A program made the translations under genes and the position numbers. A stretch of DNA of 64,000 nucleotides from an uncultured SAR116 cluster alpha proteobacterium (GTDB lineage: Bacteria; Pseudomonadota; Alphaproteobacteria; Puniceispirillales; Marisalimonadaceae): positions 62,001-126,000 of the forward strand of contig CACJFI010000002.1 in assembly GCA_902592615.1 (NCBI GenBank), read 5' to 3'. This document shows positions 1 to 64,000 of this stretch, piece by piece. Each line of letters begins with the position of its first letter. Position 1 is the first letter of the stretch. The notes under the pieces were generated by a model. That model did no database searches and was not told the DNA's origin. It worked only from the letters and a program-made list of their open reading frames with translations.

Positions 1-152
1 TCCTCTTCTCTTTTTGGATCAAAAGGGAAGCTTCCCTTTTTAGCATCCATAATCTTAGAGGCCAAGGATTGTCTCTCAATTATTAATTGGCATAAGTTTT
101 TGTCTATCTCATCAATTCTAGATCTAAGTTTATTTAACTCGATATTATTCAT
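1..152 (-). CDS. Chorismate mutase (partial, N-terminal 50 residues)
   Basis: The 3' part runs off the left edge. The 50 visible residues, read leftward from an ATG at 152, match the type II (AroQ) chorismate mutase helix 1: LRSRIDEID, then LIIERQSLASKI, an AKKG stretch and FDPKREE. In this family the first Arg and the Lys of the AK segment contact the substrate. The enzyme converts chorismate to prephenate for Phe/Tyr synthesis. An AAAAGG ribosome site lies about 6 bases before the ATG. It could be a free-standing mutase or the N-terminus of a bifunctional protein such as P-protein; the visible part cannot decide. It is divergent from gloB. Confidence 0.8.
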   Translation of the reverse strand, partial: MNNIELNKLRSRIDEIDKNLCQLIIERQSLASKIMDAKKGSFPFDPKREE

Positions 153-285
153 GTTTAGCCTTTTCTTTAAATACATATATATACTCTAATAAAATAAAAT
201 AAACTTTTTGATTAAATTAATTTTTATAATAATGTAGAGTACATTATTAGTTTTCTAATAATTTTCCAGTTTTCAAAGGATACGA

Positions 286-1050
286 ATGCTAGAAATCTAT
301 ATTATAAATGCCTTTTCAGATAATTATATTTATTTATTACGTAATGAACATAGAAATATGACAAGCGTAATAGATCCAGGAGAATCAGAGCCAGTAATAA
401 AATTTTTGAATAATAAAGGCTGGCATTTAGACGAAGTTATTAATACTCACCATCACCAAGACCATGTTGGAGGAAATAAAGAACTTATAGATATTTATAA
501 ATCAAAGTTAATTGCTCCCTCATATGAAAATGACCGTATTTTAAATATAGATATTCTTGTTTCAGATAATGAAACTGTAAGTATTACAGGGGTATCTACT
601 AAAGTATTTCATACACCAGGCCATACATTAGGTCATGTTTGTTTTTATATGCCTGAAGAAAAATGTTTGTTTTCTGGAGATACTTTATTTTATTTAGGTT
701 GTGGTCGAGTTTTTGAGGGAACTATGGATCAAATGTGGTTAAGTTTAGTAAAACTTAGATCTTTGCCAGAAGACACATCTGTTTATTGCGGTCACGAATA
801 TACTTTATCTAATATGAAATTTGCTAATTATATTGATTCTAACAATGCTTTATTAAGTAAAGTTAGCCTAGAAATTAAAAATAAAAGAGAAAAAGGATTG
901 CCAACTGTTCCATTTAATCTAGGAATGGAAAAGAAAATTAATCCATTTTTGAGAGCAGATGATGATAAATTTATAAAATCAGTAGGCTTAAATAGTAATA
1001 ATGCTGCTAGTTCTTTTGGAGAAATTAGGCTCAAAAAAGATAGTTTTTAA
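286..1050 (+). CDS. gloB: Hydroxyacylglutathione hydrolase (glyoxalase II)
   Basis: Metallo-beta-lactamase-fold thioesterase that hydrolyses S-D-lactoylglutathione to D-lactate and glutathione, the second step of methylglyoxal detoxification in the cytosol. The metal motif THHHQDH supplies H55, H57, D59 and H60; a second His lies in HTPGHTLGH near residue 110, the bridging Asp in FSGDTLF, and YCGHEYT carries the late His. The C-terminal glyoxalase II domain has the NPFLR signature near 222. At 254 aa it is normal length. AAAGGA precedes the ATG. Its stop overlaps that of convergent folB by 4 bases. Confidence 0.95.
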   Translation: MLEIYIINAFSDNYIYLLRNEHRNMTSVIDPGESEPVIKFLNNKGWHLDEVINTHHHQDHVGGNKELIDIYKSKLIAPSYENDRILNIDILVSDNETVSITGVSTKVFHTPGHTLGHVCFYMPEEKCLFSGDTLFYLGCGRVFEGTMDQMWLSLVKLRSLPEDTSVYCGHEYTLSNMKFANYIDSNNALLSKVSLEIKNKREKGLPTVPFNLGMEKKINPFLRADDDKFIKSVGLNSNNAASSFGEIRLKKDSF

Positions 1051-1403
1051 ATATTAGACAACTCGTAAGCGACCTCACAATCATTAAAAATGTTAGGTTT
1101 GGAGATATTTACTTTTGCACCCAGTACATAACTATTTATCATCAATGTTGAATGTATTTTTTCTACTAGAACTTCCAATAACTGAAAATGTTGACTTTGT
1201 ATAATGTCAATTAGACATTTTCTAAATTGACTATAGTCTTGAGTTGATTCTAGATTATCGTTCTTAGGTTCTGAGTTATTTGAAAGTAGTAATTCTACAT
1301 TGACTATTATTTTTTGTTGATTTTGTTTTTCGTGATCATAAACACCTATTGATGCTTGTATGGTTAAATTATTTATAAGTATTTTTCTATTTCTTGCCCT
1401 CAT
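1047..1403 (-). CDS. folB: Dihydroneopterin aldolase
   Basis: Folate biosynthesis enzyme that cleaves 7,8-dihydroneopterin to 6-hydroxymethyl-dihydropterin and glycolaldehyde. The sequence has the family opening (ILINNLTIQASIGVYDHEK), the mid YSQFRKCL helix and the LLEVLVEKI stretch containing the pterin-binding Glu. An in-frame ATG at 1466 would add 21 residues lying inside the upstream SDR gene. I chose 1403 because AAGGA sits 7 bases before it, just after the SDR stop, giving 118 aa, the usual FolB length. It is last in an apparent operon with the SDR, an ABC ATPase and a HAD protein, and convergent with gloB. Confidence 0.9.
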   Translation of the reverse strand: MRARNRKILINNLTIQASIGVYDHEKQNQQKIIVNVELLLSNNSEPKNDNLESTQDYSQFRKCLIDIIQSQHFQLLEVLVEKIHSTLMINSYVLGAKVNISKPNIFNDCEVAYELSNI

Positions 1404-1416
1404 GCTAATATCCTTA

Positions 1417-2190
1417 TTATAATCCCACATCTCTTCTTGGAGGAGCAAGATGCGCTCCCCCATCAAGAAGTGTTATATGGCCAGTCATAGATTTAGAATT
1501 TATAATGAGTTGAATTGTATTTAAAATTTCTTCAACTGTAGAAGATGACTTTAACAAGTTTTTTTTATGCGATATTTCAAAAGCTTTTTGATCTTGCCCT
1601 GGTGCTAATAGAGTTATTCCTGGCGCTATACCATTTACTCTTAAACAAGAAGCATAGGTAAGAGCTGACATTTTTGTAAGACCATACATTGCTTGTTTTG
1701 ACAATGTGTATGTATAGTAATCCGGATTCAATCCAAAAATTTTAGCATCAAGTATATTTATTACAAAGCCTTGGGAACTATTATCCTGTCTTTTCATCTT
1801 CATAGTGTATTTTGCTAATGCTTTGGTTAAAAGGGAAGGAGCAATAAAGTTTACTGACATATGACGTTGAAGCTCTTCAACTTTAAAACTCATTCCATTA
1901 TCATAATTAAAATAACCGGCATTATTTACTAGTCCAACCCATTTTGAATCTTTGGCTTCAATTTCGTTAACTAATTTTTCTATATCTGAGATACAAGTTA
2001 AATCGGCTTGATGTATGCTTACATTTCCACCAATTTTTGATAAATAATCCGCTGTTTCCTCAGCAAATTTTTTTGATTTGTTGTAGTGAATAGCAACTTT
2101 CCAACCCTTCTTTGTTAAATAAGTAGCTATAAATTTTCCTAATCTTTTTGCAGAAGCGGTAATGAGAATTGTTTTGTTTTTACTTTCCAA
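1417..2190 (-). CDS. Pteridine-reductase-like SDR (FolM/PTR1 type)
   Basis: Short-chain dehydrogenase, 257 aa, with a variant nucleotide motif TASAKRLG at 11-18 and NNAG at 89-92. The catalytic set is Asp148, Tyr161 and Lys165: an Asp replaces the usual SDR Ser, 13 residues before the Tyr. That substitution is known from pteridine reductase PTR1 and FolM-type dihydromonapterin/dihydrofolate reductases. Lying 13 bases upstream of folB supports a role in NADPH-dependent reduction of dihydrofolate or dihydromonapterin. No folA is in the window. The start is TTG with AAGGA 9 bases upstream. The exact pterin substrate is inferred. Confidence 0.8.
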   Translation of the reverse strand: MESKNKTILITASAKRLGKFIATYLTKKGWKVAIHYNKSKKFAEETADYLSKIGGNVSIHQADLTCISDIEKLVNEIEAKDSKWVGLVNNAGYFNYDNGMSFKVEELQRHMSVNFIAPSLLTKALAKYTMKMKRQDNSSQGFVINILDAKIFGLNPDYYTYTLSKQAMYGLTKMSALTYASCLRVNGIAPGITLLAPGQDQKAFEISHKKNLLKSSSTVEEILNTIQLIINSKSMTGHITLLDGGAHLAPPRRDVGL

Positions 2191-2192
2191 AC

Positions 2193-2990
2193 CTATTTTT
2201 CCTTATGCGTAACTGAATATGAAGTATCTCTTATTAATTTTAAATAGCCATTAAATGATTTACTTTGCAATGATTTTCTAAGACCTAATTTTTGCCAAGA
2301 TTGATTACAATCACTTTTAGGAGGAGTAAACTTTTTTATCACTCTTATAGGTGCTATACTTGTTACCAAAACTTCATCACTTAATAACGATGCTTCTTCT
2401 ATAGAGTGTGTAACCATCAATACAGTAAGGGAATTTTTTTTTATTATTGAAACCAGCTCAGTTGAAATCATTTCTCTACTTAGATTATCTAAAGCTGCAA
2501 ATGGTTCATCTAACAATAATAGTCTGGGATGAAAAAGTAATGCCCTTGCGATTGCAACTCTTTGTAATAATCCTCCTGACAATTTATCGGGAAAGTATGA
2601 CAAAAAGTCTTTTAAACCTATATCTCTAATCAATTTATCTACATTTTTATAGTTTATGTTATTGTTATTTAATTTGGCTAATATAATATTATCATAAACA
2701 TTTAACCAAGGCATTAATGAAGGATTTTGTTGAATTAATGTAATTTGATTTATTACATCATTTAAATTCTGGTTTTCAAACTTGATTTCTCCTTTTTCGG
2801 GTTCAATTAATCCAGCTATTAACTTTAACAAACTTGTTTTACCTGTACCTGAGGGACCAATAATACTCGTAAATTTACCTTTTTTAATTTTGCAGTTAAA
2901 ATTATCCAAAATAATTTTTTTATTATCTTTTTCATAATATGAGAAACATATGTCCTTAAATATTAAATCATTCATTCGATCTTTATTCAT
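2193..2990 (-). CDS. ABC transporter ATP-binding protein, NitT/TauT-like, without partner
   Basis: Single nucleotide-binding domain of 265 aa: Walker A GPSGTGKT at 45-52, Q-loop near TLIQQNPSLMPWL, signature LSGGLLQRVAIARAL, Walker B LLLLDEP and an H-loop in VMVTHSIEEA. The closest family type is the nitrate/sulfonate/taurine importer ATPases (SsuB/TauB). No permease or binding protein lies next to it, so its transport partner must be elsewhere or absent. The gene starts 3 bases after the HAD stop and ends 2 bases before the SDR start, so co-transcription is likely. Substrate cannot be assigned. Confidence 0.85.
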   Translation of the reverse strand: MNKDRMNDLIFKDICFSYYEKDNKKIILDNFNCKIKKGKFTSIIGPSGTGKTSLLKLIAGLIEPEKGEIKFENQNLNDVINQITLIQQNPSLMPWLNVYDNIILAKLNNNNINYKNVDKLIRDIGLKDFLSYFPDKLSGGLLQRVAIARALLFHPRLLLLDEPFAALDNLSREMISTELVSIIKKNSLTVLMVTHSIEEASLLSDEVLVTSIAPIRVIKKFTPPKSDCNQSWQKLGLRKSLQSKSFNGYLKLIRDTSYSVTHKEK

Positions 2991-2993
2991 ATT

Positions 2994-3989
2994 TTATGGG
3001 CTCTCGACAATATAATCTGGAGAAATATTGGTTTTTCTAATTACACTTCCTACATCTGTATTTTTAAATAAACCATGTTTTGTCATTAAGATAGATTTCA
3101 ATCCAAAACTATTTGCGCCTAAAACATCTGTATGCAGCGTATCTCCAACCATGCCTATTCTAGATAACGGAATATATCTTCCTGATAATTCGTTTAATCT
3201 ATTTATAGCCAACTCGAAAATTGTTGGGAAAGGCTTACCTAACCAAAAAGGTAGATGAATACCATTTTTTATTAAATGTGATACATAATAAGCAGGCTCC
3301 ATACTAAAATTTTTTTCGTGTGGAGCTATTAAATCTGGATTAGCTACAAATAAAGGTCTTGGATTTGCATTTAAAGAGTTGAACAAGATTTCTTGCCATA
3401 CAGTGTCCCAATGGAGAGTACCTAGTAATATAAATGAATTCATTTCATCAAACATGTCAAGGTCTTGTTCAAGTTCAAAACAGCTAAGGTTGGGTATTTT
3501 AAAATTGTTACCAACATTACCTAAAACACCTAAAGGACCCTCAGGTTGATTAAGTGACAAAAATATTTCAGCCGTTTCTCTACTTGAAATTATCTCATCA
3601 TTTGAAAATTCCAGTCCTAATGAGGCAAGTTGGTCTCTTTTTTTAAATGTATTATTACTTGCACCATTAGTTACAACAAGAAGCGTGATATTTTTTTGTC
3701 TTGCTTTTTCAAGCGTTTTTGTGATTCCAGGAATTAATGAGGAACCAATATTTAACACTCCAAATGCATCCAACAGTAAAGCATCAAAATTATCTAAAAT
3801 ATCTTCTAATCTAGGGGCTAAAATTATCTCTTGGTTGTTTTCTTGATATTTTGGAAAAAAATCTCGCATGCTTTCATAAATATTTATGACAGAAACTACA
3901 TTCATATTTTTAACTGAAGGAATTATAAAATTATGATCAAACTGGAATTTTTCTAATATAAATTCAGTTCTAATATTGAAATTTTCCAT
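2994..3989 (-). CDS. HAD-superfamily class IIA hydrolase-like protein (TIGR01459-like)
   Basis: NagD-type HAD protein, 331 aa. Motif I is DAFGVL at 74-79, motif II the VVTNGASNN segment, the cap lies between, and motifs III/IV are in WLGKPFP and MVGDTLHTDVLGA. The first nucleophile Asp is present, but the second motif I Asp, the usual general acid/base, is Phe76. I recall the TIGR01459 family carrying a bulky residue there too, so this may be a family trait. About 55 residues precede the HAD core, so a later start is possible. It is first in the operon leading to the ABC ATPase, SDR and folB. Substrate unknown. Confidence 0.75.
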   Translation of the reverse strand: MENFNIRTEFILEKFQFDHNFIIPSVKNMNVVSVINIYESMRDFFPKYQENNQEIILAPRLEDILDNFDALLLDAFGVLNIGSSLIPGITKTLEKARQKNITLLVVTNGASNNTFKKRDQLASLGLEFSNDEIISSRETAEIFLSLNQPEGPLGVLGNVGNNFKIPNLSCFELEQDLDMFDEMNSFILLGTLHWDTVWQEILFNSLNANPRPLFVANPDLIAPHEKNFSMEPAYYVSHLIKNGIHLPFWLGKPFPTIFELAINRLNELSGRYIPLSRIGMVGDTLHTDVLGANSFGLKSILMTKHGLFKNTDVGSVIRKTNISPDYIVESP

Positions 3990-4035
3990 ATTTATTTTAA
4001 TTCCTTTAAATTATAATTATTTTGAAAGGATAGAA

Positions 4036-4968
4036 ATGTCAAAAAAAGTTATAATAATTGGATCAGGCATAGCAGGAATTTCTTCATCATTAAAGTTAAA
4101 ATCTTATGGTATAAATTCAACCATTGTAGATAAAGGTAATTTTATAGGTGGAAGAATTAGTACTAAAGAGCTAAAGTCTGATACTAGTTCAAGTTTTTTT
4201 TTTCACGGTGCTCAATTTTTTACTGCCAAAACTAATAAATTTAAAGAAATTATTCAAACAGGAATTAGACAGAGATATATAAAAGAATTTGGAAATTTTA
4301 ACCCCAAGAGATATAGGGGGGATAAAACAATGAGAGATTTTTTACTAAATCTGTCAAAAGAATTACACATCCAACAAAAAGTGAAAATCACTGAAGTTAG
4401 ACCAACTAACAACAAAATTTGTGTTACTGAAGATAAAATAAAAGAATTAGTAAGTTACGATGGAGTAATTTCAACAGTTCCAGCACCTCAAAACTATGAA
4501 TTATTAAATCATTTTCCTTTGTTGCAGAAAACTCTTAAAACAGGCTCATATCACTCATGTATAGCCTTGATGTTTTCTTTTGATAAAATTCCATTTGATC
4601 TGAAAACTCATTATGATTTGAATAAACAACCAGGAATATTAAGTTGGATGGCTTCCGGTAGTAGCCAAAAAGTGTGGACAGCTCATACTAATGAAAGTTT
4701 TTCGGATTTAAATTACAATAAAGATAGAAACTTTCTCAAAAAAGAAATAATGTCCTCTATAGAAAAGTTTTTTTATAGATCAAAAATAAAGTTTCATAGT
4801 TTACATATTTGGAGATATGCTAAGGTAGCAAGAAAGTGCTTAGGACCTCAGATTGATCCTAAATATCCAGTTGCAATTGCAGGAGATTTTTTGGAAGGAC
4901 CAAATGTTGAGGCTGCATTTATTTCTGGGAACAAAGCAGCTGATTTAATTTTTGACAGACTAAAATAA
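4036..4968 (+). CDS. FAD/NAD(P)-dependent oxidoreductase, renalase-like (COG3380 type)
   Basis: Flavoprotein with an N-terminal Rossmann motif (VIIIGSGIAGISSSL), a GGRIST flavin-binding stretch, and the HGAQFFTAK segment typical of renalase-like amine-oxidase-fold proteins. The C-terminus has the FAD-contacting pattern AGDFLEGPNVEAAFISG. An upstream in-frame ATG at 3976 adds 20 residues with no Rossmann character. The ATG at 4036 has AAAGGA 7 bases before it and starts directly with the dinucleotide-binding strand, so I use it (310 aa). Bacterial relatives oxidise isomeric dihydronicotinamide dinucleotides, but the substrate here is not shown. Rhodanese and EamA genes follow on the same strand. 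Confidence 0.8.
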   Translation: MSKKVIIIGSGIAGISSSLKLKSYGINSTIVDKGNFIGGRISTKELKSDTSSSFFFHGAQFFTAKTNKFKEIIQTGIRQRYIKEFGNFNPKRYRGDKTMRDFLLNLSKELHIQQKVKITEVRPTNNKICVTEDKIKELVSYDGVISTVPAPQNYELLNHFPLLQKTLKTGSYHSCIALMFSFDKIPFDLKTHYDLNKQPGILSWMASGSSQKVWTAHTNESFSDLNYNKDRNFLKKEIMSSIEKFFYRSKIKFHSLHIWRYAKVARKCLGPQIDPKYPVAIAGDFLEGPNVEAAFISGNKAADLIFDRLK

Positions 4969-5010
4969 ATTTGATTAGCCATTTTTTATATTTTTTAAAG
5001 AAAGAATAAA

Positions 5011-5406
5011 ATGATTAAAATTAAAACCTCAGTCATGAAACTTGTGGAAAGCGCAAAAAAACAAATTAATAATTTAGAAGTAAGTGATGCTATTAAAATG
5101 CATTCCAATAAAACTAACTTATTCATTGACATTAGAGATATAAGAGAAATCCAGAAATCTGGACGTATATTTGGCGCAAAACATGTTCCAAGATGTATGT
5201 TAGAGTTTTGGATAGACCCTGAAAGTCCCTATCATAAAAAATTTTTCAATGATAATTATCATTTTATTTTTTATTGTGCCTCTGACTGGCGTTCAGCACT
5301 TGCTACACTTTCAGCAAATGAAATTGGACTTTTAAATACCTCTCATCTAGTTGGAGGTTTTAATAAATGGCTTAAAGAAAAGGGACCAGTTGAAGAACCA
5401 AGATAA
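5011..5406 (+). CDS. Rhodanese-domain protein
   Basis: A single rhodanese fold of 131 aa. The family opening is at 38-45 (FIDIRDIRE) and the active-site loop runs from Cys89 to Arg94 (CASDWR), so the persulfide-forming cysteine is intact. It ends with GGFNKWLKEKG, the usual terminal helix. Such proteins move sulfane sulfur to acceptors such as cyanide or thiols, but physiological partners are usually unknown. A purine-rich ribosome site (AAAGAAAG) precedes the ATG. The 42-base gap after the flavoprotein suggests co-transcription. Confidence 0.88.
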   Translation: MIKIKTSVMKLVESAKKQINNLEVSDAIKMHSNKTNLFIDIRDIREIQKSGRIFGAKHVPRCMLEFWIDPESPYHKKFFNDNYHFIFYCASDWRSALATLSANEIGLLNTSHLVGGFNKWLKEKGPVEEPR

Positions 5407-5513
5407 TTTATAATAATAGTTTCCAAAATAAGAAAGTTATTCATATTAATAATGTAATACCAATAATTTTTGTAATACTATGGTCGTCAGCATTTATTAC
5501 TAGCAAAATAATA

Positions 5514-6305
5514 GTGGATAACGCTCCACCTTTTTTGTCGCTTTCAATTAGATTTGGCATCGTTACCTGCTTGTTTTTTTTGTTTTTTATTTGTTTTTCA
5601 AAAGATAAATATATTTCTTTCACTGCTTTTAAAAATGCATCTATTAGTGGGTTATTATTTCACGGCTTATATTTAGGCGGGGTTTTTTTTGCTTTATCTA
5701 AAGGTATATCAGCTACGCTTATTGCATTAATAGTCTCATTACAACCTATTTTAACATCTATTTTAGCAAAAATTTATTTGAAAGAAACTCTAACTAAAAT
5801 TCAGTGGCTAGGAATCCTTTTAGGATTTAGTGGTGCAACTATTGTCATAATTTCTAATATAATTGAGGGTCTGACCCCAGTTGCATTTTTTGCTGGAATA
5901 GTTGGCCTGGTTTCTTCTTCACTGGGTATTATTTGGCAAAAAAAAATAGGGTCTGATTTATCTTTGTCTGGAAATAATTTTTTACAAGCATTGATTGCCT
6001 CAATCTTTCATCTTCTATTAGCGCTTTGCTTTGAAGATTTTTCTATAAATTATTCAAATAATTTTATTTTAGCTATGTCATGGCAAATATTGGCTGTATC
6101 ACTTGGTGCATTTTTAATTTTAATGTGGTTACTTGCGAATAATAAAGCTAATGAAACATCTACTTTGTTTTTTTTAATTCCTCCTGTTTCTGCTTTACTT
6201 GCTTTTTTAATATTAGAAGAAACGTTTACTTATTTTCACTTCTTTGGCTTGTTACTTTCTTGTCTAGGAGTATTTATGGTTTCAAAAATTCAGATTAAAA
6301 TTTAA
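5514..6305 (+). CDS. EamA/DMT-family permease (5' end uncertain)
   Basis: Inner-membrane protein of the drug/metabolite transporter superfamily, with two repeated EamA halves of about five helices each. GTG at 5514 is the first canonical start, giving 263 aa, but no ribosome site precedes it. The open frame continues upstream to 5394 and encodes what looks like the missing first helix (VIPIIFVILWSS, from 5454). The true protein is probably about 286 aa and begins at a non-standard codon such as ATT at 5445, 8 bases after AAGAAAG. Substrate cannot be predicted. Confidence 0.82.
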   Translation: MDNAPPFLSLSIRFGIVTCLFFLFFICFSKDKYISFTAFKNASISGLLFHGLYLGGVFFALSKGISATLIALIVSLQPILTSILAKIYLKETLTKIQWLGILLGFSGATIVIISNIIEGLTPVAFFAGIVGLVSSSLGIIWQKKIGSDLSLSGNNFLQALIASIFHLLLALCFEDFSINYSNNFILAMSWQILAVSLGAFLILMWLLANNKANETSTLFFLIPPVSALLAFLILEETFTYFHFFGLLLSCLGVFMVSKIQIKI

Positions 6306-6361
6306 ATACTTTATACTATTGTTTTTATTTTAAAACATTGTTAGTTTAATTATATCAAAGT

Positions 6362-6524
6362 CTTTTTGTGTGAGAGCGTTATTTGTAACCGCCGAAGGAG
6401 CAACCGCCCCGGAAACTCTCAGGCAACCGAAACACAAAAAGTTGATAATCTGGAGAGTGATGATTTTATCATCCACCGAAGGGGTAAGCCAATTTTGGTC
6501 AATCTTTCAGGTTCCGTGACAGAT
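6362..6524 (+). promoter_or_regulatory. Tandem glycine riboswitch
   Basis: Two glycine aptamers in series, 44 bases before the dehydrogenase start codon. Aptamer 1 has a perfect 10-bp P1 (6362-6371 with 6432-6441), an inner GAGAG/CTCTC stem (6372-6376 with 6416-6420) and the conserved core GCCGAAGGAGCAA at 6391-6403. Aptamer 2 has a short P1 (ATCTG 6448-6452 with CAGAT 6520-6524), core ACCGAAGGGG and a CTTTCAGG element near 6504. Tandem architecture with a short linker is the known cooperative glycine-sensing form. Confident from motif and pairing alone. Confidence 0.95.
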
Positions 6525-6560
6525 GGGGTAGTATTTAATTTACAAAAACTTTGTCACGGA
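6513..6560 (+). promoter_or_regulatory. Expression platform: hairpin masking the dadA ribosome site
   Basis: Positions 6513-6523 pair with 6550-6560 over 11 bp with one G-U. The 3' arm takes in CACGGA, and the GGAG ribosome site at 6558-6561 lies 6 bases before the ATG at 6568. The 5' arm overlaps the 3' strand of aptamer 2 P1 (6520-6524), so the two structures exclude each other. Glycine binding should hold P1 closed and free the ribosome site. I infer a translational ON switch. Confidence 0.75.
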
Positions 6561-6567
6561 GTTTATT

Positions 6568-7800
6568 ATGAAAAATATAGCAATTATAGGAGCAGGTATT
6601 ACTGGAGTAACAACTGCTTACCAACTTTTGGAAAGAGGTTATACTGTATCTGTTTTTGATAAAAACCGTTATGCGGCTATGGAAACAAGTTTTGCAAATG
6701 GTGGCCAATTATCTGCTTGTAATGCTGAAGTTTGGAATAGTTGGTCGACGATAGGCAAAGGTGTGCAGTGGATGTTAAAAAAAGATGCACCATTGCTATT
6801 CAGTCCTAAGTTCAACTTTCATAAAGTTAGCTGGATAATAGACTTTATAAGTAATATTCCAAATCACAAAAAAAATACGATTTTAACTGCCAAAATGGCC
6901 ATAAATAGTAGAGATGAATTCAAAAGAATTTTAAAAAAGGAAAATATTGAACTTGATCTTGAAGAGAAGGGTATTATGCATCTATGTGAGTGTGATAGCG
7001 CATTAGAACATGGTAGAGAGGTTAATAAATGGCTTTTAGAAGCCGGATTGGATAGAAGAGAAATTTCTTTAGATGAGATGTTATCAATTGAACCAACTTT
7101 AAATCTTAAGAATTTTATTGGTGGGTTTTATACAAAAAGTGACATGTCTGGAGACATTCATAAATTTACAAAATTACTTGCTAAAGCTTGTGAAAAAAAA
7201 GGTGTAAAATTCTTTTATGAAACAGAAATTATTAAAGTCAATCATGATAACAAACAACCAATACTTACCTTTAATCAATCAAATGAAATTCATAAACAAA
7301 ATTATGACGGGATTGTAGTTTGTGCTGGTGTTAATAGTAAATTTATAGCAAACAACTTAGGTGACAAAATAAATATATATCCTGTAAAGGGGTATTCTAT
7401 AACAATATTACTTGACGATAAGGAGAGCATCAAAAATGCTCCTTATGTATCTTTGCTAGATGATAAAGCTAAAATTGTTTCGAGTAGATTAGGAAAGCAT
7501 AGATTTAGAGTTGCCGGTACTGCTGAATTTAATGGTTATAATAAAGACATAAGAGCTGATAGAATTAATCCTCTTATTAAATGGTGTAACAACCTTTTTC
7601 CTAAAGTATCTACTGAACACTCTATACCATGGGCTGGCTTAAGACCTATGACACCAAACATGGTACCAAAAGTTGGAAGTGGAAAGTTACCTGGAATATT
7701 TTATAACACTGGCCATGGACACCTTGGATGGACACTTAGCGCATTTACATCTCAACAAGTTTCAGACCATATAATGAGAAAGGATAATGTTCTAAACTAA
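6568..7800 (+). CDS. D-amino-acid dehydrogenase-like flavoprotein (DadA family)
   Basis: FAD-dependent DAO-fold oxidoreductase of 410 aa. The N-terminal dinucleotide motif (IAIIGAGITGVTTAYQL) is followed by METSFANGGQLSACNAE, the DadA family hallmark, and the C-terminus has the FAD-binding stretch GHGHLGWTLS. DadA oxidises D-amino acids to 2-oxo acids and ammonia, passing electrons to the membrane quinone pool. Control by a glycine riboswitch suggests that the substrate is glycine or a close relative, or that the reaction feeds glycine removal; this is inference. It converges on gyrB with a 2-base gap. Confidence 0.88.
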   Translation: MKNIAIIGAGITGVTTAYQLLERGYTVSVFDKNRYAAMETSFANGGQLSACNAEVWNSWSTIGKGVQWMLKKDAPLLFSPKFNFHKVSWIIDFISNIPNHKKNTILTAKMAINSRDEFKRILKKENIELDLEEKGIMHLCECDSALEHGREVNKWLLEAGLDRREISLDEMLSIEPTLNLKNFIGGFYTKSDMSGDIHKFTKLLAKACEKKGVKFFYETEIIKVNHDNKQPILTFNQSNEIHKQNYDGIVVCAGVNSKFIANNLGDKINIYPVKGYSITILLDDKESIKNAPYVSLLDDKAKIVSSRLGKHRFRVAGTAEFNGYNKDIRADRINPLIKWCNNLFPKVSTEHSIPWAGLRPMTPNMVPKVGSGKLPGIFYNTGHGHLGWTLSAFTSQQVSDHIMRKDNVLN

Positions 7801-7802
7801 TT

Positions 7803-10238
<2,436 letters not shown>

Positions 10239-11462
10239 TTAAATATCTCCATATCTAAAGTAGTAATTGCCATTAAAGTTTTCCTTAATTTCTTGAAGAT
10301 TTATTTTATCAATAAAACTTGGGTATTCGGAAAAAGCATCCTTACTTGTGCTTGTAAACCAAGATTGAGCACTATGTCTAGATACCTCTAAAAATAAGGC
10401 TTTCCTGTGCTTCTTATCTAAATGCTCAATAATGTCGTCTAATAATAAGATTGGAGCCATATTAAATTTATCATTTAACAATCTAGCATGGGACAAGATA
10501 ATTGATATTAACATGAGTTTCTGTTCTCCAGTTGAGGAGCTATCTAAATTTTTATTATCAATTCTATTAAAAATTTCAATTACAGAGTTGTTAGGTCCAG
10601 AAACAAATAATTCGTTATCAGATCTAGATTTTTTTAATTCTAATTTGACGTAATCCTCAACCTCAACAGCAGGTTTTTCTTTGAGTAATTTTTCTAATTT
10701 ACCGTTGACATTAATTCTAACAGAAGGAAAATACTTAGTTAAATAATTATTTTTTAATTCAAAATTATATAAATTTTCAAGCTCTTCTAATAAGTCTAAT
10801 CTTCTGGCTATAATCGAAATTGATAATTCAGAAATTTGGGTTTCTATAGTATCCAGCCATGTTTTATCGATATTAGGTTGAATCAAAATTTTATTTCTTT
10901 GTCTAAATAATTTATCGTATCTATAAACTCTATTCAAATGAAGGCTATCTATTGATATAGTGAGTCTGTCAATAAAACGTCTTTTTTCGCTCATGCTTGA
11001 TAAAATCAAAACACAAAGCTGAGGCGTAATCCATGATATATTCAAAATTTTACTTAAAGAACTTAATGAAGTATAATCTGAATTAATCTTGGCAATTCTA
11101 GATTTATTAAATCCATTTTTTTTTAAGCCTGTACCAATATTAAACCTCCCATTTGGGCTAACAAAATCAACATTTATGCCCCAGGTTTTATTTTCGTTAT
11201 CATTAATATTTTCTTGATTCAAAAAATTTTCTATATTTGCTTTTCTTAGTCCTTTGCCTTGATTTAAAAGAGAGATGGCTTCTAGGATGTTTGTTTTACC
11301 AGAACCATTTCCACCATATATCAATATTGAAGAGTTTTTTAAATTAAGATTTAAATTTCTATGATTTCTAAAGTTTTTTAAACTTACTTTTTTAAAATAG
11401 AAATTTTTATTATCTTTTATATTTAAAATATTCTCTCTTAAACTTAAAATATTATTGTTCAT
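10239..11462 (-). CDS. recF: DNA replication and repair protein RecF
   Basis: SMC-like ATPase that with RecO and RecR loads RecA at single-strand gaps. Walker A GGNGSGKT is at 50-57 and the C-terminal Walker B region is LLLDDIIEHLD, preceded by the ABC-type signature SSTGEQKLML. The 407-aa length is a little above the usual 360-380 because of about 20 residues before the first conserved strand (FKKVSLKNFRNH). A strong AGGAG site lies just before the ATG. It lies between dnaN and gyrB on the same strand. Confidence 0.96.
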   Translation of the reverse strand: MNNNILSLRENILNIKDNKNFYFKKVSLKNFRNHRNLNLNLKNSSILIYGGNGSGKTNILEAISLLNQGKGLRKANIENFLNQENINDNENKTWGINVDFVSPNGRFNIGTGLKKNGFNKSRIAKINSDYTSLSSLSKILNISWITPQLCVLILSSMSEKRRFIDRLTISIDSLHLNRVYRYDKLFRQRNKILIQPNIDKTWLDTIETQISELSISIIARRLDLLEELENLYNFELKNNYLTKYFPSVRINVNGKLEKLLKEKPAVEVEDYVKLELKKSRSDNELFVSGPNNSVIEIFNRIDNKNLDSSSTGEQKLMLISIILSHARLLNDKFNMAPILLLDDIIEHLDKKHRKALFLEVSRHSAQSWFTSTSKDAFSEYPSFIDKINLQEIKENFNGNYYFRYGDI

Positions 11463-11499
11463 TTTTCTCCTAGATTTCTGATTTAAATCTGACAGAAAA

Positions 11500-12609
11500 T
11501 CAAACTCTCATGGGCATTAAAACGAAAATCACACCATCTTGATCAGGATCTGTTATTAATGCTGGTGAAGCAGAGTCTGACAATAAAATTTCAATTTCTT
11601 TACCTTGTATTTGAGAAGCAATGTCCAATAGGTATTTTGAATTAAATCCAATTTCTAAAATATCGTGGTTGTAATCTATTTCTAAATCTTCTGATGCATT
11701 TCCAAGATCATGGCTATTTACATTTAGAGAGAGTAAATTATTGCTTAGTGAAAGTTTTACAGCTCTTGATTTTTCCATTGAAACTGTAGAAACTCTATCA
11801 ATTGCTTTCGAGAATTGATTGTTTGAGACTACTAATTTATTTAAATTTTCTTTTGGTATGACTCTTTGGTAATCTGGAAAAGAACCATCAATCAATTTTG
11901 TAGTTAGAATTGAGTTTGGGAATACAAATTGTGCCTTAGTATTTGAGATTATAACTTTAATTTTACCATCTGTCCCATCAGTTAATTTTCTTATTTCACC
12001 AACTGCCTTTCTTGGTAAAATTATTCCAGGCATATCAGAAGCTCCTTCAACAAGAGGTATTTCTGCTTGTGCCAATCTGTGTCCATCAGTTGCAACAGCT
12101 CTTAGTTTTTTATTATCTGAATTTGGAACATGCAAAAAAATACCATTTAAATAATATCTTGTTTCCTCAAGTGAAATTGCAAATTTTGTGTTATCTATCA
12201 AATTGGCAAGATCAATTGACTGGAGATTAAATTCGTGACCTTTTTCGATATTTGTCATAATTGGATAATCGTCAACTGGTAAAGTTGGAAGAATAAATTT
12301 AGATTTACCTGCAGACACTTCTACATTTAGATCTTTAAGCTCAATTTTTACCTCGGAACCGTCAGGAAGTTTCCTTACTATATCATATAATGTATGTGCA
12401 GCTAAAGTAACTTTTCCTTGACTTGAAACTATGCAACTTGTTTCTTCTATAATATCCATATCCATGTCTGTTGCAGTAAATGATACCTTTGATGAATTTG
12501 TTTCTATTAATACATTAGATAAAATAGGAATAGTATTTCTTCTTTCTACCACAGAATAAACATGTCCAAGCGGTTTTAAGAGAGCATTTCTATCTATAGT
12601 AAAATTCAT
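11500..12609 (-). CDS. dnaN: DNA polymerase III sliding clamp (beta subunit)
   Basis: Processivity clamp, 369 aa, three repeated clamp folds. It begins MNFTIDRNALLKPL and ends with the conserved VFVLMPMRV, and VATDGHRLA is clear in the middle. The dimeric ring holds polymerase III on DNA and also recruits Hda, MutS and other partners. A GAGG site lies 6-8 bases before the ATG. The 116-base gap to dnaA may hold its own promoter. Confidence 0.98.
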   Translation of the reverse strand: MNFTIDRNALLKPLGHVYSVVERRNTIPILSNVLIETNSSKVSFTATDMDMDIIEETSCIVSSQGKVTLAAHTLYDIVRKLPDGSEVKIELKDLNVEVSAGKSKFILPTLPVDDYPIMTNIEKGHEFNLQSIDLANLIDNTKFAISLEETRYYLNGIFLHVPNSDNKKLRAVATDGHRLAQAEIPLVEGASDMPGIILPRKAVGEIRKLTDGTDGKIKVIISNTKAQFVFPNSILTTKLIDGSFPDYQRVIPKENLNKLVVSNNQFSKAIDRVSTVSMEKSRAVKLSLSNNLLSLNVNSHDLGNASEDLEIDYNHDILEIGFNSKYLLDIASQIQGKEIEILLSDSASPALITDPDQDGVIFVLMPMRV

Positions 12610-12725
12610 AATCGAACCTCAATTACTTGGTATAATAAGAAAATATTAAGTTATTTATAACATGTTTAAAGTTATTTCAGCAAGCAATTACATCCAAGAA
12701 ATTAGTTGGATAATAAATATAGCTG

Positions 12726-14159
12726 CTAAGTGAAAATAGTTTCTTTTAATTCAAAAATTTGTTTTTTTAATTTTTGATCAATTTCAAGCATGGTTTCGAT
12801 TTTTTTAACGGCATGTATAACGGTTGTATGGTCTTTACCACCAAAAGCATTTCCAATTTCAGGGTAAGAATAACTTGTAAAACCTTTACAAAGATACATA
12901 GCTATTTGTCTAGGTCTAGCAATATTAATTGATCTTCTAGACGAAGACATATCAGACAATGAAAGATTATAATAAGATGAAACTTTTTTCTGAATACTGT
13001 CTATAGAGATATTTTCATGTGCAGAAATTAGATCAGATAATAAATTTGTAGAATTTTCTATATTAATTGTTTTACCAGTTAATTCATAATTTGCCCAAAT
13101 ACGATTTAATGCACCTTCTAATTCTCTAACATTTTTTACAATTTTGCTAGCTACAAACTGAAGTACTTCAATGGGAATATTGATGTCTAATACTTTTATC
13201 TTTTTTTTCAATATTTCTAATCTTAATTCGTAATTAGTTGGAAGAAAATCTACAACAAGACCACCTGATAATCTAGATTTAAGCCTTTCATCTAAAGATA
13301 ATAAATCTACCGGAGATTTATTAGATGATATTATTATTTGTTTTCCTTGGTTAATTAGATCATTAAAAGTATAAAAAAATTCTTCTTGAGTAGACCCTTT
13401 TCCACCTATAAATTGAATATCATCAATCATTAAAATATCAATAGATCGAAATTGATCTTTGAATTTTATAGTCTCTTTTAATCTTATTGACTTTATAAAT
13501 TGGTACATAAACCTTTCAGCAGACATCATAACAATTTTTAAATTAGGAAAATTTGCTTTTAAGTCGATTACTATTGCGTTTAGTAAATGTGTTTTTCCCA
13601 TTCCTACATCACCATGAATATACAGTGGATTGTATGCTAAGGAATTTCTATTACATATTCTTTTAGATGCGGCAAATGGCATTCTATTAGACTCACCAAC
13701 AACAAAATTATCAAAGGTAAATTTAGAATTTGTTTTCATTGACACACTATCAATAAATGACAAATCACTAAATGTTTTTTGCTGATGTGATTTGATTTTT
13801 TTCGTATTATTTTTTAAGGAAATATTTTCTTTTTGAGAAGATGTAATAGTTTGAAATTGTATTTTTGTTAGGGATTTAAAAAAAATAGACGCCTGAACAA
13901 AAATAGTCTCATAATACTGAGTTTCAGCTCTGTTAGAAATTATTTTAGAGTCTGTTGAGAGATAGAGTATGCCTTTTTCGTACTTATCAAATCTAAGAGG
14001 CTCAATCCAAGCTTTCCAAAATATTTCTTTTATATTTTTTGAAATAAGAGATTTTATCTGAACCCATTTATTTTTCTGAATAAGAAATATTTCATTTGAG
14101 GAATATGTATTTTGGTTATTTTCATCTTCTAATTCAGAATTTATTTCAATTTCAGACAT
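12726..14159 (-). CDS. dnaA: Chromosomal replication initiator DnaA
   Basis: AAA+ ATPase of 477 aa that melts the origin. Domain I is near 28-100 (WVQIKSLISKNIKEIFWKAW), followed by a linker. Domain III has Walker A GDVGMGKT at 183-190 and Walker B LMIDDIQF. Domain IV carries the DNA-binding signature (PRQIAMYLCKGFTSYSYPEIG, then GGKDHTTVIHA). The gene heads dnaA-dnaN-recF-gyrB, the ancestral order around bacterial origins. Upstream lies the 477-base AT-rich spacer. Confidence 0.98.
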   Translation of the reverse strand: MSEIEINSELEDENNQNTYSSNEIFLIQKNKWVQIKSLISKNIKEIFWKAWIEPLRFDKYEKGILYLSTDSKIISNRAETQYYETIFVQASIFFKSLTKIQFQTITSSQKENISLKNNTKKIKSHQQKTFSDLSFIDSVSMKTNSKFTFDNFVVGESNRMPFAASKRICNRNSLAYNPLYIHGDVGMGKTHLLNAIVIDLKANFPNLKIVMMSAERFMYQFIKSIRLKETIKFKDQFRSIDILMIDDIQFIGGKGSTQEEFFYTFNDLINQGKQIIISSNKSPVDLLSLDERLKSRLSGGLVVDFLPTNYELRLEILKKKIKVLDINIPIEVLQFVASKIVKNVRELEGALNRIWANYELTGKTINIENSTNLLSDLISAHENISIDSIQKKVSSYYNLSLSDMSSSRRSINIARPRQIAMYLCKGFTSYSYPEIGNAFGGKDHTTVIHAVKKIETMLEIDQKLKKQIFELKETIFT

Positions 14160-14636
14160 TTATTCAAAATCCTATTTGTAAAAAATGGGTAAATGACCAG
14201 ATTATTGCTTAAACATAAAAGATGATTTACAATTTGAAATATATATTCCTAAAATCCAATCGCAAGAATTGAACGTATAATAAAATAAAAAAATATATTG
14301 ATTTTTAATATTTTATAAAAAACTTAAAAAAAACAGCGCACTAAAATTTTCTGAAATTTTAATTTAATTAACAAAATTAAGTATTTTTTTTTTTTCGTAA
14401 ATATTATACTTAAGAGTATTCTATAATATTTGATTATACTACTTTGAATTTATTGTGATTCTCTTAAATCAATTTTTTTATTTTATTTTACTGTTTATTT
14501 TTTTTATATTTATTATTAAAAAAGATATTTCATAAAATCTATAATTTATATTTTTGTACATTAAGCGAATCGTTGAATTAATTATTCAAAAAAAAAGACG
14601 AATGCCTCTTTAGTTAAAATCAACATCGAAATTTAT
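14160..14636. other. AT-rich gene-free spacer between dnaA and rpsT
   Basis: The only stretch over 300 bases without a gene. It is extremely AT-rich, with long A and T runs (13 Ts around 14384-14396) and a short AAAATTTT-CTG-AAATTTT inverted repeat near 14344-14360. It should contain the dnaA promoter and, at its right end, the rpsT terminator. Next to dnaA it is an obvious place for a replication origin or unwinding element, but I found no convincing 9-mer DnaA boxes. No open frame or RNA gene was recognised. Confidence 0.5.
14588..14613 (-). terminator. Probable terminator of rpsT
   Basis: On the minus strand AAAGA and TCTTT form a 5-bp stem around an 8-base loop, in which one further G-C pair is possible, followed by a run of about 10 Ts. 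It begins about 24 bases after the rpsT stop. The stem is short, so strength is uncertain. Confidence 0.55.
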
Positions 14637-14900
14637 CTAAGCTATGTTTTTTATTCTTGAGGAAAGTCTAGATAATTTTCTAGACATTGTATTTTTTTTA
14701 AAAACACCTTTTGTAACTGATCTATGCATTTCTGGTTGAGCAATTTTGAATGCTTCTTGTGCTAGAGCTTTATCAGCCTTTTCAATAGCTAATTCAACTT
14801 TTTTAATAAAAGATCTTACTCTATTTTTTCTGACCTTATTAATAATTTCCATTCTAGCATTTCTTCTAATTCGTTTTTTTGCAGAAACATGATTAGCCAT
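14637..14900 (-). CDS. rpsT: 30S ribosomal protein S20
   Basis: Small basic protein binding 16S rRNA at the base of the 30S body. The typical start [14 protein letters not shown] is present, with the all-helical Lys/Arg-rich body following. An upstream in-frame ATG at 14915 adds five residues absent from the family. GAAAGG lies 7 bases before the ATG at 14900, which I therefore use (87 aa). It sits upstream of dnaA on the same strand, as in many alphaproteobacteria, separated by the AT-rich spacer. Confidence 0.97.
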
Positions 14901-14985
14901 AACAATACCTTTCAATTTTCATATGGAGTAAATTTTTATTCATTAATTGTCAAGTTAATTAAGATATATATTTATTAATTGAAAG

Positions 14986-15819
14986 TTAAATTTGACAGTT
15001 GCTGCAAAAATACGTTGATCGATTACTAATTTTTATTAAATTTATCATGTTACCGCATTTATTACAGTTATGTTTACTTTTTCCGTAAACTTGAAGTTTT
15101 TGTGCGAAATATCCAAGTTTCCCATCAGGTTGTAAGTGATTTCTTATAGTTGTTCCACCAACATTTATTGACTTGTTTAAAATAAACTTTGTTGCATCTA
15201 TAATTGATTTTAAATGTTCTTTTTTGAGGCTGTCCACAGTTCTTAAAGGATTAATACTTGCTCTATGTAAAATCTCGCTAGCATAAATATTTCCTATACC
15301 AACAATAATACTTTGATCCATTATAAAGTTTTTAATACACCTAGATTTTTTATAAATTTTTTTCTGTAGATATCGTATAGTAAAATCGTTTCCAAGAGGT
15401 TCTACACCTAGTTTTTTTAGCAAAAAGTGCTTTTCAATATCTTTTATATGAAAAAAATCAACATACCCAAATCTTCTAGGATCGTTGTATACAAATGAAA
15501 AAAATTTATTTTCTTTATTTTCTACATTGATTTTAAAATGATCATGTTTAGATACTTTGTATTCCTTAGATGCAATTTTTATTGTTCCACTCATTCCTAA
15601 ATGAATTAGTAATATATATTTTTTTGAAGTTGGTATTAAAATATATTTCCCTCTTCTATATGGTTTTTTTAAAATTTTTTCTTTTAAATCTTTTTCTAAG
15701 TTTTCTTTTACGTTCCATCTTAGGTCTTTTCTGAATATCTCAATATCCCTAACTCTAGAATTGTTAAGAATTTTGGATAAAGCTAAACATACTGTTTCAA
15801 CTTCAGGCAATTCAGGCAT
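14986..15819 (-). CDS. mutM: Formamidopyrimidine-DNA glycosylase
   Basis: Base-excision repair enzyme removing 8-oxoguanine and formamidopyrimidines, with AP-lyase activity. MPELPEVETV supplies the catalytic Pro2 and Glu3 after Met removal. A helix-two-turn-helix follows, then the DNA-binding loop GGTTIRNHLQPDGKLG, and a C-terminal four-cysteine zinc finger (CNKCG and CSNC). Length 277 aa is standard. It is divergent from ubiE, and in alphaproteobacteria mutM commonly neighbours ubiE-ubiB. Confidence 0.97.
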   Translation of the reverse strand: MPELPEVETVCLALSKILNNSRVRDIEIFRKDLRWNVKENLEKDLKEKILKKPYRRGKYILIPTSKKYILLIHLGMSGTIKIASKEYKVSKHDHFKINVENKENKFFSFVYNDPRRFGYVDFFHIKDIEKHFLLKKLGVEPLGNDFTIRYLQKKIYKKSRCIKNFIMDQSIIVGIGNIYASEILHRASINPLRTVDSLKKEHLKSIIDATKFILNKSINVGGTTIRNHLQPDGKLGYFAQKLQVYGKSKHNCNKCGNMINLIKISNRSTYFCSNCQI

Positions 15820-15909
15820 TTTTGTCCTTTTTATTCTATCTTAAAATAAATTTAGAAAGTATATTAATATTAATTAAAATTAATACTAATTATATTGTCT
15901 AGGTTAATA

Positions 15910-16650
15910 ATGGTAAATGAAAATCAAAATAATGTAGACTTTGGTTACAAGTCGGTAAAAAAAAGTGATAAACAAAAATTAGTGAATAATGTATTCAATT
16001 CAGTTGCTCGCAAATACGACCTTATGAATGATATAACAAGTTTAGGTATTCATAGAAATTGGAAAAGTGATTTAATTAATTGGATAGCTCCTCAAAGCAA
16101 TCAAAATTTGGCTGACATTGCTGGAGGAACAGGCGATATTGCTTATAAATTTTTAAATGCAGGTGGTAATTCAGCTCATATTTTCGATATAAATAAAGAA
16201 ATGATCCAAGTAAGTAAAGAAAAGTATAAGAATATCCATAACTTAGAGTGGTCAATTGCAAGTGCAGAAAACATTCCAGCCTTAGACAATTCATTTGAAA
16301 GAGCAACCATGAGTTTTGGTTTAAGAAATATTACAGATAGAAATAAATCTTTACAAGAAATTTACCGAATTCTTAAGCCTGGTGGTAGGTTTATATGTTT
16401 AGAATTTAGCCATGTTGAAAATGACTTTATACAGAAATTGTATGATTTATGGTCATTTAAAATTATGCCGTTAATTGGAGATAAAGTTACTGGCAATAAG
16501 GAAGCCTACACATATTTAGTTGAGTCTATAAGAAAATTTCCTACCCAAGCCGAGCTCTCTCAAATGCTTTCTGAGGTTGGATTTTCTAGAGTGAAATACA
16601 GAAACTTATCAAACGGCATAGTTGCTCTGCATAGTGGTTGGAAAATCTAA
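15910..16650 (+). CDS. ubiE: Ubiquinone/menaquinone biosynthesis C-methyltransferase
   Basis: Class I SAM methyltransferase adding the C-methyl group to the demethoxy-ubiquinol ring. SAM motif I is LADIAGGTGDIAYKF, preceded by the family signature VFNSVARKYDLMND; FGLRNITD and GGRFICLEFSH follow. A TTG at 15895 would add five residues. ATG at 15910 gives 246 aa, close to the family norm, so I use it, although the ribosome site (AGG) is weak. ubiB begins at the base after its stop, so the two are surely co-translated. Confidence 0.95.
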   Translation: MVNENQNNVDFGYKSVKKSDKQKLVNNVFNSVARKYDLMNDITSLGIHRNWKSDLINWIAPQSNQNLADIAGGTGDIAYKFLNAGGNSAHIFDINKEMIQVSKEKYKNIHNLEWSIASAENIPALDNSFERATMSFGLRNITDRNKSLQEIYRILKPGGRFICLEFSHVENDFIQKLYDLWSFKIMPLIGDKVTGNKEAYTYLVESIRKFPTQAELSQMLSEVGFSRVKYRNLSNGIVALHSGWKI

Positions 16651-18099
16651 ATGCTGATACAAAAGAAGCTAGAATACCCATTATGGAAAATACCATACTT
16701 TTTAATCAAAAGTCTTTTAATATTTATTAAAGTGACTAGAACTGGCATTTTGACTACTCTAATTGAAAATAAATTTTTTAATAAACAAACAGAATTTATC
16801 TTCAGAACTTTAAATTTTATTTTTGTAAATAATAATCAAAAAGAAATCGGAAAAAAACTTTCCAATGTTTTAATCAAATTGGGACCAGGATATATAAAAT
16901 TTGGCCAAGCTTTATCAACAAGACCTGATATACTTGGAAAAAAAACATGCGATGAACTTAAAATATTACAAGGTAAATTAAAACCTTTTTCATATTCTAT
17001 TGCTAGAAAAATGATTCAAGAAGAAAATGAAAATCTTCTTCAAGAAAGTTTAACTTCTTTTGATGAAAATCCAATTGCAAGCGCATCTGTGGCTCAAGTT
17101 CACACTGGGATTCTTAAAAATGGAAAAAAAGTAGCTATTAAAATATTAAAGCCAAACATACATAAACATTTGTTCAAAGACTTTACTTTTTTTTATTGGA
17201 TTACCAAATTCTTAGAATTTTGTATTCCAAGTATCAAAAGACTCAAACTCTCCAAAAATGTAGAGGTGTTATCTGAAGTCTCTTTAAATGAACTTGATTT
17301 AACATTAGAAGCTTCTGCAGCAGATGAACTTGCTGAAAATTTTAAAAATCATCATAATTATAGAGTTCCAAAAATATACTGGGAATTTACAACTAAAAAC
17401 ATGCTTGTTCTTGAATTTATCGATGGAATTAGAATTGATGATTTAGAATCACTTATTGCCTCTAAACATAATATCAAAAAAATAACAGAAATAGGCACAG
17501 AAGTATTTTTCCTTCAAGTATTCCGTGATGGTTTCTTTCATGGAGACATGCATCCTGGAAATATTTTAATTGATAAAGAAGGTGCACTAGTACCTATTGA
17601 TTTTGGTATTATGGGCAGACTATCAAATAAAGATAGACAATTTTTAGCATTATTACTTACTTATCTATTAGATAAAAATTATAAGAAAGTTGTTGAAATA
17701 CACGATGAAGCGAATATGTTGGGCAAAGATGTTTCCCATGATCATCTTGCTCAATCAATAAGATCTATCTCAACGCCTATATTAAATAAACCAATTGGTG
17801 AAGTTTCTTTAGCTAAATTATTAGAACAAATCCTGAGTTTATCGAAAAAATTTGATATCGAAGTACAACCACAATTTACACTATTACAAAAAACAATGTT
17901 AATGGCTGAGGGCACAACTAGACAGATAAATCCAAATATAAATATGTGGGAATTGTCTAGACCCTTGATAGATAAATGGATTACTGATACACACGATCCA
18001 TTTAAAGTTCTGGAAGAATGGTTTCATAAGAATAAGATAGCTTTACTTAAAATACCTGAAATAATCAGTAAAGTTGATGAAATTTTATCAAAAAAATGA
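16651..18099 (+). CDS. ubiB: Ubiquinone biosynthesis kinase-like protein UbiB
   Basis: Atypical ABC1/ADCK kinase-like ATPase needed for ubiquinone synthesis, 482 aa. Visible are the inhibitory KxGQ motif (YIKFGQALSTRPD), the nucleotide-loop ASVAQVH that replaces the usual Gly-rich loop, VAIKILKP with the lysine, HGDMHPGNI and the metal-binding IDFGIMG. The C-terminus lacks an obvious pair of membrane helices at this resolution. It directly abuts ubiE. An 18-bp A/T-rich palindrome covers the stop codon. Confidence 0.95.
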   Translation: MLIQKKLEYPLWKIPYFLIKSLLIFIKVTRTGILTTLIENKFFNKQTEFIFRTLNFIFVNNNQKEIGKKLSNVLIKLGPGYIKFGQALSTRPDILGKKTCDELKILQGKLKPFSYSIARKMIQEENENLLQESLTSFDENPIASASVAQVHTGILKNGKKVAIKILKPNIHKHLFKDFTFFYWITKFLEFCIPSIKRLKLSKNVEVLSEVSLNELDLTLEASAADELAENFKNHHNYRVPKIYWEFTTKNMLVLEFIDGIRIDDLESLIASKHNIKKITEIGTEVFFLQVFRDGFFHGDMHPGNILIDKEGALVPIDFGIMGRLSNKDRQFLALLLTYLLDKNYKKVVEIHDEANMLGKDVSHDHLAQSIRSISTPILNKPIGEVSLAKLLEQILSLSKKFDIEVQPQFTLLQKTMLMAEGTTRQINPNINMWELSRPLIDKWITDTHDPFKVLEEWFHKNKIALLKIPEIISKVDEILSKK

Positions 18100-18111
18100 A
18101 ATATTTCATTT
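18094..18111. repeat. 18-bp perfect palindrome over the ubiB stop codon
   Basis: AAATGAAA-TA-TTTCATTT is a perfect inverted repeat containing the ubiB TGA, followed by a T-rich run. It could be a weak terminator between ubiB and coaBC, but with only two G-C pairs it may be chance in AT-rich DNA. Confidence 0.35.
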
Positions 18112-18168
18112 ATTTTTCATTTAATTTAATTATTATAATATTTTTAATATAACTACAGATTTTATCTC

Positions 18169-19614
18169 ATGAATAATATTTCACAACTTATTTCTTTACT
18201 TGGAGGAACTGGTGCTGTAGCAAAAAAGTTAAAAATTCAACCTTCTGCAATTTCTAATTGGAAAAAACTTAATAAAATTCCAAGTTCCAAGCGTGAAGCT
18301 ATTTTAAAATTAAGCTCATATTTAGGTGTAAACAGTGAAAATTTTTTTCCTACTAAAAAATTAAAAAATTTTAAATTTAAAATGTTGTTGATTATATGTG
18401 GTGGAATAGCATCATATAAATCTCTTGAAATAATTAGATTAATTAAAAAAACTGATATTGAGCTTGATGTGGTTATGACTAAATCGGCTCAAAAATTTAT
18501 CACACCTTTGTTAGTAACAAGTTTAAACGAAAAGAAATGTTATATTGATTTATTTTCAAACGAAGACGAAGCAAAAATGAACCATATTAATCTAGCTAGA
18601 AGTCCAGATCTTATCTTAGTAGCGCCTGCAACTGCGAACATTATGGCAAAGCTTGCAAATGGATTGGCTGATGATTTAGCAAGTACAATTTTGCTTGCTT
18701 CTTTCTCAAAAATAATTTTTGCACCCTCAATGAATCCTGTTATGTGGAATAACTTAGCAACTCGTGAAAATTACAGAAAACTATTGGATAGAGGCATAAA
18801 ATTTATAGAACCAGATACAGGTGAGATGGCATGTGGTGAAAATGGAACTGGAAGATTTCCAGAGCCTAAATCAATATTAGAATTTACGCTATCATTCATT
18901 AAAGAAGATCAAATTCAAAAAAATCAATTTAAAAATATTTCTATTTTAATTACAGCTGGACCAACAATAGAAGAAATAGACCCAATAAGGTTTGTAAGCA
19001 ATAAGTCATCAGGCAAACAAGGTTTTGAGATTGCTTCTGAATTAACAAGAAGAGGCGCACAAGTAACTCTAATAAGTGGTCCTGTAAATATTCCTTTTCC
19101 AAATTGTAAAAATATTATTCAAGTGAAAACTGCACAGGAAATGCTAGTTAATGTAACTCAACAACTCCCTACTGATATTTTGATCTGTAGTGCAGCAGTA
19201 GCAGACTGGAAATTAATCCCCAAAACATCATCAAATAATAAGATTGACACAAATAATAAAATAAAAAAAACTAATGAAAAATTATTTTTTGAAACCAAAA
19301 AAAATCCTGATATTTTAGAATCGATTTCAAAAAGTAACGTTAGACCAAAAATTGTGATCGGATTTTCAGCAGAAACTAACAATATTAATCAAAATGCTCA
19401 TTCTAAGTTAATGTCTAAAAATATTGATTTAATTATTGCCAATGATGTCAGTAACAATAAAGTTTTTGGAGAAGACTTTAATAAAGTATATCTTATTGAA
19501 AAAAATAATTATGAGGAATGGAAAAAACAAAGCAAAAAATCTGTAGCTTACCATTTAGCTAATAAAATTAATGATCTTTTGATTAATTATAACAAACGAG
19601 ATGTAAATGCTTAA
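18169..19614 (+). CDS. coaBC: HTH-CoaBC fusion: phosphopantothenoylcysteine synthetase/decarboxylase
   Basis: Bifunctional coenzyme A enzyme that joins 4'-phosphopantothenate to cysteine (CoaB, CTP) and decarboxylates it (CoaC, FMN). CoaC begins near Met72 (MLLIICGGIASYK), has His139 in MNHINLARS, APSMNPVMW and Cys222 in ACGENGTGR. CoaB begins near 258, with ITAGPTIEEIDPIR and SNKSSGKQG. Residues 1-60 are unexpected: a small Cro/YdaS-like helix-turn-helix (GAVAKKLKIQPSAISNWKK) in the same frame with no stop between. Met72 at 18382 has no ribosome site, so a true 481-aa fusion is likely. It follows ubiB and overlaps the next gene by 8 bases. Confidence 0.93.
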   Translation: MNNISQLISLLGGTGAVAKKLKIQPSAISNWKKLNKIPSSKREAILKLSSYLGVNSENFFPTKKLKNFKFKMLLIICGGIASYKSLEIIRLIKKTDIELDVVMTKSAQKFITPLLVTSLNEKKCYIDLFSNEDEAKMNHINLARSPDLILVAPATANIMAKLANGLADDLASTILLASFSKIIFAPSMNPVMWNNLATRENYRKLLDRGIKFIEPDTGEMACGENGTGRFPEPKSILEFTLSFIKEDQIQKNQFKNISILITAGPTIEEIDPIRFVSNKSSGKQGFEIASELTRRGAQVTLISGPVNIPFPNCKNIIQVKTAQEMLVNVTQQLPTDILICSAAVADWKLIPKTSSNNKIDTNNKIKKTNEKLFFETKKNPDILESISKSNVRPKIVIGFSAETNNINQNAHSKLMSKNIDLIIANDVSNNKVFGEDFNKVYLIEKNNYEEWKKQSKKSVAYHLANKINDLLINYNKRDVNA

Positions 19615-20356
19615 TGATGACGATCTAAATAGATATGCAAGGCAAGTAATTATTCCTAATTTTGAAGAGGATGGTCAAGAAAATTTACTTAATACCAAAT
19701 GTTTGATTGTTGGAGCTGGCGGTTTAGGTTGTCCAGTAGCACTTTATGCTTCAGCAGCAGGATTTGGGCATATTGAGATTTACGATGAGGATATAATTGA
19801 AATTAGTAACCTAAATAGACAAATTGCTCACAAGAATGATCATATTGGTAATAATAAAGCTGAAAATTTAGTACAAGAGTGTCTCAAAATAAATCCGAGT
19901 ATTTCAATAGTTTCAAGAAAAAATATTTTTGATGAAACTATAGATATAAGTAATTTTGATCTGATTTTTGATTGTTCTGACAATCCTAAGACAAAATATA
20001 TTTTGAATTCTTTATCACATAAGTTTAAAAAAATTTTGATTTCAGGTTCCGCCGTTCAAATGGAAGGTCAATTAGCGATTTGGAAAAGCGGATTAAACAA
20101 AGACTACCCTTGTTATGAATGTATTTTTCCAAGAACTAACGAAAAAGCTCCTATTACAAATTGTAGGGACGCTGGAATAATTGGTCCTGTGACAGGTTTA
20201 ATTGGAAGTATGCAAGTTAATGAAGCTATAAAAGAAATAGCACTAAAAGATTATCAATCTACAGCAGGAAACTTATTTTTATATGATGGATTAACTTTAA
20301 ATCTAGATAAAATCAGACTTAAAAAGAATCATCAATGTCCCGTTTGTTCTGAGTAA
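19607..20356 (+). CDS. MoeB/ThiF-family adenylyltransferase
   Basis: E1-like enzyme of 249 aa that adenylates the C-terminal Gly-Gly of a sulfur-carrier protein (MoaD or ThiS). GAGGLG at 36-41 is the ATP motif and R71 with Q72 fits the catalytic arginine finger. Zinc cysteines are CYEC at 169-172 and CPVC at the C-terminus. Cys186 in NCRDAG matches the conserved cysteine of the crossover loop. No rhodanese domain is fused. Without moaD or thiS nearby I cannot choose between molybdopterin and thiamine roles. It starts 8 bases inside coaBC, so it is probably translationally coupled. Confidence 0.85.
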   Translation: MLNDDDLNRYARQVIIPNFEEDGQENLLNTKCLIVGAGGLGCPVALYASAAGFGHIEIYDEDIIEISNLNRQIAHKNDHIGNNKAENLVQECLKINPSISIVSRKNIFDETIDISNFDLIFDCSDNPKTKYILNSLSHKFKKILISGSAVQMEGQLAIWKSGLNKDYPCYECIFPRTNEKAPITNCRDAGIIGPVTGLIGSMQVNEAIKEIALKDYQSTAGNLFLYDGLTLNLDKIRLKKNHQCPVCSE

Positions 20357-20361
20357 ATGTT

Positions 20362-20895
20362 ATGAATACATATATTTTTGACTTTAAAATAATTTTGAAC
20401 GTTCCAATATTATTTATAATCATTTTTATGATATCTTTAGAAAATGCTGTATCAAACCAAATAGAACTCAAGGTGTCAGTTAATGGTAGCGGTTTAGAAA
20501 TACCTAGAATGGTTTCATTAAAAAAATCATTAACTTACATGAGATCTGGTCCAGGAAAAGAGTTTCCAGTGAAATTCGAATTAAGACAAAAAGGATATCC
20601 CTTAAAAGTTGTTGCGGAATTCAATAATTGGAGAAAGGTAATAACATATAATAAGATTTCTGGATGGATACATACACAATTATTGTCTTCATTCAGAACA
20701 GGATTATTAACTAAAACTACTTTTTTAAAAACAATGCCATCTGATTCGAGTAATTCTTTAGCCAAACTTTTGCCTAATTTATTAATTAATGTAATGATTT
20801 GTAAAGATAACTGGTGTAAAATTGAAATAGTAAAAAGTAAATTGTATGTGGGTTGGGTGCAAAAGGACACTATTTGGGGTTCAACAAAAAATTAA
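20362..20895 (+). CDS. SH3-domain protein, probably exported
   Basis: 177 aa with a hydrophobic N-terminal segment (about residues 12-27) that looks like a signal peptide or anchor. Two bacterial SH3-like repeats follow: the first starts at VSLKKSLTYMRSGPGKEFPV, the second ends in GWVQKDTIWG. The pattern resembles the alphaproteobacterial COG3807 group of SH3 proteins of unknown role, thought to act in the periplasm or on peptidoglycan. It begins 5 bases after the MoeB/ThiF stop. Function not assigned. Confidence 0.75.
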   Translation: MNTYIFDFKIILNVPILFIIIFMISLENAVSNQIELKVSVNGSGLEIPRMVSLKKSLTYMRSGPGKEFPVKFELRQKGYPLKVVAEFNNWRKVITYNKISGWIHTQLLSSFRTGLLTKTTFLKTMPSDSSNSLAKLLPNLLINVMICKDNWCKIEIVKSKLYVGWVQKDTIWGSTKN

Positions 20896-20968
20896 TTCCT
20901 GTAATTGTTTTATTTATTGTTTTTTAAGATTATTGTAAGATAATTTAATTATTATAAGGTATATTATT

Positions 20969-21475
20969 TTGGCTTTATTTAAAAATTCATTTAATTATCA
21001 AGAACTGATTGACTGTGCAAAAGGAAAGCTTGCTGGAGTAGATTTTCCCAAATTACCCTTGCCTCCCATGTTGATGTTTGATGAGGTAACAAGCATCAAA
21101 GAAACTGGAGGTGCTTACAACAAAGGCACAGCACATGCTCAATTTAAAATTACACCTGACAAATGGTTTTTTCCTTGTCACTTTGAAAATGATCCTGTAA
21201 TGCCAGGATGCTTAGGGATGGATGCGTTATGGCAGCTATTAGGCTTTTCTCTTGGAAATATGGGTGGAAGAGGAAAAGGTAGAGCCATTTCAGTAGGTGA
21301 AGTAAAATTTACTGGGCAAATATTACCCATAGCAAAAAAGGTAGAATATTTACTTGATTTTAAACGTATTATTATGAGGAAACTAATTCTTGGAATTGCT
21401 GATGGTAAAGTTGTCTGTGATGATAAATTAGTTTTTGAAGCATCTGATATAAGAGTTGGGCTTTTTCAAGATTAA
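20969..21475 (+). CDS. fabA: 3-hydroxydecanoyl-ACP dehydratase/isomerase
   Basis: Makes the cis double bond that starts unsaturated fatty acid synthesis. The hot-dog fold carries catalytic His71 (WFFPCHFENDP) and Asp85 (GCLGMDALWQL), matching E. coli His70 and Asp84. PPMLMFDEV is the family opening. The start is TTG with TAAGG upstream, giving 168 aa; no ATG is closer to the conserved start. It leads fabA-fabB-fabI, with 27 and 11 bases between genes. The 73-base spacer upstream is T-rich and probably holds the promoter. Confidence 0.96.
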   Translation: MALFKNSFNYQELIDCAKGKLAGVDFPKLPLPPMLMFDEVTSIKETGGAYNKGTAHAQFKITPDKWFFPCHFENDPVMPGCLGMDALWQLLGFSLGNMGGRGKGRAISVGEVKFTGQILPIAKKVEYLLDFKRIIMRKLILGIADGKVVCDDKLVFEASDIRVGLFQD

Positions 21476-21502
21476 TTTATACTTAAATAGACAGGATTAA
21501 AG

Positions 21503-22732
21503 ATGACTAGTAAAAAAAGAGTAGTTATTACAGGCATGGGTATTGTAAGTTCAATAGGTAATAATTTAGAAGAGGTTAAAGGCTCCTTAATAAACCAAAA
21601 ATCAGGAATTGTTAAATCTAATACTTACAAAGAAATGGGCTTTAGAAGTCAAATACACGGTGAAGTAAAGCTAAATCTTGAGGATCATATTGACAAAAAA
21701 CAACTTAGGTTTATGGGTGCAGGTGCAGCTTATTCTGTACTTTCCATGGAACAAGCGATTAAAGACTCAGGACTAACTCCTGAAGAAGTTTCTAATCCCA
21801 AAACAGGTCTAATTGCAGGATCAGGAGGTCCAAGCACTGCTAATATGCTACAATCATTTGATATTGCAAGAGAAAAAGGACCAAAAAGAATTGGTCCTTT
21901 CATGGTCCCAAGATGTATGAGCTCAACTGTATCAGCATGTATTGCAACTTTTTTTAAAATTAAAGGAGTTAATTTTTCTATAACATCTGCTTGTTCTACT
22001 TCAGCTCATTGTATAGGTATTGGTGCTGATCAAATTAAGTATGGCAACCAAAACATTGTGTTTGCTGGTGGTGGTGAAGAGTTAGATTGGACACTATCTG
22101 TCCTTTTTGATGCGATGGGAGCCATGTCTAGCAAGTATAACGAAACACCAGAGTTGGCATCAAGACCTTATGATTTAAATCGAGATGGCTTTGTTATTGC
22201 TGGTGGTGGAGGTATGCTTGTTCTAGAGGAGCTTGAACACGCAAAAGCTAGAGGTGCGAAAATATATGGTGAAATTGTTGGTCATTGTGCTAATTCAGAT
22301 GGTTACGATATGGTTGCACCAAGTGGTGAAGGTGCAATAAGATGTATGAATGAAGCTCTTAATGGTATTAATGAAAAAGTTGATTACATAAATGCCCATG
22401 GAACTAGTACACCTGTTGGAGACATGCAAGAGCTTCATGCCATAAGAGAGGTCTTTAAAAATAAAGAGTATCTACCAAAACTAACTAGTACAAAGTCTAT
22501 TACAGGCCATTCTTTAGGAGCAACAGGTGTTCACGAAGCTATTTATACCTTGATTATGATGAACAATAATTTTATATCAGGTTCGATAAATATAAGTGAC
22601 GATGATCCAGAAATTGGATCTATTGAAATACCCAGAAATACAATAAAAGATATAGAGATAAATTTAGCATTATCTAATTCATTTGGCTTTGGCGGAACAA
22701 ATGCCTGCCTTGCATTTAGCAAATTTAATTAA
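21503..22732 (+). CDS. fabB: 3-oxoacyl-ACP synthase I
   Basis: Condensing enzyme that elongates acyl-ACP with malonyl-ACP and is needed beyond the FabA branch. The active-site Cys is in [11 protein letters not shown], with catalytic histidines in [11 protein letters not shown] and [21 protein letters not shown] is near the end. At 409 aa it has standard length, and it follows fabA as is usual for FabB rather than FabF. Confidence 0.96.
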
Positions 22733-22743
22733 GAGAAAATACT

Positions 22744-23547
22744 ATGTCTATAATGAATGGTAAAAAAGGTCTAATAATGGGCGTAGCAAATGAACGTTCA
22801 ATAGCTTGGGGTATCGCAAAAACATTATCTGAAAATGGTGCTCAACTAGCTTTTTCATATCAAAACGAAGGTTTTAAAAAAAGACTAATACCATTAATGA
22901 GAACCTTAAACTCAGACAAATATTTTGAATGTGATGTTTCTAAGTCTGCAAGTGACTTTAATTCTATTGAAAATATGTTTGAAAAAATTTCTAAAGTTTG
23001 GAACGAAATTGACTTTATTGTTCACGCTCTTGCATATTCTGATAAAGAAGAATTAAAAGGAAAGTATGTTAATTGTAGTAGAGAAAATTTTTTAAATTCC
23101 CTTGATATTTCTACGTTTAGTTTTACAAGGATTGCAAAATCATCTTTCCCTCTAATGTCTTTAAAAGGTGGTAGTCTGTTGACGCTATCTTACCTTGGTG
23201 CAGAAAGAACCACACCTAATTATAATGTAATGGGTGTTGCAAAATCAGCATTGGAGGCTTCAATAAAATATTTAGCTATGGATTTAGGTAAGAATAATAT
23301 TAGGGTAAACGCCCTATCCGCAGGCCCAGTAAAAACCTTAGCTGGGGCTGCTATATCAGGAGCTAGGCATGTATTTAGATATTCAGAGGATGTAGCACCT
23401 CTTAAATTTAATCCACAGTTAAAAGAAGTTGGTAACGCTGCACTATACTTAACTTCCGAATTGTCATCAGGGGTTACAGGAAATGTTCATCACGTGGATG
23501 GAGGATTACATAGTGTTGCCATTCCTAAGCAAGAAGATTTAGAATAA
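22744..23547 (+). CDS. fabI: Enoyl-ACP reductase (NADH)
   Basis: Last step of each fatty-acid elongation cycle. It is an atypical SDR with the cofactor pattern GVANERSIAWGIA and the FabI catalytic spacing Tyr-x6-Lys in YNVMGVAKSALE, with the preceding SYLGAERTTPN. 267 aa. Variant residues around the triclosan site were not assessed. It is the third gene of the fab operon and converges on the enoyl-CoA hydratase with an 8-base gap. Confidence 0.95.
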   Translation: MSIMNGKKGLIMGVANERSIAWGIAKTLSENGAQLAFSYQNEGFKKRLIPLMRTLNSDKYFECDVSKSASDFNSIENMFEKISKVWNEIDFIVHALAYSDKEELKGKYVNCSRENFLNSLDISTFSFTRIAKSSFPLMSLKGGSLLTLSYLGAERTTPNYNVMGVAKSALEASIKYLAMDLGKNNIRVNALSAGPVKTLAGAAISGARHVFRYSEDVAPLKFNPQLKEVGNAALYLTSELSSGVTGNVHHVDGGLHSVAIPKQEDLE

Positions 23548-23555
23548 TTTCCAAA

Positions 23556-24347
23556 TTATTTATTTTTCCATACCGGTTTGCGCTTTTCTGAAAAAGCTCC
23601 CATGCCTTCAACATGATCATCTAGTGCAAAAGTTGAATAAAATAAAGCTCTTTCAGAACGAATCCCCTCTTCTAATGTTGTCTCATAGGCTACATTTACG
23701 GCTTGTTTAGCTAGTTTAGCTAATGGCTTTGATTGATTAGCAATTTTAACCGCTATATCTTTTAGAGAAATATCAAACTCTTCACCTTTAAATACTTTAG
23801 CAACCAATCCACAATTTTCAGCCTCATCTGCTGATATCATATCTCCAGTAAGTACAGCTAACATGGCTTTCGATTTACCAATTGATCTTGTAAGTCTCTG
23901 AGTACCGCCGGCACCCGGTATAGCACCAATGTTTATTTCAGGTTGTCCAAATTTAGCATCATTTTTAGCTATTATAAAGTCACACATCATAGCAAGCTCA
24001 CAACCTCCCCCTAATGCATAACCTTTTACACCCGCAATAATTGGAGTTTGGATTTTAGGTATATCAAGCCATCCATTTTCAATATATCTCCTTTCAGTTA
24101 CTGAGGCATAATTAAGTTTAATCATTTCTTTTAGATCTGCACCAGCTGCAAAGGCCTTTTCAGATCCAATGAGAACTATACAGCCAATTAGCGGATCATT
24201 ATCAAATTTTTCAGCCGCATCTTTAATCGCTAAAATAAATGAAGCTGACAAAGGGTTGAGTTTATTTTCATGACTTAATTGTATCCAGCCTACACCATTT
24301 TCTGACCAAGTCTTTATCCATTCTGTTTTTGGAATTATTTTATTCAT
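23556..24347 (-). CDS. Enoyl-CoA hydratase (crotonase)
   Basis: Crotonase-fold enzyme of 263 aa similar to the short-chain hydratase ECHS1/PaaF group. The oxyanion-hole segments AFAAGADLKEM and GYALGGGCELAM are present; the two catalytic glutamates fit CELAMMCDF and FGQPEINIGAIPGAGG. It hydrates 2-enoyl-CoA in beta-oxidation or amino-acid breakdown. It lies 16 bases after pnp on the same strand. In many alphaproteobacteria a homologue sits between mutM and rpsT instead, so it may have moved here. Confidence 0.92.
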   Translation of the reverse strand: MNKIIPKTEWIKTWSENGVGWIQLSHENKLNPLSASFILAIKDAAEKFDNDPLIGCIVLIGSEKAFAAGADLKEMIKLNYASVTERRYIENGWLDIPKIQTPIIAGVKGYALGGGCELAMMCDFIIAKNDAKFGQPEINIGAIPGAGGTQRLTRSIGKSKAMLAVLTGDMISADEAENCGLVAKVFKGEEFDISLKDIAVKIANQSKPLAKLAKQAVNVAYETTLEEGIRSERALFYSTFALDDHVEGMGAFSEKRKPVWKNK

Positions 24348-24363
24348 AATCTGTCCCCTTATT

Positions 24364-26481
24364 TCATTTGTCGCTTTGATTTACATTTTCAATATCTTCA
24401 CCAGTTTCTTGATTAACTCTTTTCATTGATAATTTTACTTTTCCTCTATCATCAAAGCCAATAACTTTAACTTTAACTATATCTCCCTCTTTACAAATAT
24501 CAGTTGTTTTTTCAGTTCTAGCATTTTGTAGTTCAGATATATGAACTAATCCATCTTTAGTTCCAAGAAAATTTACAAATGCACCGAAATCTACGGTTTT
24601 AACAACTTTTCCTGAATATATTACGCCTAACTCTGCTTCAGCAACAATATCGTTAATCTTCTTTAATGCTGCCTCAGATGATTCATTGTCAGTGGCTGCA
24701 ATTTTCACTGTACCATCATCTTCTATATCAACTTTTGCACCAGTAGTTTCACATATTTCTCTTATTACTTTTCCACCAGGGCCAATAACATCTCGAATTT
24801 TTTCCAACTTTATTTTTAAAGTTGTAATTTTAGGAGCAGTATCTGCCAAAACTTCTCTAGAAGAAGTAATCGCTTTACCCATTTCGTTTAAAATAAAAAT
24901 TCTTCCTTCTTTAGCTTGTTCTAAAGCAATTTCCATAATTTCCTTGGTAATAGAAGTAATTTTGATATCCATTTGAAGACTTGTTACACCATCTACAGTT
25001 CCAGCAACTTTAAAATCCATATCTCCTAAATGGTCTTCATCACCTAATATATCAGATAGCACTGAAAATTCTTTTTTCTCTTTAATTAGTCCCATAGCTA
25101 TACCTGCAACTGGTTTTTTTATTGGAACACCGGCATCCATTAATGCTAACGATGTACCACAAACAGTCGCCATAGAAGAAGATCCATTTGATTCTGTAAC
25201 TTCAGAGACTATCCTTACGGTATAAGGAAATTCATCATCTGAAGGTAATAAAGGATTAACAGCTCGCCAAGCCAATTTACCATGTCCGATTTCTCTTCTG
25301 CCAGGAGATCCTACCCTGCCAGCCTCACCAACAGAATAAGGTGGAAAGTTGTAATGCAACATAAACTTGGATCTATACTCACCTTCCAACGCATCAATTA
25401 TCTGTTCATCTTGACCTGTTCCTAATGTTGCAACTACTAAAGCTTGTGTTTCTCCTCTGGTGAATAACGCTGAGCCGTGAGCTCTAGGTAATGTTCCAAC
25501 CTCTGCCACTATTGGTCTAACGGTCTTAGTATCCCTACCATCTATTCTTTCTTTCGTTTTTAGAATATTACCTCTTACGATATCAGCTTCCAGATCTTTG
25601 ATTAATGTAGATATTAAAGCAGTGTCAGATGTTTCGTCAAATTCAGATAAAATCTCATTTCTTATCTCCGTAAGCAACTTTGATCTTTTAGATTTGTCAA
25701 TTTCTTTATATGCTTTTTCAAATTTCTTTTTGAAAGTTTTAATAATTTTTATATATCCAGTTTTTTCAGGTGGTTCTTCAGGTAGCGGCCGAGGTTCTTT
25801 TGCTGCAACTTCGGCCAATTCTATGATTGCATCAATAACATTTTCCATTTCTTTATGACCATAATCAACAGCACCTAACATTATTTCTTCAGATAATTCT
25901 GAGGCTTCGGATTCAACCATTAAGACACCTTCTTTTGTACCAGCAACGACTAAATCGAGACTTTTATCTTTCATTTGTTCAATTGTTGGGTTCAAAATAT
26001 AGTTACTTCCGTCCCATCCAATTCTACAAGCACCAATAGGACCCATAAAAGGTAAACCTGAGATTGTTAATGCAGCTGATGCACCAATGATAGCAACAAT
26101 ATCTGGATCATTTTCCATATCATGCGCAAGTACAGTTGCAATAATTTGAGTTTCATTTTTAAAACTTTTGTGAAAGAGAGGCCTAATAGGTCTGTCAATT
26201 AATCTAGAAACTAAAGTCTCCTTTTCGGAGGGCCTACCCTCTCTTTTAAAAAAACCACCAGGAATTCTACCAGCTGCAAAGCTTTTTTCTTGATAGTTTA
26301 CTGTTAATGGAAAAAAATCTATCCCTGGTTTGGCAGATGATGCACCAACGGCTGTACAAAATACAGTTGTACCGCCATATGTAACCATAACAGCTCCATC
26401 AGCTTGGCGAGCAATCTTTCCAGTTTCAAATGTCAATAATTTACCACCCCATGTGATTTCTTTTCGATATACTTCAAACAT
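24364..26481 (-). CDS. pnp: Polynucleotide phosphorylase
   Basis: 3'-5' phosphorolytic exoribonuclease and degradosome partner. Two RNase PH domains flank a helical domain; [20 protein letters not shown] and [19 protein letters not shown] are diagnostic. KH ([15 protein letters not shown]) and S1 ([19 protein letters not shown]) domains follow. An in-frame ATG at 26505 adds eight residues, but the ATG at 26481 has AGAGGAAA upstream and matches the family start MFEVYRKEI, so I use it (705 aa). A 13-bp palindrome lies in the leader between rpsO and pnp. Confidence 0.97.
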
Positions 26482-26501
26482 TACATTTCCTCTAAATTCT
26501 A

Positions 26502-26514
26502 ACACTATTAGTGT
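26502..26514. repeat. Palindrome in the rpsO-pnp spacer
   Basis: ACACT-ATT-AGTGT, a 5-bp stem with a 3-base loop, lies about 20 bases before the pnp start in the 52-base spacer. No T run follows on the minus strand, so it is not a standard terminator. It sits where E. coli pnp mRNA carries its RNase III/PNPase autoregulatory stem, but the short length makes function uncertain. Confidence 0.35.
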
Positions 26515-26533
26515 ATTAATAATTTTGTCCTAA

Positions 26534-26803
26534 TTATCTTCTTAACCCAAGTTTTTTTATAAGATTTAAATATCTATCCTCATTTTTATTTTTAATATAT
26601 TTTAATAAGTTCCTGCGCTGTCCAACCATACTCAAAAGACCACGTCTAGAACCAAAATCTTTTTTATGATTTTTTAAATGTTCAGTTAGGTTCTTAATTC
26701 TTTCAGATAAAATTGCGACCTGGACATCTGCAGATCCAGAATCATTCTCATTACTTCCAAAATTTTTAACTATTTCAATAGTTTTATCTTTATCAATCGA
26801 CAT
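26534..26803 (-). CDS. rpsO: 30S ribosomal protein S15
   Basis: Primary 16S rRNA-binding protein of the central domain. The 89 residues have the family core: [37 protein letters not shown] and the end LIKKLGLRR. Two adjacent ATG codons are possible (26806 and 26803). The second gives the usual MSI start and length, with AAAGG 8 bases upstream. It sits between truB and pnp, the classical order. Confidence 0.97.
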
Positions 26804-26820
26804 CATATTTACCTTTCTAT

Positions 26821-27756
26821 TTAATAATTTATTACACGCTTAGGCTTAACAATTCCTTTTTCAATCTCAACAAGAGCAACAACCTTTTGATTACTAACTG
26901 TATAAACTCGTTCAAATTTTTTATAATTTGGATATTTAGTAAAAAATTCATAACTAAATCTCAGTGAGTTTAATGTGGTTTTTTGTCCTTGCCTAAGCTT
27001 CATAGCCTCTATTTCAGTTAAAAAAAGAGCCGGGATGTCGTCTAGCACTTTTTCAATTGGTTTTATTTTTTTTAAAATTGCTGGACTATGTATGATTTCT
27101 TCAAAAAAATCTATAAAAATCGTATCTTTTTCATCAAAATTACCTACAAAATTTCTTCTTAACTTTGTTACATGTCCTTTTGTATTTAACTTTTCGGCTA
27201 AATCCCTAGCCAATGATCTGACATATGTTCCCTTTCCACAAATTACCTCAAACTCAGCAGAATCGATATTTACGATTTTTTTTAAATTAAATTCATAAAT
27301 TTCAATTTGTCTTGGTTTATGCCTTACTAGTATGTTTTTTCTTGCTAAATTATAAGAACGTTCACCATCAATTTTAATTGCTGAAAAATTTGGAGGCGTT
27401 TGATAAATTTTACCTTTAAATGAACTCAATGTATTTTGAATTTCTTCCTTGTTTGGTCGTGAATTTGAATTTTCTATAATCTTTCCTTCTATATCGTCCG
27501 TGTCTGTTGCCTCACCCCATTTAATTGTAAATGAATATTTTTTTTTTTTATTTTGTATAAAAGAAATTAGTTTAGTTGCCTCACCTAAAGCTATTGGCAA
27601 TATTCCTGTTGCTAATGGATCTAGAGTTCCAGCGTGTCCAATCTTATTTGACTTGAAGATTTTAGAAAGTTTAGAAACAGCTTTGCGAGAAGTTATTCCT
27701 CTTTGTTTATCCAAAATTATCCAACCACTAACTTTATTAGAATTTGTTTTAATCAT
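26821..27756 (-). CDS. truB: tRNA pseudouridine(55) synthase
   Basis: Makes pseudouridine 55 in the T-loop of tRNAs. The catalytic Asp lies in [28 protein letters not shown] precedes it and [15 protein letters not shown] follows. The 311-aa length includes a poorly conserved C-terminal region where a PUA-like part is expected. Spacing to rbfA and rpsO is 14-17 bases, so it is in the nusA-infB operon. Confidence 0.96.
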
Positions 27757-27773
27757 TTAATTTAATAAGAATT

Positions 27774-28172
27774 TTATTTTTTAATCTTATCAAGTATGTC
27801 ATTGATTTTTTTTGCATACTCAAAGGTTTCATCAATCTTGAATATAAGTTTTGGCGTTTGTCTTAAACTAATATTACTTGATATGATTTTTTTTATACGA
27901 CCCATAGCATTATTTAAACTATTTAAAACATCAAGCTTGTTTGTACCTCCTAGAGGCATTACATACACTTTTGCGTTTTTTAAATCTGGACTTACGTTAA
28001 CTTCTGTAATGGTTATATTATTATTTTCAATATACTCGTCATAGAAACTTTCACGAAGTAGTGCGTTTGAAATCAAATGCCTTAATTCCTCACCAACTTT
28101 TAGCTGCCTTTGAGACTTAACAGAACTGTTGTTAAATGTTTTATTAGAATTAAAAAGAAAATTATTTACCAT
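27774..28172 (-). CDS. rbfA: Ribosome-binding factor A
   Basis: KH-fold factor for late 30S maturation and 16S 5' end processing. The family pattern VSPDLKNAKVYVMPLGG and the last helix with TPKLIFKIDETFEYAKKIN are visible. It begins with a short extra stretch of about 20 residues before the conserved RQLKVGEELRHLI. 132 aa. It starts 11 bases after the infB stop. Confidence 0.94.
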   Translation of the reverse strand: MVNNFLFNSNKTFNNSSVKSQRQLKVGEELRHLISNALLRESFYDEYIENNNITITEVNVSPDLKNAKVYVMPLGGTNKLDVLNSLNNAMGRIKKIISSNISLRQTPKLIFKIDETFEYAKKINDILDKIKK

Positions 28173-28183
28173 TATGTTAATGT

Positions 28184-30751
28184 TTACCCAAATTTTTTAT
28201 CAACAGACTCTAAACTTCTTGCTACTTCTTTAACTTCAAAACATTCCATTACATCACCTTCTTGTATATCATTATAATTTTCAAATCCCATGCCACACTC
28301 AGTACCTTCACGAACTTCTTTTACCTCATCTTTGAATCTTCTTAGGGTTTTTAAAGACCCTTGATGAATTACCGTGTTGTCTCTAAGCAAACGAAAGCTA
28401 CACCCTTTTTTAACAATACCTTCAGTAACAACACATCCGGCAATTTTGCCAATTTTAGAAACAGAGAATACTTGTTTTATTTCAGCATAACCTATGAAAC
28501 TTTCTTGTAAATCAGGATCTAACATTCCGGTCAAAGCTAATTTTGCATCTTCAATTAATTCATAAATTATAGAGTGGTATCTGATTTCAACATTATCTCT
28601 TCTCGATAATTCTCGAGCTTGAGGTATTGCTCTTACATTAAATGCAAATACAAGTGCAGAGGATGCAGATGCTAAAGTAATATCTGATTCGCTTATTGCT
28701 CCAACTGCACCAGATAAAAATCTAATTCTTACAACTGAATTTCCTATTTTTTCTAATGCAGCTTTAATTGCTTCTAAGGATCCATGTACATCTGTTTTGA
28801 TAATTACAGGTAATTCAGTGGACTCTCCTGATTGTATATTAGCTAACATTTGTTCTACAGAACCTCTCGCAGTCGATTTTGCTTCTTTTAGCTTAGACTT
28901 TCGTTGTCTATAATCTGCAATTTCTCTAGCCCTTGATTCAGTTTCGACCACGTGTGCTAAATCACCAGCATCTGGTGTTCCTGACAAACCAAGAACTTCA
29001 ACAGGCATTGATGGACCTGCTTTATTTATTCTTTTACCTTTATCATTTAATAAAGCCCTAACTTTACCAGATTCTGTTCCTACAACAATAATATCACCCA
29101 CGTTTAGTGTTCCAGCTTTCACAAGTAAAGTTACTACTGAACCTTTACCTCGTTCAACTTTTGACTCCACAACTACTCCATTAGCGTTTATTGTTGGATC
29201 ACTTTTTAACTCCATTAGATCCGCTTGCAACTCGAGCGCTTCGATTAAATCGTTCAAACCACTTTTATTTTTAGCAGAGACATCAATACACTGAACATCA
29301 CCACCCATTTCCTCTGGAATCAGGTCATGTTGAAGCAATTCTGTTCTTACTTTTTTTGGATTAGCTTCAGGTTTATCACATTTGTTAATAGCCACTATTA
29401 TTGGACAATTTGCAGCTTTAGCATGTTTAATAGCTTCAATGGTTTGGGGTTTAATACCATCATCTGCAGCTACAACTAAAATTACAATGTCTGTTACGTT
29501 TGCTCCTCTAGCTCTCATTTCTGTAAAAGCTTCATGTCCAGGTGTGTCTATAAATGAAATCTTAGATTTTGTTCTAGTTGTAATTTGATATGCCCCAATA
29601 TGCTGAGTAATTCCTCCAGCCTCTCCGTCAGCTACTTTACTTTCTCTTAAAGAATCTAGTAAGGAGGTTTTTCCATGATCTACATGACCCATTATTGTAA
29701 CAATTGGAGGACGGGGAACTAAATTTTTTGGGTTGCTCTCCTCTAGACCAAGATCTAATTCTACATCAGATTCAGAAATTCTTTTTGGCTTATGTCCAAA
29801 TTCAGTAGTTATTAGTTCAGCCGTATCAGAATCAATTACTTCTGTTGCAGTTGCCATTATTCCGTTCTTCATAAGTTCTCTTACTACATCAGCTGTTTTT
29901 TCAGTCATTCTGTTTGCTAGTTCTGATACTGTTATTGTATCTGGAATAACAACTTCTCTAAACTGTTTAACTGCAGGTGTCTTATCAGCTTGCATTCTAA
30001 CCTTCTCACGTCTTCTTTTTATTGACGCTAAAGATCTGACCCGCACATTTTCTGAATCTAAAGCGCGAGCAATTGTCATTTTCCCTTGTCTTTTTTCCTG
30101 AAATCCTCTATTCCAAGATGGCTTTTTTAAATTTTCTCTGAAAATTTCTTTCTCTTGAACTTTATGACCTGTCCATGATTTGTTAGTATTAGGTAACAAA
30201 TCAGTATCAGATAGTTTTTGTCTGTCTTTTTCAGCTTGTAAGGCAGCTTCTTCAGCTTTTTTTGTATCTATTTGTATTTTAAGCTGTTCTTCTTCGATTT
30301 TTTTTATCTCAATTATTTCTTCAGTTTCTGCTTTTCTTCTGGCCAACATTTTATCTTTAGGTGCTAAAGAAGATGCTGCTTCTGTAGCTTCCAGTGCATT
30401 TGCAGCAATACGAGCTTCCTCTAGTTTTGCTTTTTCTATTTTTTCAGAAGCAAGTGTTTCTGCTTCTGCAGCAGTCTTTGCAAGACCTTCTTGTAACTTC
30501 CTACTTCGAGATTGAATTTCTTTAGCACTTAAACCGGAAGTGTTTTCTTGAGAAGTGTTCTCATTGATGTTTAATCTATTAGAAAATCTTTTAGTTCTTT
30601 TTACTTCAACTTGAACAGTACCTCTGCCAGCTCTTGAATTAGCTGTAATACTATTATTAGGTTTATTCGCAGCGACAGAATTTTTTAATGTTAATTTTCC
30701 ACCAGAAGAAAGACTTAATTTTTTTCTTTCTCCATTTACTTTATCTTCCAT
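28184..30751 (-). CDS. infB: Translation initiation factor IF-2
   Basis: GTPase that brings formyl-Met-tRNA to the 30S subunit. The N-terminal ~260 residues are low-complexity, with Ala/Glu/Lys-rich likely coiled coil at about 95-185. The IF2_N fold is at 272-330. The G domain has G1 GHVDHGKT at 355-362, then DTPGHEAF and NKCDKP; domains II-IV follow. 855 aa is normal for alphaproteobacteria. It follows nusA directly, with no ylxR gene between, although many relatives carry one there. Confidence 0.97.
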
Positions 30752-30775
30752 AACAAAAATTCCTTTAACTTTAAA

Positions 30776-32296
30776 TTAATCATCAACCTTATCTTCTGTA
30801 AACCAATGTTGTCTAGCTTTCATTATTATTGAACCTGCATCATCCTCATTGATAAACACCTTGTCTCCTAAGATACCAAATAATTCACCACTATCTAATT
30901 CTGCAAGTTCATCCAAAGTCTTGATGTTATTTTCCGCTAAAGTTAAAATGTTTGACTTACTAAGTTCTGAAAAATTATATAAATCATCTTTTATTTTAAG
31001 ATCATTAAGAGCGCTATCGATTCTATCATTCTCCATTTTTACAAAATTCTTGGCTCTTTCACTTAACTCTGAAGATATATCTTCGTCAAAACCTTCGATT
31101 GACATCAATTCTTCTAGAGAAGCTTCAGCTATATCAGAAATTGTAATGAAACCTTCACTGACCATGAGGTGAGCAATAACATCATCAATGTCAAGGGCTT
31201 CTATAAAAATCTTACTTCTTTCTGAAAATTCTTCTTGTCTTTTTTCGGATTCTTCTGCTTCAGTTAAAATATCTACAAACCATCCTGTCAATTGTGATGC
31301 CAGTCTTACATTCTGTCCTCTTCTTCCAATCGCTAGAGACAATTGATCGTCAGGTATAACAACTTCCATTCTGTTCGCATCCTCATCCATAACTACTTTG
31401 GAAGGAACAGCAGGTGCTAAAGCATTAATAACAAAAGTAACTGGATCATCTGTCCATGGGATTATTTCGATTTTTTCTCCTTGTAATTCATTCACTACAG
31501 CTTGTACTCTTGATCCTCTCATTCCTACACAAGCGCCAACTGGGTCAATACTAGGATCATTAGAAAAAGCTGAAATCTTAGCCCTGCTTCCAGGCTCTCT
31601 TGCAACACCTTTTATTTCTATAATACCATCATAAATTTCTGGAACTTCTTGTGTAAATAATGCAGCTAAAAAATCATTTGAGGCTCTTGATAAAAATATT
31701 TGGGGTCCTTTCACCTGTTCGCTTACCTCAATGATAAAGCACCTTAGTCTATCGCCAGGCCTTAATTGTTCTCTTGGTATCATCTGGTCTTTTTTAATTA
31801 TAGCTTCTGCCCTACCCAAATCGATTGTGACTGATTGGTTATCAACTCTCTTAATAGTTCCAACAACTATTTCACCTACACGATCTTTATATTCATGAAA
31901 TTGTCTTTGACGTTCAGCTTCTCTTACTTTTTGTGAAATAACTTGCTTTGCAGTTTGTGCTGCAATCCTTCCAAAATCAATTGGTGGAAGTGATTGCTTA
32001 TAAAATTCTCCAATGCCTACATTTAAGTTTCTTCTTTGAGATTCGTTGAATGTCATTTGGGTAGCTTCATTTTCAACAGTTTCAACCACTTCAGTATATT
32101 GGGAAATATTTATTGATCCATTTTTTCTGTTGATATTTGCTCTTATATCTCTTTCTAAACCATATTTTGACCTTGCTGCTTTTTCTATTGCTTCTTCCAT
32201 CGCAGTAATTACTTCTTCTTTGTCAATTGATTTTTCTCTAGACACAGCTTCTGCTACTTGTATGAGCTCTATTCTTGGTATGGATTTAACTTCCAT
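30776..32296 (-). CDS. nusA: Transcription termination/antitermination factor NusA
   Basis: RNA polymerase-binding elongation factor acting in pausing, termination and antitermination. The N-terminal domain is about 1-130, the S1 domain starts at EIVVGTIKRVDNQSVTIDLG, and two KH domains carry GACVGMRGSRVQAVVNEL and LAIGRRGQNVRLASQL. The acidic C-terminal part has helix-hairpin-helix-like repeats (from about 370). 506 aa. It is second in the rimP operon. NusA is known to autoregulate its operon in E. coli and Bacillus, relevant to the hairpin before rimP. Confidence 0.97.
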   Translation of the reverse strand: MEVKSIPRIELIQVAEAVSREKSIDKEEVITAMEEAIEKAARSKYGLERDIRANINRKNGSINISQYTEVVETVENEATQMTFNESQRRNLNVGIGEFYKQSLPPIDFGRIAAQTAKQVISQKVREAERQRQFHEYKDRVGEIVVGTIKRVDNQSVTIDLGRAEAIIKKDQMIPREQLRPGDRLRCFIIEVSEQVKGPQIFLSRASNDFLAALFTQEVPEIYDGIIEIKGVAREPGSRAKISAFSNDPSIDPVGACVGMRGSRVQAVVNELQGEKIEIIPWTDDPVTFVINALAPAVPSKVVMDEDANRMEVVIPDDQLSLAIGRRGQNVRLASQLTGWFVDILTEAEESEKRQEEFSERSKIFIEALDIDDVIAHLMVSEGFITISDIAEASLEELMSIEGFDEDISSELSERAKNFVKMENDRIDSALNDLKIKDDLYNFSELSKSNILTLAENNIKTLDELAELDSGELFGILGDKVFINEDDAGSIIMKARQHWFTEDKVDD

Positions 32297-32328
32297 TTTA
32301 ATTCCTTATTTAAAAGTAACTAATTTAA

Positions 32329-32802
32329 TTAATTATTTTCCATTGCCCAATTTGGGTCAATGTTAGCTTTTTCAATTTCAAAAAAATTAAATTTTATATT
32401 ATGATCCTCAGTTTCAAGTAAAACTTTACCTTTTTTATCAACCCCTTTAAGAAAACCTCTATAAGTTTTTTTCCCTAAAAATTTTTCTTTCAATACTATT
32501 TTTGCTTTGTTGTATTTAAATGATTCATAATCATCAATTATGGTCAAAGGTCTTGCTAACCCTCCAGAAGAAACTTCTAATACATAAGAAGAATCAATGG
32601 GATCGTCAACTTCCAGATAGGTAGATATATGCTTGCTAAGAAAAACACAATCTTCAATATCCATTTTTTTATCTTTAATACGCTCCGCCATAATCTGCAA
32701 TGTTTTTTTTGTGTTTATGCTTATTAGTTTAACACGGATAAGGTGATATCCTAACTTCTTTAATCTTAATGACAGAGTATCTCTTATTTGTTCTTCAACC
32801 AT
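32329..32802 (-). CDS. rimP: Ribosome maturation factor RimP
   Basis: Small protein for 30S assembly. Family marks include LRVKLISINTKK-like beta strands, DIEDCVFLSKHISTYLEVDDPI, and YVLEVSSGGLARPL, the most conserved segment. 157 aa. It leads rimP-nusA-infB-rbfA-truB-rpsO-pnp. A strong hairpin with a T run ends only about 20 bases before its start, so the leader may be controlled by attenuation. Confidence 0.94.
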   Translation of the reverse strand: MVEEQIRDTLSLRLKKLGYHLIRVKLISINTKKTLQIMAERIKDKKMDIEDCVFLSKHISTYLEVDDPIDSSYVLEVSSGGLARPLTIIDDYESFKYNKAKIVLKEKFLGKKTYRGFLKGVDKKGKVLLETEDHNIKFNFFEIEKANIDPNWAMENN

Positions 32803-32821
32803 AAATTAATAATCCATAAAT

Positions 32822-32846
32822 AAAAAAAGCGAGTCAAAAGACTCAC
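32822..32846 (-). terminator. Intrinsic terminator or attenuator before rimP
   Basis: Read on the minus strand: a 7-bp stem (one G-U) with a TTTT loop, arms 32840-32846 and 32829-32835, followed directly by seven Ts. It lies between the trmB stop (32913) and rimP start (32802). It can end the metK-trmB transcript. Because only 20 bases remain before rimP, the rimP promoter probably lies upstream of the hairpin, placing it in the rimP leader. Confidence 0.85.
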
Positions 32847-32912
32847 TAACAGAATTACAATAAATATTTTTATAAAAAAATCAATAACTTTGAGTTAATA
32901 ATAACGATAAGT

Positions 32913-33587
32913 TTATTGTTTTTTGAAAATAAACCAACTTGGTTTTCTTTGCTGGTTAATTGATTTCAGCTCATATTTTGTTTGGAAGCAATCATTAGGC
33001 CTTAAACGCCAATCCTTAGAAGTTTCAACTACCCATTCAAAATCTATATGGCTTTGAAATTTTTCTAATACCCATTTTTTTAATAGATCATGGTCTGTTG
33101 CAATAGTAATTGTTCCATTATATTTCATTACTGAATTTATTATTTTTATAAACTCATTTTGAATTAATCTTCGGTTTTTGTGTTTTTTTTTCGGCCATGG
33201 ATCAGGGAATAATAATTTTATTTCTGAAATACTATTATTGGGAATAAACTTTAAAATTTTTCTAACGTCATCTGGCCAAATAGCAATATTCTTTAATTTA
33301 TATTGGAGTATTTTACCCAAACATTTAGCTATCGCATTTAAAAAAGGATCAGCACCAATATAAAAAAAATTGGGATTTATTTTTGCAGAATTAATTAAAT
33401 TTTCACCATCTCCAAAACCAATCTCAAGAACTATATACTTTTGATTGAGAAAAATATTAGGAATATCTTCTTCTTTAATTAAATAATCCTTTCCGTCTCT
33501 TATTGCCGATTGACCAGAATTTGATAACTTTCTACCTTTTCTTCTACCATAGAATTGAAGGTTTTCAGTAAAATTATTAATATTCAA
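32913..33587 (-). CDS. trmB: tRNA (guanine-N7-)-methyltransferase
   Basis: SAM-dependent enzyme making m7G46 in tRNA. Motif I is VLEIGFGDGENLINSA; the Asp-containing LLFPDPWPKKKHKNRR is the TrmB catalytic signature, and TKYE occurs near the C-terminus. 224 aa. It starts 5 bases after the metK stop, so lnt-metK-trmB read as one unit ending at the hairpin near 32840. Confidence 0.95.
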   Translation of the reverse strand: MNINNFTENLQFYGRRKGRKLSNSGQSAIRDGKDYLIKEEDIPNIFLNQKYIVLEIGFGDGENLINSAKINPNFFYIGADPFLNAIAKCLGKILQYKLKNIAIWPDDVRKILKFIPNNSISEIKLLFPDPWPKKKHKNRRLIQNEFIKIINSVMKYNGTITIATDHDLLKKWVLEKFQSHIDFEWVVETSKDWRLRPNDCFQTKYELKSINQQRKPSWFIFKKQ

Positions 33588-33592
33588 CTTTT

Positions 33593-34768
33593 TTATATTT
33601 CTTTTAAAATATCATCAACAAGGTCAGTTTTTTCCCAAGAAAAAGAACCATCAATAATTTCATTCGGAACTCTACCAAAATGCCCATACGCTGATGTAGG
33701 AACGTAAATTGGATTGTTAAGTTTTAAATGTTCTCTAATCCCTCTTGGTGACATATCTATTAGATTTGTTAGGATTTTTTCAATTTTGTAATCCTCTATA
33801 TTTCCAGTTCCTGATGTGTTCACATATAAAGAAAGAGGTTTAGAAACACCAATTGCATAAGCAATTTGTATTGTACATTTAGATGCAAGACCAGCTGCAA
33901 CAACATTTTTGGCCAAATATCTAGTTAAGTAAGCAGCTGATCTATCAACTTTAGTAGGATCTTTACCTGAAAATGCTCCACCACCATGAGGTGAAGCTCC
34001 ACCATAAGTATCTACAATTATTTTTCTTCCAGTAAGCCCAGCATCTCCATCAGGACCTCCAATTTCAAAGATGCCTGTGGGGTTAACATAAAACTCATCT
34101 TCTTCACACATCCAGCCTTGTGGTAAAACTTTGTTAACTGTATGTCTTACAATTTCACGGATATCATCTTGTGAACAATTTTTTTTGTGTTGTGTAGAAA
34201 CAACAACCGAACTTGCTTTAACAGGTTTGCCATCTTTGTATTCTAATGTTATTTGCGATTTACTATCTGGCAACAAAATGGAATTTTTGTCATTGTGTCT
34301 TATTTTTGCTAATTCTTTTAATATCTTGTGAGAATAATAAATTGGCGCAGGCATTAAAGCATCTGTCTCATCGCAAGCATAGCCAAACATTAAACCTTGA
34401 TCACCTGCGCCTTCATCTTTGTTTCCTAATTTATCTACACCAATTGCAATGTCAGAAGATTGGGAATGAAGATGACATTCAAAATGCATTTTTTCCCAAT
34501 GATATCCTTCTTGCTCATACCCAATGTCGTAAACGGTTTTCCTTACTAATTTTTCAATTTCATCATAAGTAATTTCAATTCCTTTCGGAAGTCTATATTC
34601 CCCGGCAATTATTGTCCTATTAGTTGATACCAATGTCTCACATGCGACTCTAGCTTCGGGGTATTTATATAACATTAAATCTACAACCGAATCTGATATT
34701 CTATCACAAATCTTATCTGGATGACCTTCTGATACAGACTCGGAGGTAAAAAAATAATTATTTTTCAT
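33593..34768 (-). CDS. metK: S-adenosylmethionine synthetase
   Basis: Makes SAM from methionine and ATP. Signatures are [15 protein letters not shown] at the N-terminus, [12 protein letters not shown] and [19 protein letters not shown]. 391 aa. It overlaps the end of lnt by 11 bases, with AAGGAAG inside lnt as its ribosome site. Its SAM is used by several enzymes encoded here (TrmB, UbiE, MiaB). No SAM riboswitch is seen. Confidence 0.98.
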
Positions 34769-36296
34769 TTAATATTTCTTCCTTGAAATTAAAATTATAT
34801 ATAATGTTTATACCTAACAATATTAAAATTAAAACAATAAAAATATATTCTCCATAAATCTTATATAAAGTATTTTTCAATGAAGGAATTAAATTAAAAG
34901 TTTTTACTCCTTCATTATCGAGAGATATTCTACCGATTATTTCTCCATACGGTGAAACATAAGCTGAAATACCAGTGTTAGCGATCCTTGCTAGTGATAT
35001 ACCAAATTCAACTGCTTTAATTTTGGCGAGAGCTAAATGCTGATAAGGCCCAATTGTTTTACCAAACCATGCATCATTTGTTATGTTAATCAACAGGTTA
35101 GAATTTTTGGATAATCTTCTTACAATTTCATTTGTAAATAATATTTCATAACAAATTAATGTTATAATATTTTCAAAACCATAAATAGATGGATTAGATT
35201 TTAATTTACCACTTGTGAAATCTTTTGGTGGCAAAAAATTAGTCAAAATACCTAAATATTTTCGAAACGGTATGTATTCTCCAAATGGCACTAATTTTGT
35301 CTTGTCATAATTGTGAATTATATCTCCCTTAGAATTTAAAAAAACGAGTGAGTTAAAAACTTTATTTTCATCAATTCTCAGAAGACCCAAAATCAATGTT
35401 GTATTTTTATTTTTTAATATCTTTTTACTAATGTTAGATAATAATTTTATTTCACCAGGGATTGTTCCTTCAAAACTAGTTTCTGGCCAAATTATTATTC
35501 TATTTCTATCATTGAATCTATCATAATTTTTGACAGATAACTTCAATAAGTTATTTAAATGTTGTTCTCTATTTTTTAAAATCCATTTGTTTTTTTGCTT
35601 AATATTAGGCTGTACAATCGTAACTAATTGGTCATTGTCTTTCAGCAAAATTTTATTGTAATATCTATAAATTCCACAAAAACACAAAATTACTATTGGT
35701 ATTGATAAAATTAGTAATAAAGCAAACTTTCCTCTAAAATTTGAGAAAAAAATAAATGGTAAAATACTTATTGTTAAAACTATAACGTTTGTTGAGAAAC
35801 TTCCAATAAATGAAAATATTTGAATTAGATAAACATTTGACGCAAATATCATGGAAGGCATCAACCATGGGAAGCCAGTAAACAGTTGTGCTCTTAAATA
35901 TTCAAATAATGATAAAAAAACAATTATGTACAAAATAGAAAATTTTGTATTTCTATTAATCAGTTTAGCGCAAACACAAGCGCATCCCCAAAATACAGCT
36001 AACAAGCCTGGCAAAAGTATAATTGCAATGGGCATTAAAAAGATATGATAAGTGTCTGCCATGAAAAAAGCTGAACCAATCCAATATAAACCAAACGAAA
36101 ACCAGCCAAATCCTAAAAACCAGGCTGATAAAAAAATCTTTATTGTTGAAGATTGAAAATTTATTCGATATAGCCCCCAACCGATGCCAAAGATAAGCGG
36201 AAGGATCGAAAAGGGAGCATTTGAAAATGTTGCAATAGCGCCGGCAATATAAAATGTTACATAATTAAATATTGGTAGAATAAAAAATTTGTTCAT
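34758..36296 (-). CDS. lnt: Apolipoprotein N-acyltransferase
   Basis: Inner-membrane enzyme that adds the third acyl chain to lipoproteins. Six or so N-terminal helices (about 1-215) precede a periplasmic nitrilase domain. The catalytic triad can be read as Glu in IWPETSFEG, Lys in [12 protein letters not shown] and Cys in LICYEILF. A final membrane helix is near 485-505. 512 aa. It starts 8 bases after corC, the usual partner. Many alphaproteobacteria have a small HTH gene between lnt and metK, absent here. Confidence 0.95.
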
Positions 36297-36304
36297 TTAT
36301 AAAT

Positions 36305-37174
36305 TTATAACTTTAATTTATTTAAGTATTTCATATTTTTAAAGCCAGTAATTTTGACCAATATCACTTTTCTAGGATCAGCTTCTAATATTTCGAATTT
36401 TAATCCTGAAGGCGAGTACTTAATTACTTCACCTTTTACAGGAACTCTCCCAGCAATACTTACAATAAAACCTCCTAATGTTTCAATTTCCTCATTTAAA
36501 TCTTCTTTTCTTATAGATTGAGTAAAATCTTCTAGCAAATCAATGAAGATTCTGGCTTCAACAACTATTGATCCATCTTCCATTTTTTCTAATCTACATT
36601 CTGAGGATAAATCATGTTCATCTTCAATCTCACCGACAAGTTCTTCAACTAAATCCTCTATGGTAACTAATCCGTCTATTCCACCATATTCGTCTACAAC
36701 CAGAGCTAAGTGACGTCTTTTAATTCTCATTTCATAAAGTAAATCTAATAAGCTAATTGATGGAGAAACAAAAATTGGTTTTTTTAGCAAAGTTTTAATA
36801 TTTTGTTTTTCTTTTAAAAATAAATTAGCTAGAACATCTTTTATATGAAGTATACCTACTATATCATCTAGATTTTCATTTCTTACAGGAACTCTACTAT
36901 GATTGGTTTTAATTAACTGTTTTACTATCTCATTAAAATCATCAGACATTGCTACAGAAACAATATCAACTCTAGGCACCATAACATCTGAAGCAGTTAT
37001 TCCTCTCAAACCAGCAAGATTTTTAAGTAACTCATTTTCGTGACTTATTGTTTTTCCGTTAGAATCATCTGCGTTAATTCTCTTTGCAACGAATTGCTCC
37101 AGTTCATGATCTAAATTTTTGTCTAAATTATTTGAGTTTATTTTTTTTAAAAAGCTTGGAAGGCTAATTTTCAT
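36305..37174 (-). CDS. CBS-domain protein, CorC/HlyC family
   Basis: 289 aa with two CBS domains (about 65-185, including MVPRVDIVSV and ALVVDEYGGIDGLVT) and a C-terminal CorC_HlyC domain near 205-285. No membrane helices, so it is the soluble CorC type. Relatives are linked to Mg/Co efflux, but the direct role is unclear. It sits between ybeY and lnt in the conserved phoH-ybeY-corC-lnt order. Confidence 0.9.
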   Translation of the reverse strand: MKISLPSFLKKINSNNLDKNLDHELEQFVAKRINADDSNGKTISHENELLKNLAGLRGITASDVMVPRVDIVSVAMSDDFNEIVKQLIKTNHSRVPVRNENLDDIVGILHIKDVLANLFLKEKQNIKTLLKKPIFVSPSISLLDLLYEMRIKRRHLALVVDEYGGIDGLVTIEDLVEELVGEIEDEHDLSSECRLEKMEDGSIVVEARIFIDLLEDFTQSIRKEDLNEEIETLGGFIVSIAGRVPVKGEVIKYSPSGLKFEILEADPRKVILVKITGFKNMKYLNKLKL

Positions 37175-37204
37175 CAGTTTACTTCTTTATTGTAAATTAT
37201 AAAT

Positions 37205-37717
37205 TCAATGGTATGGATTATCTATTTGAAGATTACTTAGAATTTTTATCTCTAAATCTTCCATTTTTTTTGCTTGTTCTTCTGTTTCATGATCATAACC
37301 TAATAAATGTAAAATAGCGTGAATAAACAAATGTATTAAGTGATTTTCTACGCTCTTGTTATCTCTTTTTGCTTCCTTAAGAATAGTATCAATTGAAAAA
37401 ATTATATCACCTAAAAATAATGTATCTTTTGATTTATAATTAGATGAGAAAGATAAAACATTTGTAGCTGATTTTTTTTCTTTAAAATAATTATTTAATT
37501 CCATAACTCTTTTATCGCCAGAGAAACAGATTGATATTAAAGTTTTTGGATTATTAGAAGTTAAATCAATTTGTTTATAAATTTGATGTAAAACTTTATT
37601 TAATTTTCCATGAAAGTTGTTAATTAACATTTCATCCCATAATGATATATTTATTGTAGATTCAACAACAAAGTTTTCATTTTTCCATATTCTATAATCT
37701 TGTTCAATTACGTTCAT
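37205..37717 (-). CDS. ybeY: rRNA maturation endonuclease YbeY
   Basis: Zinc-dependent single-strand endoribonuclease used in 16S 3' end processing and ribosome quality control. The metal motif appears as HAILHLLGYDHE, with three histidines in the expected spacing, and SFSSNY matches the conserved part before it. 170 aa, slightly long because of an N-terminal extension of about 10 residues. It begins 17 bases after phoH, its usual partner. Confidence 0.94.
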   Translation of the reverse strand: MNVIEQDYRIWKNENFVVESTINISLWDEMLINNFHGKLNKVLHQIYKQIDLTSNNPKTLISICFSGDKRVMELNNYFKEKKSATNVLSFSSNYKSKDTLFLGDIIFSIDTILKEAKRDNKSVENHLIHLFIHAILHLLGYDHETEEQAKKMEDLEIKILSNLQIDNPYH

Positions 37718-37734
37718 GGATGCTTTGTTTAATG

Positions 37735-38769
37735 TTAATTTTTATTGAAGTTATCATATGCTTTAATAATTTTTGTAACAATCGGATGCCTTATCACGTC
37801 ATTAGCTTCTAAATATATTATCTCAATGTCTTTAATTTTACTAAGTATTTTTTTTGATTCATTTAACCCTGAAATTTGGCCTATTGGCAAATCAACTTGA
37901 CTTAAATCACCATTAATTACCATTCTAGACCCCTTACCAATTCGAGTTAAAACCATTTTCATTTGAATTGATGAAGTGTTTTGTGCCTCATCAACTATGA
38001 CAAAGGAGTTTGTAAAAGTTCTTCCTCTCATAAATGCCAAAGGCGCAATTTCTATTTCACCAGACTGAATTTTTTTTTCAACTCTATCTGGTGGCATCAT
38101 TTCGTATAATGCATCGTATATAGGTCTAAGATAAGGATCTATCTTTTCTTTCATATCACCTGGTAAAAAACCAAGCCTTTCACCTGCTTCAACAGCTGGT
38201 CTAGTTAATATTATTTTTTCAATAAGTCCTTTTTTCAACATGTGAATACCTTTTGCAACAGCTAAATAGGACTTTCCTGTTCCAGCAGGTCCAAGGCCGA
38301 AAACTAATTCAAAATTATTTAAAGCTTCAAAATATTTTTTTTGACCAACACTCTTGGGGATAATAGTTTTTTTCCAGGTTTCAAATTTTAAATCTTCTTT
38401 TTGGACTATTTTTGGATTTGATTTAAAATTTGAAGATATACCTTGCAACATTCTTAACTCAGTTTCAAAGTTTGAAAAATCAAACTCTGAAATATTTGTT
38501 TTTTTTAGGGATAATTTATTATAAACATTTGTGATAATTAATTTAGCTTTGTTTATATTTTCTGTATTTCCTGAAATGTTAAATTGGTTGCCAAATAGAT
38601 TAATATTTACATCTATTAACTTTTCTAATTTTACTAGATTAATGCTGTGATGACCTACCAAAATTGCTATTAACGAATTACTGGGAAATTCAAGTGAGAT
38701 TTCTTCTTTTTTTACTTTATAATTCAATACATCTAAGCTTTCAATTTTGATATTAAAAATTAGATACAA
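37735..38769 (-). CDS. PhoH-like ATPase (YbeZ)
   Basis: Cytosolic P-loop protein of 344 aa. An N-terminal KH-like part (about 30-90) precedes Walker A GPAGTGKSYLAVA, RPAVEAGERLGFLPGD and Walker B FVIVDEAQN. PhoH proteins work with YbeY in RNA metabolism. The start is a TTG at 38769 that overlaps miaB by 17 bases. No better start is visible, and no strong ribosome site, so translational coupling is likely. Confidence 0.93.
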   Translation of the reverse strand: MYLIFNIKIESLDVLNYKVKKEEISLEFPSNSLIAILVGHHSINLVKLEKLIDVNINLFGNQFNISGNTENINKAKLIITNVYNKLSLKKTNISEFDFSNFETELRMLQGISSNFKSNPKIVQKEDLKFETWKKTIIPKSVGQKKYFEALNNFELVFGLGPAGTGKSYLAVAKGIHMLKKGLIEKIILTRPAVEAGERLGFLPGDMKEKIDPYLRPIYDALYEMMPPDRVEKKIQSGEIEIAPLAFMRGRTFTNSFVIVDEAQNTSSIQMKMVLTRIGKGSRMVINGDLSQVDLPIGQISGLNESKKILSKIKDIEIIYLEANDVIRHPIVTKIIKAYDNFNKN

Positions 38770-40111
38770 TATTACCTGTTAAACTGTTTTGAAATGCTTC
38801 GGTAATATTTAAATCTATAAATGACCCGATTAAGTTCTTATTCTTAGAATTATAACTAAAATAAACAGACTGATTAAAAGGTGACCTTCCAATATATTGA
38901 TTTTTTTTCTTTCCTTTTTTAAGAACTAAAACTTTCATTATAGAGTTAATGGTCTTTTTATTAAAAGATAATTGTTGAGATCTCAATAATTCTTGAACTT
39001 CATACAATCTAGACTTCTTTGTATCCTCGTTCACATGATTAAGGAAAACACTTCCTGGCGTTCCAGGTCTTTTGGAATATTTGAATGAGTAAGCTTGGGC
39101 GTAATTGACCTGTTTGATTAAACTTAATGTTGACATATGATCCTTTTCTGTTTCTCCAGGAAAACCAACAATAAAATCCCCTGATATTGCAATTTTGGGA
39201 TTATATTCTCTAACTTTTTCAATAATTTCTATATATTCTTTTGCTGTGTGTTTTCTGTTCATCATTTTAAGTACATTATCTGAACCTGATTGCACAGGAA
39301 GATGGAGATAAGGCATTAATTTTTTGTTATCCCTATGAGATTTTATTAATTCAATATCCATATCAAGAGGATGCGAGGTAGTATATCTAATTAATTTAAG
39401 CTCGTTAATTTTAGCTAACTCATCTATTAATCTACCAAGACCCCAATTTTGATCATCTAAACCTTTGAAACTCCAAGCATTTACGTTTTGTCCTAATAGA
39501 GTAATTTCTTTTACGCCAACATCTATTAATTTTTTTGCTTCATCTATAATAGAATTTAAAGGTCTCGAATATTCAGCTCCTCTTGTGTAAGGGACAACGC
39601 AAAAAGTACAAAATTTATCACATCCTTCTTGAATTGTTAAAAATGCAGAAGGACCTCTTTCTTCAATTTTGGCATTTAATTGATCAAATTTTGGAATAGT
39701 TGGGAAGTCAATATTAATGTTTTTATTTTTATTAATTGGATCAACTTTAGCAATTAACTCAGGAAGGTTTTGATATGATTGAGGCCCAACAACTATATCA
39801 ACCCATGGAGAACGCTTTATTATTTCTTTACCTTGAGCTTGTGCAACACATCCAGCCACAGCTACTATTGATCTTTTTCCAGTATTTGCTTTTCTAGTTT
39901 TGATTTTATCTCTTATACGTCCTAACTCAGAATATGTTTTTTCAACTGCTTTCTCACGTATATGGCATGTATTCAAAACTATGAGATCAGCATCGTCTTC
40001 GTTGTCATCTAATTGATAACCATGTGGTTTTAATAAATCTGTCATTCTCTCAGAGTCATAAAAATTCATCTGACATCCGTGAGTTTTAATAAATAGTTTT
40101 TTCATCAACAT
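38753..40111 (-). CDS. miaB: tRNA-2-methylthio-N6-dimethylallyladenosine synthase
   Basis: Radical-SAM methylthiotransferase for A37 of tRNAs. The N-terminal UPF0004 domain supplies cysteines in THGCQMN, LNTCHIREKA and VAGCVAQ. The radical-SAM cluster is CDKFCTFCVVPYTRG, and a TRAM domain ends the protein (about 385-450). 452 aa. A second ATG two codons in (40105) is equally possible. The gene requires a miaA product, which is not in the window. Confidence 0.96.
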   Translation of the reverse strand: MLMKKLFIKTHGCQMNFYDSERMTDLLKPHGYQLDDNEDDADLIVLNTCHIREKAVEKTYSELGRIRDKIKTRKANTGKRSIVAVAGCVAQAQGKEIIKRSPWVDIVVGPQSYQNLPELIAKVDPINKNKNINIDFPTIPKFDQLNAKIEERGPSAFLTIQEGCDKFCTFCVVPYTRGAEYSRPLNSIIDEAKKLIDVGVKEITLLGQNVNAWSFKGLDDQNWGLGRLIDELAKINELKLIRYTTSHPLDMDIELIKSHRDNKKLMPYLHLPVQSGSDNVLKMMNRKHTAKEYIEIIEKVREYNPKIAISGDFIVGFPGETEKDHMSTLSLIKQVNYAQAYSFKYSKRPGTPGSVFLNHVNEDTKKSRLYEVQELLRSQQLSFNKKTINSIMKVLVLKKGKKKNQYIGRSPFNQSVYFSYNSKNKNLIGSFIDLNITEAFQNSLTGNIVSNF

Positions 40112-40153
40112 TACATAATAAATTAGCGTATCTTACTGCCATTTATAATTTTA

Positions 40154-40975
40154 TTATGCAAGCTTTTTTGATAAAGCACTAGAATAAACTTTTCTAATTC
40201 TTCCTTCTAGATAGTTACTTAAATCTTTTCTATTTTCAAAATTTTTGGCATTTACTGGTTCTAAATAAATTAGTTTAGCTTTAATTGACATCAACCTAAT
40301 TAATTTAGATAAGTGCGGCTTAAGATCCATATCTCCATACCAGGCTATCAGAGGTCTTAGCCATCTATTTATAGGAATTCCATTTAAATCTGAATAGATA
40401 ATAACTACCGGCTGAATTTTAAAGTTTTGATTTTCTACTGATGAAAATGAACTTGACTTAAATTTTAAAACTCTATTTCCATCAGAGGTTGTTCCTTCAG
40501 GAAAAATAAAAACCTTCTCGCCAGAAGATAGTACATCTAGTATTTTATTTTTTTGATTTAAACTATCTGCTTTATTCCTTCTTATGAAAATTGATCTACC
40601 TTTTTTGGCTAAAAAACCAAAAATTGGCCAACTCTCAACATCAGATTTTGCTACAAATCTCATTGGGAATTTAGATCCCAATATTGGAATATCTAAATAA
40701 GATAAATGATTGCTGATAAATAGGTTACTTTTTTTGGATTGGTCTGTTTCACCTACTATTTCCACTTCTACAGACAATAACCATAGTAACATTTTGTGAA
40801 ACAATACCGGTAGCCATTTTTCGATTGTAGGTATCATTTTTCCAAGTAATAGAGATACAGTGATTAATATTGCGAAAACAGCAGTGAAAAGTACAAGTCT
40901 TGAATAGAAAATTAAATTATCTATAAATGATAAGTTTTTAATAGGGCTATAATAAAAATTTTCTTTAGTTATCAT
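40154..40975 (-). CDS. Lysophospholipid-type acyltransferase (PlsC/OlsA family)
   Basis: Membrane-bound acyltransferase of 273 aa. An N-terminal hydrophobic helix (about 25-45) precedes the catalytic HX4D motif in SNHLSYLDIP and the acyl-acceptor motif FPEGTTSDG. The family adds the second acyl chain to lysophosphatidate or, for OlsA, to lyso-ornithine lipid. It begins 6 bases after the OlsB-like gene, favouring an OlsA role, but PlsC of phospholipid synthesis remains possible. Confidence 0.88.
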   Translation of the reverse strand: MITKENFYYSPIKNLSFIDNLIFYSRLVLFTAVFAILITVSLLLGKMIPTIEKWLPVLFHKMLLWLLSVEVEIVGETDQSKKSNLFISNHLSYLDIPILGSKFPMRFVAKSDVESWPIFGFLAKKGRSIFIRRNKADSLNQKNKILDVLSSGEKVFIFPEGTTSDGNRVLKFKSSSFSSVENQNFKIQPVVIIYSDLNGIPINRWLRPLIAWYGDMDLKPHLSKLIRLMSIKAKLIYLEPVNAKNFENRKDLSNYLEGRIRKVYSSALSKKLA

Positions 40976-40981
40976 ATTTAT

Positions 40982-41872
40982 TTAATTTAAGTATTTCTTC
41001 TTATATTTTTCATCTATTTTATCAGTTATCACAATCACACATAAGTCTATTGTATTGAATTTATAGTCAACAAAACAATCATGACTAACCCTTCCACCTA
41101 TTCTAAGATATCCTTTTATGAGTGGTGGCAATTTTGCAAAAGTTCTTAAATCATTATTTTTTGAATTAATTTCAGTATAAGCGGGATATATTTTTGTATC
41201 CAAGCTTTTTACTGACAATTGATCTGGTAAAGAAAAATTCTTTCTTAGGTAAGACAATTCGTTAGTGTATTTCATTACATCAGTTCCGTGAAAACTTGCG
41301 CATCCTAATAAGATTTTTATATCATATAATTTTACATACTCAGCAATGGCTTTCCAAAGAAGGTTCATTATGGTTCCATTTCTATAATCTTGATGAACAC
41401 ATGACCTTCCTAATTCAAGTATTTGATTATTTTTATAAGAACTAGATATCTTTGATAAATCAAATTCTGAAGAAGTATAAAACCCACTACAATGAGCTGC
41501 TATATCTCCACGAAGAAGTCTATAGGTCCCTACAATTTTATTTTTAATACCTTTTCTATTCTTGTCTATTACAATGAGATGATCAGCAAATTTATCGACT
41601 TTGTCATAATCTAATCTTAAAATTTTTTTTGATATTGTTGGTATAGCTTTTTTTTCTTTGTAAAAAACTGAATACCTAAGAGCTTGAGCTTTTTTTAATT
41701 CTGATTTTTTCTCAGCAATTTTAATAACAAAATTATCTACTTCAATTTTAGAAAATTTTTTTTTGGTTTTTAAAGGTTCTAGAGAATAAATTTTTCTTTT
41801 AAAGATTGAATTAAGTTTTCTTACTTTAAGATCTTTTTTTACAATATTATCTTTTACTTTAGCGATTAACAT
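40982..41872 (-). CDS. OlsB-like ornithine N-acyltransferase
   Basis: 296-aa protein of the GNAT-related OlsB/hemolysin-like group. Typical segments are ALRYSVFYKEKKA, VGTYRLLRGDIA, YTSSEFDLS, ELGRSCVHQDYRNG and LLGCASFHGTD. OlsB makes lyso-ornithine lipid from ornithine and 3-hydroxyacyl-ACP; the family also covers related aminolipid enzymes, so amino-acid identity is inferred. The first ~50 residues are Lys-rich and outside the family core. Paired with the downstream PlsC/OlsA gene it would give a phosphorus-free membrane lipid. Confidence 0.82.
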   Translation of the reverse strand: MLIAKVKDNIVKKDLKVRKLNSIFKRKIYSLEPLKTKKKFSKIEVDNFVIKIAEKKSELKKAQALRYSVFYKEKKAIPTISKKILRLDYDKVDKFADHLIVIDKNRKGIKNKIVGTYRLLRGDIAAHCSGFYTSSEFDLSKISSSYKNNQILELGRSCVHQDYRNGTIMNLLWKAIAEYVKLYDIKILLGCASFHGTDVMKYTNELSYLRKNFSLPDQLSVKSLDTKIYPAYTEINSKNNDLRTFAKLPPLIKGYLRIGGRVSHDCFVDYKFNTIDLCVIVITDKIDEKYKKKYLN

Positions 41873-41927
41873 AAAACACCTACTAGAAATTTATTGTGAT
41901 AAATAAATTTTAAGTATTTCATTTTTA

Positions 41928-42359
41928 TTAAAACTCAAATAATAATCTCAATGCATCTATTCTTTTCTTATTTACTTTATAGTAGCCTTTTCTTATTCCA
42001 ATTTTTTTAAAGCCATTTTTTAAATAAAAATTTATTGCTTGGATGTTTTCAACAGATACTTCAAGAAAAATTTTTCTTATATCTTTAAGCTTTTTTATTT
42101 TATTGACTATTAGGGATCCATAATTCTTTCTTTGGCACAATTTCATGATACCAATTTGTATTATTTCGATTTCGTCTCTAACATGATAAAAAATTACAAA
42201 TCCAATAATTTTTTGAGTTGAAATTTTCCAAATTTTAATTGTGTCTTCTCTAAAATAATTTTCAAAATCTTTTATAGATGCAGGATAATCAAAAATATCC
42301 TTTTCAATTTCAATTAATTTTAATAGATCACCTTTTTTTACTTGCTCTATATTAATCAT
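41928..42359 (-). CDS. rimI: Ribosomal-protein alanine N-acetyltransferase-like GNAT
   Basis: GNAT-fold acetyltransferase, 143 aa, whose C-terminal signature ENIQAINFYLKNGFKKIGIRKGYY is that of RimI, which acetylates the N-terminus of S18. The acetyl-CoA pyrophosphate loop normally reads Q/RxxGxG; here it is CQRKNYGSL, lacking the first glycine, a mild deviation. It overlaps tsaB by 4 bases, the usual tsaB-rimI pair. Confidence 0.88.
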   Translation of the reverse strand: MINIEQVKKGDLLKLIEIEKDIFDYPASIKDFENYFREDTIKIWKISTQKIIGFVIFYHVRDEIEIIQIGIMKLCQRKNYGSLIVNKIKKLKDIRKIFLEVSVENIQAINFYLKNGFKKIGIRKGYYKVNKKRIDALRLLFEF

Positions 42360-43078
42360 TTTAACTTAATTTGTGCAGATCGAGCATAAATAGGTTTAAA
42401 TTTGTCAAATGCGTAGGTGGTTTTATTGATACTGATATTATTTGATATTATACATGAAGCAAGTTTTCCAACTCCCAAAGAATCTGGATTTTGTATTGAG
42501 TTTTTAGAAACGTTCAAGTTTTCTATTATTTTTTTTGCTTTATTAGATTGATGGCCAACAAATAAAACTTCTCTTAAAATTAAATTGTTAATCACAAAAT
42601 AATTATATAATTTTTCAATCTTTATTGTATCGATATTACTTATAGCAACAATTGGTAATAATTTGTTTTTAGTATAATTAATCTTAAATAACTGCAAAAA
42701 AAGATCATCCTTTTTACTATCAATAGAGCTGATTACATATTCAACTTTCAAAGTTTTGGCTTCTTGAAGTGCAGACATTGCTAAACCAGCCAATGAATTA
42801 ATGCCTATACTTTTAATATGACTTTTAGAAATAGTTATACCTAAAGCAGTTGAAATGATAGCACGAATTCCTGTAAAACTACCTGGTCCACAACCAACTG
42901 CCAGAAACGAAATATCATCAAAAGATATAGAGTTATCTTTTAAAAACATTTTAATTGTTGGTACAATAATTTCAGATAAGTCATTCTTAATAGGTATAGA
43001 TATGTGACTTAAAATACTTTCTGTGTTTAATAAAGTAAGTGATAAATCTGATGTACTTGTTTCTATGGAAATAATCAT
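42356..43078 (-). CDS. tsaB: tRNA threonylcarbamoyladenosine (t6A) protein TsaB
   Basis: ASKHA-fold partner of TsaD and TsaE in making t6A37 of ANN-decoding tRNAs. The start MIISIETSTSDLSLTLLN and the GPGSFTGIRAIIS segment are diagnostic. 240 aa, a typical length. It is divergent from the polysaccharide deacetylase across 102 bases. Co-transcription with rimI is likely. Confidence 0.94.
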   Translation of the reverse strand: MIISIETSTSDLSLTLLNTESILSHISIPIKNDLSEIIVPTIKMFLKDNSISFDDISFLAVGCGPGSFTGIRAIISTALGITISKSHIKSIGINSLAGLAMSALQEAKTLKVEYVISSIDSKKDDLFLQLFKINYTKNKLLPIVAISNIDTIKIEKLYNYFVINNLILREVLFVGHQSNKAKKIIENLNVSKNSIQNPDSLGVGKLASCIISNNISINKTTYAFDKFKPIYARSAQIKLK

Positions 43079-43180
43079 GAAAATCTTTAATCAACAATAA
43101 GAAATATGTAGTATTATCTAGATTAATTATATAATAAAGTTATTTGTCTTTGAATTAAATTATTGACTATTGAGGATTAA

Positions 43181-44206
43181 ATGAAGTTATTACTTACTTT
43201 TTTACTTTTTATTGTACCTACTTTTTCATTCTCGCAAACTAATGAAACAAGACAAGTTTCAAATGTCAATCATGCTTCATTTATAATGTATCATAGATTT
43301 GGGGATAGTAGATATCCATCTACTAATATAAAAAAAGAACAGTTCATAAACCACATAAGCGAATTATTAAAACCTAAATATCAAGTAGTTAGTATTGAAA
43401 AGGCATTTCTAGCAATAAATAATATTGAATTAGTAAAGGATAGATCCGTTGTAATCACAATTGATGACGCATATTCTTCAGTATACAAATATGCATGGCC
43501 AATTTTTAAAAAACACAATTTGCCTTTTACTTTGTTTGTGTCAACAGATGTAATTGACAACAAAACTCCTGGATATATGAGTTGGGAACAAATCAGAACT
43601 TTAAGAGATCATGGGGTTACTATTGGAAGTCAAACTAAATCACATCCACATATGTTTAAACTATCAAAAGAAAAAATTATAAAAGAACTTTCAATTTCAA
43701 ACAAACGATTTATTGATGAAATTGGGAGCGCACCAAAATTTTTTGCCTATCCCTATGGAGAATATAATTTAGAAGTAATTGAGCAAGTAAAGCTTCATGG
43801 ATTTATTGCTGCTTTTGGTCAACATTCAGGAGTGGCACATAAAAGTTTAGGTATGTACGAACTACCAAGATTTGCAATGAATGAAAGGTATGGAGACATG
43901 AATAGATTTTTATTAGCAGTAAACGCATTACCTATGCCAATTTCAGATCTTTCACCAAAAAATCCTGTCATTTCTAAAAACCCACCTAATTATGGATTTA
44001 CTTTATCTGACAAAATTAAACCAAAAAATGCTATTAGGTGCTTTGCGAATAAAGGTTTAGAAACAGACACTAATAGATTAGGTAAAAACAGAATTGAAAT
44101 AAGGTTAAACGGTCCATTTTCAAAGGGTAGAGGCAGAATAAATTGTACTATGGCTGGAAATGGAGATAGATGGCGATGGCTTGGTAGGCAATTTATTATC
44201 AATTAA
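43181..44206 (+). CDS. Polysaccharide deacetylase (NodB-fold), exported
   Basis: 341 aa with a signal peptide of about 19 residues. The NodB domain has the catalytic/metal pair D95-D96 (VITIDDAYS) and a SHPHM segment with His155. The position expected for the first metal His is Gln151 (GSQTKSHPH), so the metal site differs from classic enzymes. About 80 C-terminal residues (from near 255) form an extra domain ending WRWLGRQF, seen in alphaproteobacterial relatives. It may act on peptidoglycan or surface glycan; substrate unknown. It is the only plus-strand gene between 24 and 54 kb. TGAGGA precedes the ATG. Confidence 0.85.
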   Translation: MKLLLTFLLFIVPTFSFSQTNETRQVSNVNHASFIMYHRFGDSRYPSTNIKKEQFINHISELLKPKYQVVSIEKAFLAINNIELVKDRSVVITIDDAYSSVYKYAWPIFKKHNLPFTLFVSTDVIDNKTPGYMSWEQIRTLRDHGVTIGSQTKSHPHMFKLSKEKIIKELSISNKRFIDEIGSAPKFFAYPYGEYNLEVIEQVKLHGFIAAFGQHSGVAHKSLGMYELPRFAMNERYGDMNRFLLAVNALPMPISDLSPKNPVISKNPPNYGFTLSDKIKPKNAIRCFANKGLETDTNRLGKNRIEIRLNGPFSKGRGRINCTMAGNGDRWRWLGRQFIIN

Positions 44207-44214
44207 CAAGCATG

Positions 44215-45189
44215 TCAGAATGTTGTTAAAATAGAATTTTCATACTTACTCAATTGATTTTTTTCAATTATATTTTTTACTTTAATTACATATTCAAAAC
44301 CTATTTCAGCATATTTATCTAAAAAATTTACCATATCACTTCCTGTTATATTTTGGTTCGCATTATATTTTAATGTTCTAAAATTTCTTAAATCTTTATA
44401 AGCTGGATGAGTATTTAAATTTAATATATATGAATTAACAGATTCCAACAAATTCTTAAAATTTTTAACTGAAAAATTTGCATCTAGATTTCCTTTTGGC
44501 TTAATTCCATCCTCATTTTTCCATGTCCATTGACCAAAAAGTGCATTTCCCTCTTGTGCAAATCTTGATGTTCCCCACCCACTTTCAATTATAGATTGAG
44601 CTAATATAAGAGAAATTGGTATATTGCTAATTTTATTCAACAATTCTAATTTTATCTTTTTAAGTTCTGATCTATTTAAATTGCTAAAATTAATATTCTT
44701 AAAATTTTTAACTTTATATTTTTTTGAAAGGAGCTCTATTTGATAAATATTGTTTGTAGAAAATGCTATCTTCATAATTTTTCTTTCTTCTAATACCAAT
44801 TCATTCCCCCTTAGAGCAATAGGTAATAAAATAGCTTTAAAAACAGATTTCTTCTGATTTGTTTCGTATTCAGTGATGTTTTTTGGAATGTAAGGAAAAT
44901 ACATTCTTGGAATTGGAACTTTCTTTATTGCATAATTTAAAATTAATTCAGACCAATTAAATACCAAAACCTTATCATTGAATTGATCTGAAGATAAATA
45001 ATTATTATTAGAGTGAAATTGATTTAATTTATCAATGCTTACAACAGGATTACTAAAATTATTTTTAATACCTTTAAAGTTAAATATTGGTTGATGTATC
45101 TTCCAAAATTTAGGCCCCAAAAAACCAAATATAAATAATGAAATTATAATTAGTAAAAATAAAACTTCATTATGATGACGTAGTCTCAT
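44215..45189 (-). CDS. Bax-like N-acetylglucosaminidase-domain protein
   Basis: 324 aa with an N-terminal membrane helix (about 10-27), so probably anchored facing the periplasm. The glucosaminidase core is SLILAQSIIESGWGTSRFAQEGNALFGQWTW, with the catalytic Glu in IIESGWG. Length and the N-terminal extension fit the Bax group (COG2992) of peptidoglycan hydrolases. It converges on the deacetylase and is the last gene of the mutS-glnD-murJ-trpS-nfuA run, 41 bases after nfuA. Confidence 0.85.
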   Translation of the reverse strand: MRLRHHNEVLFLLIIISLFIFGFLGPKFWKIHQPIFNFKGIKNNFSNPVVSIDKLNQFHSNNNYLSSDQFNDKVLVFNWSELILNYAIKKVPIPRMYFPYIPKNITEYETNQKKSVFKAILLPIALRGNELVLEERKIMKIAFSTNNIYQIELLSKKYKVKNFKNINFSNLNRSELKKIKLELLNKISNIPISLILAQSIIESGWGTSRFAQEGNALFGQWTWKNEDGIKPKGNLDANFSVKNFKNLLESVNSYILNLNTHPAYKDLRNFRTLKYNANQNITGSDMVNFLDKYAEIGFEYVIKVKNIIEKNQLSKYENSILTTF

Positions 45190-45230
45190 AACATTATTTC
45201 AAGTTATATAAATTTTAAATCTGAAATTTT

Positions 45231-45788
45231 TTATAATTCTGCTGCTCTTACTTCAGTAACTTCAGGGATATAATGTCTTAGCATATTCTCAATTCCCATT
45301 TTCAAAGTAGCTGTACTAGATGGGCATCCAGCACATGCTCCTTTCATTTGAAGTGTAACAACACCTGACTCAAAGGAGCAAAAAGTAATATCTCCTCCAT
45401 CCATTGCAACAGCTGGTCTTACACGCGTTTCTAGCAAATCTTTAATTTGTTTTATAGTTTCTGAATCTTCAGTGTTGTTTGTCTCAGTATTTCTATCCTC
45501 AGTTTCATTAATTGGTGGAAGACCAGTTGAGTAATGTTCCATAATTCCCGTTAGTATTGAGGGCTTTAGATTATTCCAATCTAATTTAGGATCTTTGGTT
45601 ACCGATATAAAATCAGTTGCTAAAAAAACTCTACTAACTCCATCAATTTCAAACAACCTTGAAGCTAATGGTGAAACCGAAGCAATCTCTTTACTGGAAA
45701 AATCTGCTGTTCCTGTTTTCAAAATAATACTGCCAGGAATAAACTTTAATGTTTCTGGATTTGGTGTGTCTTCCGTTTGTATGAACAT
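45231..45788 (-). CDS. NfuA/NifU-type Fe-S scaffold protein
   Basis: 185 aa: an N-terminal Nfu_N domain (1-90, beginning with TEDTPNPETLKFIPG) and a C-terminal NifU domain holding the CxxC cluster ligand C152-A-G-C155. It delivers 4Fe-4S clusters to target enzymes, such as radical-SAM proteins like MiaB. The alphaproteobacterial/mitochondrial NFU1 arrangement is intact. It follows trpS, where many relatives also have a UspA gene between, absent here. Confidence 0.94.
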   Translation of the reverse strand: MFIQTEDTPNPETLKFIPGSIILKTGTADFSSKEIASVSPLASRLFEIDGVSRVFLATDFISVTKDPKLDWNNLKPSILTGIMEHYSTGLPPINETEDRNTETNNTEDSETIKQIKDLLETRVRPAVAMDGGDITFCSFESGVVTLQMKGACAGCPSSTATLKMGIENMLRHYIPEVTEVRAAEL

Positions 45789-45846
45789 ATTAAATCTCCT
45801 ATTTGATATATAAGCACATTTTTATTTATTTCTACAGATTAACTTT

Positions 45847-46881
45847 CTAAATTACAAAACCGACTAATTCTTTTACTTGTTTTAATACAGATTCCGCAAT
45901 TTTCCTAGCATTGTCTCCACCATTTCTTAATATTTTATCAATTTCTTTACGATCATTTAATAGCTTTCTCATTTCAAATGAAATTGGATTTAGAGTTTCA
46001 ATGGCCAGATCAATTAGTTTAGGTTTAAAAAAAGAAAAACCTTTTCCAGAAAATTGGCTTAAAGTTTGATTGATTGATTGATTTGATAATGATGAATATA
46101 TATTTATTAAATTCAAGGCTTCAGGTCTTTTGTTCAGTTCTTCTATTGTTTCGGGTAATGGGTGAGGGTCTGTTTTAGCTTTTTTAATTTTACTTGAAAT
46201 TTCTTCTCTAGTGTCAGTTAAATTTATTCTAGACGCATCAGAAGCATCAGACTTACTCATTTTTTTTGTTCCATCTTTAAGACTCATAACTCGCGTGGCT
46301 TGACCTAAAATTTGTGGCTCAGGCAAAGAAAAAAAATCCTTTTGATCTTCACGAGTGAACATATTATTAAAAGAAGATGCTATATCTCTGGCTAATTCAA
46401 TATGTTGCTTTTGGTCATCTCCCACTGGAACATGCGTGGCTTTATATAACAAAATATCAGCCGCCATTAAAACTGGGTATCCATACAAACCAACAGTAGC
46501 TTTTTCTCTTTTTTTCCCAGCTTTCTCTTTAAATTGCGTCATTCTATTTAACCACCCTATTCGACATACGCAATTAAATATCCACGCAAGTTCTGCATGT
46601 TCTTTTACTGAAGATTGGTTAAAAATAATAGATTTTTTAGGATCTATTCCTGATGCAATAATTGCCGCTGTTACTTCATGGGTTGAAGATTTAAGTTGAG
46701 AAGGTAATTGAGGAACTGTGATTGCATGCAAGTCGACAATTGAAAATATTGAAGAAATATCTGCTTGAAGATTTACCCAATTTTTTATTGCACCTAAATA
46801 ATTTCCTAAATGTAAATTGCCCGTTGGTTGTATTCCTGAAAATATCCTTTTATTAGTTTGATTTAATCCTGAATTCTTCAT
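45847..46881 (-). CDS. trpS: Tryptophanyl-tRNA synthetase
   Basis: Class I aminoacyl-tRNA synthetase charging tRNA-Trp. The HIGH-like motif is [12 protein letters not shown] at 18-30 and KMSKSD is about residue 217. 344 aa, standard for the bacterial form. It begins 4 bases after murJ. The pairing murJ-trpS is conserved across alphaproteobacteria. Confidence 0.97.
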
Positions 46882-46885
46882 TATG

Positions 46886-48508
46886 TTATTTTGCTTTCTT
46901 AGATTTCAAGAATAACGAATAGTTTAGTTCTTGAGGAATATATTTAAATAATTTAGATGTCAAAATATACACAAAAAAACCAAATATACATAAAATTATT
47001 AATATACTAGTTTTATTTAAATTATTAATTTCTAATACGTATTGGAGTAATTTCATACTTAATATCATTAAACAAGAAATAAAAGTAATTTTCAAACCAT
47101 AGAAAATGACTGAAAATAAATTTGTATCTTTTTTTTCAAATGAAAACTTGGGCTTTGTGATTTTACCAGTTTTTACTAATAGTGTTATGTAAATTATTGT
47201 TCCTATCCAGGATACTAATGAGGTTGCTAGAGCAATACCGGCATGCTTTAAGAAAATCATTAAACTAAAAGATAAAATTATATTTAAGATTAATAATATA
47301 AAACCAATATACATCGGTGTTTTTGTGTTTCCTTCTGCCAAAAATGCTGGTTGACAAGATTTTAGCATAATAAAAGCTGGAACTCCTAATGCATATGCTA
47401 ATAATGCATGAGAAGTTTGAATTGTTTCTTGAAAACTAAACTCGCCTCTTTCAAATAATACTTTTATCAACAAATCGCTAAAATTAATAAAAACTAGTGC
47501 GGCTGGAATCGAAAAAAATAAGCCTATCCTTATTGAAATAATTAATTCTTTAGAAAATTGATTTGTATCTCTATTTGCATTTGATTTTGATAAAGAAACT
47601 AGAAGGGTGGTTCCCAATGCAATACCAATTATTCCTAGTGGTAATTGAGCAATCCTATCAGCAAAATATAGATAAGAAATAGAACCAAAACCAAGTAAGC
47701 TTGCTAAAATAGTATCAACTAATAAATTTATTTGTAAAATGCCACCACCAAACGCAGCTGGTATAAATTTTTTCCATGTCTCTATTATCTTAATTTTGAT
47801 GTAATAATCATTTTTTTTCTGGAGAGAATTATTTTTAAAACCCTGATACTTAAATATGTCATATTTAAATATCATTATCGCTATAAATACAACTTGTGTA
47901 AGCCCTGCTAAGACTGTTGCTATAGCAAGTGGTAACGATTTAATAATCCAATAATCATTGATTAAAAAACAACTAATAATTATGAATATATTTAAAATTA
48001 TGGGTGTAAAGGCTAGAATCCAAAATCGTCCTGAAACGTTAGTAGCAACGCCAAGTAAAGAAGCAACAGATATCAAGGGCATAAATATAATTGTAATTCT
48101 AGTTAGAGTGATAATTTGACTTGTAACTTCTTTATTATCAGCAAATCCAGGTGCCAAAAAATAAATTACAAACGGCATAATTATTTGTAAAATTGTCATT
48201 GTAACGAATAAGGATATAGAAACTTGGTACAAAATTTTTTTAAAATAAACAAATGCAAAAACATCACCCTTATGTTCTTTTAATTTAGAATATATTGGCA
48301 AGAACGCTGATGTAAGTGCTCCCTCAGCAGTAATTCTTCTAAATAAATTTGGCAACTTAAATGCAATTATAAATATATCTGAAAAAATACCAGCACCAAG
48401 AAATGCAGCAATAAATATATCTCTTATAAAACCTGAAATACGGCTAACAAATGTAAAAAAAGCAGTTTCTGTAAACCCTCTTATAAAAAAAGATGTCTTG
48501 TCTTTCAT
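46886..48508 (-). CDS. murJ: Lipid II flippase MurJ
   Basis: Polytopic MATE-like membrane protein of 540 aa, about 14 helices, that flips lipid II for peptidoglycan synthesis. The N-terminal [17 protein letters not shown] and the [18 protein letters not shown] segment are family hallmarks. An arginine in the first helix region (GFIRD) is conserved. Spacing to glnD is 22 bases. Confidence 0.95.
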
Positions 48509-48530
48509 TCAATTTCCATGATTTTGTTAC

Positions 48531-51392
48531 TTAGCCTTCTGGTTCAACTTCTTTCAAGGTATCGTTGATAGCGACTTTAACCTTCTGTATTGACAAAACA
48601 TCATCTACTTTTGATCCAAACATATTTTTTATATAAAAGTTGTCTATGACTCTATCTCCATAAGTAGAGATGTTAGCTGTATTAATTTGAAAACCTAAAG
48701 ATGTAATGGTCTTGGTAATTCTATATAAAACCCCAGGGGCGTTTTTACACTTTACCTCTAAAATTGTATAATTATCACTTGATTTATTATCAAATACTAT
48801 TCTTGTAGGTGTTTTCACTGCTCTAAATCGTGCTGGTGTTTCTTTCCATTTTATATTTAAAGCTTTTTCAATATTGATGTTACCAAATAATCCTTTTTTT
48901 ATAGTTTTAATCAGCCTTTTTCTTTGATAATCCTCATTTAACGGCTTTTTATCTTTATTTTGTATAAAAAATGTATCTACAGCATATCCATCAGACCTTG
49001 TAACAATTTTCGCACTTACAATATCATAACCTGAAGAAGCTACTAATCCAGATATTTGAGAAAACAAGCCATGATGATCTGGTGCAATTACAATTAATTC
49101 AGTTGCCTTAAGTCTTTGTTCTTCTGATATAAAAATTTCTAATTTTTTTGAAGCACTTTTCATTTCTGAAAAAATTTCATAATGTTTAATTAAAGATGAT
49201 AAATTGAACATCTTCCAATAATTATCGTAATATTTATCAAAATATTTTTTAATGTAATAGTCTTTCAGTCCTTTTTTTATCAAATGTCTCGTCAAAAGTT
49301 CTTTTGGTGTTTTTAGCGGTTCTGTTATTTCTGATATTTCTTGTTTAGGCTTTAGAATTTCAAAAGCTTTAATATATAGCTCTTTTATTAAAGCTCCTTT
49401 CCAATCATTCCAAACATCTGGACCTACACCTTTGATGTCTGCAACTGTTATAGCTAAAAGGGATCTTAACTTGTCTAGTGATCCTACTTTTTGCGCAAAA
49501 CTTTTAATTACTTTGTGGTCACCTAATTCATATTTAAATGCTGTCTTACTCATTAACAAATGATTTAACACTAACCACTTAACCATTTCTGTATCTTCAA
49601 TTTTTAAACCTAATCGTGGACATACATTAGAAGCTATGAAAGCACCATTCTTAGAGTGATCGCCTTTTAGTCCTTTTGCTATATCATGAAGTAACATTGC
49701 TACAAACAAAGCTTGATTTGATTTTATTTTTAAAATTTCATTGCTTGTTAGAGGAGCAAATTCTATATAATCTCCATTTTTAAGTGAATGAAGATTAGAA
49801 ATTGTAAATATAGTATGTTCATCAACTGTATATGAGTGATACATGTCAAATTGCATTAATCCGACAATTTTTTGAAACTCCGGAATGAATTTACCTAAGA
49901 TATTTGATTCATTCATTATTCTAAGCGTTCTCGTTGAATCTCTTTTACTTGTTAGAATATCTAAAAACATTCTGTTAGCATTAATATCATGTCTAACCTC
50001 CGAATTAATTAAATGAGTTAGACTTGTCAAAAGCCTGAGTGTTTTAGGATGAATATCTATATTCTTATTGTGCGATATATAAAAAAGATTGATAATATTT
50101 GTAGGATTTTCAATAAAGATTTTCTTGTCTAGCGCATATAATCGTCCTAATTCTATTGTAAACGGATAAACATTTTCACTTTTTTTAAAACTTAAAAACT
50201 TTAACCTTAAAGGCTTATTGAATTCTGTTTCTATAGCTGCACAAAATATTCTTGTTAAATTACCAATTGCTTTTGTAGCTAGAAAATATCTTTTCATAAA
50301 TCTTTCAACATCTTTATGTGTTATAGTGTTTTTGAAATTCATTCTTTTTGCAATTTCTAATTGTGCATCCAATGCCAACCTGTCGTCTTCTCTTTTAGCT
50401 CTATAATGTAGGTGACACCTGACTGAAAAAAGAAATCTTTGAGCTTCTGCAATTGCAACAGCCTCCTTCTTGGTAAGTGCTCCAATATTAATTAATTTAG
50501 ATATTGAGTCGACATTATAAGCAAATTTTGATATCCAAAAAATAGTATGAAGATCTCTTAAACCACCTTTACCATCTTTAACATTTGGCTCAACAACATA
50601 GCGTGATCCTCCAAAGTTTTTATGTCTTAATTCAGACTCTTCAAGTTTTGCTTCTACAAAATTTAATGTTTTTGTTTTATTAATGAATGATGCAAAATTC
50701 TTTTTTAATAATTCGAAATTTTCTTCATTACCAGTAATAAACCTTTTTTCTAATAAGCTCGTACAAACTGTTATATCTGAACTGCTTTTCTTTATACAGT
50801 CAACTATAGTCCTTGTTGAATGCCCTACTTTATAACCTAAGTCCCATAAAAGATATAATGTTAACCGGATAACTCTCTCAATTTTTGTGGTTTCACTTTT
50901 TGTTAATTTATTTGCTTTAAGAAATAATATGTCCAAATCAGAGTGAGGGGCAAGCTCTCCTCTTCCATAACCACCAACTGCTATAACTGATATTTTAATT
51001 TCTGTTTCACCTAAAAAATGTAAGTAAATATTTTTAATTAATTGTTTTAACATACTATCAATTAAGATAACATTTAAACCAACATTTAGTGTGCCATCAG
51101 AAGTTTTTAAAAAATCTTTTTTTATTTTGATTTTACATATATCTAATTGTTTCTTTACACTTTTAAAAAGCAGTTCTTTAAAAGTTTCTGTATCTTCACG
51201 TTCAATTTTTATGTTTTTGATTTTATATAAATTTTTTATATTGTTTTTAGCATATGTTGTAGGTTCCATAGTTTGAAGCCAGATCGCATGAGGATTTATT
51301 GTTTCTTCAAATTCTAAATTAAAATTTCTTAATTTTAAAAATTGATTATTATTTAAAAATTTAGGTTTTTCTTTAATGTTTATCTTTTTCAT
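48531..51392 (-). CDS. glnD: PII uridylyltransferase/uridylyl-removing enzyme
   Basis: Nitrogen sensor modifying GlnB/GlnK according to glutamine. In order: nucleotidyltransferase motif GGYGRGELAPHSDLDILF, then an HD phosphohydrolase with LLHDIAKG, and two C-terminal ACT domains (about 785-850 and 880-945). 953 aa. It overlaps the end of mutS by 20 bases. The PII targets are not in the window. Presence of intact GlnD shows that PII-based nitrogen control is retained in this small genome. Confidence 0.96.
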   Translation of the reverse strand: MKKINIKEKPKFLNNNQFLKLRNFNLEFEETINPHAIWLQTMEPTTYAKNNIKNLYKIKNIKIEREDTETFKELLFKSVKKQLDICKIKIKKDFLKTSDGTLNVGLNVILIDSMLKQLIKNIYLHFLGETEIKISVIAVGGYGRGELAPHSDLDILFLKANKLTKSETTKIERVIRLTLYLLWDLGYKVGHSTRTIVDCIKKSSSDITVCTSLLEKRFITGNEENFELLKKNFASFINKTKTLNFVEAKLEESELRHKNFGGSRYVVEPNVKDGKGGLRDLHTIFWISKFAYNVDSISKLINIGALTKKEAVAIAEAQRFLFSVRCHLHYRAKREDDRLALDAQLEIAKRMNFKNTITHKDVERFMKRYFLATKAIGNLTRIFCAAIETEFNKPLRLKFLSFKKSENVYPFTIELGRLYALDKKIFIENPTNIINLFYISHNKNIDIHPKTLRLLTSLTHLINSEVRHDINANRMFLDILTSKRDSTRTLRIMNESNILGKFIPEFQKIVGLMQFDMYHSYTVDEHTIFTISNLHSLKNGDYIEFAPLTSNEILKIKSNQALFVAMLLHDIAKGLKGDHSKNGAFIASNVCPRLGLKIEDTEMVKWLVLNHLLMSKTAFKYELGDHKVIKSFAQKVGSLDKLRSLLAITVADIKGVGPDVWNDWKGALIKELYIKAFEILKPKQEISEITEPLKTPKELLTRHLIKKGLKDYYIKKYFDKYYDNYWKMFNLSSLIKHYEIFSEMKSASKKLEIFISEEQRLKATELIVIAPDHHGLFSQISGLVASSGYDIVSAKIVTRSDGYAVDTFFIQNKDKKPLNEDYQRKRLIKTIKKGLFGNINIEKALNIKWKETPARFRAVKTPTRIVFDNKSSDNYTILEVKCKNAPGVLYRITKTITSLGFQINTANISTYGDRVIDNFYIKNMFGSKVDDVLSIQKVKVAINDTLKEVEPEG

Positions 51393-54003
51393 TTGTATGT
51401 CTAGTTGATTTAAGTTTATATAAAAGATCTAGAGATTGACGTGGGCTTATTTCATCAACGTCTATTTTATCAAACTCTTCTAAAAAATTCTCAATTTCTT
51501 TTGAATTAACAATGACAACTTCTTTATTATGATTTTTCTTTTTCTTATTTTTACTTTGAAGATCAGATAAAATCTTTGCCGCGTTATCAGTTACTGCTGA
51601 CGGAATTCCCGCTAATTTTGCCACATGAATACCATAGGATTTACTGGACTCTCCATCTAAAATTTTATGCATAAAAATTATTGAATTATTCCATTCTTCA
51701 ACAGACATTTTATGACATGATAGATTTTTTAAATTTTCTTTTAAAGTTGTTAATTCATGATAATGAGTTGCAAATAATGTTATTGGTTTAATTTTATCGT
51801 GTAAATAACCTAAAACTGACCAAGCAATAGCTAGCCCATCAAATGTTGATGTTCCTCTTCCAATTTCATCGAGAATAACAAGAGATTTTTCTGTAGATGT
51901 ATTTAAGATAAGTGATGTCTCTATCATTTCAATCATAAAAGTAGATTGTCCTTTTGCCAAATCGTCAGAAGCACCTACTCTGGAAAATATTTTGTCGAAT
52001 AAGCCTATCTTTGCTTTTTTTGCAGGTACAAATAAACCTGCTTGTGCCATTATAGCGATTAATGCATTTTGTCTGAGGTATGTAGATTTTCCAGCCATAT
52101 TAGGACCAGTTATTAACCATATTAAATCTTCATTATTTAATTTACAGTCATTTGAAACAAAAGAATCTTCTGAAAGTCTCATTTTGTATTCTACAACTGG
52201 ATGTCTTCCTCCAATAATTTCTAATATTTTTTCATTGGAGATATTAGGACAAATGTAATTTCTATATATTGACTGATTAGCTACCATAAAAGAAATATCT
52301 AATTCAGAGATAGAATGTACAATATTAAGAATTTCTGTGCCTTTTTGTAATATTTTATTAGCAAAATCATTAAAAATTTCTAACTCTATTTTAATTGCAT
52401 CATTAAATGAGTTAAATATTTGATTTTCAACGTCAACAAGCTCATTTGTTGTAAACCTAGATGTCTGTGCCGTAGTTTGTCTATGGATAAATATATCGAT
52501 ATCTCTTAACGACTGATCATGCATAGCGCGAACTTCAACATGATAACCTAACATTCTATTATATTTTATTTTTAGTGAATTAACGTTTGTAATTTCTGAA
52601 TATTTGATTTGAAGTTTCATTATTTGATCTAATTCGTTATTTCTAAAATTTCTTAAATGATCTAACTCCTCATTAAATCCATCATTAACAAATCCACCCT
52701 CTTTAACAGTATGAGGAACATCTGACTTGATAGCTTTTTTTATGTTTACGAATAAATTATAATCTATATTAAGGTTGCCCAAAATTAAATTTAACAACTT
52801 AGGTGATGTACTTTTTTTAAAATTTGAAACTAAATTTTCGTAAATATCTTTTATATGTAATAAACCTGTAGAAATTAATAATAAATCTTTTGGTCCACCT
52901 CTTGATAATGATATTCTAGATAATGATCTCTCAAGATCAGGTATATCTTGTAAACTTTTTTGGTTTTTGCTTATATCAATTTTTTTGTTAAGTATCCAGT
53001 TAGTTAAATCATATTTATCTTGTATTTGATTAGTATTATAAAATGGTTGTATTATTCTTTGTTTAAGTAATCTTGCACCACTTGCAGTTTTGGTCTCGTC
53101 TATACATGAAATCAAACTTCCTTCATAATCACCTGATAGGTTTTTGAGAATTTCAAGCGATTTTTGAGTAAAGTAATCAATCTCTAAAAAATCACTAATC
53201 CTTTCAGATTTAATTATAGAAAGAAAAGGCAATTTTCCACATTGAGTTAACTTTAAATAATTTAATAAAACACCTGCAGCAATTATTTCTCCTTTGCTAA
53301 ACGAGCCAATGCCTTCTAATGAAACTATTGAATAATATGAGCAGATTTGATCAAAACATGATTGGTAATGGAATAGAGTAGAATCTTGTTTTTTTATTAT
53401 AGGATGCCATTCTTCTATTATATAATCTAGACTCATATCTTCAGATATTAATATTTCTGAAAAATCCATCCTCAACAAAAAATTTGTTAATAGTTGTTTT
53501 TGATTTAAATTCTTATTTCCTCCAATTTGCCTTGATTTAAAACATCCAGTAGAAACATCTACCCATGCAATACAAATTGAATTATTTAAATTTGAAATAG
53601 CTCCTAAAAAATTATTATTTTTTCTTTTAAGTAAATTATCTTCAGTTAATGTACCTGGAGATATTATTCTCACAACCTCTCTTTTAAGAGGTCCTTTTTG
53701 CGAGCGGAGTTTTGCCTCTTCAGGAGTTTCTGTTTGCTCACAGATAGCAACATTAAAGCCTTTTTTAATTAATTTTGGTAAATAATTATCTGCTGAATGA
53801 AAAGGTACACCACACATAGGAATATCTTGACCATTTGATTTTCCTCTTTTAGTCAAAGCAATATCCAATACTTCTGAAGCGATTACTGCATCCTCAAAAA
53901 ACAACTCATAAAAATCCCCCATCCTATAAAACAATAATGTATCTTTATGTTTGTTTTTAATATTTAAATATTGCTCCATCATTGGAGTATTTTCATTTTT
54001 CAC
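51373..54003 (-). CDS. mutS: DNA mismatch repair protein MutS
   Basis: Mismatch-recognition ATPase of 876 aa. The mismatch-wedge Phe-x-Glu is in MGDFYELFF (domain I); the clamp and lever domains follow. Walker A is GPNMAGKSTYLRQ, Walker B VILDEIGRGTSTFDG, and the C-terminal part binds the clamp and dimer partner. It lies upstream of glnD and divergent from maeB, standard order. mutL is not in the window. Confidence 0.97.
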   Translation of the reverse strand: MKNENTPMMEQYLNIKNKHKDTLLFYRMGDFYELFFEDAVIASEVLDIALTKRGKSNGQDIPMCGVPFHSADNYLPKLIKKGFNVAICEQTETPEEAKLRSQKGPLKREVVRIISPGTLTEDNLLKRKNNNFLGAISNLNNSICIAWVDVSTGCFKSRQIGGNKNLNQKQLLTNFLLRMDFSEILISEDMSLDYIIEEWHPIIKKQDSTLFHYQSCFDQICSYYSIVSLEGIGSFSKGEIIAAGVLLNYLKLTQCGKLPFLSIIKSERISDFLEIDYFTQKSLEILKNLSGDYEGSLISCIDETKTASGARLLKQRIIQPFYNTNQIQDKYDLTNWILNKKIDISKNQKSLQDIPDLERSLSRISLSRGGPKDLLLISTGLLHIKDIYENLVSNFKKSTSPKLLNLILGNLNIDYNLFVNIKKAIKSDVPHTVKEGGFVNDGFNEELDHLRNFRNNELDQIMKLQIKYSEITNVNSLKIKYNRMLGYHVEVRAMHDQSLRDIDIFIHRQTTAQTSRFTTNELVDVENQIFNSFNDAIKIELEIFNDFANKILQKGTEILNIVHSISELDISFMVANQSIYRNYICPNISNEKILEIIGGRHPVVEYKMRLSEDSFVSNDCKLNNEDLIWLITGPNMAGKSTYLRQNALIAIMAQAGLFVPAKKAKIGLFDKIFSRVGASDDLAKGQSTFMIEMIETSLILNTSTEKSLVILDEIGRGTSTFDGLAIAWSVLGYLHDKIKPITLFATHYHELTTLKENLKNLSCHKMSVEEWNNSIIFMHKILDGESSKSYGIHVAKLAGIPSAVTDNAAKILSDLQSKNKKKKNHNKEVVIVNSKEIENFLEEFDKIDVDEISPRQSLDLLYKLKSTRHTNEKDKH

Positions 54004-54140
54004 GATTAAAGATTTCCTTAAAAATTTTATGAATTCATACTAATAATTGAATTATTTTTATCAAAATACAATTTATTAAGATCTTTTCAAAAATTTAAGC
54101 TATAGTTTAAAATTAAATATTTTAAGTTTTTGAGGAATAA

Positions 54141-56429
54141 ATGTCTACTATCAATAACAAAGCTGATGTTAAATCAAATCTAGAAAAAGAAGCTTTAGAG
54201 TATCATAAAAAAGGTCGGCCTGGAAAATTGGAAGTTGCGCCAACTACACCATTGATTAGTTCTCACGATTTATCTTTAGCATACTCGCCTGGCGTGGCAA
54301 CCCCATGTCTTGAAATCGAAAAAAAACCTGAAACTATTTATGATTATACTTCAAAGGGAAATATTGTTGCAGTTATTTCTAATGGTTCTGCAGTTTTAGG
54401 TCTTGGTAATATTGGAGCTGCCGCCTCAAAACCTGTTATGGAAGGGAAGTCTGTACTATTCAAAAAATTTGCTGACGTTGATGGAATTGATTTAGAGGTA
54501 GATACAGAAGATACAGAAAAATTCATTGATGCTGTTTCTTTACTCGAACCTAGCTTTGGAGGAATTAACTTAGAGGATATTAAAGCTCCCGATTGTTTCA
54601 TAATTGAACAAAGATTAAGAGAAACAATGAATATTCCTGTTTTTCACGATGATCAGCACGGGACGGCAATTGTAACTGCAGCAGGCATAATAAATGCTCT
54701 TCATTTAACTAATAGAAAAATAGAAAACACTAAGTTTGTTGGTAATGGCGCTGGCGCTGCCTCAATTGCTTGTGTTGAACTCTTAAAAGCGATGGGAGCA
54801 AAAAACAATAATATTGTTTTAGTTGATAGAGATGGTGTATTATACAAAGGTAGACAAAGTAATATGAATCAATGGAAATCTGGTCATACCATTGATACTA
54901 AATCAAGAAATTTAGAAGATGCTCTAAAAAATGCTGATGTTTTTTTAGGATTATCGGTTCCTGGGTCGGTAACAAAAAAAATGATAAAAAGCATGGCTGA
55001 GAAACCAATAATATTTGCAATGGCTAATCCTATCCCTGAAATTATGCCCGAAGAGGTGAAAAGTGTTAGGTCTGATGCTATCATTGCTACAGGAAGATCA
55101 GATTACCCCAACCAGGTAAACAATGTATTAGGATTCCCATATATTTTTAGAGGTGCCCTAGATGTAAGAGCAACAACTATTAATGAAGAAATGAAGATTG
55201 CTGCTGCAAATGCTATAGCCAAATTGGCAAGAGAAGATGTGCCAGACGAAGTTAATGCAGCTTACCGTGGTGTCCAGCTTCATTATGGGAATGATTATAT
55301 AATACCAGCTCCCTTTGACCCAAGATTGATTTCATCAGTTTCATCAGCTGTTGCTAAAGCAGCTATGGATAGTGGTGTAGCAAAAAGACCTATTAAAAAC
55401 TTAGATGCCTATAAAAGGGAATTAGAAGGTAGAACCAATCCCATAGCTTCTATTTTAGAACCTATTAAAGCTAGAATAAAAGGGAAAAAACAAAGGGTTG
55501 TTTTTGCAGAAGGAGAAGAAGAAAAAACAATAAGAGCGGCTTTATCTTTTTTTAATTCTGGATTTGGAATACCAATATTAATTGGTAGAGAAAATCGTAT
55601 TAGAGAAACTATGGAGAGGGTAAATTTAGAAGGACTTAATGAGCTAATTATACATAACGCTAGTCTTAGTGAAAATAATCAAAAATACATAGATAATTTA
55701 TATAATATACTACATAGAGATGGACATTTAAGAAGAGACTGTCAAAGATTAATTAACCAAGATAGGAATGTATTTGCAGCCTCTATGGTATCTGCAGGAG
55801 ATGCAGATGCTATGGTTACTGGAGTTACTAGACCATTTGGTAGATGCTTTAACGACATTACTAAAGTAATATCATCAAAGAATAATCAGAGTTTTTTATC
55901 TATGTCTATGATGGTGTCAAAAGAAAGAACTGTTTTTATCGGAGATGTAAATATTCACGACACTCCAAACGCTGAACAATTGGCTAATATAGCAACAGGT
56001 ATTGCTAACACCGTTAAAGACCTTGGTTACAAACCTCGTGTAGCCCTATTATCATTTTCTAATTTTGGAAGCTTGTCCAGACCTAGTTCTAAAGATTTAA
56101 AAGAAGCAGTAAATATACTTAACAAAAAGAAGGTTGATTTCGAGTTTGATGGCGAGATGACACCTGAGGTTGCTCTAGATTACGATCTAATAAAAGATAA
56201 CTATCCATTTTGCAGACTATCAGGACCAGCCAACGTTTTAATAATGCCAAGTCTTTTAGCTGCAAATATATCTTTTAAATTATTACAAAAACTAGGAGGA
56301 GGATCAATTTTAGGTCCCCTTATGATAGGTGGAGAAAAACCATTTCAAATTGTACAAATGGGCTCATCTGTATCAGATATTGTTAATTCAGCATCAATAG
56401 CTACATATAACGCAATTTTTTCAAAATAA
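54141..56429 (+). CDS. maeB: NADP-dependent malic enzyme with phosphotransacetylase-like domain
   Basis: Decarboxylates malate to pyruvate with NADP reduction. The N-terminal malic enzyme (about 1-420) carries VAPTTPLISSHDLSLAYSPG, the Lys/Asp region of VFHDDQHGTAIV, and a nucleotide motif at VGNGAGAAS. The C-terminal ~330 residues are a phosphotransacetylase-like domain that in MaeB is non-catalytic and senses acetyl-CoA. 762 aa. TGAGGAA precedes the ATG. It is divergent from mutS over 137 bases. It may supply NADPH for fatty acid synthesis. Confidence 0.95.
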   Translation: MSTINNKADVKSNLEKEALEYHKKGRPGKLEVAPTTPLISSHDLSLAYSPGVATPCLEIEKKPETIYDYTSKGNIVAVISNGSAVLGLGNIGAAASKPVMEGKSVLFKKFADVDGIDLEVDTEDTEKFIDAVSLLEPSFGGINLEDIKAPDCFIIEQRLRETMNIPVFHDDQHGTAIVTAAGIINALHLTNRKIENTKFVGNGAGAASIACVELLKAMGAKNNNIVLVDRDGVLYKGRQSNMNQWKSGHTIDTKSRNLEDALKNADVFLGLSVPGSVTKKMIKSMAEKPIIFAMANPIPEIMPEEVKSVRSDAIIATGRSDYPNQVNNVLGFPYIFRGALDVRATTINEEMKIAAANAIAKLAREDVPDEVNAAYRGVQLHYGNDYIIPAPFDPRLISSVSSAVAKAAMDSGVAKRPIKNLDAYKRELEGRTNPIASILEPIKARIKGKKQRVVFAEGEEEKTIRAALSFFNSGFGIPILIGRENRIRETMERVNLEGLNELIIHNASLSENNQKYIDNLYNILHRDGHLRRDCQRLINQDRNVFAASMVSAGDADAMVTGVTRPFGRCFNDITKVISSKNNQSFLSMSMMVSKERTVFIGDVNIHDTPNAEQLANIATGIANTVKDLGYKPRVALLSFSNFGSLSRPSSKDLKEAVNILNKKKVDFEFDGEMTPEVALDYDLIKDNYPFCRLSGPANVLIMPSLLAANISFKLLQKLGGGSILGPLMIGGEKPFQIVQMGSSVSDIVNSASIATYNAIFSK

Positions 56430-56437
56430 ACGAACTA

Positions 56438-57412
56438 TTACAAAATTGATTTGAGCGAAATTTTAGAACGCGCTCCTACATATTTTATTATTTCTGACGC
56501 TGCTTTGTTTCCAAAATATCCACACTTTTGAATTGAGTATTTGTTAATAAGACCAAACAAAAATCCAGATGCAAATAAATCACCTGCACCAGTTGTATCA
56601 ACTAGTTCTGCCACAGTAACTGGATCTACACGATATTCAAGTTTATTTTCAAAAACAACTGATCCCTTTGAGCCAAGCGTTATGGCTCCAACATTAACAT
56701 TTTTTTTTATTTTATTTATACTTACTTCCAATTCTGATTCATATAAACTTTTAATTTCATCTTCATTTGCAAAGATAATATCAACATATTTATCGATTAA
56801 ATTAAAAAAATCTTTTCTATGTCTATCAACGCAGAATAGATCTGATAAGCTTAAGGCAACTTTCTTATTAAGAGATTTTGCTAAATTGCAGCAGTAATAT
56901 ATTGCCTCTTTTGCATCAGGTTGATCAAATAAATATCCTTCAATATAAATCATTTTACTATTAATAATTAATTGTTTGTCAAAAGAATTGATATTGAATT
57001 TATTACTTGCTCCTAAAAAAGTATTCATGCTTCTCTCTGCATCAGGAGTAATTAAAACAATACTTTTAGAAGTTTTTTCTGACAATGAGAAATCTTTTTC
57101 TTGAAAAAATACACCAGAATGATTTAGATCCTTCGAAAACAAATTCCCGAATTTATCTTTACCAATTTGACCTATAAAGGAACAATTGCCTCCAAATGAT
57201 TTGAATCCTACAGCAGTATTAGCTGCACTACCACCTGAGGTAATTACCGGGTTTTGAACATATTTTAAAATTTTATCAGCTGATATTTCGTCAACAAGCT
57301 GCATAGAGCCCTTAGGTATTTCAAGCTTATAAAGCGTCTCATTACTTATTTTAGATAAAATATCTACTATTGCGTTACCTATGAAACAAATTTCAACTTT
57401 AGAATTTCTCAT
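56438..57412 (-). CDS. Adenosine kinase-type PfkB carbohydrate kinase
   Basis: Ribokinase-fold enzyme of 324 aa. PfkB signature 1 is near GGSAANTAVGFKSFGG and signature 2 is VDTTGAGDLFASGF, with the catalytic Asp in GAGD. The N-terminal MRNSKVEICFIGNAIVDIL resembles alphaproteobacterial proteins named adenosine kinase. Substrate is inferred from similarity; other nucleosides or sugars are possible. It converges on maeB with an 8-base gap. Confidence 0.85.
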   Translation of the reverse strand: MRNSKVEICFIGNAIVDILSKISNETLYKLEIPKGSMQLVDEISADKILKYVQNPVITSGGSAANTAVGFKSFGGNCSFIGQIGKDKFGNLFSKDLNHSGVFFQEKDFSLSEKTSKSIVLITPDAERSMNTFLGASNKFNINSFDKQLIINSKMIYIEGYLFDQPDAKEAIYYCCNLAKSLNKKVALSLSDLFCVDRHRKDFFNLIDKYVDIIFANEDEIKSLYESELEVSINKIKKNVNVGAITLGSKGSVVFENKLEYRVDPVTVAELVDTTGAGDLFASGFLFGLINKYSIQKCGYFGNKAASEIIKYVGARSKISLKSIL

Positions 57413-57474
57413 TTAATCCTCAAAATGATTTTTTAAATAGACTTCTTTATTAACAATATTTAAGAATATGATTT

Positions 57475-57999
57475 ATGAAGTCTACTCTTAATAAAATTAT
57501 CTTTAGTTTTTGTATAGTTATTTCTATAACTTCCTGTCACAACTTTGAACACCAAAAAATTGTTGTTCAAAAAATTAATAAAAGTTCAAATGAAGAGTTA
57601 TTTGATAATAAAGATGAAAGCTCAAAATTTACTATTAAAAAATCCATGAACAATAGTGAAATGGCTCCAATAGATATACCTAAGCAAACAGAAATAGTTA
57701 AAAAATTAGCTTTACAAAAAAAAGTAAAAATACCAAATGACAATAATTTCAGCTTAAACAAGTTCGTAAATTGGAATGAAGAGAAACTCATCAAAAAACT
57801 TGGTAATAGTCATTTTATAAAAGAAGAAGGAAAATTAAAAAATTACCAATATCATTTAAAAGAATGTTTCTTAGATATATTTCTACTAAAAAAAAATAAT
57901 GTTTATTCCGTAAGTTATATAGAGACAAGACCTACAAATTTAAACGGGAAAATTAATATTAAGGCATGTTTTGAAGAAATAAAACAAAAATTGAATTAA
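57475..57999 (+). CDS. Small lipoprotein, conserved, unknown function
   Basis: 174 aa. An N-terminal hydrophobic segment ends in a lipobox-like ITSC with Cys at about residue 21, so export and lipidation are likely. Residues 25-105 are Lys/Asn/Ser-rich and low in complexity. From about 105 the pattern (FVNWNEEKLIKKLGNSHFI, then YQYHLKECFLDIFLL) resembles BamE/SmpA-like small folds in alphaproteobacterial proteins with the same layout. No function assigned. It is divergent from adenosine kinase and converges on dapB with a 5-base gap. Confidence 0.7.
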   Translation: MKSTLNKIIFSFCIVISITSCHNFEHQKIVVQKINKSSNEELFDNKDESSKFTIKKSMNNSEMAPIDIPKQTEIVKKLALQKKVKIPNDNNFSLNKFVNWNEEKLIKKLGNSHFIKEEGKLKNYQYHLKECFLDIFLLKKNNVYSVSYIETRPTNLNGKINIKACFEEIKQKLN

Positions 58000-58004
58000 T
58001 CTTT

Positions 58005-58817
58005 TTATCCGCCATTTTCTAGGACATCTGAGAGAGAATATAATCCTGGCTCTGCATTAGCAGCCCAATAAGATGCACGCAATGCCCCAGAAGCAAAAAT
58101 TGACCTATCAGTAGCTTTATGTGCCAATTCTATTCTCTCACCTGAATTGCAAAATAATACTGAGTGTTCTCCAACAACGTCACCACCCCTTAAAACTGCA
58201 AAGCCTATTTCATCTGCTTTTCGTTTTCCAACTAATCCATCACGTGAAACAGATTTAACTTTTGATAATTCTTGATGCCTTGCATCTGCAGCTGATTTTC
58301 CAAGTAATAATGCTGTTCCTGAAGGAGAGTCAATTTTTTGTTTGTGATGCATTTCTAAAACTTCAATATCCCAATCAAATCCAAGTGTTTTTGAAGCATT
58401 TGAAACTAATTTAGATAATAAAGTTACACCTATTGAAAAATTTGCTGAATAAACAATAGGTATTTTTTTTGATAAAAATAGTAATTCCTTTTCTTGATCA
58501 TCACTTAAACCAGTCGTTCCAATTACTATTGACATGTCGTTGTTGTAACATTCTTTTGCATGAAACATTGTTGCATCTGGAGCAGTGAAATCGATTAAAA
58601 CATGTGAGCTTTTAAACATTGACAAAGGCTCGGCATTGACTTCCTTATTAATTTTATTTTTACCAACTAACAAACCAATATCAATGCCTACTTCAACTTC
58701 ATTAGGTAAACATGTTGCCGATGCAATTTCATATTTAGGGTTTTCTAATATAAGACTTATAAGAGTTTTACCCATTCTGCCATTACAGCCGGGAATAGAA
58801 ATAGATATTTTATTCAT
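58005..58817 (-). CDS. dapB: 4-hydroxy-tetrahydrodipicolinate reductase
   Basis: Lysine and diaminopimelate pathway reductase. The N-terminal dinucleotide motif is GCNGRMGKTL, and catalytic residues lie in EMHHKQKIDSPSGTAL (His-His-x-x-Lys). FAVLRGGDVVGEHSV is conserved in the C-terminal domain. 270 aa. It follows dnaJ by 48 bases; dnaK-dnaJ-dapB is a familiar alphaproteobacterial order. Confidence 0.95.
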   Translation of the reverse strand: MNKISISIPGCNGRMGKTLISLILENPKYEIASATCLPNEVEVGIDIGLLVGKNKINKEVNAEPLSMFKSSHVLIDFTAPDATMFHAKECYNNDMSIVIGTTGLSDDQEKELLFLSKKIPIVYSANFSIGVTLLSKLVSNASKTLGFDWDIEVLEMHHKQKIDSPSGTALLLGKSAADARHQELSKVKSVSRDGLVGKRKADEIGFAVLRGGDVVGEHSVLFCNSGERIELAHKATDRSIFASGALRASYWAANAEPGLYSLSDVLENGG

Positions 58818-58865
58818 TGTAATCTCTTGTATTATTTCGATAATTAAATATACACAGATTTTAAA

Positions 58866-59966
58866 TTACTGGATTATTTTTTTAAATCTACTTGTTTTAG
58901 GACTAATTTTTTCTATTCCTAAATCCTTTATTTGGTTAAATAATTCTTCCTGTTTTCTAGAAAGACCAACTGGCGTTTCAACATTAATTTGTACATATTG
59001 ATCACCTCTAGTTCCACCGCGCAATGCAGGCATACCTTTTCCTTTCATTCGTAAGCGTGTACCACTTTGTGTTCCAGCACTTAAATTCATTTTTGCTTTA
59101 GACCCGTCAATACATGGAACTTGAATGGAATTACCTAAAACAGCGTCAATAAAGTTGACTGGTACCTCAATGAAAGTATCTTTTCCATCTCTTTGAAAAA
59201 GAGAATGATCTTTTATATCAATAAAAATATACAAATCACCGGCTGATGATCCTCTTGGACCAGCTTCCCCTTCACCAGAAAGGCGAATGCGAGTTCCATT
59301 ATCTACACCGGCTGGGACATTTACTGATAGCTTCTTATTTTTATTAACTCTCCCCTGACCTTTACATGATCTGCATGGATCACCAATGATTTCTCCAGCA
59401 CCAGAGCAGGCAGCACAAGTCCTTTCTATTGTAAAAAATCCTTGTTGAGCTCTTACTTTTCCATAACCACCACATTGACCACATTGTTTTGGTTGTGAAC
59501 CTTTATTAGCTCCAGTTCCATTACATGATTCACATTTTCCTGGAACTGTTAAAGAAATTTCAACTTGATCCCCAGCAAAAGCTTGTTCTAGAGAAATGGA
59601 CAAATCATACCTTAAATCTGAACCAGTAGAGGTGGATCTTCTTCTTGAGTCCCCACCCATACCAAACATATCTTCAAAAATATCTGAAAAACCGCTAGTT
59701 CCAAAACCCGAAAATCCTCCACCTGGACTTCCCCCTCCACCTTGAGAGAATGCGGCATGTCCATACTGATCATAGGCAGCTTTTTTTTGGGGATCTTTTA
59801 AGATCTCATAAGATTCTGATATTTCTTTGAATTTTTCTTCTGCTTTTTTATCACCAGGATTTCTATCAGGGTGATACTTCATAGCTAATTTACGATAAGA
59901 TGATTTTATTTCACTATCCGATGCAGATTTAGATAAACCAAGTATCTCGTAATAATCACGTGCCAT
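58866..59966 (-). CDS. dnaJ: Chaperone DnaJ
   Basis: Hsp40 co-chaperone. J domain at 1-70 with HPD in YHPDRNPGD, Gly/Phe-rich linker (about 73-110), four CxxCxGxG zinc repeats starting at CESCNGTG and ending at CRSCKGQG, then substrate-binding domains. 366 aa. It starts 30 bases after dnaK and probably shares its transcript. Confidence 0.97.
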   Translation of the reverse strand: MARDYYEILGLSKSASDSEIKSSYRKLAMKYHPDRNPGDKKAEEKFKEISESYEILKDPQKKAAYDQYGHAAFSQGGGGSPGGGFSGFGTSGFSDIFEDMFGMGGDSRRRSTSTGSDLRYDLSISLEQAFAGDQVEISLTVPGKCESCNGTGANKGSQPKQCGQCGGYGKVRAQQGFFTIERTCAACSGAGEIIGDPCRSCKGQGRVNKNKKLSVNVPAGVDNGTRIRLSGEGEAGPRGSSAGDLYIFIDIKDHSLFQRDGKDTFIEVPVNFIDAVLGNSIQVPCIDGSKAKMNLSAGTQSGTRLRMKGKGMPALRGGTRGDQYVQINVETPVGLSRKQEELFNQIKDLGIEKISPKTSRFKKIIQ

Positions 59967-59996
59967 AAAAAAGCCTTTAGTTTATCTTTAATCTAT

Positions 59997-61916
59997 TTAC
60001 GAAGCATCTTTCTTTTCTTCATTATCTTTTACTTCTTCGAAATCAGCATCCACAACATCTTCTTTACTTTCACCACTATCATCGGCATTATCTGTACTCT
60101 CAGCATTATTTGCTTCATTTGCTTTATAAGCAGCTTCTCCCATCTTCATCATAACGGCTGATAAAGACGACGTTTTTTCTTTTATTATTGAAATATCTTC
60201 ACCTTCTAAAGCTGTTTTTAGTTCAGCAATAGCATCTTCTACCTCTTTCTTTGCATTATCATCAGCCTTATCACCTAAATCGGATAGTGATTTTTCAGCT
60301 CCATGTATCATTGACTCGGCTTGATTTCTGGCATCGATGGCTTCTCTTTTTTCTTTGTCAGCTTCAGCATTATCTTCAGCTTCTTTTACCATTCTTTCAA
60401 TTTCATTATCGTCAAGCCCACCAGATGCTTGTATTGTAATGTTATGAGCTTTTCCAGTAGCTTTATCTTGAGCGCTTACGTTAACAATACCATTTGCGTC
60501 AATATCAAATGTTACTTCTATTTGGGGCACTCCTCTTGGAGCAGGAGCAATACCCTCTAAGTTAAATTCGCCCAAAGATTTATTATCTGAAGCCATCTCT
60601 CTTTCACCCTGAGAAACTCTAATTGTGACAGCGGCTTGATTATCCTCAGCGGTAGAAAAAATTTGAGATTTTTTTGAAGGAATTGTTGTGTTTCTATCGA
60701 TTAACCTTGTAAACACACCTCCTAATGTTTCAATCCCTAATGATAATGGAGTCACATCTAATAAAAGTACGTCTTTTACATCTCCCATCAAAACTCCGCC
60801 TTGGATTGCAGCACCTGAAGCAACAACTTCGTCAGGGTTTACACCTCTATGAGGTTCTGTCTTAAAAAATGAGGTTACGGCTTCAACTATTTTTGGCATT
60901 CTAGTCATTCCACCGACAAGAATAACCTCGTCAATATCACTTGCGTTAACTCCGGCATCCTTCAAGGCAGCTTTACACGGTTTTATGCTTTTGGTAACAA
61001 GATCATCTACAATACTTTCAAATTGTGATCTTGTTAATTTTACATTAAGATGTTTTGGTCCACTTGCATCAGCTGTTACAAAAGGGAGATTAATATCAGT
61101 TTGAGCTGCACTAGAAAGTTCTATTTTGGCTTTTTCAGCGGCCTCTTTCATTCTTTGAAGAGCTAATTTATCAGTTCTTAAGTCAATACCATTTTCTTTT
61201 TTGAATTGTTCAGCTATGTAATCTATAATTCTTTGATCAAAATCTTCCCCGCCTAGAAATGTGTCACCATTTGTTGATTTTACTTCAAAAACACCATCTC
61301 CAACTTCTAGAATTGATACGTCAAATGTTCCACCACCTAAATCATAAACTGCAATTGTACCACTCTCTTTCTTGTCAAGTCCATAAGCTAGAGCAGCAGC
61401 AGTTGGTTCATTTATAATTCTGAGAACCTCTAATCCAGCAATTTTCCCAGCATCTTTTGTTGCTTGTCTTTGTGCATCATTGAAGTAAGCAGGCACTGTA
61501 ATTACGGCTTTTTCAACTTTTTCTCCAAGAAATGCTTCAGCATCTTCCTTTAATTTTCGTAAGATAAAGCTAGAAACCTCAGAAGGTGCGTAGTCTTGCC
61601 CGTTGGCTTGAACCCATGCATCCCCATTTTTGGCAGATATAATTTTATATGGAACTAATTCAGAAAATTTTTTGGAATACTCGTCATCATGTCTTCGACC
61701 TATCAACCTTTTAATGGCAAATAAAGTGTTTTCAGGATTTGTTACTGCCTGTCTTTTTGCAGGTTGTCCAACTAAACGTTCATCATCTGTAATTCCAACC
61801 ATAGATGGTGTTGTTCTAGCACCTTCACTGTTTTCAATAATTTTAGGTGATTTACCATCCATAACAGATACACATGAATTTGTTGTACCTAAATCGATAC
61901 CTATAACTTTTGCCAT
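59997..61916 (-). CDS. dnaK: Chaperone DnaK (Hsp70)
   Basis: ATP-driven chaperone, 639 aa. The start [18 protein letters not shown] and the motifs [13 protein letters not shown] and [12 protein letters not shown] mark the ATPase. The substrate domain and helical lid follow, ending in an acidic low-complexity tail with EEKKDAS. A promoter resembling the RpoH type lies 65-92 bases upstream. It is flanked by dnaJ below and grpE above on the same strand. Confidence 0.98.
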
Positions 61917-61980
61917 TAATGCGCTCCCTAAATACAGAATAATTCTTATGAATTTATTTCTAAAATAATACTAAAATGTT

Positions 61981-62008
61981 ATATGGGTTAAGTTGTTGAA
62001 TTTACAAG
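61981..62008 (-). promoter_or_regulatory. RpoH-like heat-shock promoter of dnaK
   Basis: On the minus strand CTTG (62008-62005) is followed after 18 bases by CCATAT (61986-61981), close to the alphaproteobacterial RpoH pattern of CTTG, 17-18 bases, then CYTATNT. The expected transcript start is 50-60 bases before the dnaK ATG. No CIRCE repeat was found. Confidence 0.65.
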
Positions 62009-62031
62009 ATTATAAATAAAAATTATTTGTG

Positions 62032-62673
62032 TTAATTTTTTTTATTCTTTTGTTCTATAGTTTCTTCTTCAGGTTTCTTTGATATTCCTACCATTGCTGG
62101 CCTAACTAATCTGTCATGTAAAAGATATCCTTTTTGTGATACTTCAACCACAAATCCTGGATCCTTTTCATTTGTTGGAACTTCAAACATAGCTTGGTGA
62201 AGGTTATAATCAAATTTCTCACCTAGTGGATTAATTTGTTTTAAACTATGTTTTTCAAAGGTGTTTAAAATTTCCTTTTCAACAATTTCTAAACCAATGA
62301 CTAAATTTTTTATTGGCTCAGATAGCTGTGAATTGTCATCGGGAACTGCCTCTAAAGCTCTTTGAAGATTATCAACTGATGAGACTAAGTCTCTTATAAA
62401 AGAAATGTGACTATATTTTTTTGCGTCGGCAATCTCCTTAATAGTTCTTTTCCTTAAATTCTCACTTTCAGCTAAACTTCTTAAGAGTTGATCTTTAAGT
62501 TCATTTATTTGTTTATTTTGATTTTCAACTGTTTGTTCAATTGAAATATCTTCATCTAAGTTTTCATCTACATTAACTTCTTCATTATTTGTATTTGGGT
62601 CAATTTTAATGTTTTCTTCCAAAGATTTTTCATCTTTATTATCTGTTTTTGGTGTCAGCTTATTTTTAGACAA
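62032..62673 (-). CDS. grpE: Nucleotide exchange factor GrpE
   Basis: Dimeric exchange factor for DnaK. An acidic N-terminus (Asn/Glu/Asp-rich, about 10-55) precedes the long coiled coil (from about QIDELKDQ-like residues to 110) and the C-terminal beta domain (GEKFDYNLHQAMFEVP, then VVEVSQKGYLLHDRLVRPAMV). The frame is open to a TTG at 62697, but TTG at 62673 has GGAG 7 bases upstream, and no ATG is suitably placed. This gives 213 aa. hrcA, usually between rph and grpE in alphaproteobacteria, is absent. Confidence 0.93.
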   Translation of the reverse strand: MSKNKLTPKTDNKDEKSLEENIKIDPNTNNEEVNVDENLDEDISIEQTVENQNKQINELKDQLLRSLAESENLRKRTIKEIADAKKYSHISFIRDLVSSVDNLQRALEAVPDDNSQLSEPIKNLVIGLEIVEKEILNTFEKHSLKQINPLGEKFDYNLHQAMFEVPTNEKDPGFVVEVSQKGYLLHDRLVRPAMVGISKKPEEETIEQKNKKN

Positions 62674-62708
62674 TTTCAGACTCCGACTATTTAACAATTA
62701 ATTATCAC

Positions 62709-62735
62709 ATAATGAATATTAGGTTGATTTACAAG
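62709..62735 (-). promoter_or_regulatory. Possible RpoH-like promoter of grpE
   Basis: Minus-strand CTTG (62735-62732), 17 bases, then CATTAT (62714-62709). The element around CTTG (CTTGTAAATCAAC) is nearly the same as at the dnaK promoter (CTTGTAAATTCAAC). The fit to the -10 consensus is weaker. Confidence 0.45.
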
Positions 62736-62765
62736 AGTTAAAAAATTATAAAGCTAGAATAAAAT

Positions 62766-62787
62766 TTATATAAATTTTATATAAATT
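62766..62787. repeat. Tandem 11-bp repeat between grpE and rph
   Basis: Two exact tandem copies of TTATATAAATT (62766-62776 and 62777-62787). Each lies within a near-perfect palindrome, with spacing close to one helical turn. It is 31 bases before the rph start and could serve as a promoter UP region, an operator, or simply be AT-rich chance. Confidence 0.45.
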
Positions 62788-62817
62788 ATGAATAAATTTA
62801 ACTAGATATAAGTGCTT

Positions 62818-63543
62818 ATGTTTAAACGACCTTCAAATAGAAATTTCAACGAATTAAGAAATATATCACTTGATGCAAATTTTTCTCCTTATGCTGAGGG
62901 ATCATGCTTTGCAAAATTTGGAAAAACTCATGTTTTGTGTACTGCATCAGTTGAAAGCAAATTACCACTATGGTTGAGAAATTCTGGTAAAGGTTGGATT
63001 ACTGCTGAGTATGGAATGCTCCCAAGATCCACTCATTCTAGAATGGATAGAGAAGTGACAAAAGGAAAGCCTTCAGGGAGGACTCAAGAAATTCAAAGAC
63101 TAATTGGAAGATCCCTCAGATCAGTTGTTGATTTAGAAAAATTGACTGAATTTCAGATAAAGATAGACTGTGATGTAATACAAGCCGATGGAGGTACAAG
63201 AACTGCATCTATAACCGGCGCATGGGTAGCCCTTTATCAAGCGATTAACTTTTTACTCAAGTCAGGAAAATTATTAGAAAACCCAGTGATAGATCAAGTT
63301 GCAGCTATATCCTGCGGTATTTGTGAAAATCAAGAATTAATTGATTTGGACTATGAGGAAGATTCAAGCGCAGAAACTGACGGAAATTTTGTAATGACTT
63401 TAAATAATGGAATTGTTGAGATACAGACAACTGCTGAGGAAAAACCATTCAATAAAGAACAATTTCAAAAACTTTTAAATCTGGCAGAAATAGGTACAAA
63501 AAATATATTTAGAATTCAAAGAAATGCTCTAGGTTTAAATTAA
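62818..63543 (+). CDS. rph: Ribonuclease PH
   Basis: Phosphorolytic 3' exoribonuclease trimming tRNA precursors. Typical segments are ECDV-like strands, [53 protein letters not shown] and [22 protein letters not shown] two codons upstream (62812) is possible, but the ATG at 62818 starts [14 protein letters not shown], matching the family, so 241 aa. It is followed 5 bases later by rdgB. Confidence 0.96.
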
Positions 63544-63548
63544 AATTT

Positions 63549-64000
63549 ATGAAAAAACACATATTTAACGATAATAAGTTAGTAATTGCTAGTCATAATG
63601 AAGGCAAGGTTGAAGAAATTAAAATTATGTTGAAACCTCTACAAGTTGAGGTTTTGTCTGCAAATGATTTCAATTTAAAAGAGCCCGTTGAAGATGGTAA
63701 TACATTTGAAAAGAACGCTTTAATTAAATCATCTTATGTGTGTAAAAAAACAGGAATTCCAAGTTTGTCAGATGATAGTGGAATTTGCTTTTGTGATCTA
63801 AACAATGAGCCAGGTGTTTATTCTGCTAGATGGGCAGGACAAGAAAAAAATTTTAATCTTGCGATGTCTAAAATCAATTACTCAATCAATAACGTAGAAA
63901 CACCAAGTTATGATTGTTTCTTTGTGTGTGCTTTGTCCCTAAGTTGGCCTAATGGAGATAACGTAATCGTAACCGGAAAAATTAATGGTAAATTTTCGTG
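63549..64000 (+). CDS. rdgB: XTP/dITP pyrophosphatase (partial)
   Basis: HAM1/RdgB house-cleaning enzyme that hydrolyses dITP and XTP to monophosphates. It runs off the right edge after about 150 residues. Visible are LVIASHNEGKVEEIK at the N-terminus, EDGNTFEKNALIKSSY, SLSDDSGICF with the catalytic Asp, and PGVYSARWAG. It begins 5 bases after the rph stop, a common pair in alphaproteobacteria. Confidence 0.95.
   Translation, partial: MKKHIFNDNKLVIASHNEGKVEEIKIMLKPLQVEVLSANDFNLKEPVEDGNTFEKNALIKSSYVCKKTGIPSLSDDSGICFCDLNNEPGVYSARWAGQEKNFNLAMSKINYSINNVETPSYDCFFVCALSLSWPNGDNVIVTGKINGKFS

Follow-up and report, generated by a model that had tools for sequence, protein, structure and literature searches.

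A conserved tandem glycine riboswitch precedes a DadA-like flavoenzyme gene in SAR116 bacteria and may link glycine to glyoxylate metabolism

Introduction

What does a cell regulate when it places a glycine sensor in front of a gene whose product is named after D-amino acids? This question is raised by the leader of a DadA-like dehydrogenase gene in a 64,000-nucleotide stretch of DNA from an uncultured SAR116 cluster alphaproteobacterium (hereafter, the window). Glycine riboswitches are known to control gcv operons and transporter genes, and malate synthase is a further target in SAR11 (PMC2211319, PMC3766115, PMC5069720); PMC3766115 counts twelve glycine-metabolism genes. Among open full texts, we found no paper naming the pairing of a glycine riboswitch with such a gene, although supplementary regulon tables may already list it.

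Results

A tandem glycine riboswitch lies upstream of the dadA-like gene

The earlier note had described a tandem glycine riboswitch at this locus, and an Rfam covariance search confirmed it by placing both aptamers above the RF00504 gathering threshold of 32 bits (Table 1). Together, the tandem and its P0 helix occupy window positions 6354-6532; the element therefore begins at approximately 6354, with the P0 helix, and not at 6362 as had been given, while the remaining structural claims stood. In a permissive scan, RF03166 (glycine-GGAnGA) ranked as the top clan member, but its 67.1 bits fall below its threshold of 110, and RF00504 was preferred. Within the genome of the window (84.6% complete, 1.72 Mb), this is the sole glycine riboswitch found.

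Table 1 Features of the riboswitch locus (window coordinates)
Feature	Position	Strand	Basis and remarks
EamA-type transporter gene	5514-6305		Leader lies between it and the gene at 6568-7800
P0 / kink-turn helix, leader joined to inter-aptamer linker	6354-6356 with 6444-6446	+	
Glycine aptamer 1	6359-6444	+	RF00504, 61.4 bits; P1 6362-6371 with 6432-6441
Glycine aptamer 2	6440-6532	+	RF00504, 56.8 bits
Aptamer-2 P1, 5' strand AUCUG	6448-6452	+	Sequence; invariant in 49 leaders
Aptamer-2 P1, 3' strand CAGAU	6520-6524	+	Sequence; invariant in 49 leaders; 6520-6523 common to masking hairpin
Masking hairpin, 5' (anti-SD) arm	6513-6523 (to 6509 with G-U pairs)	+	
Masking hairpin, 3' arm	6550-6560 (to 6564 with G-U pairs)	+	
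Shine-Dalgarno GGAG	6558-6561	+	Sequence; 6 nt 5' of start codon at 6568
DadA-like FAD dehydrogenase, 410 aa	6568-7800	+	NF009074/PRK12409; PF01266 (DAO), 214 bits; probable glycine dehydrogenase/oxidase

We aligned 48 SAR116 leaders, comprising the window's own and those of 47 SAR116 relatives. P0 cells are paired in 99.3% of cases, and the P0 pair 6354-6446 changes from A-U to G-C on both sides in 13 of the 48. Covariation is also seen in aptamer-1 P1, at pairs 6364-6439 and 6368-6435. Aptamer-2 P1 is identical in 49 of 49 aligned leaders, and this invariance means that covariation speaks neither for nor against it. The two adjacent aptamers share one expression platform, a single hairpin on the ribosome site.

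The masking helix is conserved and excludes aptamer-2 P1

The 11-bp hairpin that had been proposed to cover the GGAG was read directly as 11 contiguous pairs (6513-6523 with 6550-6560) and is kept across the SAR116 leaders; when G-U pairs are counted, the helix extends to 15 pairs (6509-6523 with 6550-6564). Shuffling of the leader produced a ribosome-site helix of at least 15 pairs in 1 of 300 shuffles and of at least 11 pairs in 18 of 300, so that an 11-bp helix alone is just mildly unusual. At the sequence level, the masking helix is convincing through its conservation: 92.6% of its cells pair across the 48 leaders, against 40-47% in slid controls in which one arm was moved by 1-3 columns. 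Its sole compensatory pair is 6516-6557, where G-C is replaced by A-U in 11 sequences. Five SAR116 leaders (L085, L087, L089, L097 and L104) carry a weakened masking helix with 5-9 of the 11 pairs, and the expression platform may therefore differ in these. Since bases 6520-6523 are common to the masking hairpin and the 3' strand of aptamer-2 P1 (6448-6452 with 6520-6524), the two helices are mutually exclusive, in agreement with the overlap described earlier.

Folding models favour an ON switch

Unconstrained folding of the leader yielded a nearly complete masking hairpin and no aptamer-2 P1. In the P1-closed model, in which aptamer-2 P1 was forced and J3-1 kept unpaired, the predicted cost of opening the ribosome site fell from a mean of 6.1 to 2.4 kcal/mol, with a decrease in 46 of the 48 leaders; the window's own values were 6.8 and 3.7 kcal/mol. 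The opening cost was used in addition to the unpaired probability of the ribosome site because the latter is not a clean test; it increased by more than 0.2 upon P1 closure in just 18 of 48 leaders. In the window, the site stays largely paired in the model when P1 is forced (unpaired probability 0.12 to 0.02). With P1 closed, the site is predicted to be freed just partly, because a weak second hairpin remains available to occlude it (6546-6553 with 6557-6564; 8 bp, -3.4 kcal/mol). By inspection, this second hairpin is not kept in several relatives, for example L061, L074 and L077. On secondary-structure energies the masked state is favoured by approximately 11 kcal/mol, so that switching has to come from kinetics or from tertiary binding. 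In these models, the folding energetics support an ON switch, short of proof.

No terminator-like site was found in the leader region, which points to translational control, and transcription termination was ruled out as the mode of control. A sigma-70 promoter match at 6289-6317 was not clearly above chance, with 3 matches in the region against 1.1 expected, and was set aside. As judged from its sequence and modelled folds, the RNA is an ordinary translational glycine riboswitch, presumably of the ON type, and is in itself textbook.

The downstream gene encodes a PRK12409 flavoenzyme

The gene under the riboswitch had been called a DadA-like dehydrogenase, and its 410-aa product belongs to NF009074/PRK12409, matching over its full length (residues 1-405) with 631.4 bits against a curated cut-off of 494. 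The NCBIfam name of this equivalog is 'D-amino acid dehydrogenase'. The second-best family is DadA (PRK00711), at 314.5 bits under a cut-off of 383, and the match to ThiO glycine oxidase (TIGR02352) reaches 134.1 bits under a cut-off of 250.8. An AlphaFold model of the enzyme (mean pLDDT 83.8) found its best structural matches in glycine oxidases and a sarcosine oxidase, and glycine oxidases also came first in a sequence search of solved structures; identity to glycine oxidases is approximately 20%. As no solved DadA structure was among the matches listed, this resemblance may just reflect what has been solved, and it narrows the enzyme's substrate weakly. The residue R359, which lies in a WAGLRP motif and aligns with the WAGLRP arginine of ThiO, is invariant in 24 relatives.

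The riboswitch accompanies PRK12409 genes across three classes

Of 58 SAR116-family genomes, 53 carry the tandem riboswitch in front of dadA, one copy being truncated where its contig ends. The other five coincide with the genomes in which dadA was likewise not found, as expected from incomplete assemblies. Among more distant relatives, two glycine aptamer cores lie 5' of the PRK12409 gene in 32/32 non-SAR116 loci, and all 20 loci tested passed the Rfam cut-off. These 32 are the non-SAR116 part of 80 relatives fetched, and are the query's closest relatives and not a random draw; they span alpha-, beta- and gammaproteobacteria and include Phyllobacterium, Ancylobacter, Bosea, Comamonas, Octadecabacter, Neomegalonema and an Oceanospirillales bacterium. 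PRK12409 itself is rare, being carried by 4 of 241 genomes in a class-level sample that includes the window's own, and the riboswitch lies upstream in all 4 carriers. The pairing is not peculiar to the window's genome.

A protein tree united the SAR116-family enzymes in a single, well-supported group (100/100), next to a group from Rhodobacterales, Rhizobiales and betaproteobacteria; the enzymes of sister SAR116 families fall outside both. This arrangement may reflect either transfer or differential loss. Separately, the PRK12409 matches of three genomes of genus g12 in a sister family (G098, G104 and G105) each contain one in-frame stop; these genes may be pseudogenes, or the matches may continue beyond the real stop codon. 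In Comamonas loci, nhaA-I motif RNAs (RF03057) were also observed approximately 1.4-2.9 kb downstream of dadA (L107:7094-7157, L109:5559-5622 and L127:5581-5644).

The SAR116 family lacks glycine cleavage genes and keeps malate synthase G

Both gcvP and gcvH were absent from 58/58 SAR116-family genomes, with one chance match each (17.6 and 20 bits, respectively); each of the two models recovered its gene in 10 of 14 control genomes. Isocitrate lyase was absent from all 58 as well, and malate synthase G was present in 42 of the 58. The gene absences rest on draft genomes, of which just six are at least 90% complete; all six carry malate synthase G. This combination of losses with malate synthase G kept is new here. 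The only GcvT-like protein of the window's genome (L137, G000:C5:69513-70457) scored 129 bits, below the GcvT cut-off, and was rejected as GcvT because it is closest to the DMSP demethylase DmdA (386 bits, slightly under the cut-off of 410).

In the sister families of the order, gcvP was found in 45 of 78 genomes (matches above 100 bits), PRK12409 in 20 and both in 5 (Fisher p = 0.0012, a value that ignores relatedness and is only indicative). Sister families that keep gcvP have the riboswitch 5' of gcvT in the four loci read; where a lineage lacks gcvP, the gene behind the riboswitch is PRK12409. This pattern of gene presence and absence favours a route from glycine through glyoxylate to malate as the replacement of glycine cleavage.

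Discussion

Collectively, our analysis makes it probable that the tandem riboswitch turns on translation of the PRK12409 flavoenzyme, that the enzyme oxidises glycine, and that a glyoxylate route replaces glycine cleavage. In the absence of glycine, the ribosome site would be sequestered by J3-1 together with the 3' strand of aptamer-2 P1 that follows it, and initiation would be prevented. Upon glycine binding, which we infer together with the direction of switching from the RNA, P1 would close and remove 6520-6524 from the masking hairpin, freeing the ribosome site for translation. The enzyme's most likely substrate would be glycine, or a D-amino acid resembling it, which it would oxidise to glyoxylate and ammonia with a reduced quinone; malate synthase G would then condense glyoxylate with acetyl-CoA, and in the SAR116 family this oxidation would stand in for the lost glycine cleavage system. 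Oxidation to glyoxylate and then malate is the simplest reading because a glycine sensor sits on a flavoenzyme gene, glycine cleavage is missing and malate synthase occurs without isocitrate lyase. The suggestion of a glycine-catabolic step in the earlier note gains support from the pairing in three classes, the loss of gcvP and gcvH and the same malate synthase G pattern, from which the substrate is inferred.

The main competitor, unlikely in our judgement, keeps the riboswitch as described and takes the enzyme for a genuine D-amino-acid dehydrogenase acting on D-alanine or D-serine, with glycine serving as a cell-wall or amino-acid-scavenging signal and not as the substrate. It accords with the NCBIfam equivalog name and with PRK00711 DadA as the second-best family, although the DadA score stays under that family's cut-off. 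The weaker and more distant homologues of sister families (235-272 bits with the PRK12409 model) have no adjoining riboswitch where positions are listed, as in G124, with the gene at 124908 and the riboswitch at 2118221, and it is the family with the riboswitch-dadA pair that has lost glycine cleavage; both observations argue against this competitor.

An OFF-type switch, in which glycine binding would lead the second hairpin to mask the ribosome site, is considerably less probable. The largely paired site in the window with P1 forced accords with such a switch, but that hairpin is of modest stability and is not kept in the relatives named above, the opening cost falls with P1 closed in nearly all leaders, and a glycine-consuming enzyme is expected to be induced by glycine. 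We give hardly any weight to the idea that the riboswitch is a degenerate remnant left by a vanished gcv operon and no longer regulates: the family has indeed lost its gcv genes and sister families have the riboswitch at gcvT, yet compensatory changes accompany the conservation of the two aptamers, P0 and the masking helix, and the identical gene pairing is found in other orders.

Beyond the ON-type reading at this locus, a broader proposal, which we put forward tentatively and at somewhat less than even odds, is that PRK12409 proteins are mis-named glycine dehydrogenases under glycine riboswitches in alpha-, beta- and gammaproteobacteria, and that the SAR116 family, having dropped glycine cleavage, uses glyoxylate and malate synthase G to burn its glycine, with this single riboswitch in control. 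For an enzyme family named by similarity alone, a ligand-specific riboswitch here offers a clue to the substrate, and it suggests a route for glycine in a lineage that is abundant in the ocean and lacks glycine cleavage. If true, this would bear on the source of one-carbon units and on glycine handling in SAR116.

Comparison with known systems

The RF00504 tandem riboswitch with a kink-turn P0 occurs at gcvT in many Proteobacteria. The leader described here shares with it the two aptamers, their cores and P1-P3 stems, the P0 between linker and leader, and an aptamer-2 P1 that competes with the expression platform; it differs in its DadA-like flavoenzyme target and in that its J3-1/P1 strand forms the masking hairpin directly over the ribosome site. 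With respect to the enzyme, ThiO (TIGR02352; PDB 1ng3, 1ryi and 4ysh) is likewise a DAO-fold FAD enzyme and supplies the closest solved structures, whereas the sub-cut-off score, the low identity and a locus in which no thiamin gene context was seen set the two apart. DadA (PRK00711) belongs to the same superfamily, but the protein studied here is a member of PRK12409. Finally, the SAR11 riboswitches at glcB and gcvT (PMC2211319, PMC5069720) also belong to marine alphaproteobacteria and likewise link glycine sensing to glyoxylate and malate synthase; in the SAR116 genome, by contrast, gcv genes are missing, no glycine riboswitch accompanies malate synthase, and the sensor sits on the presumed glycine-oxidising step.
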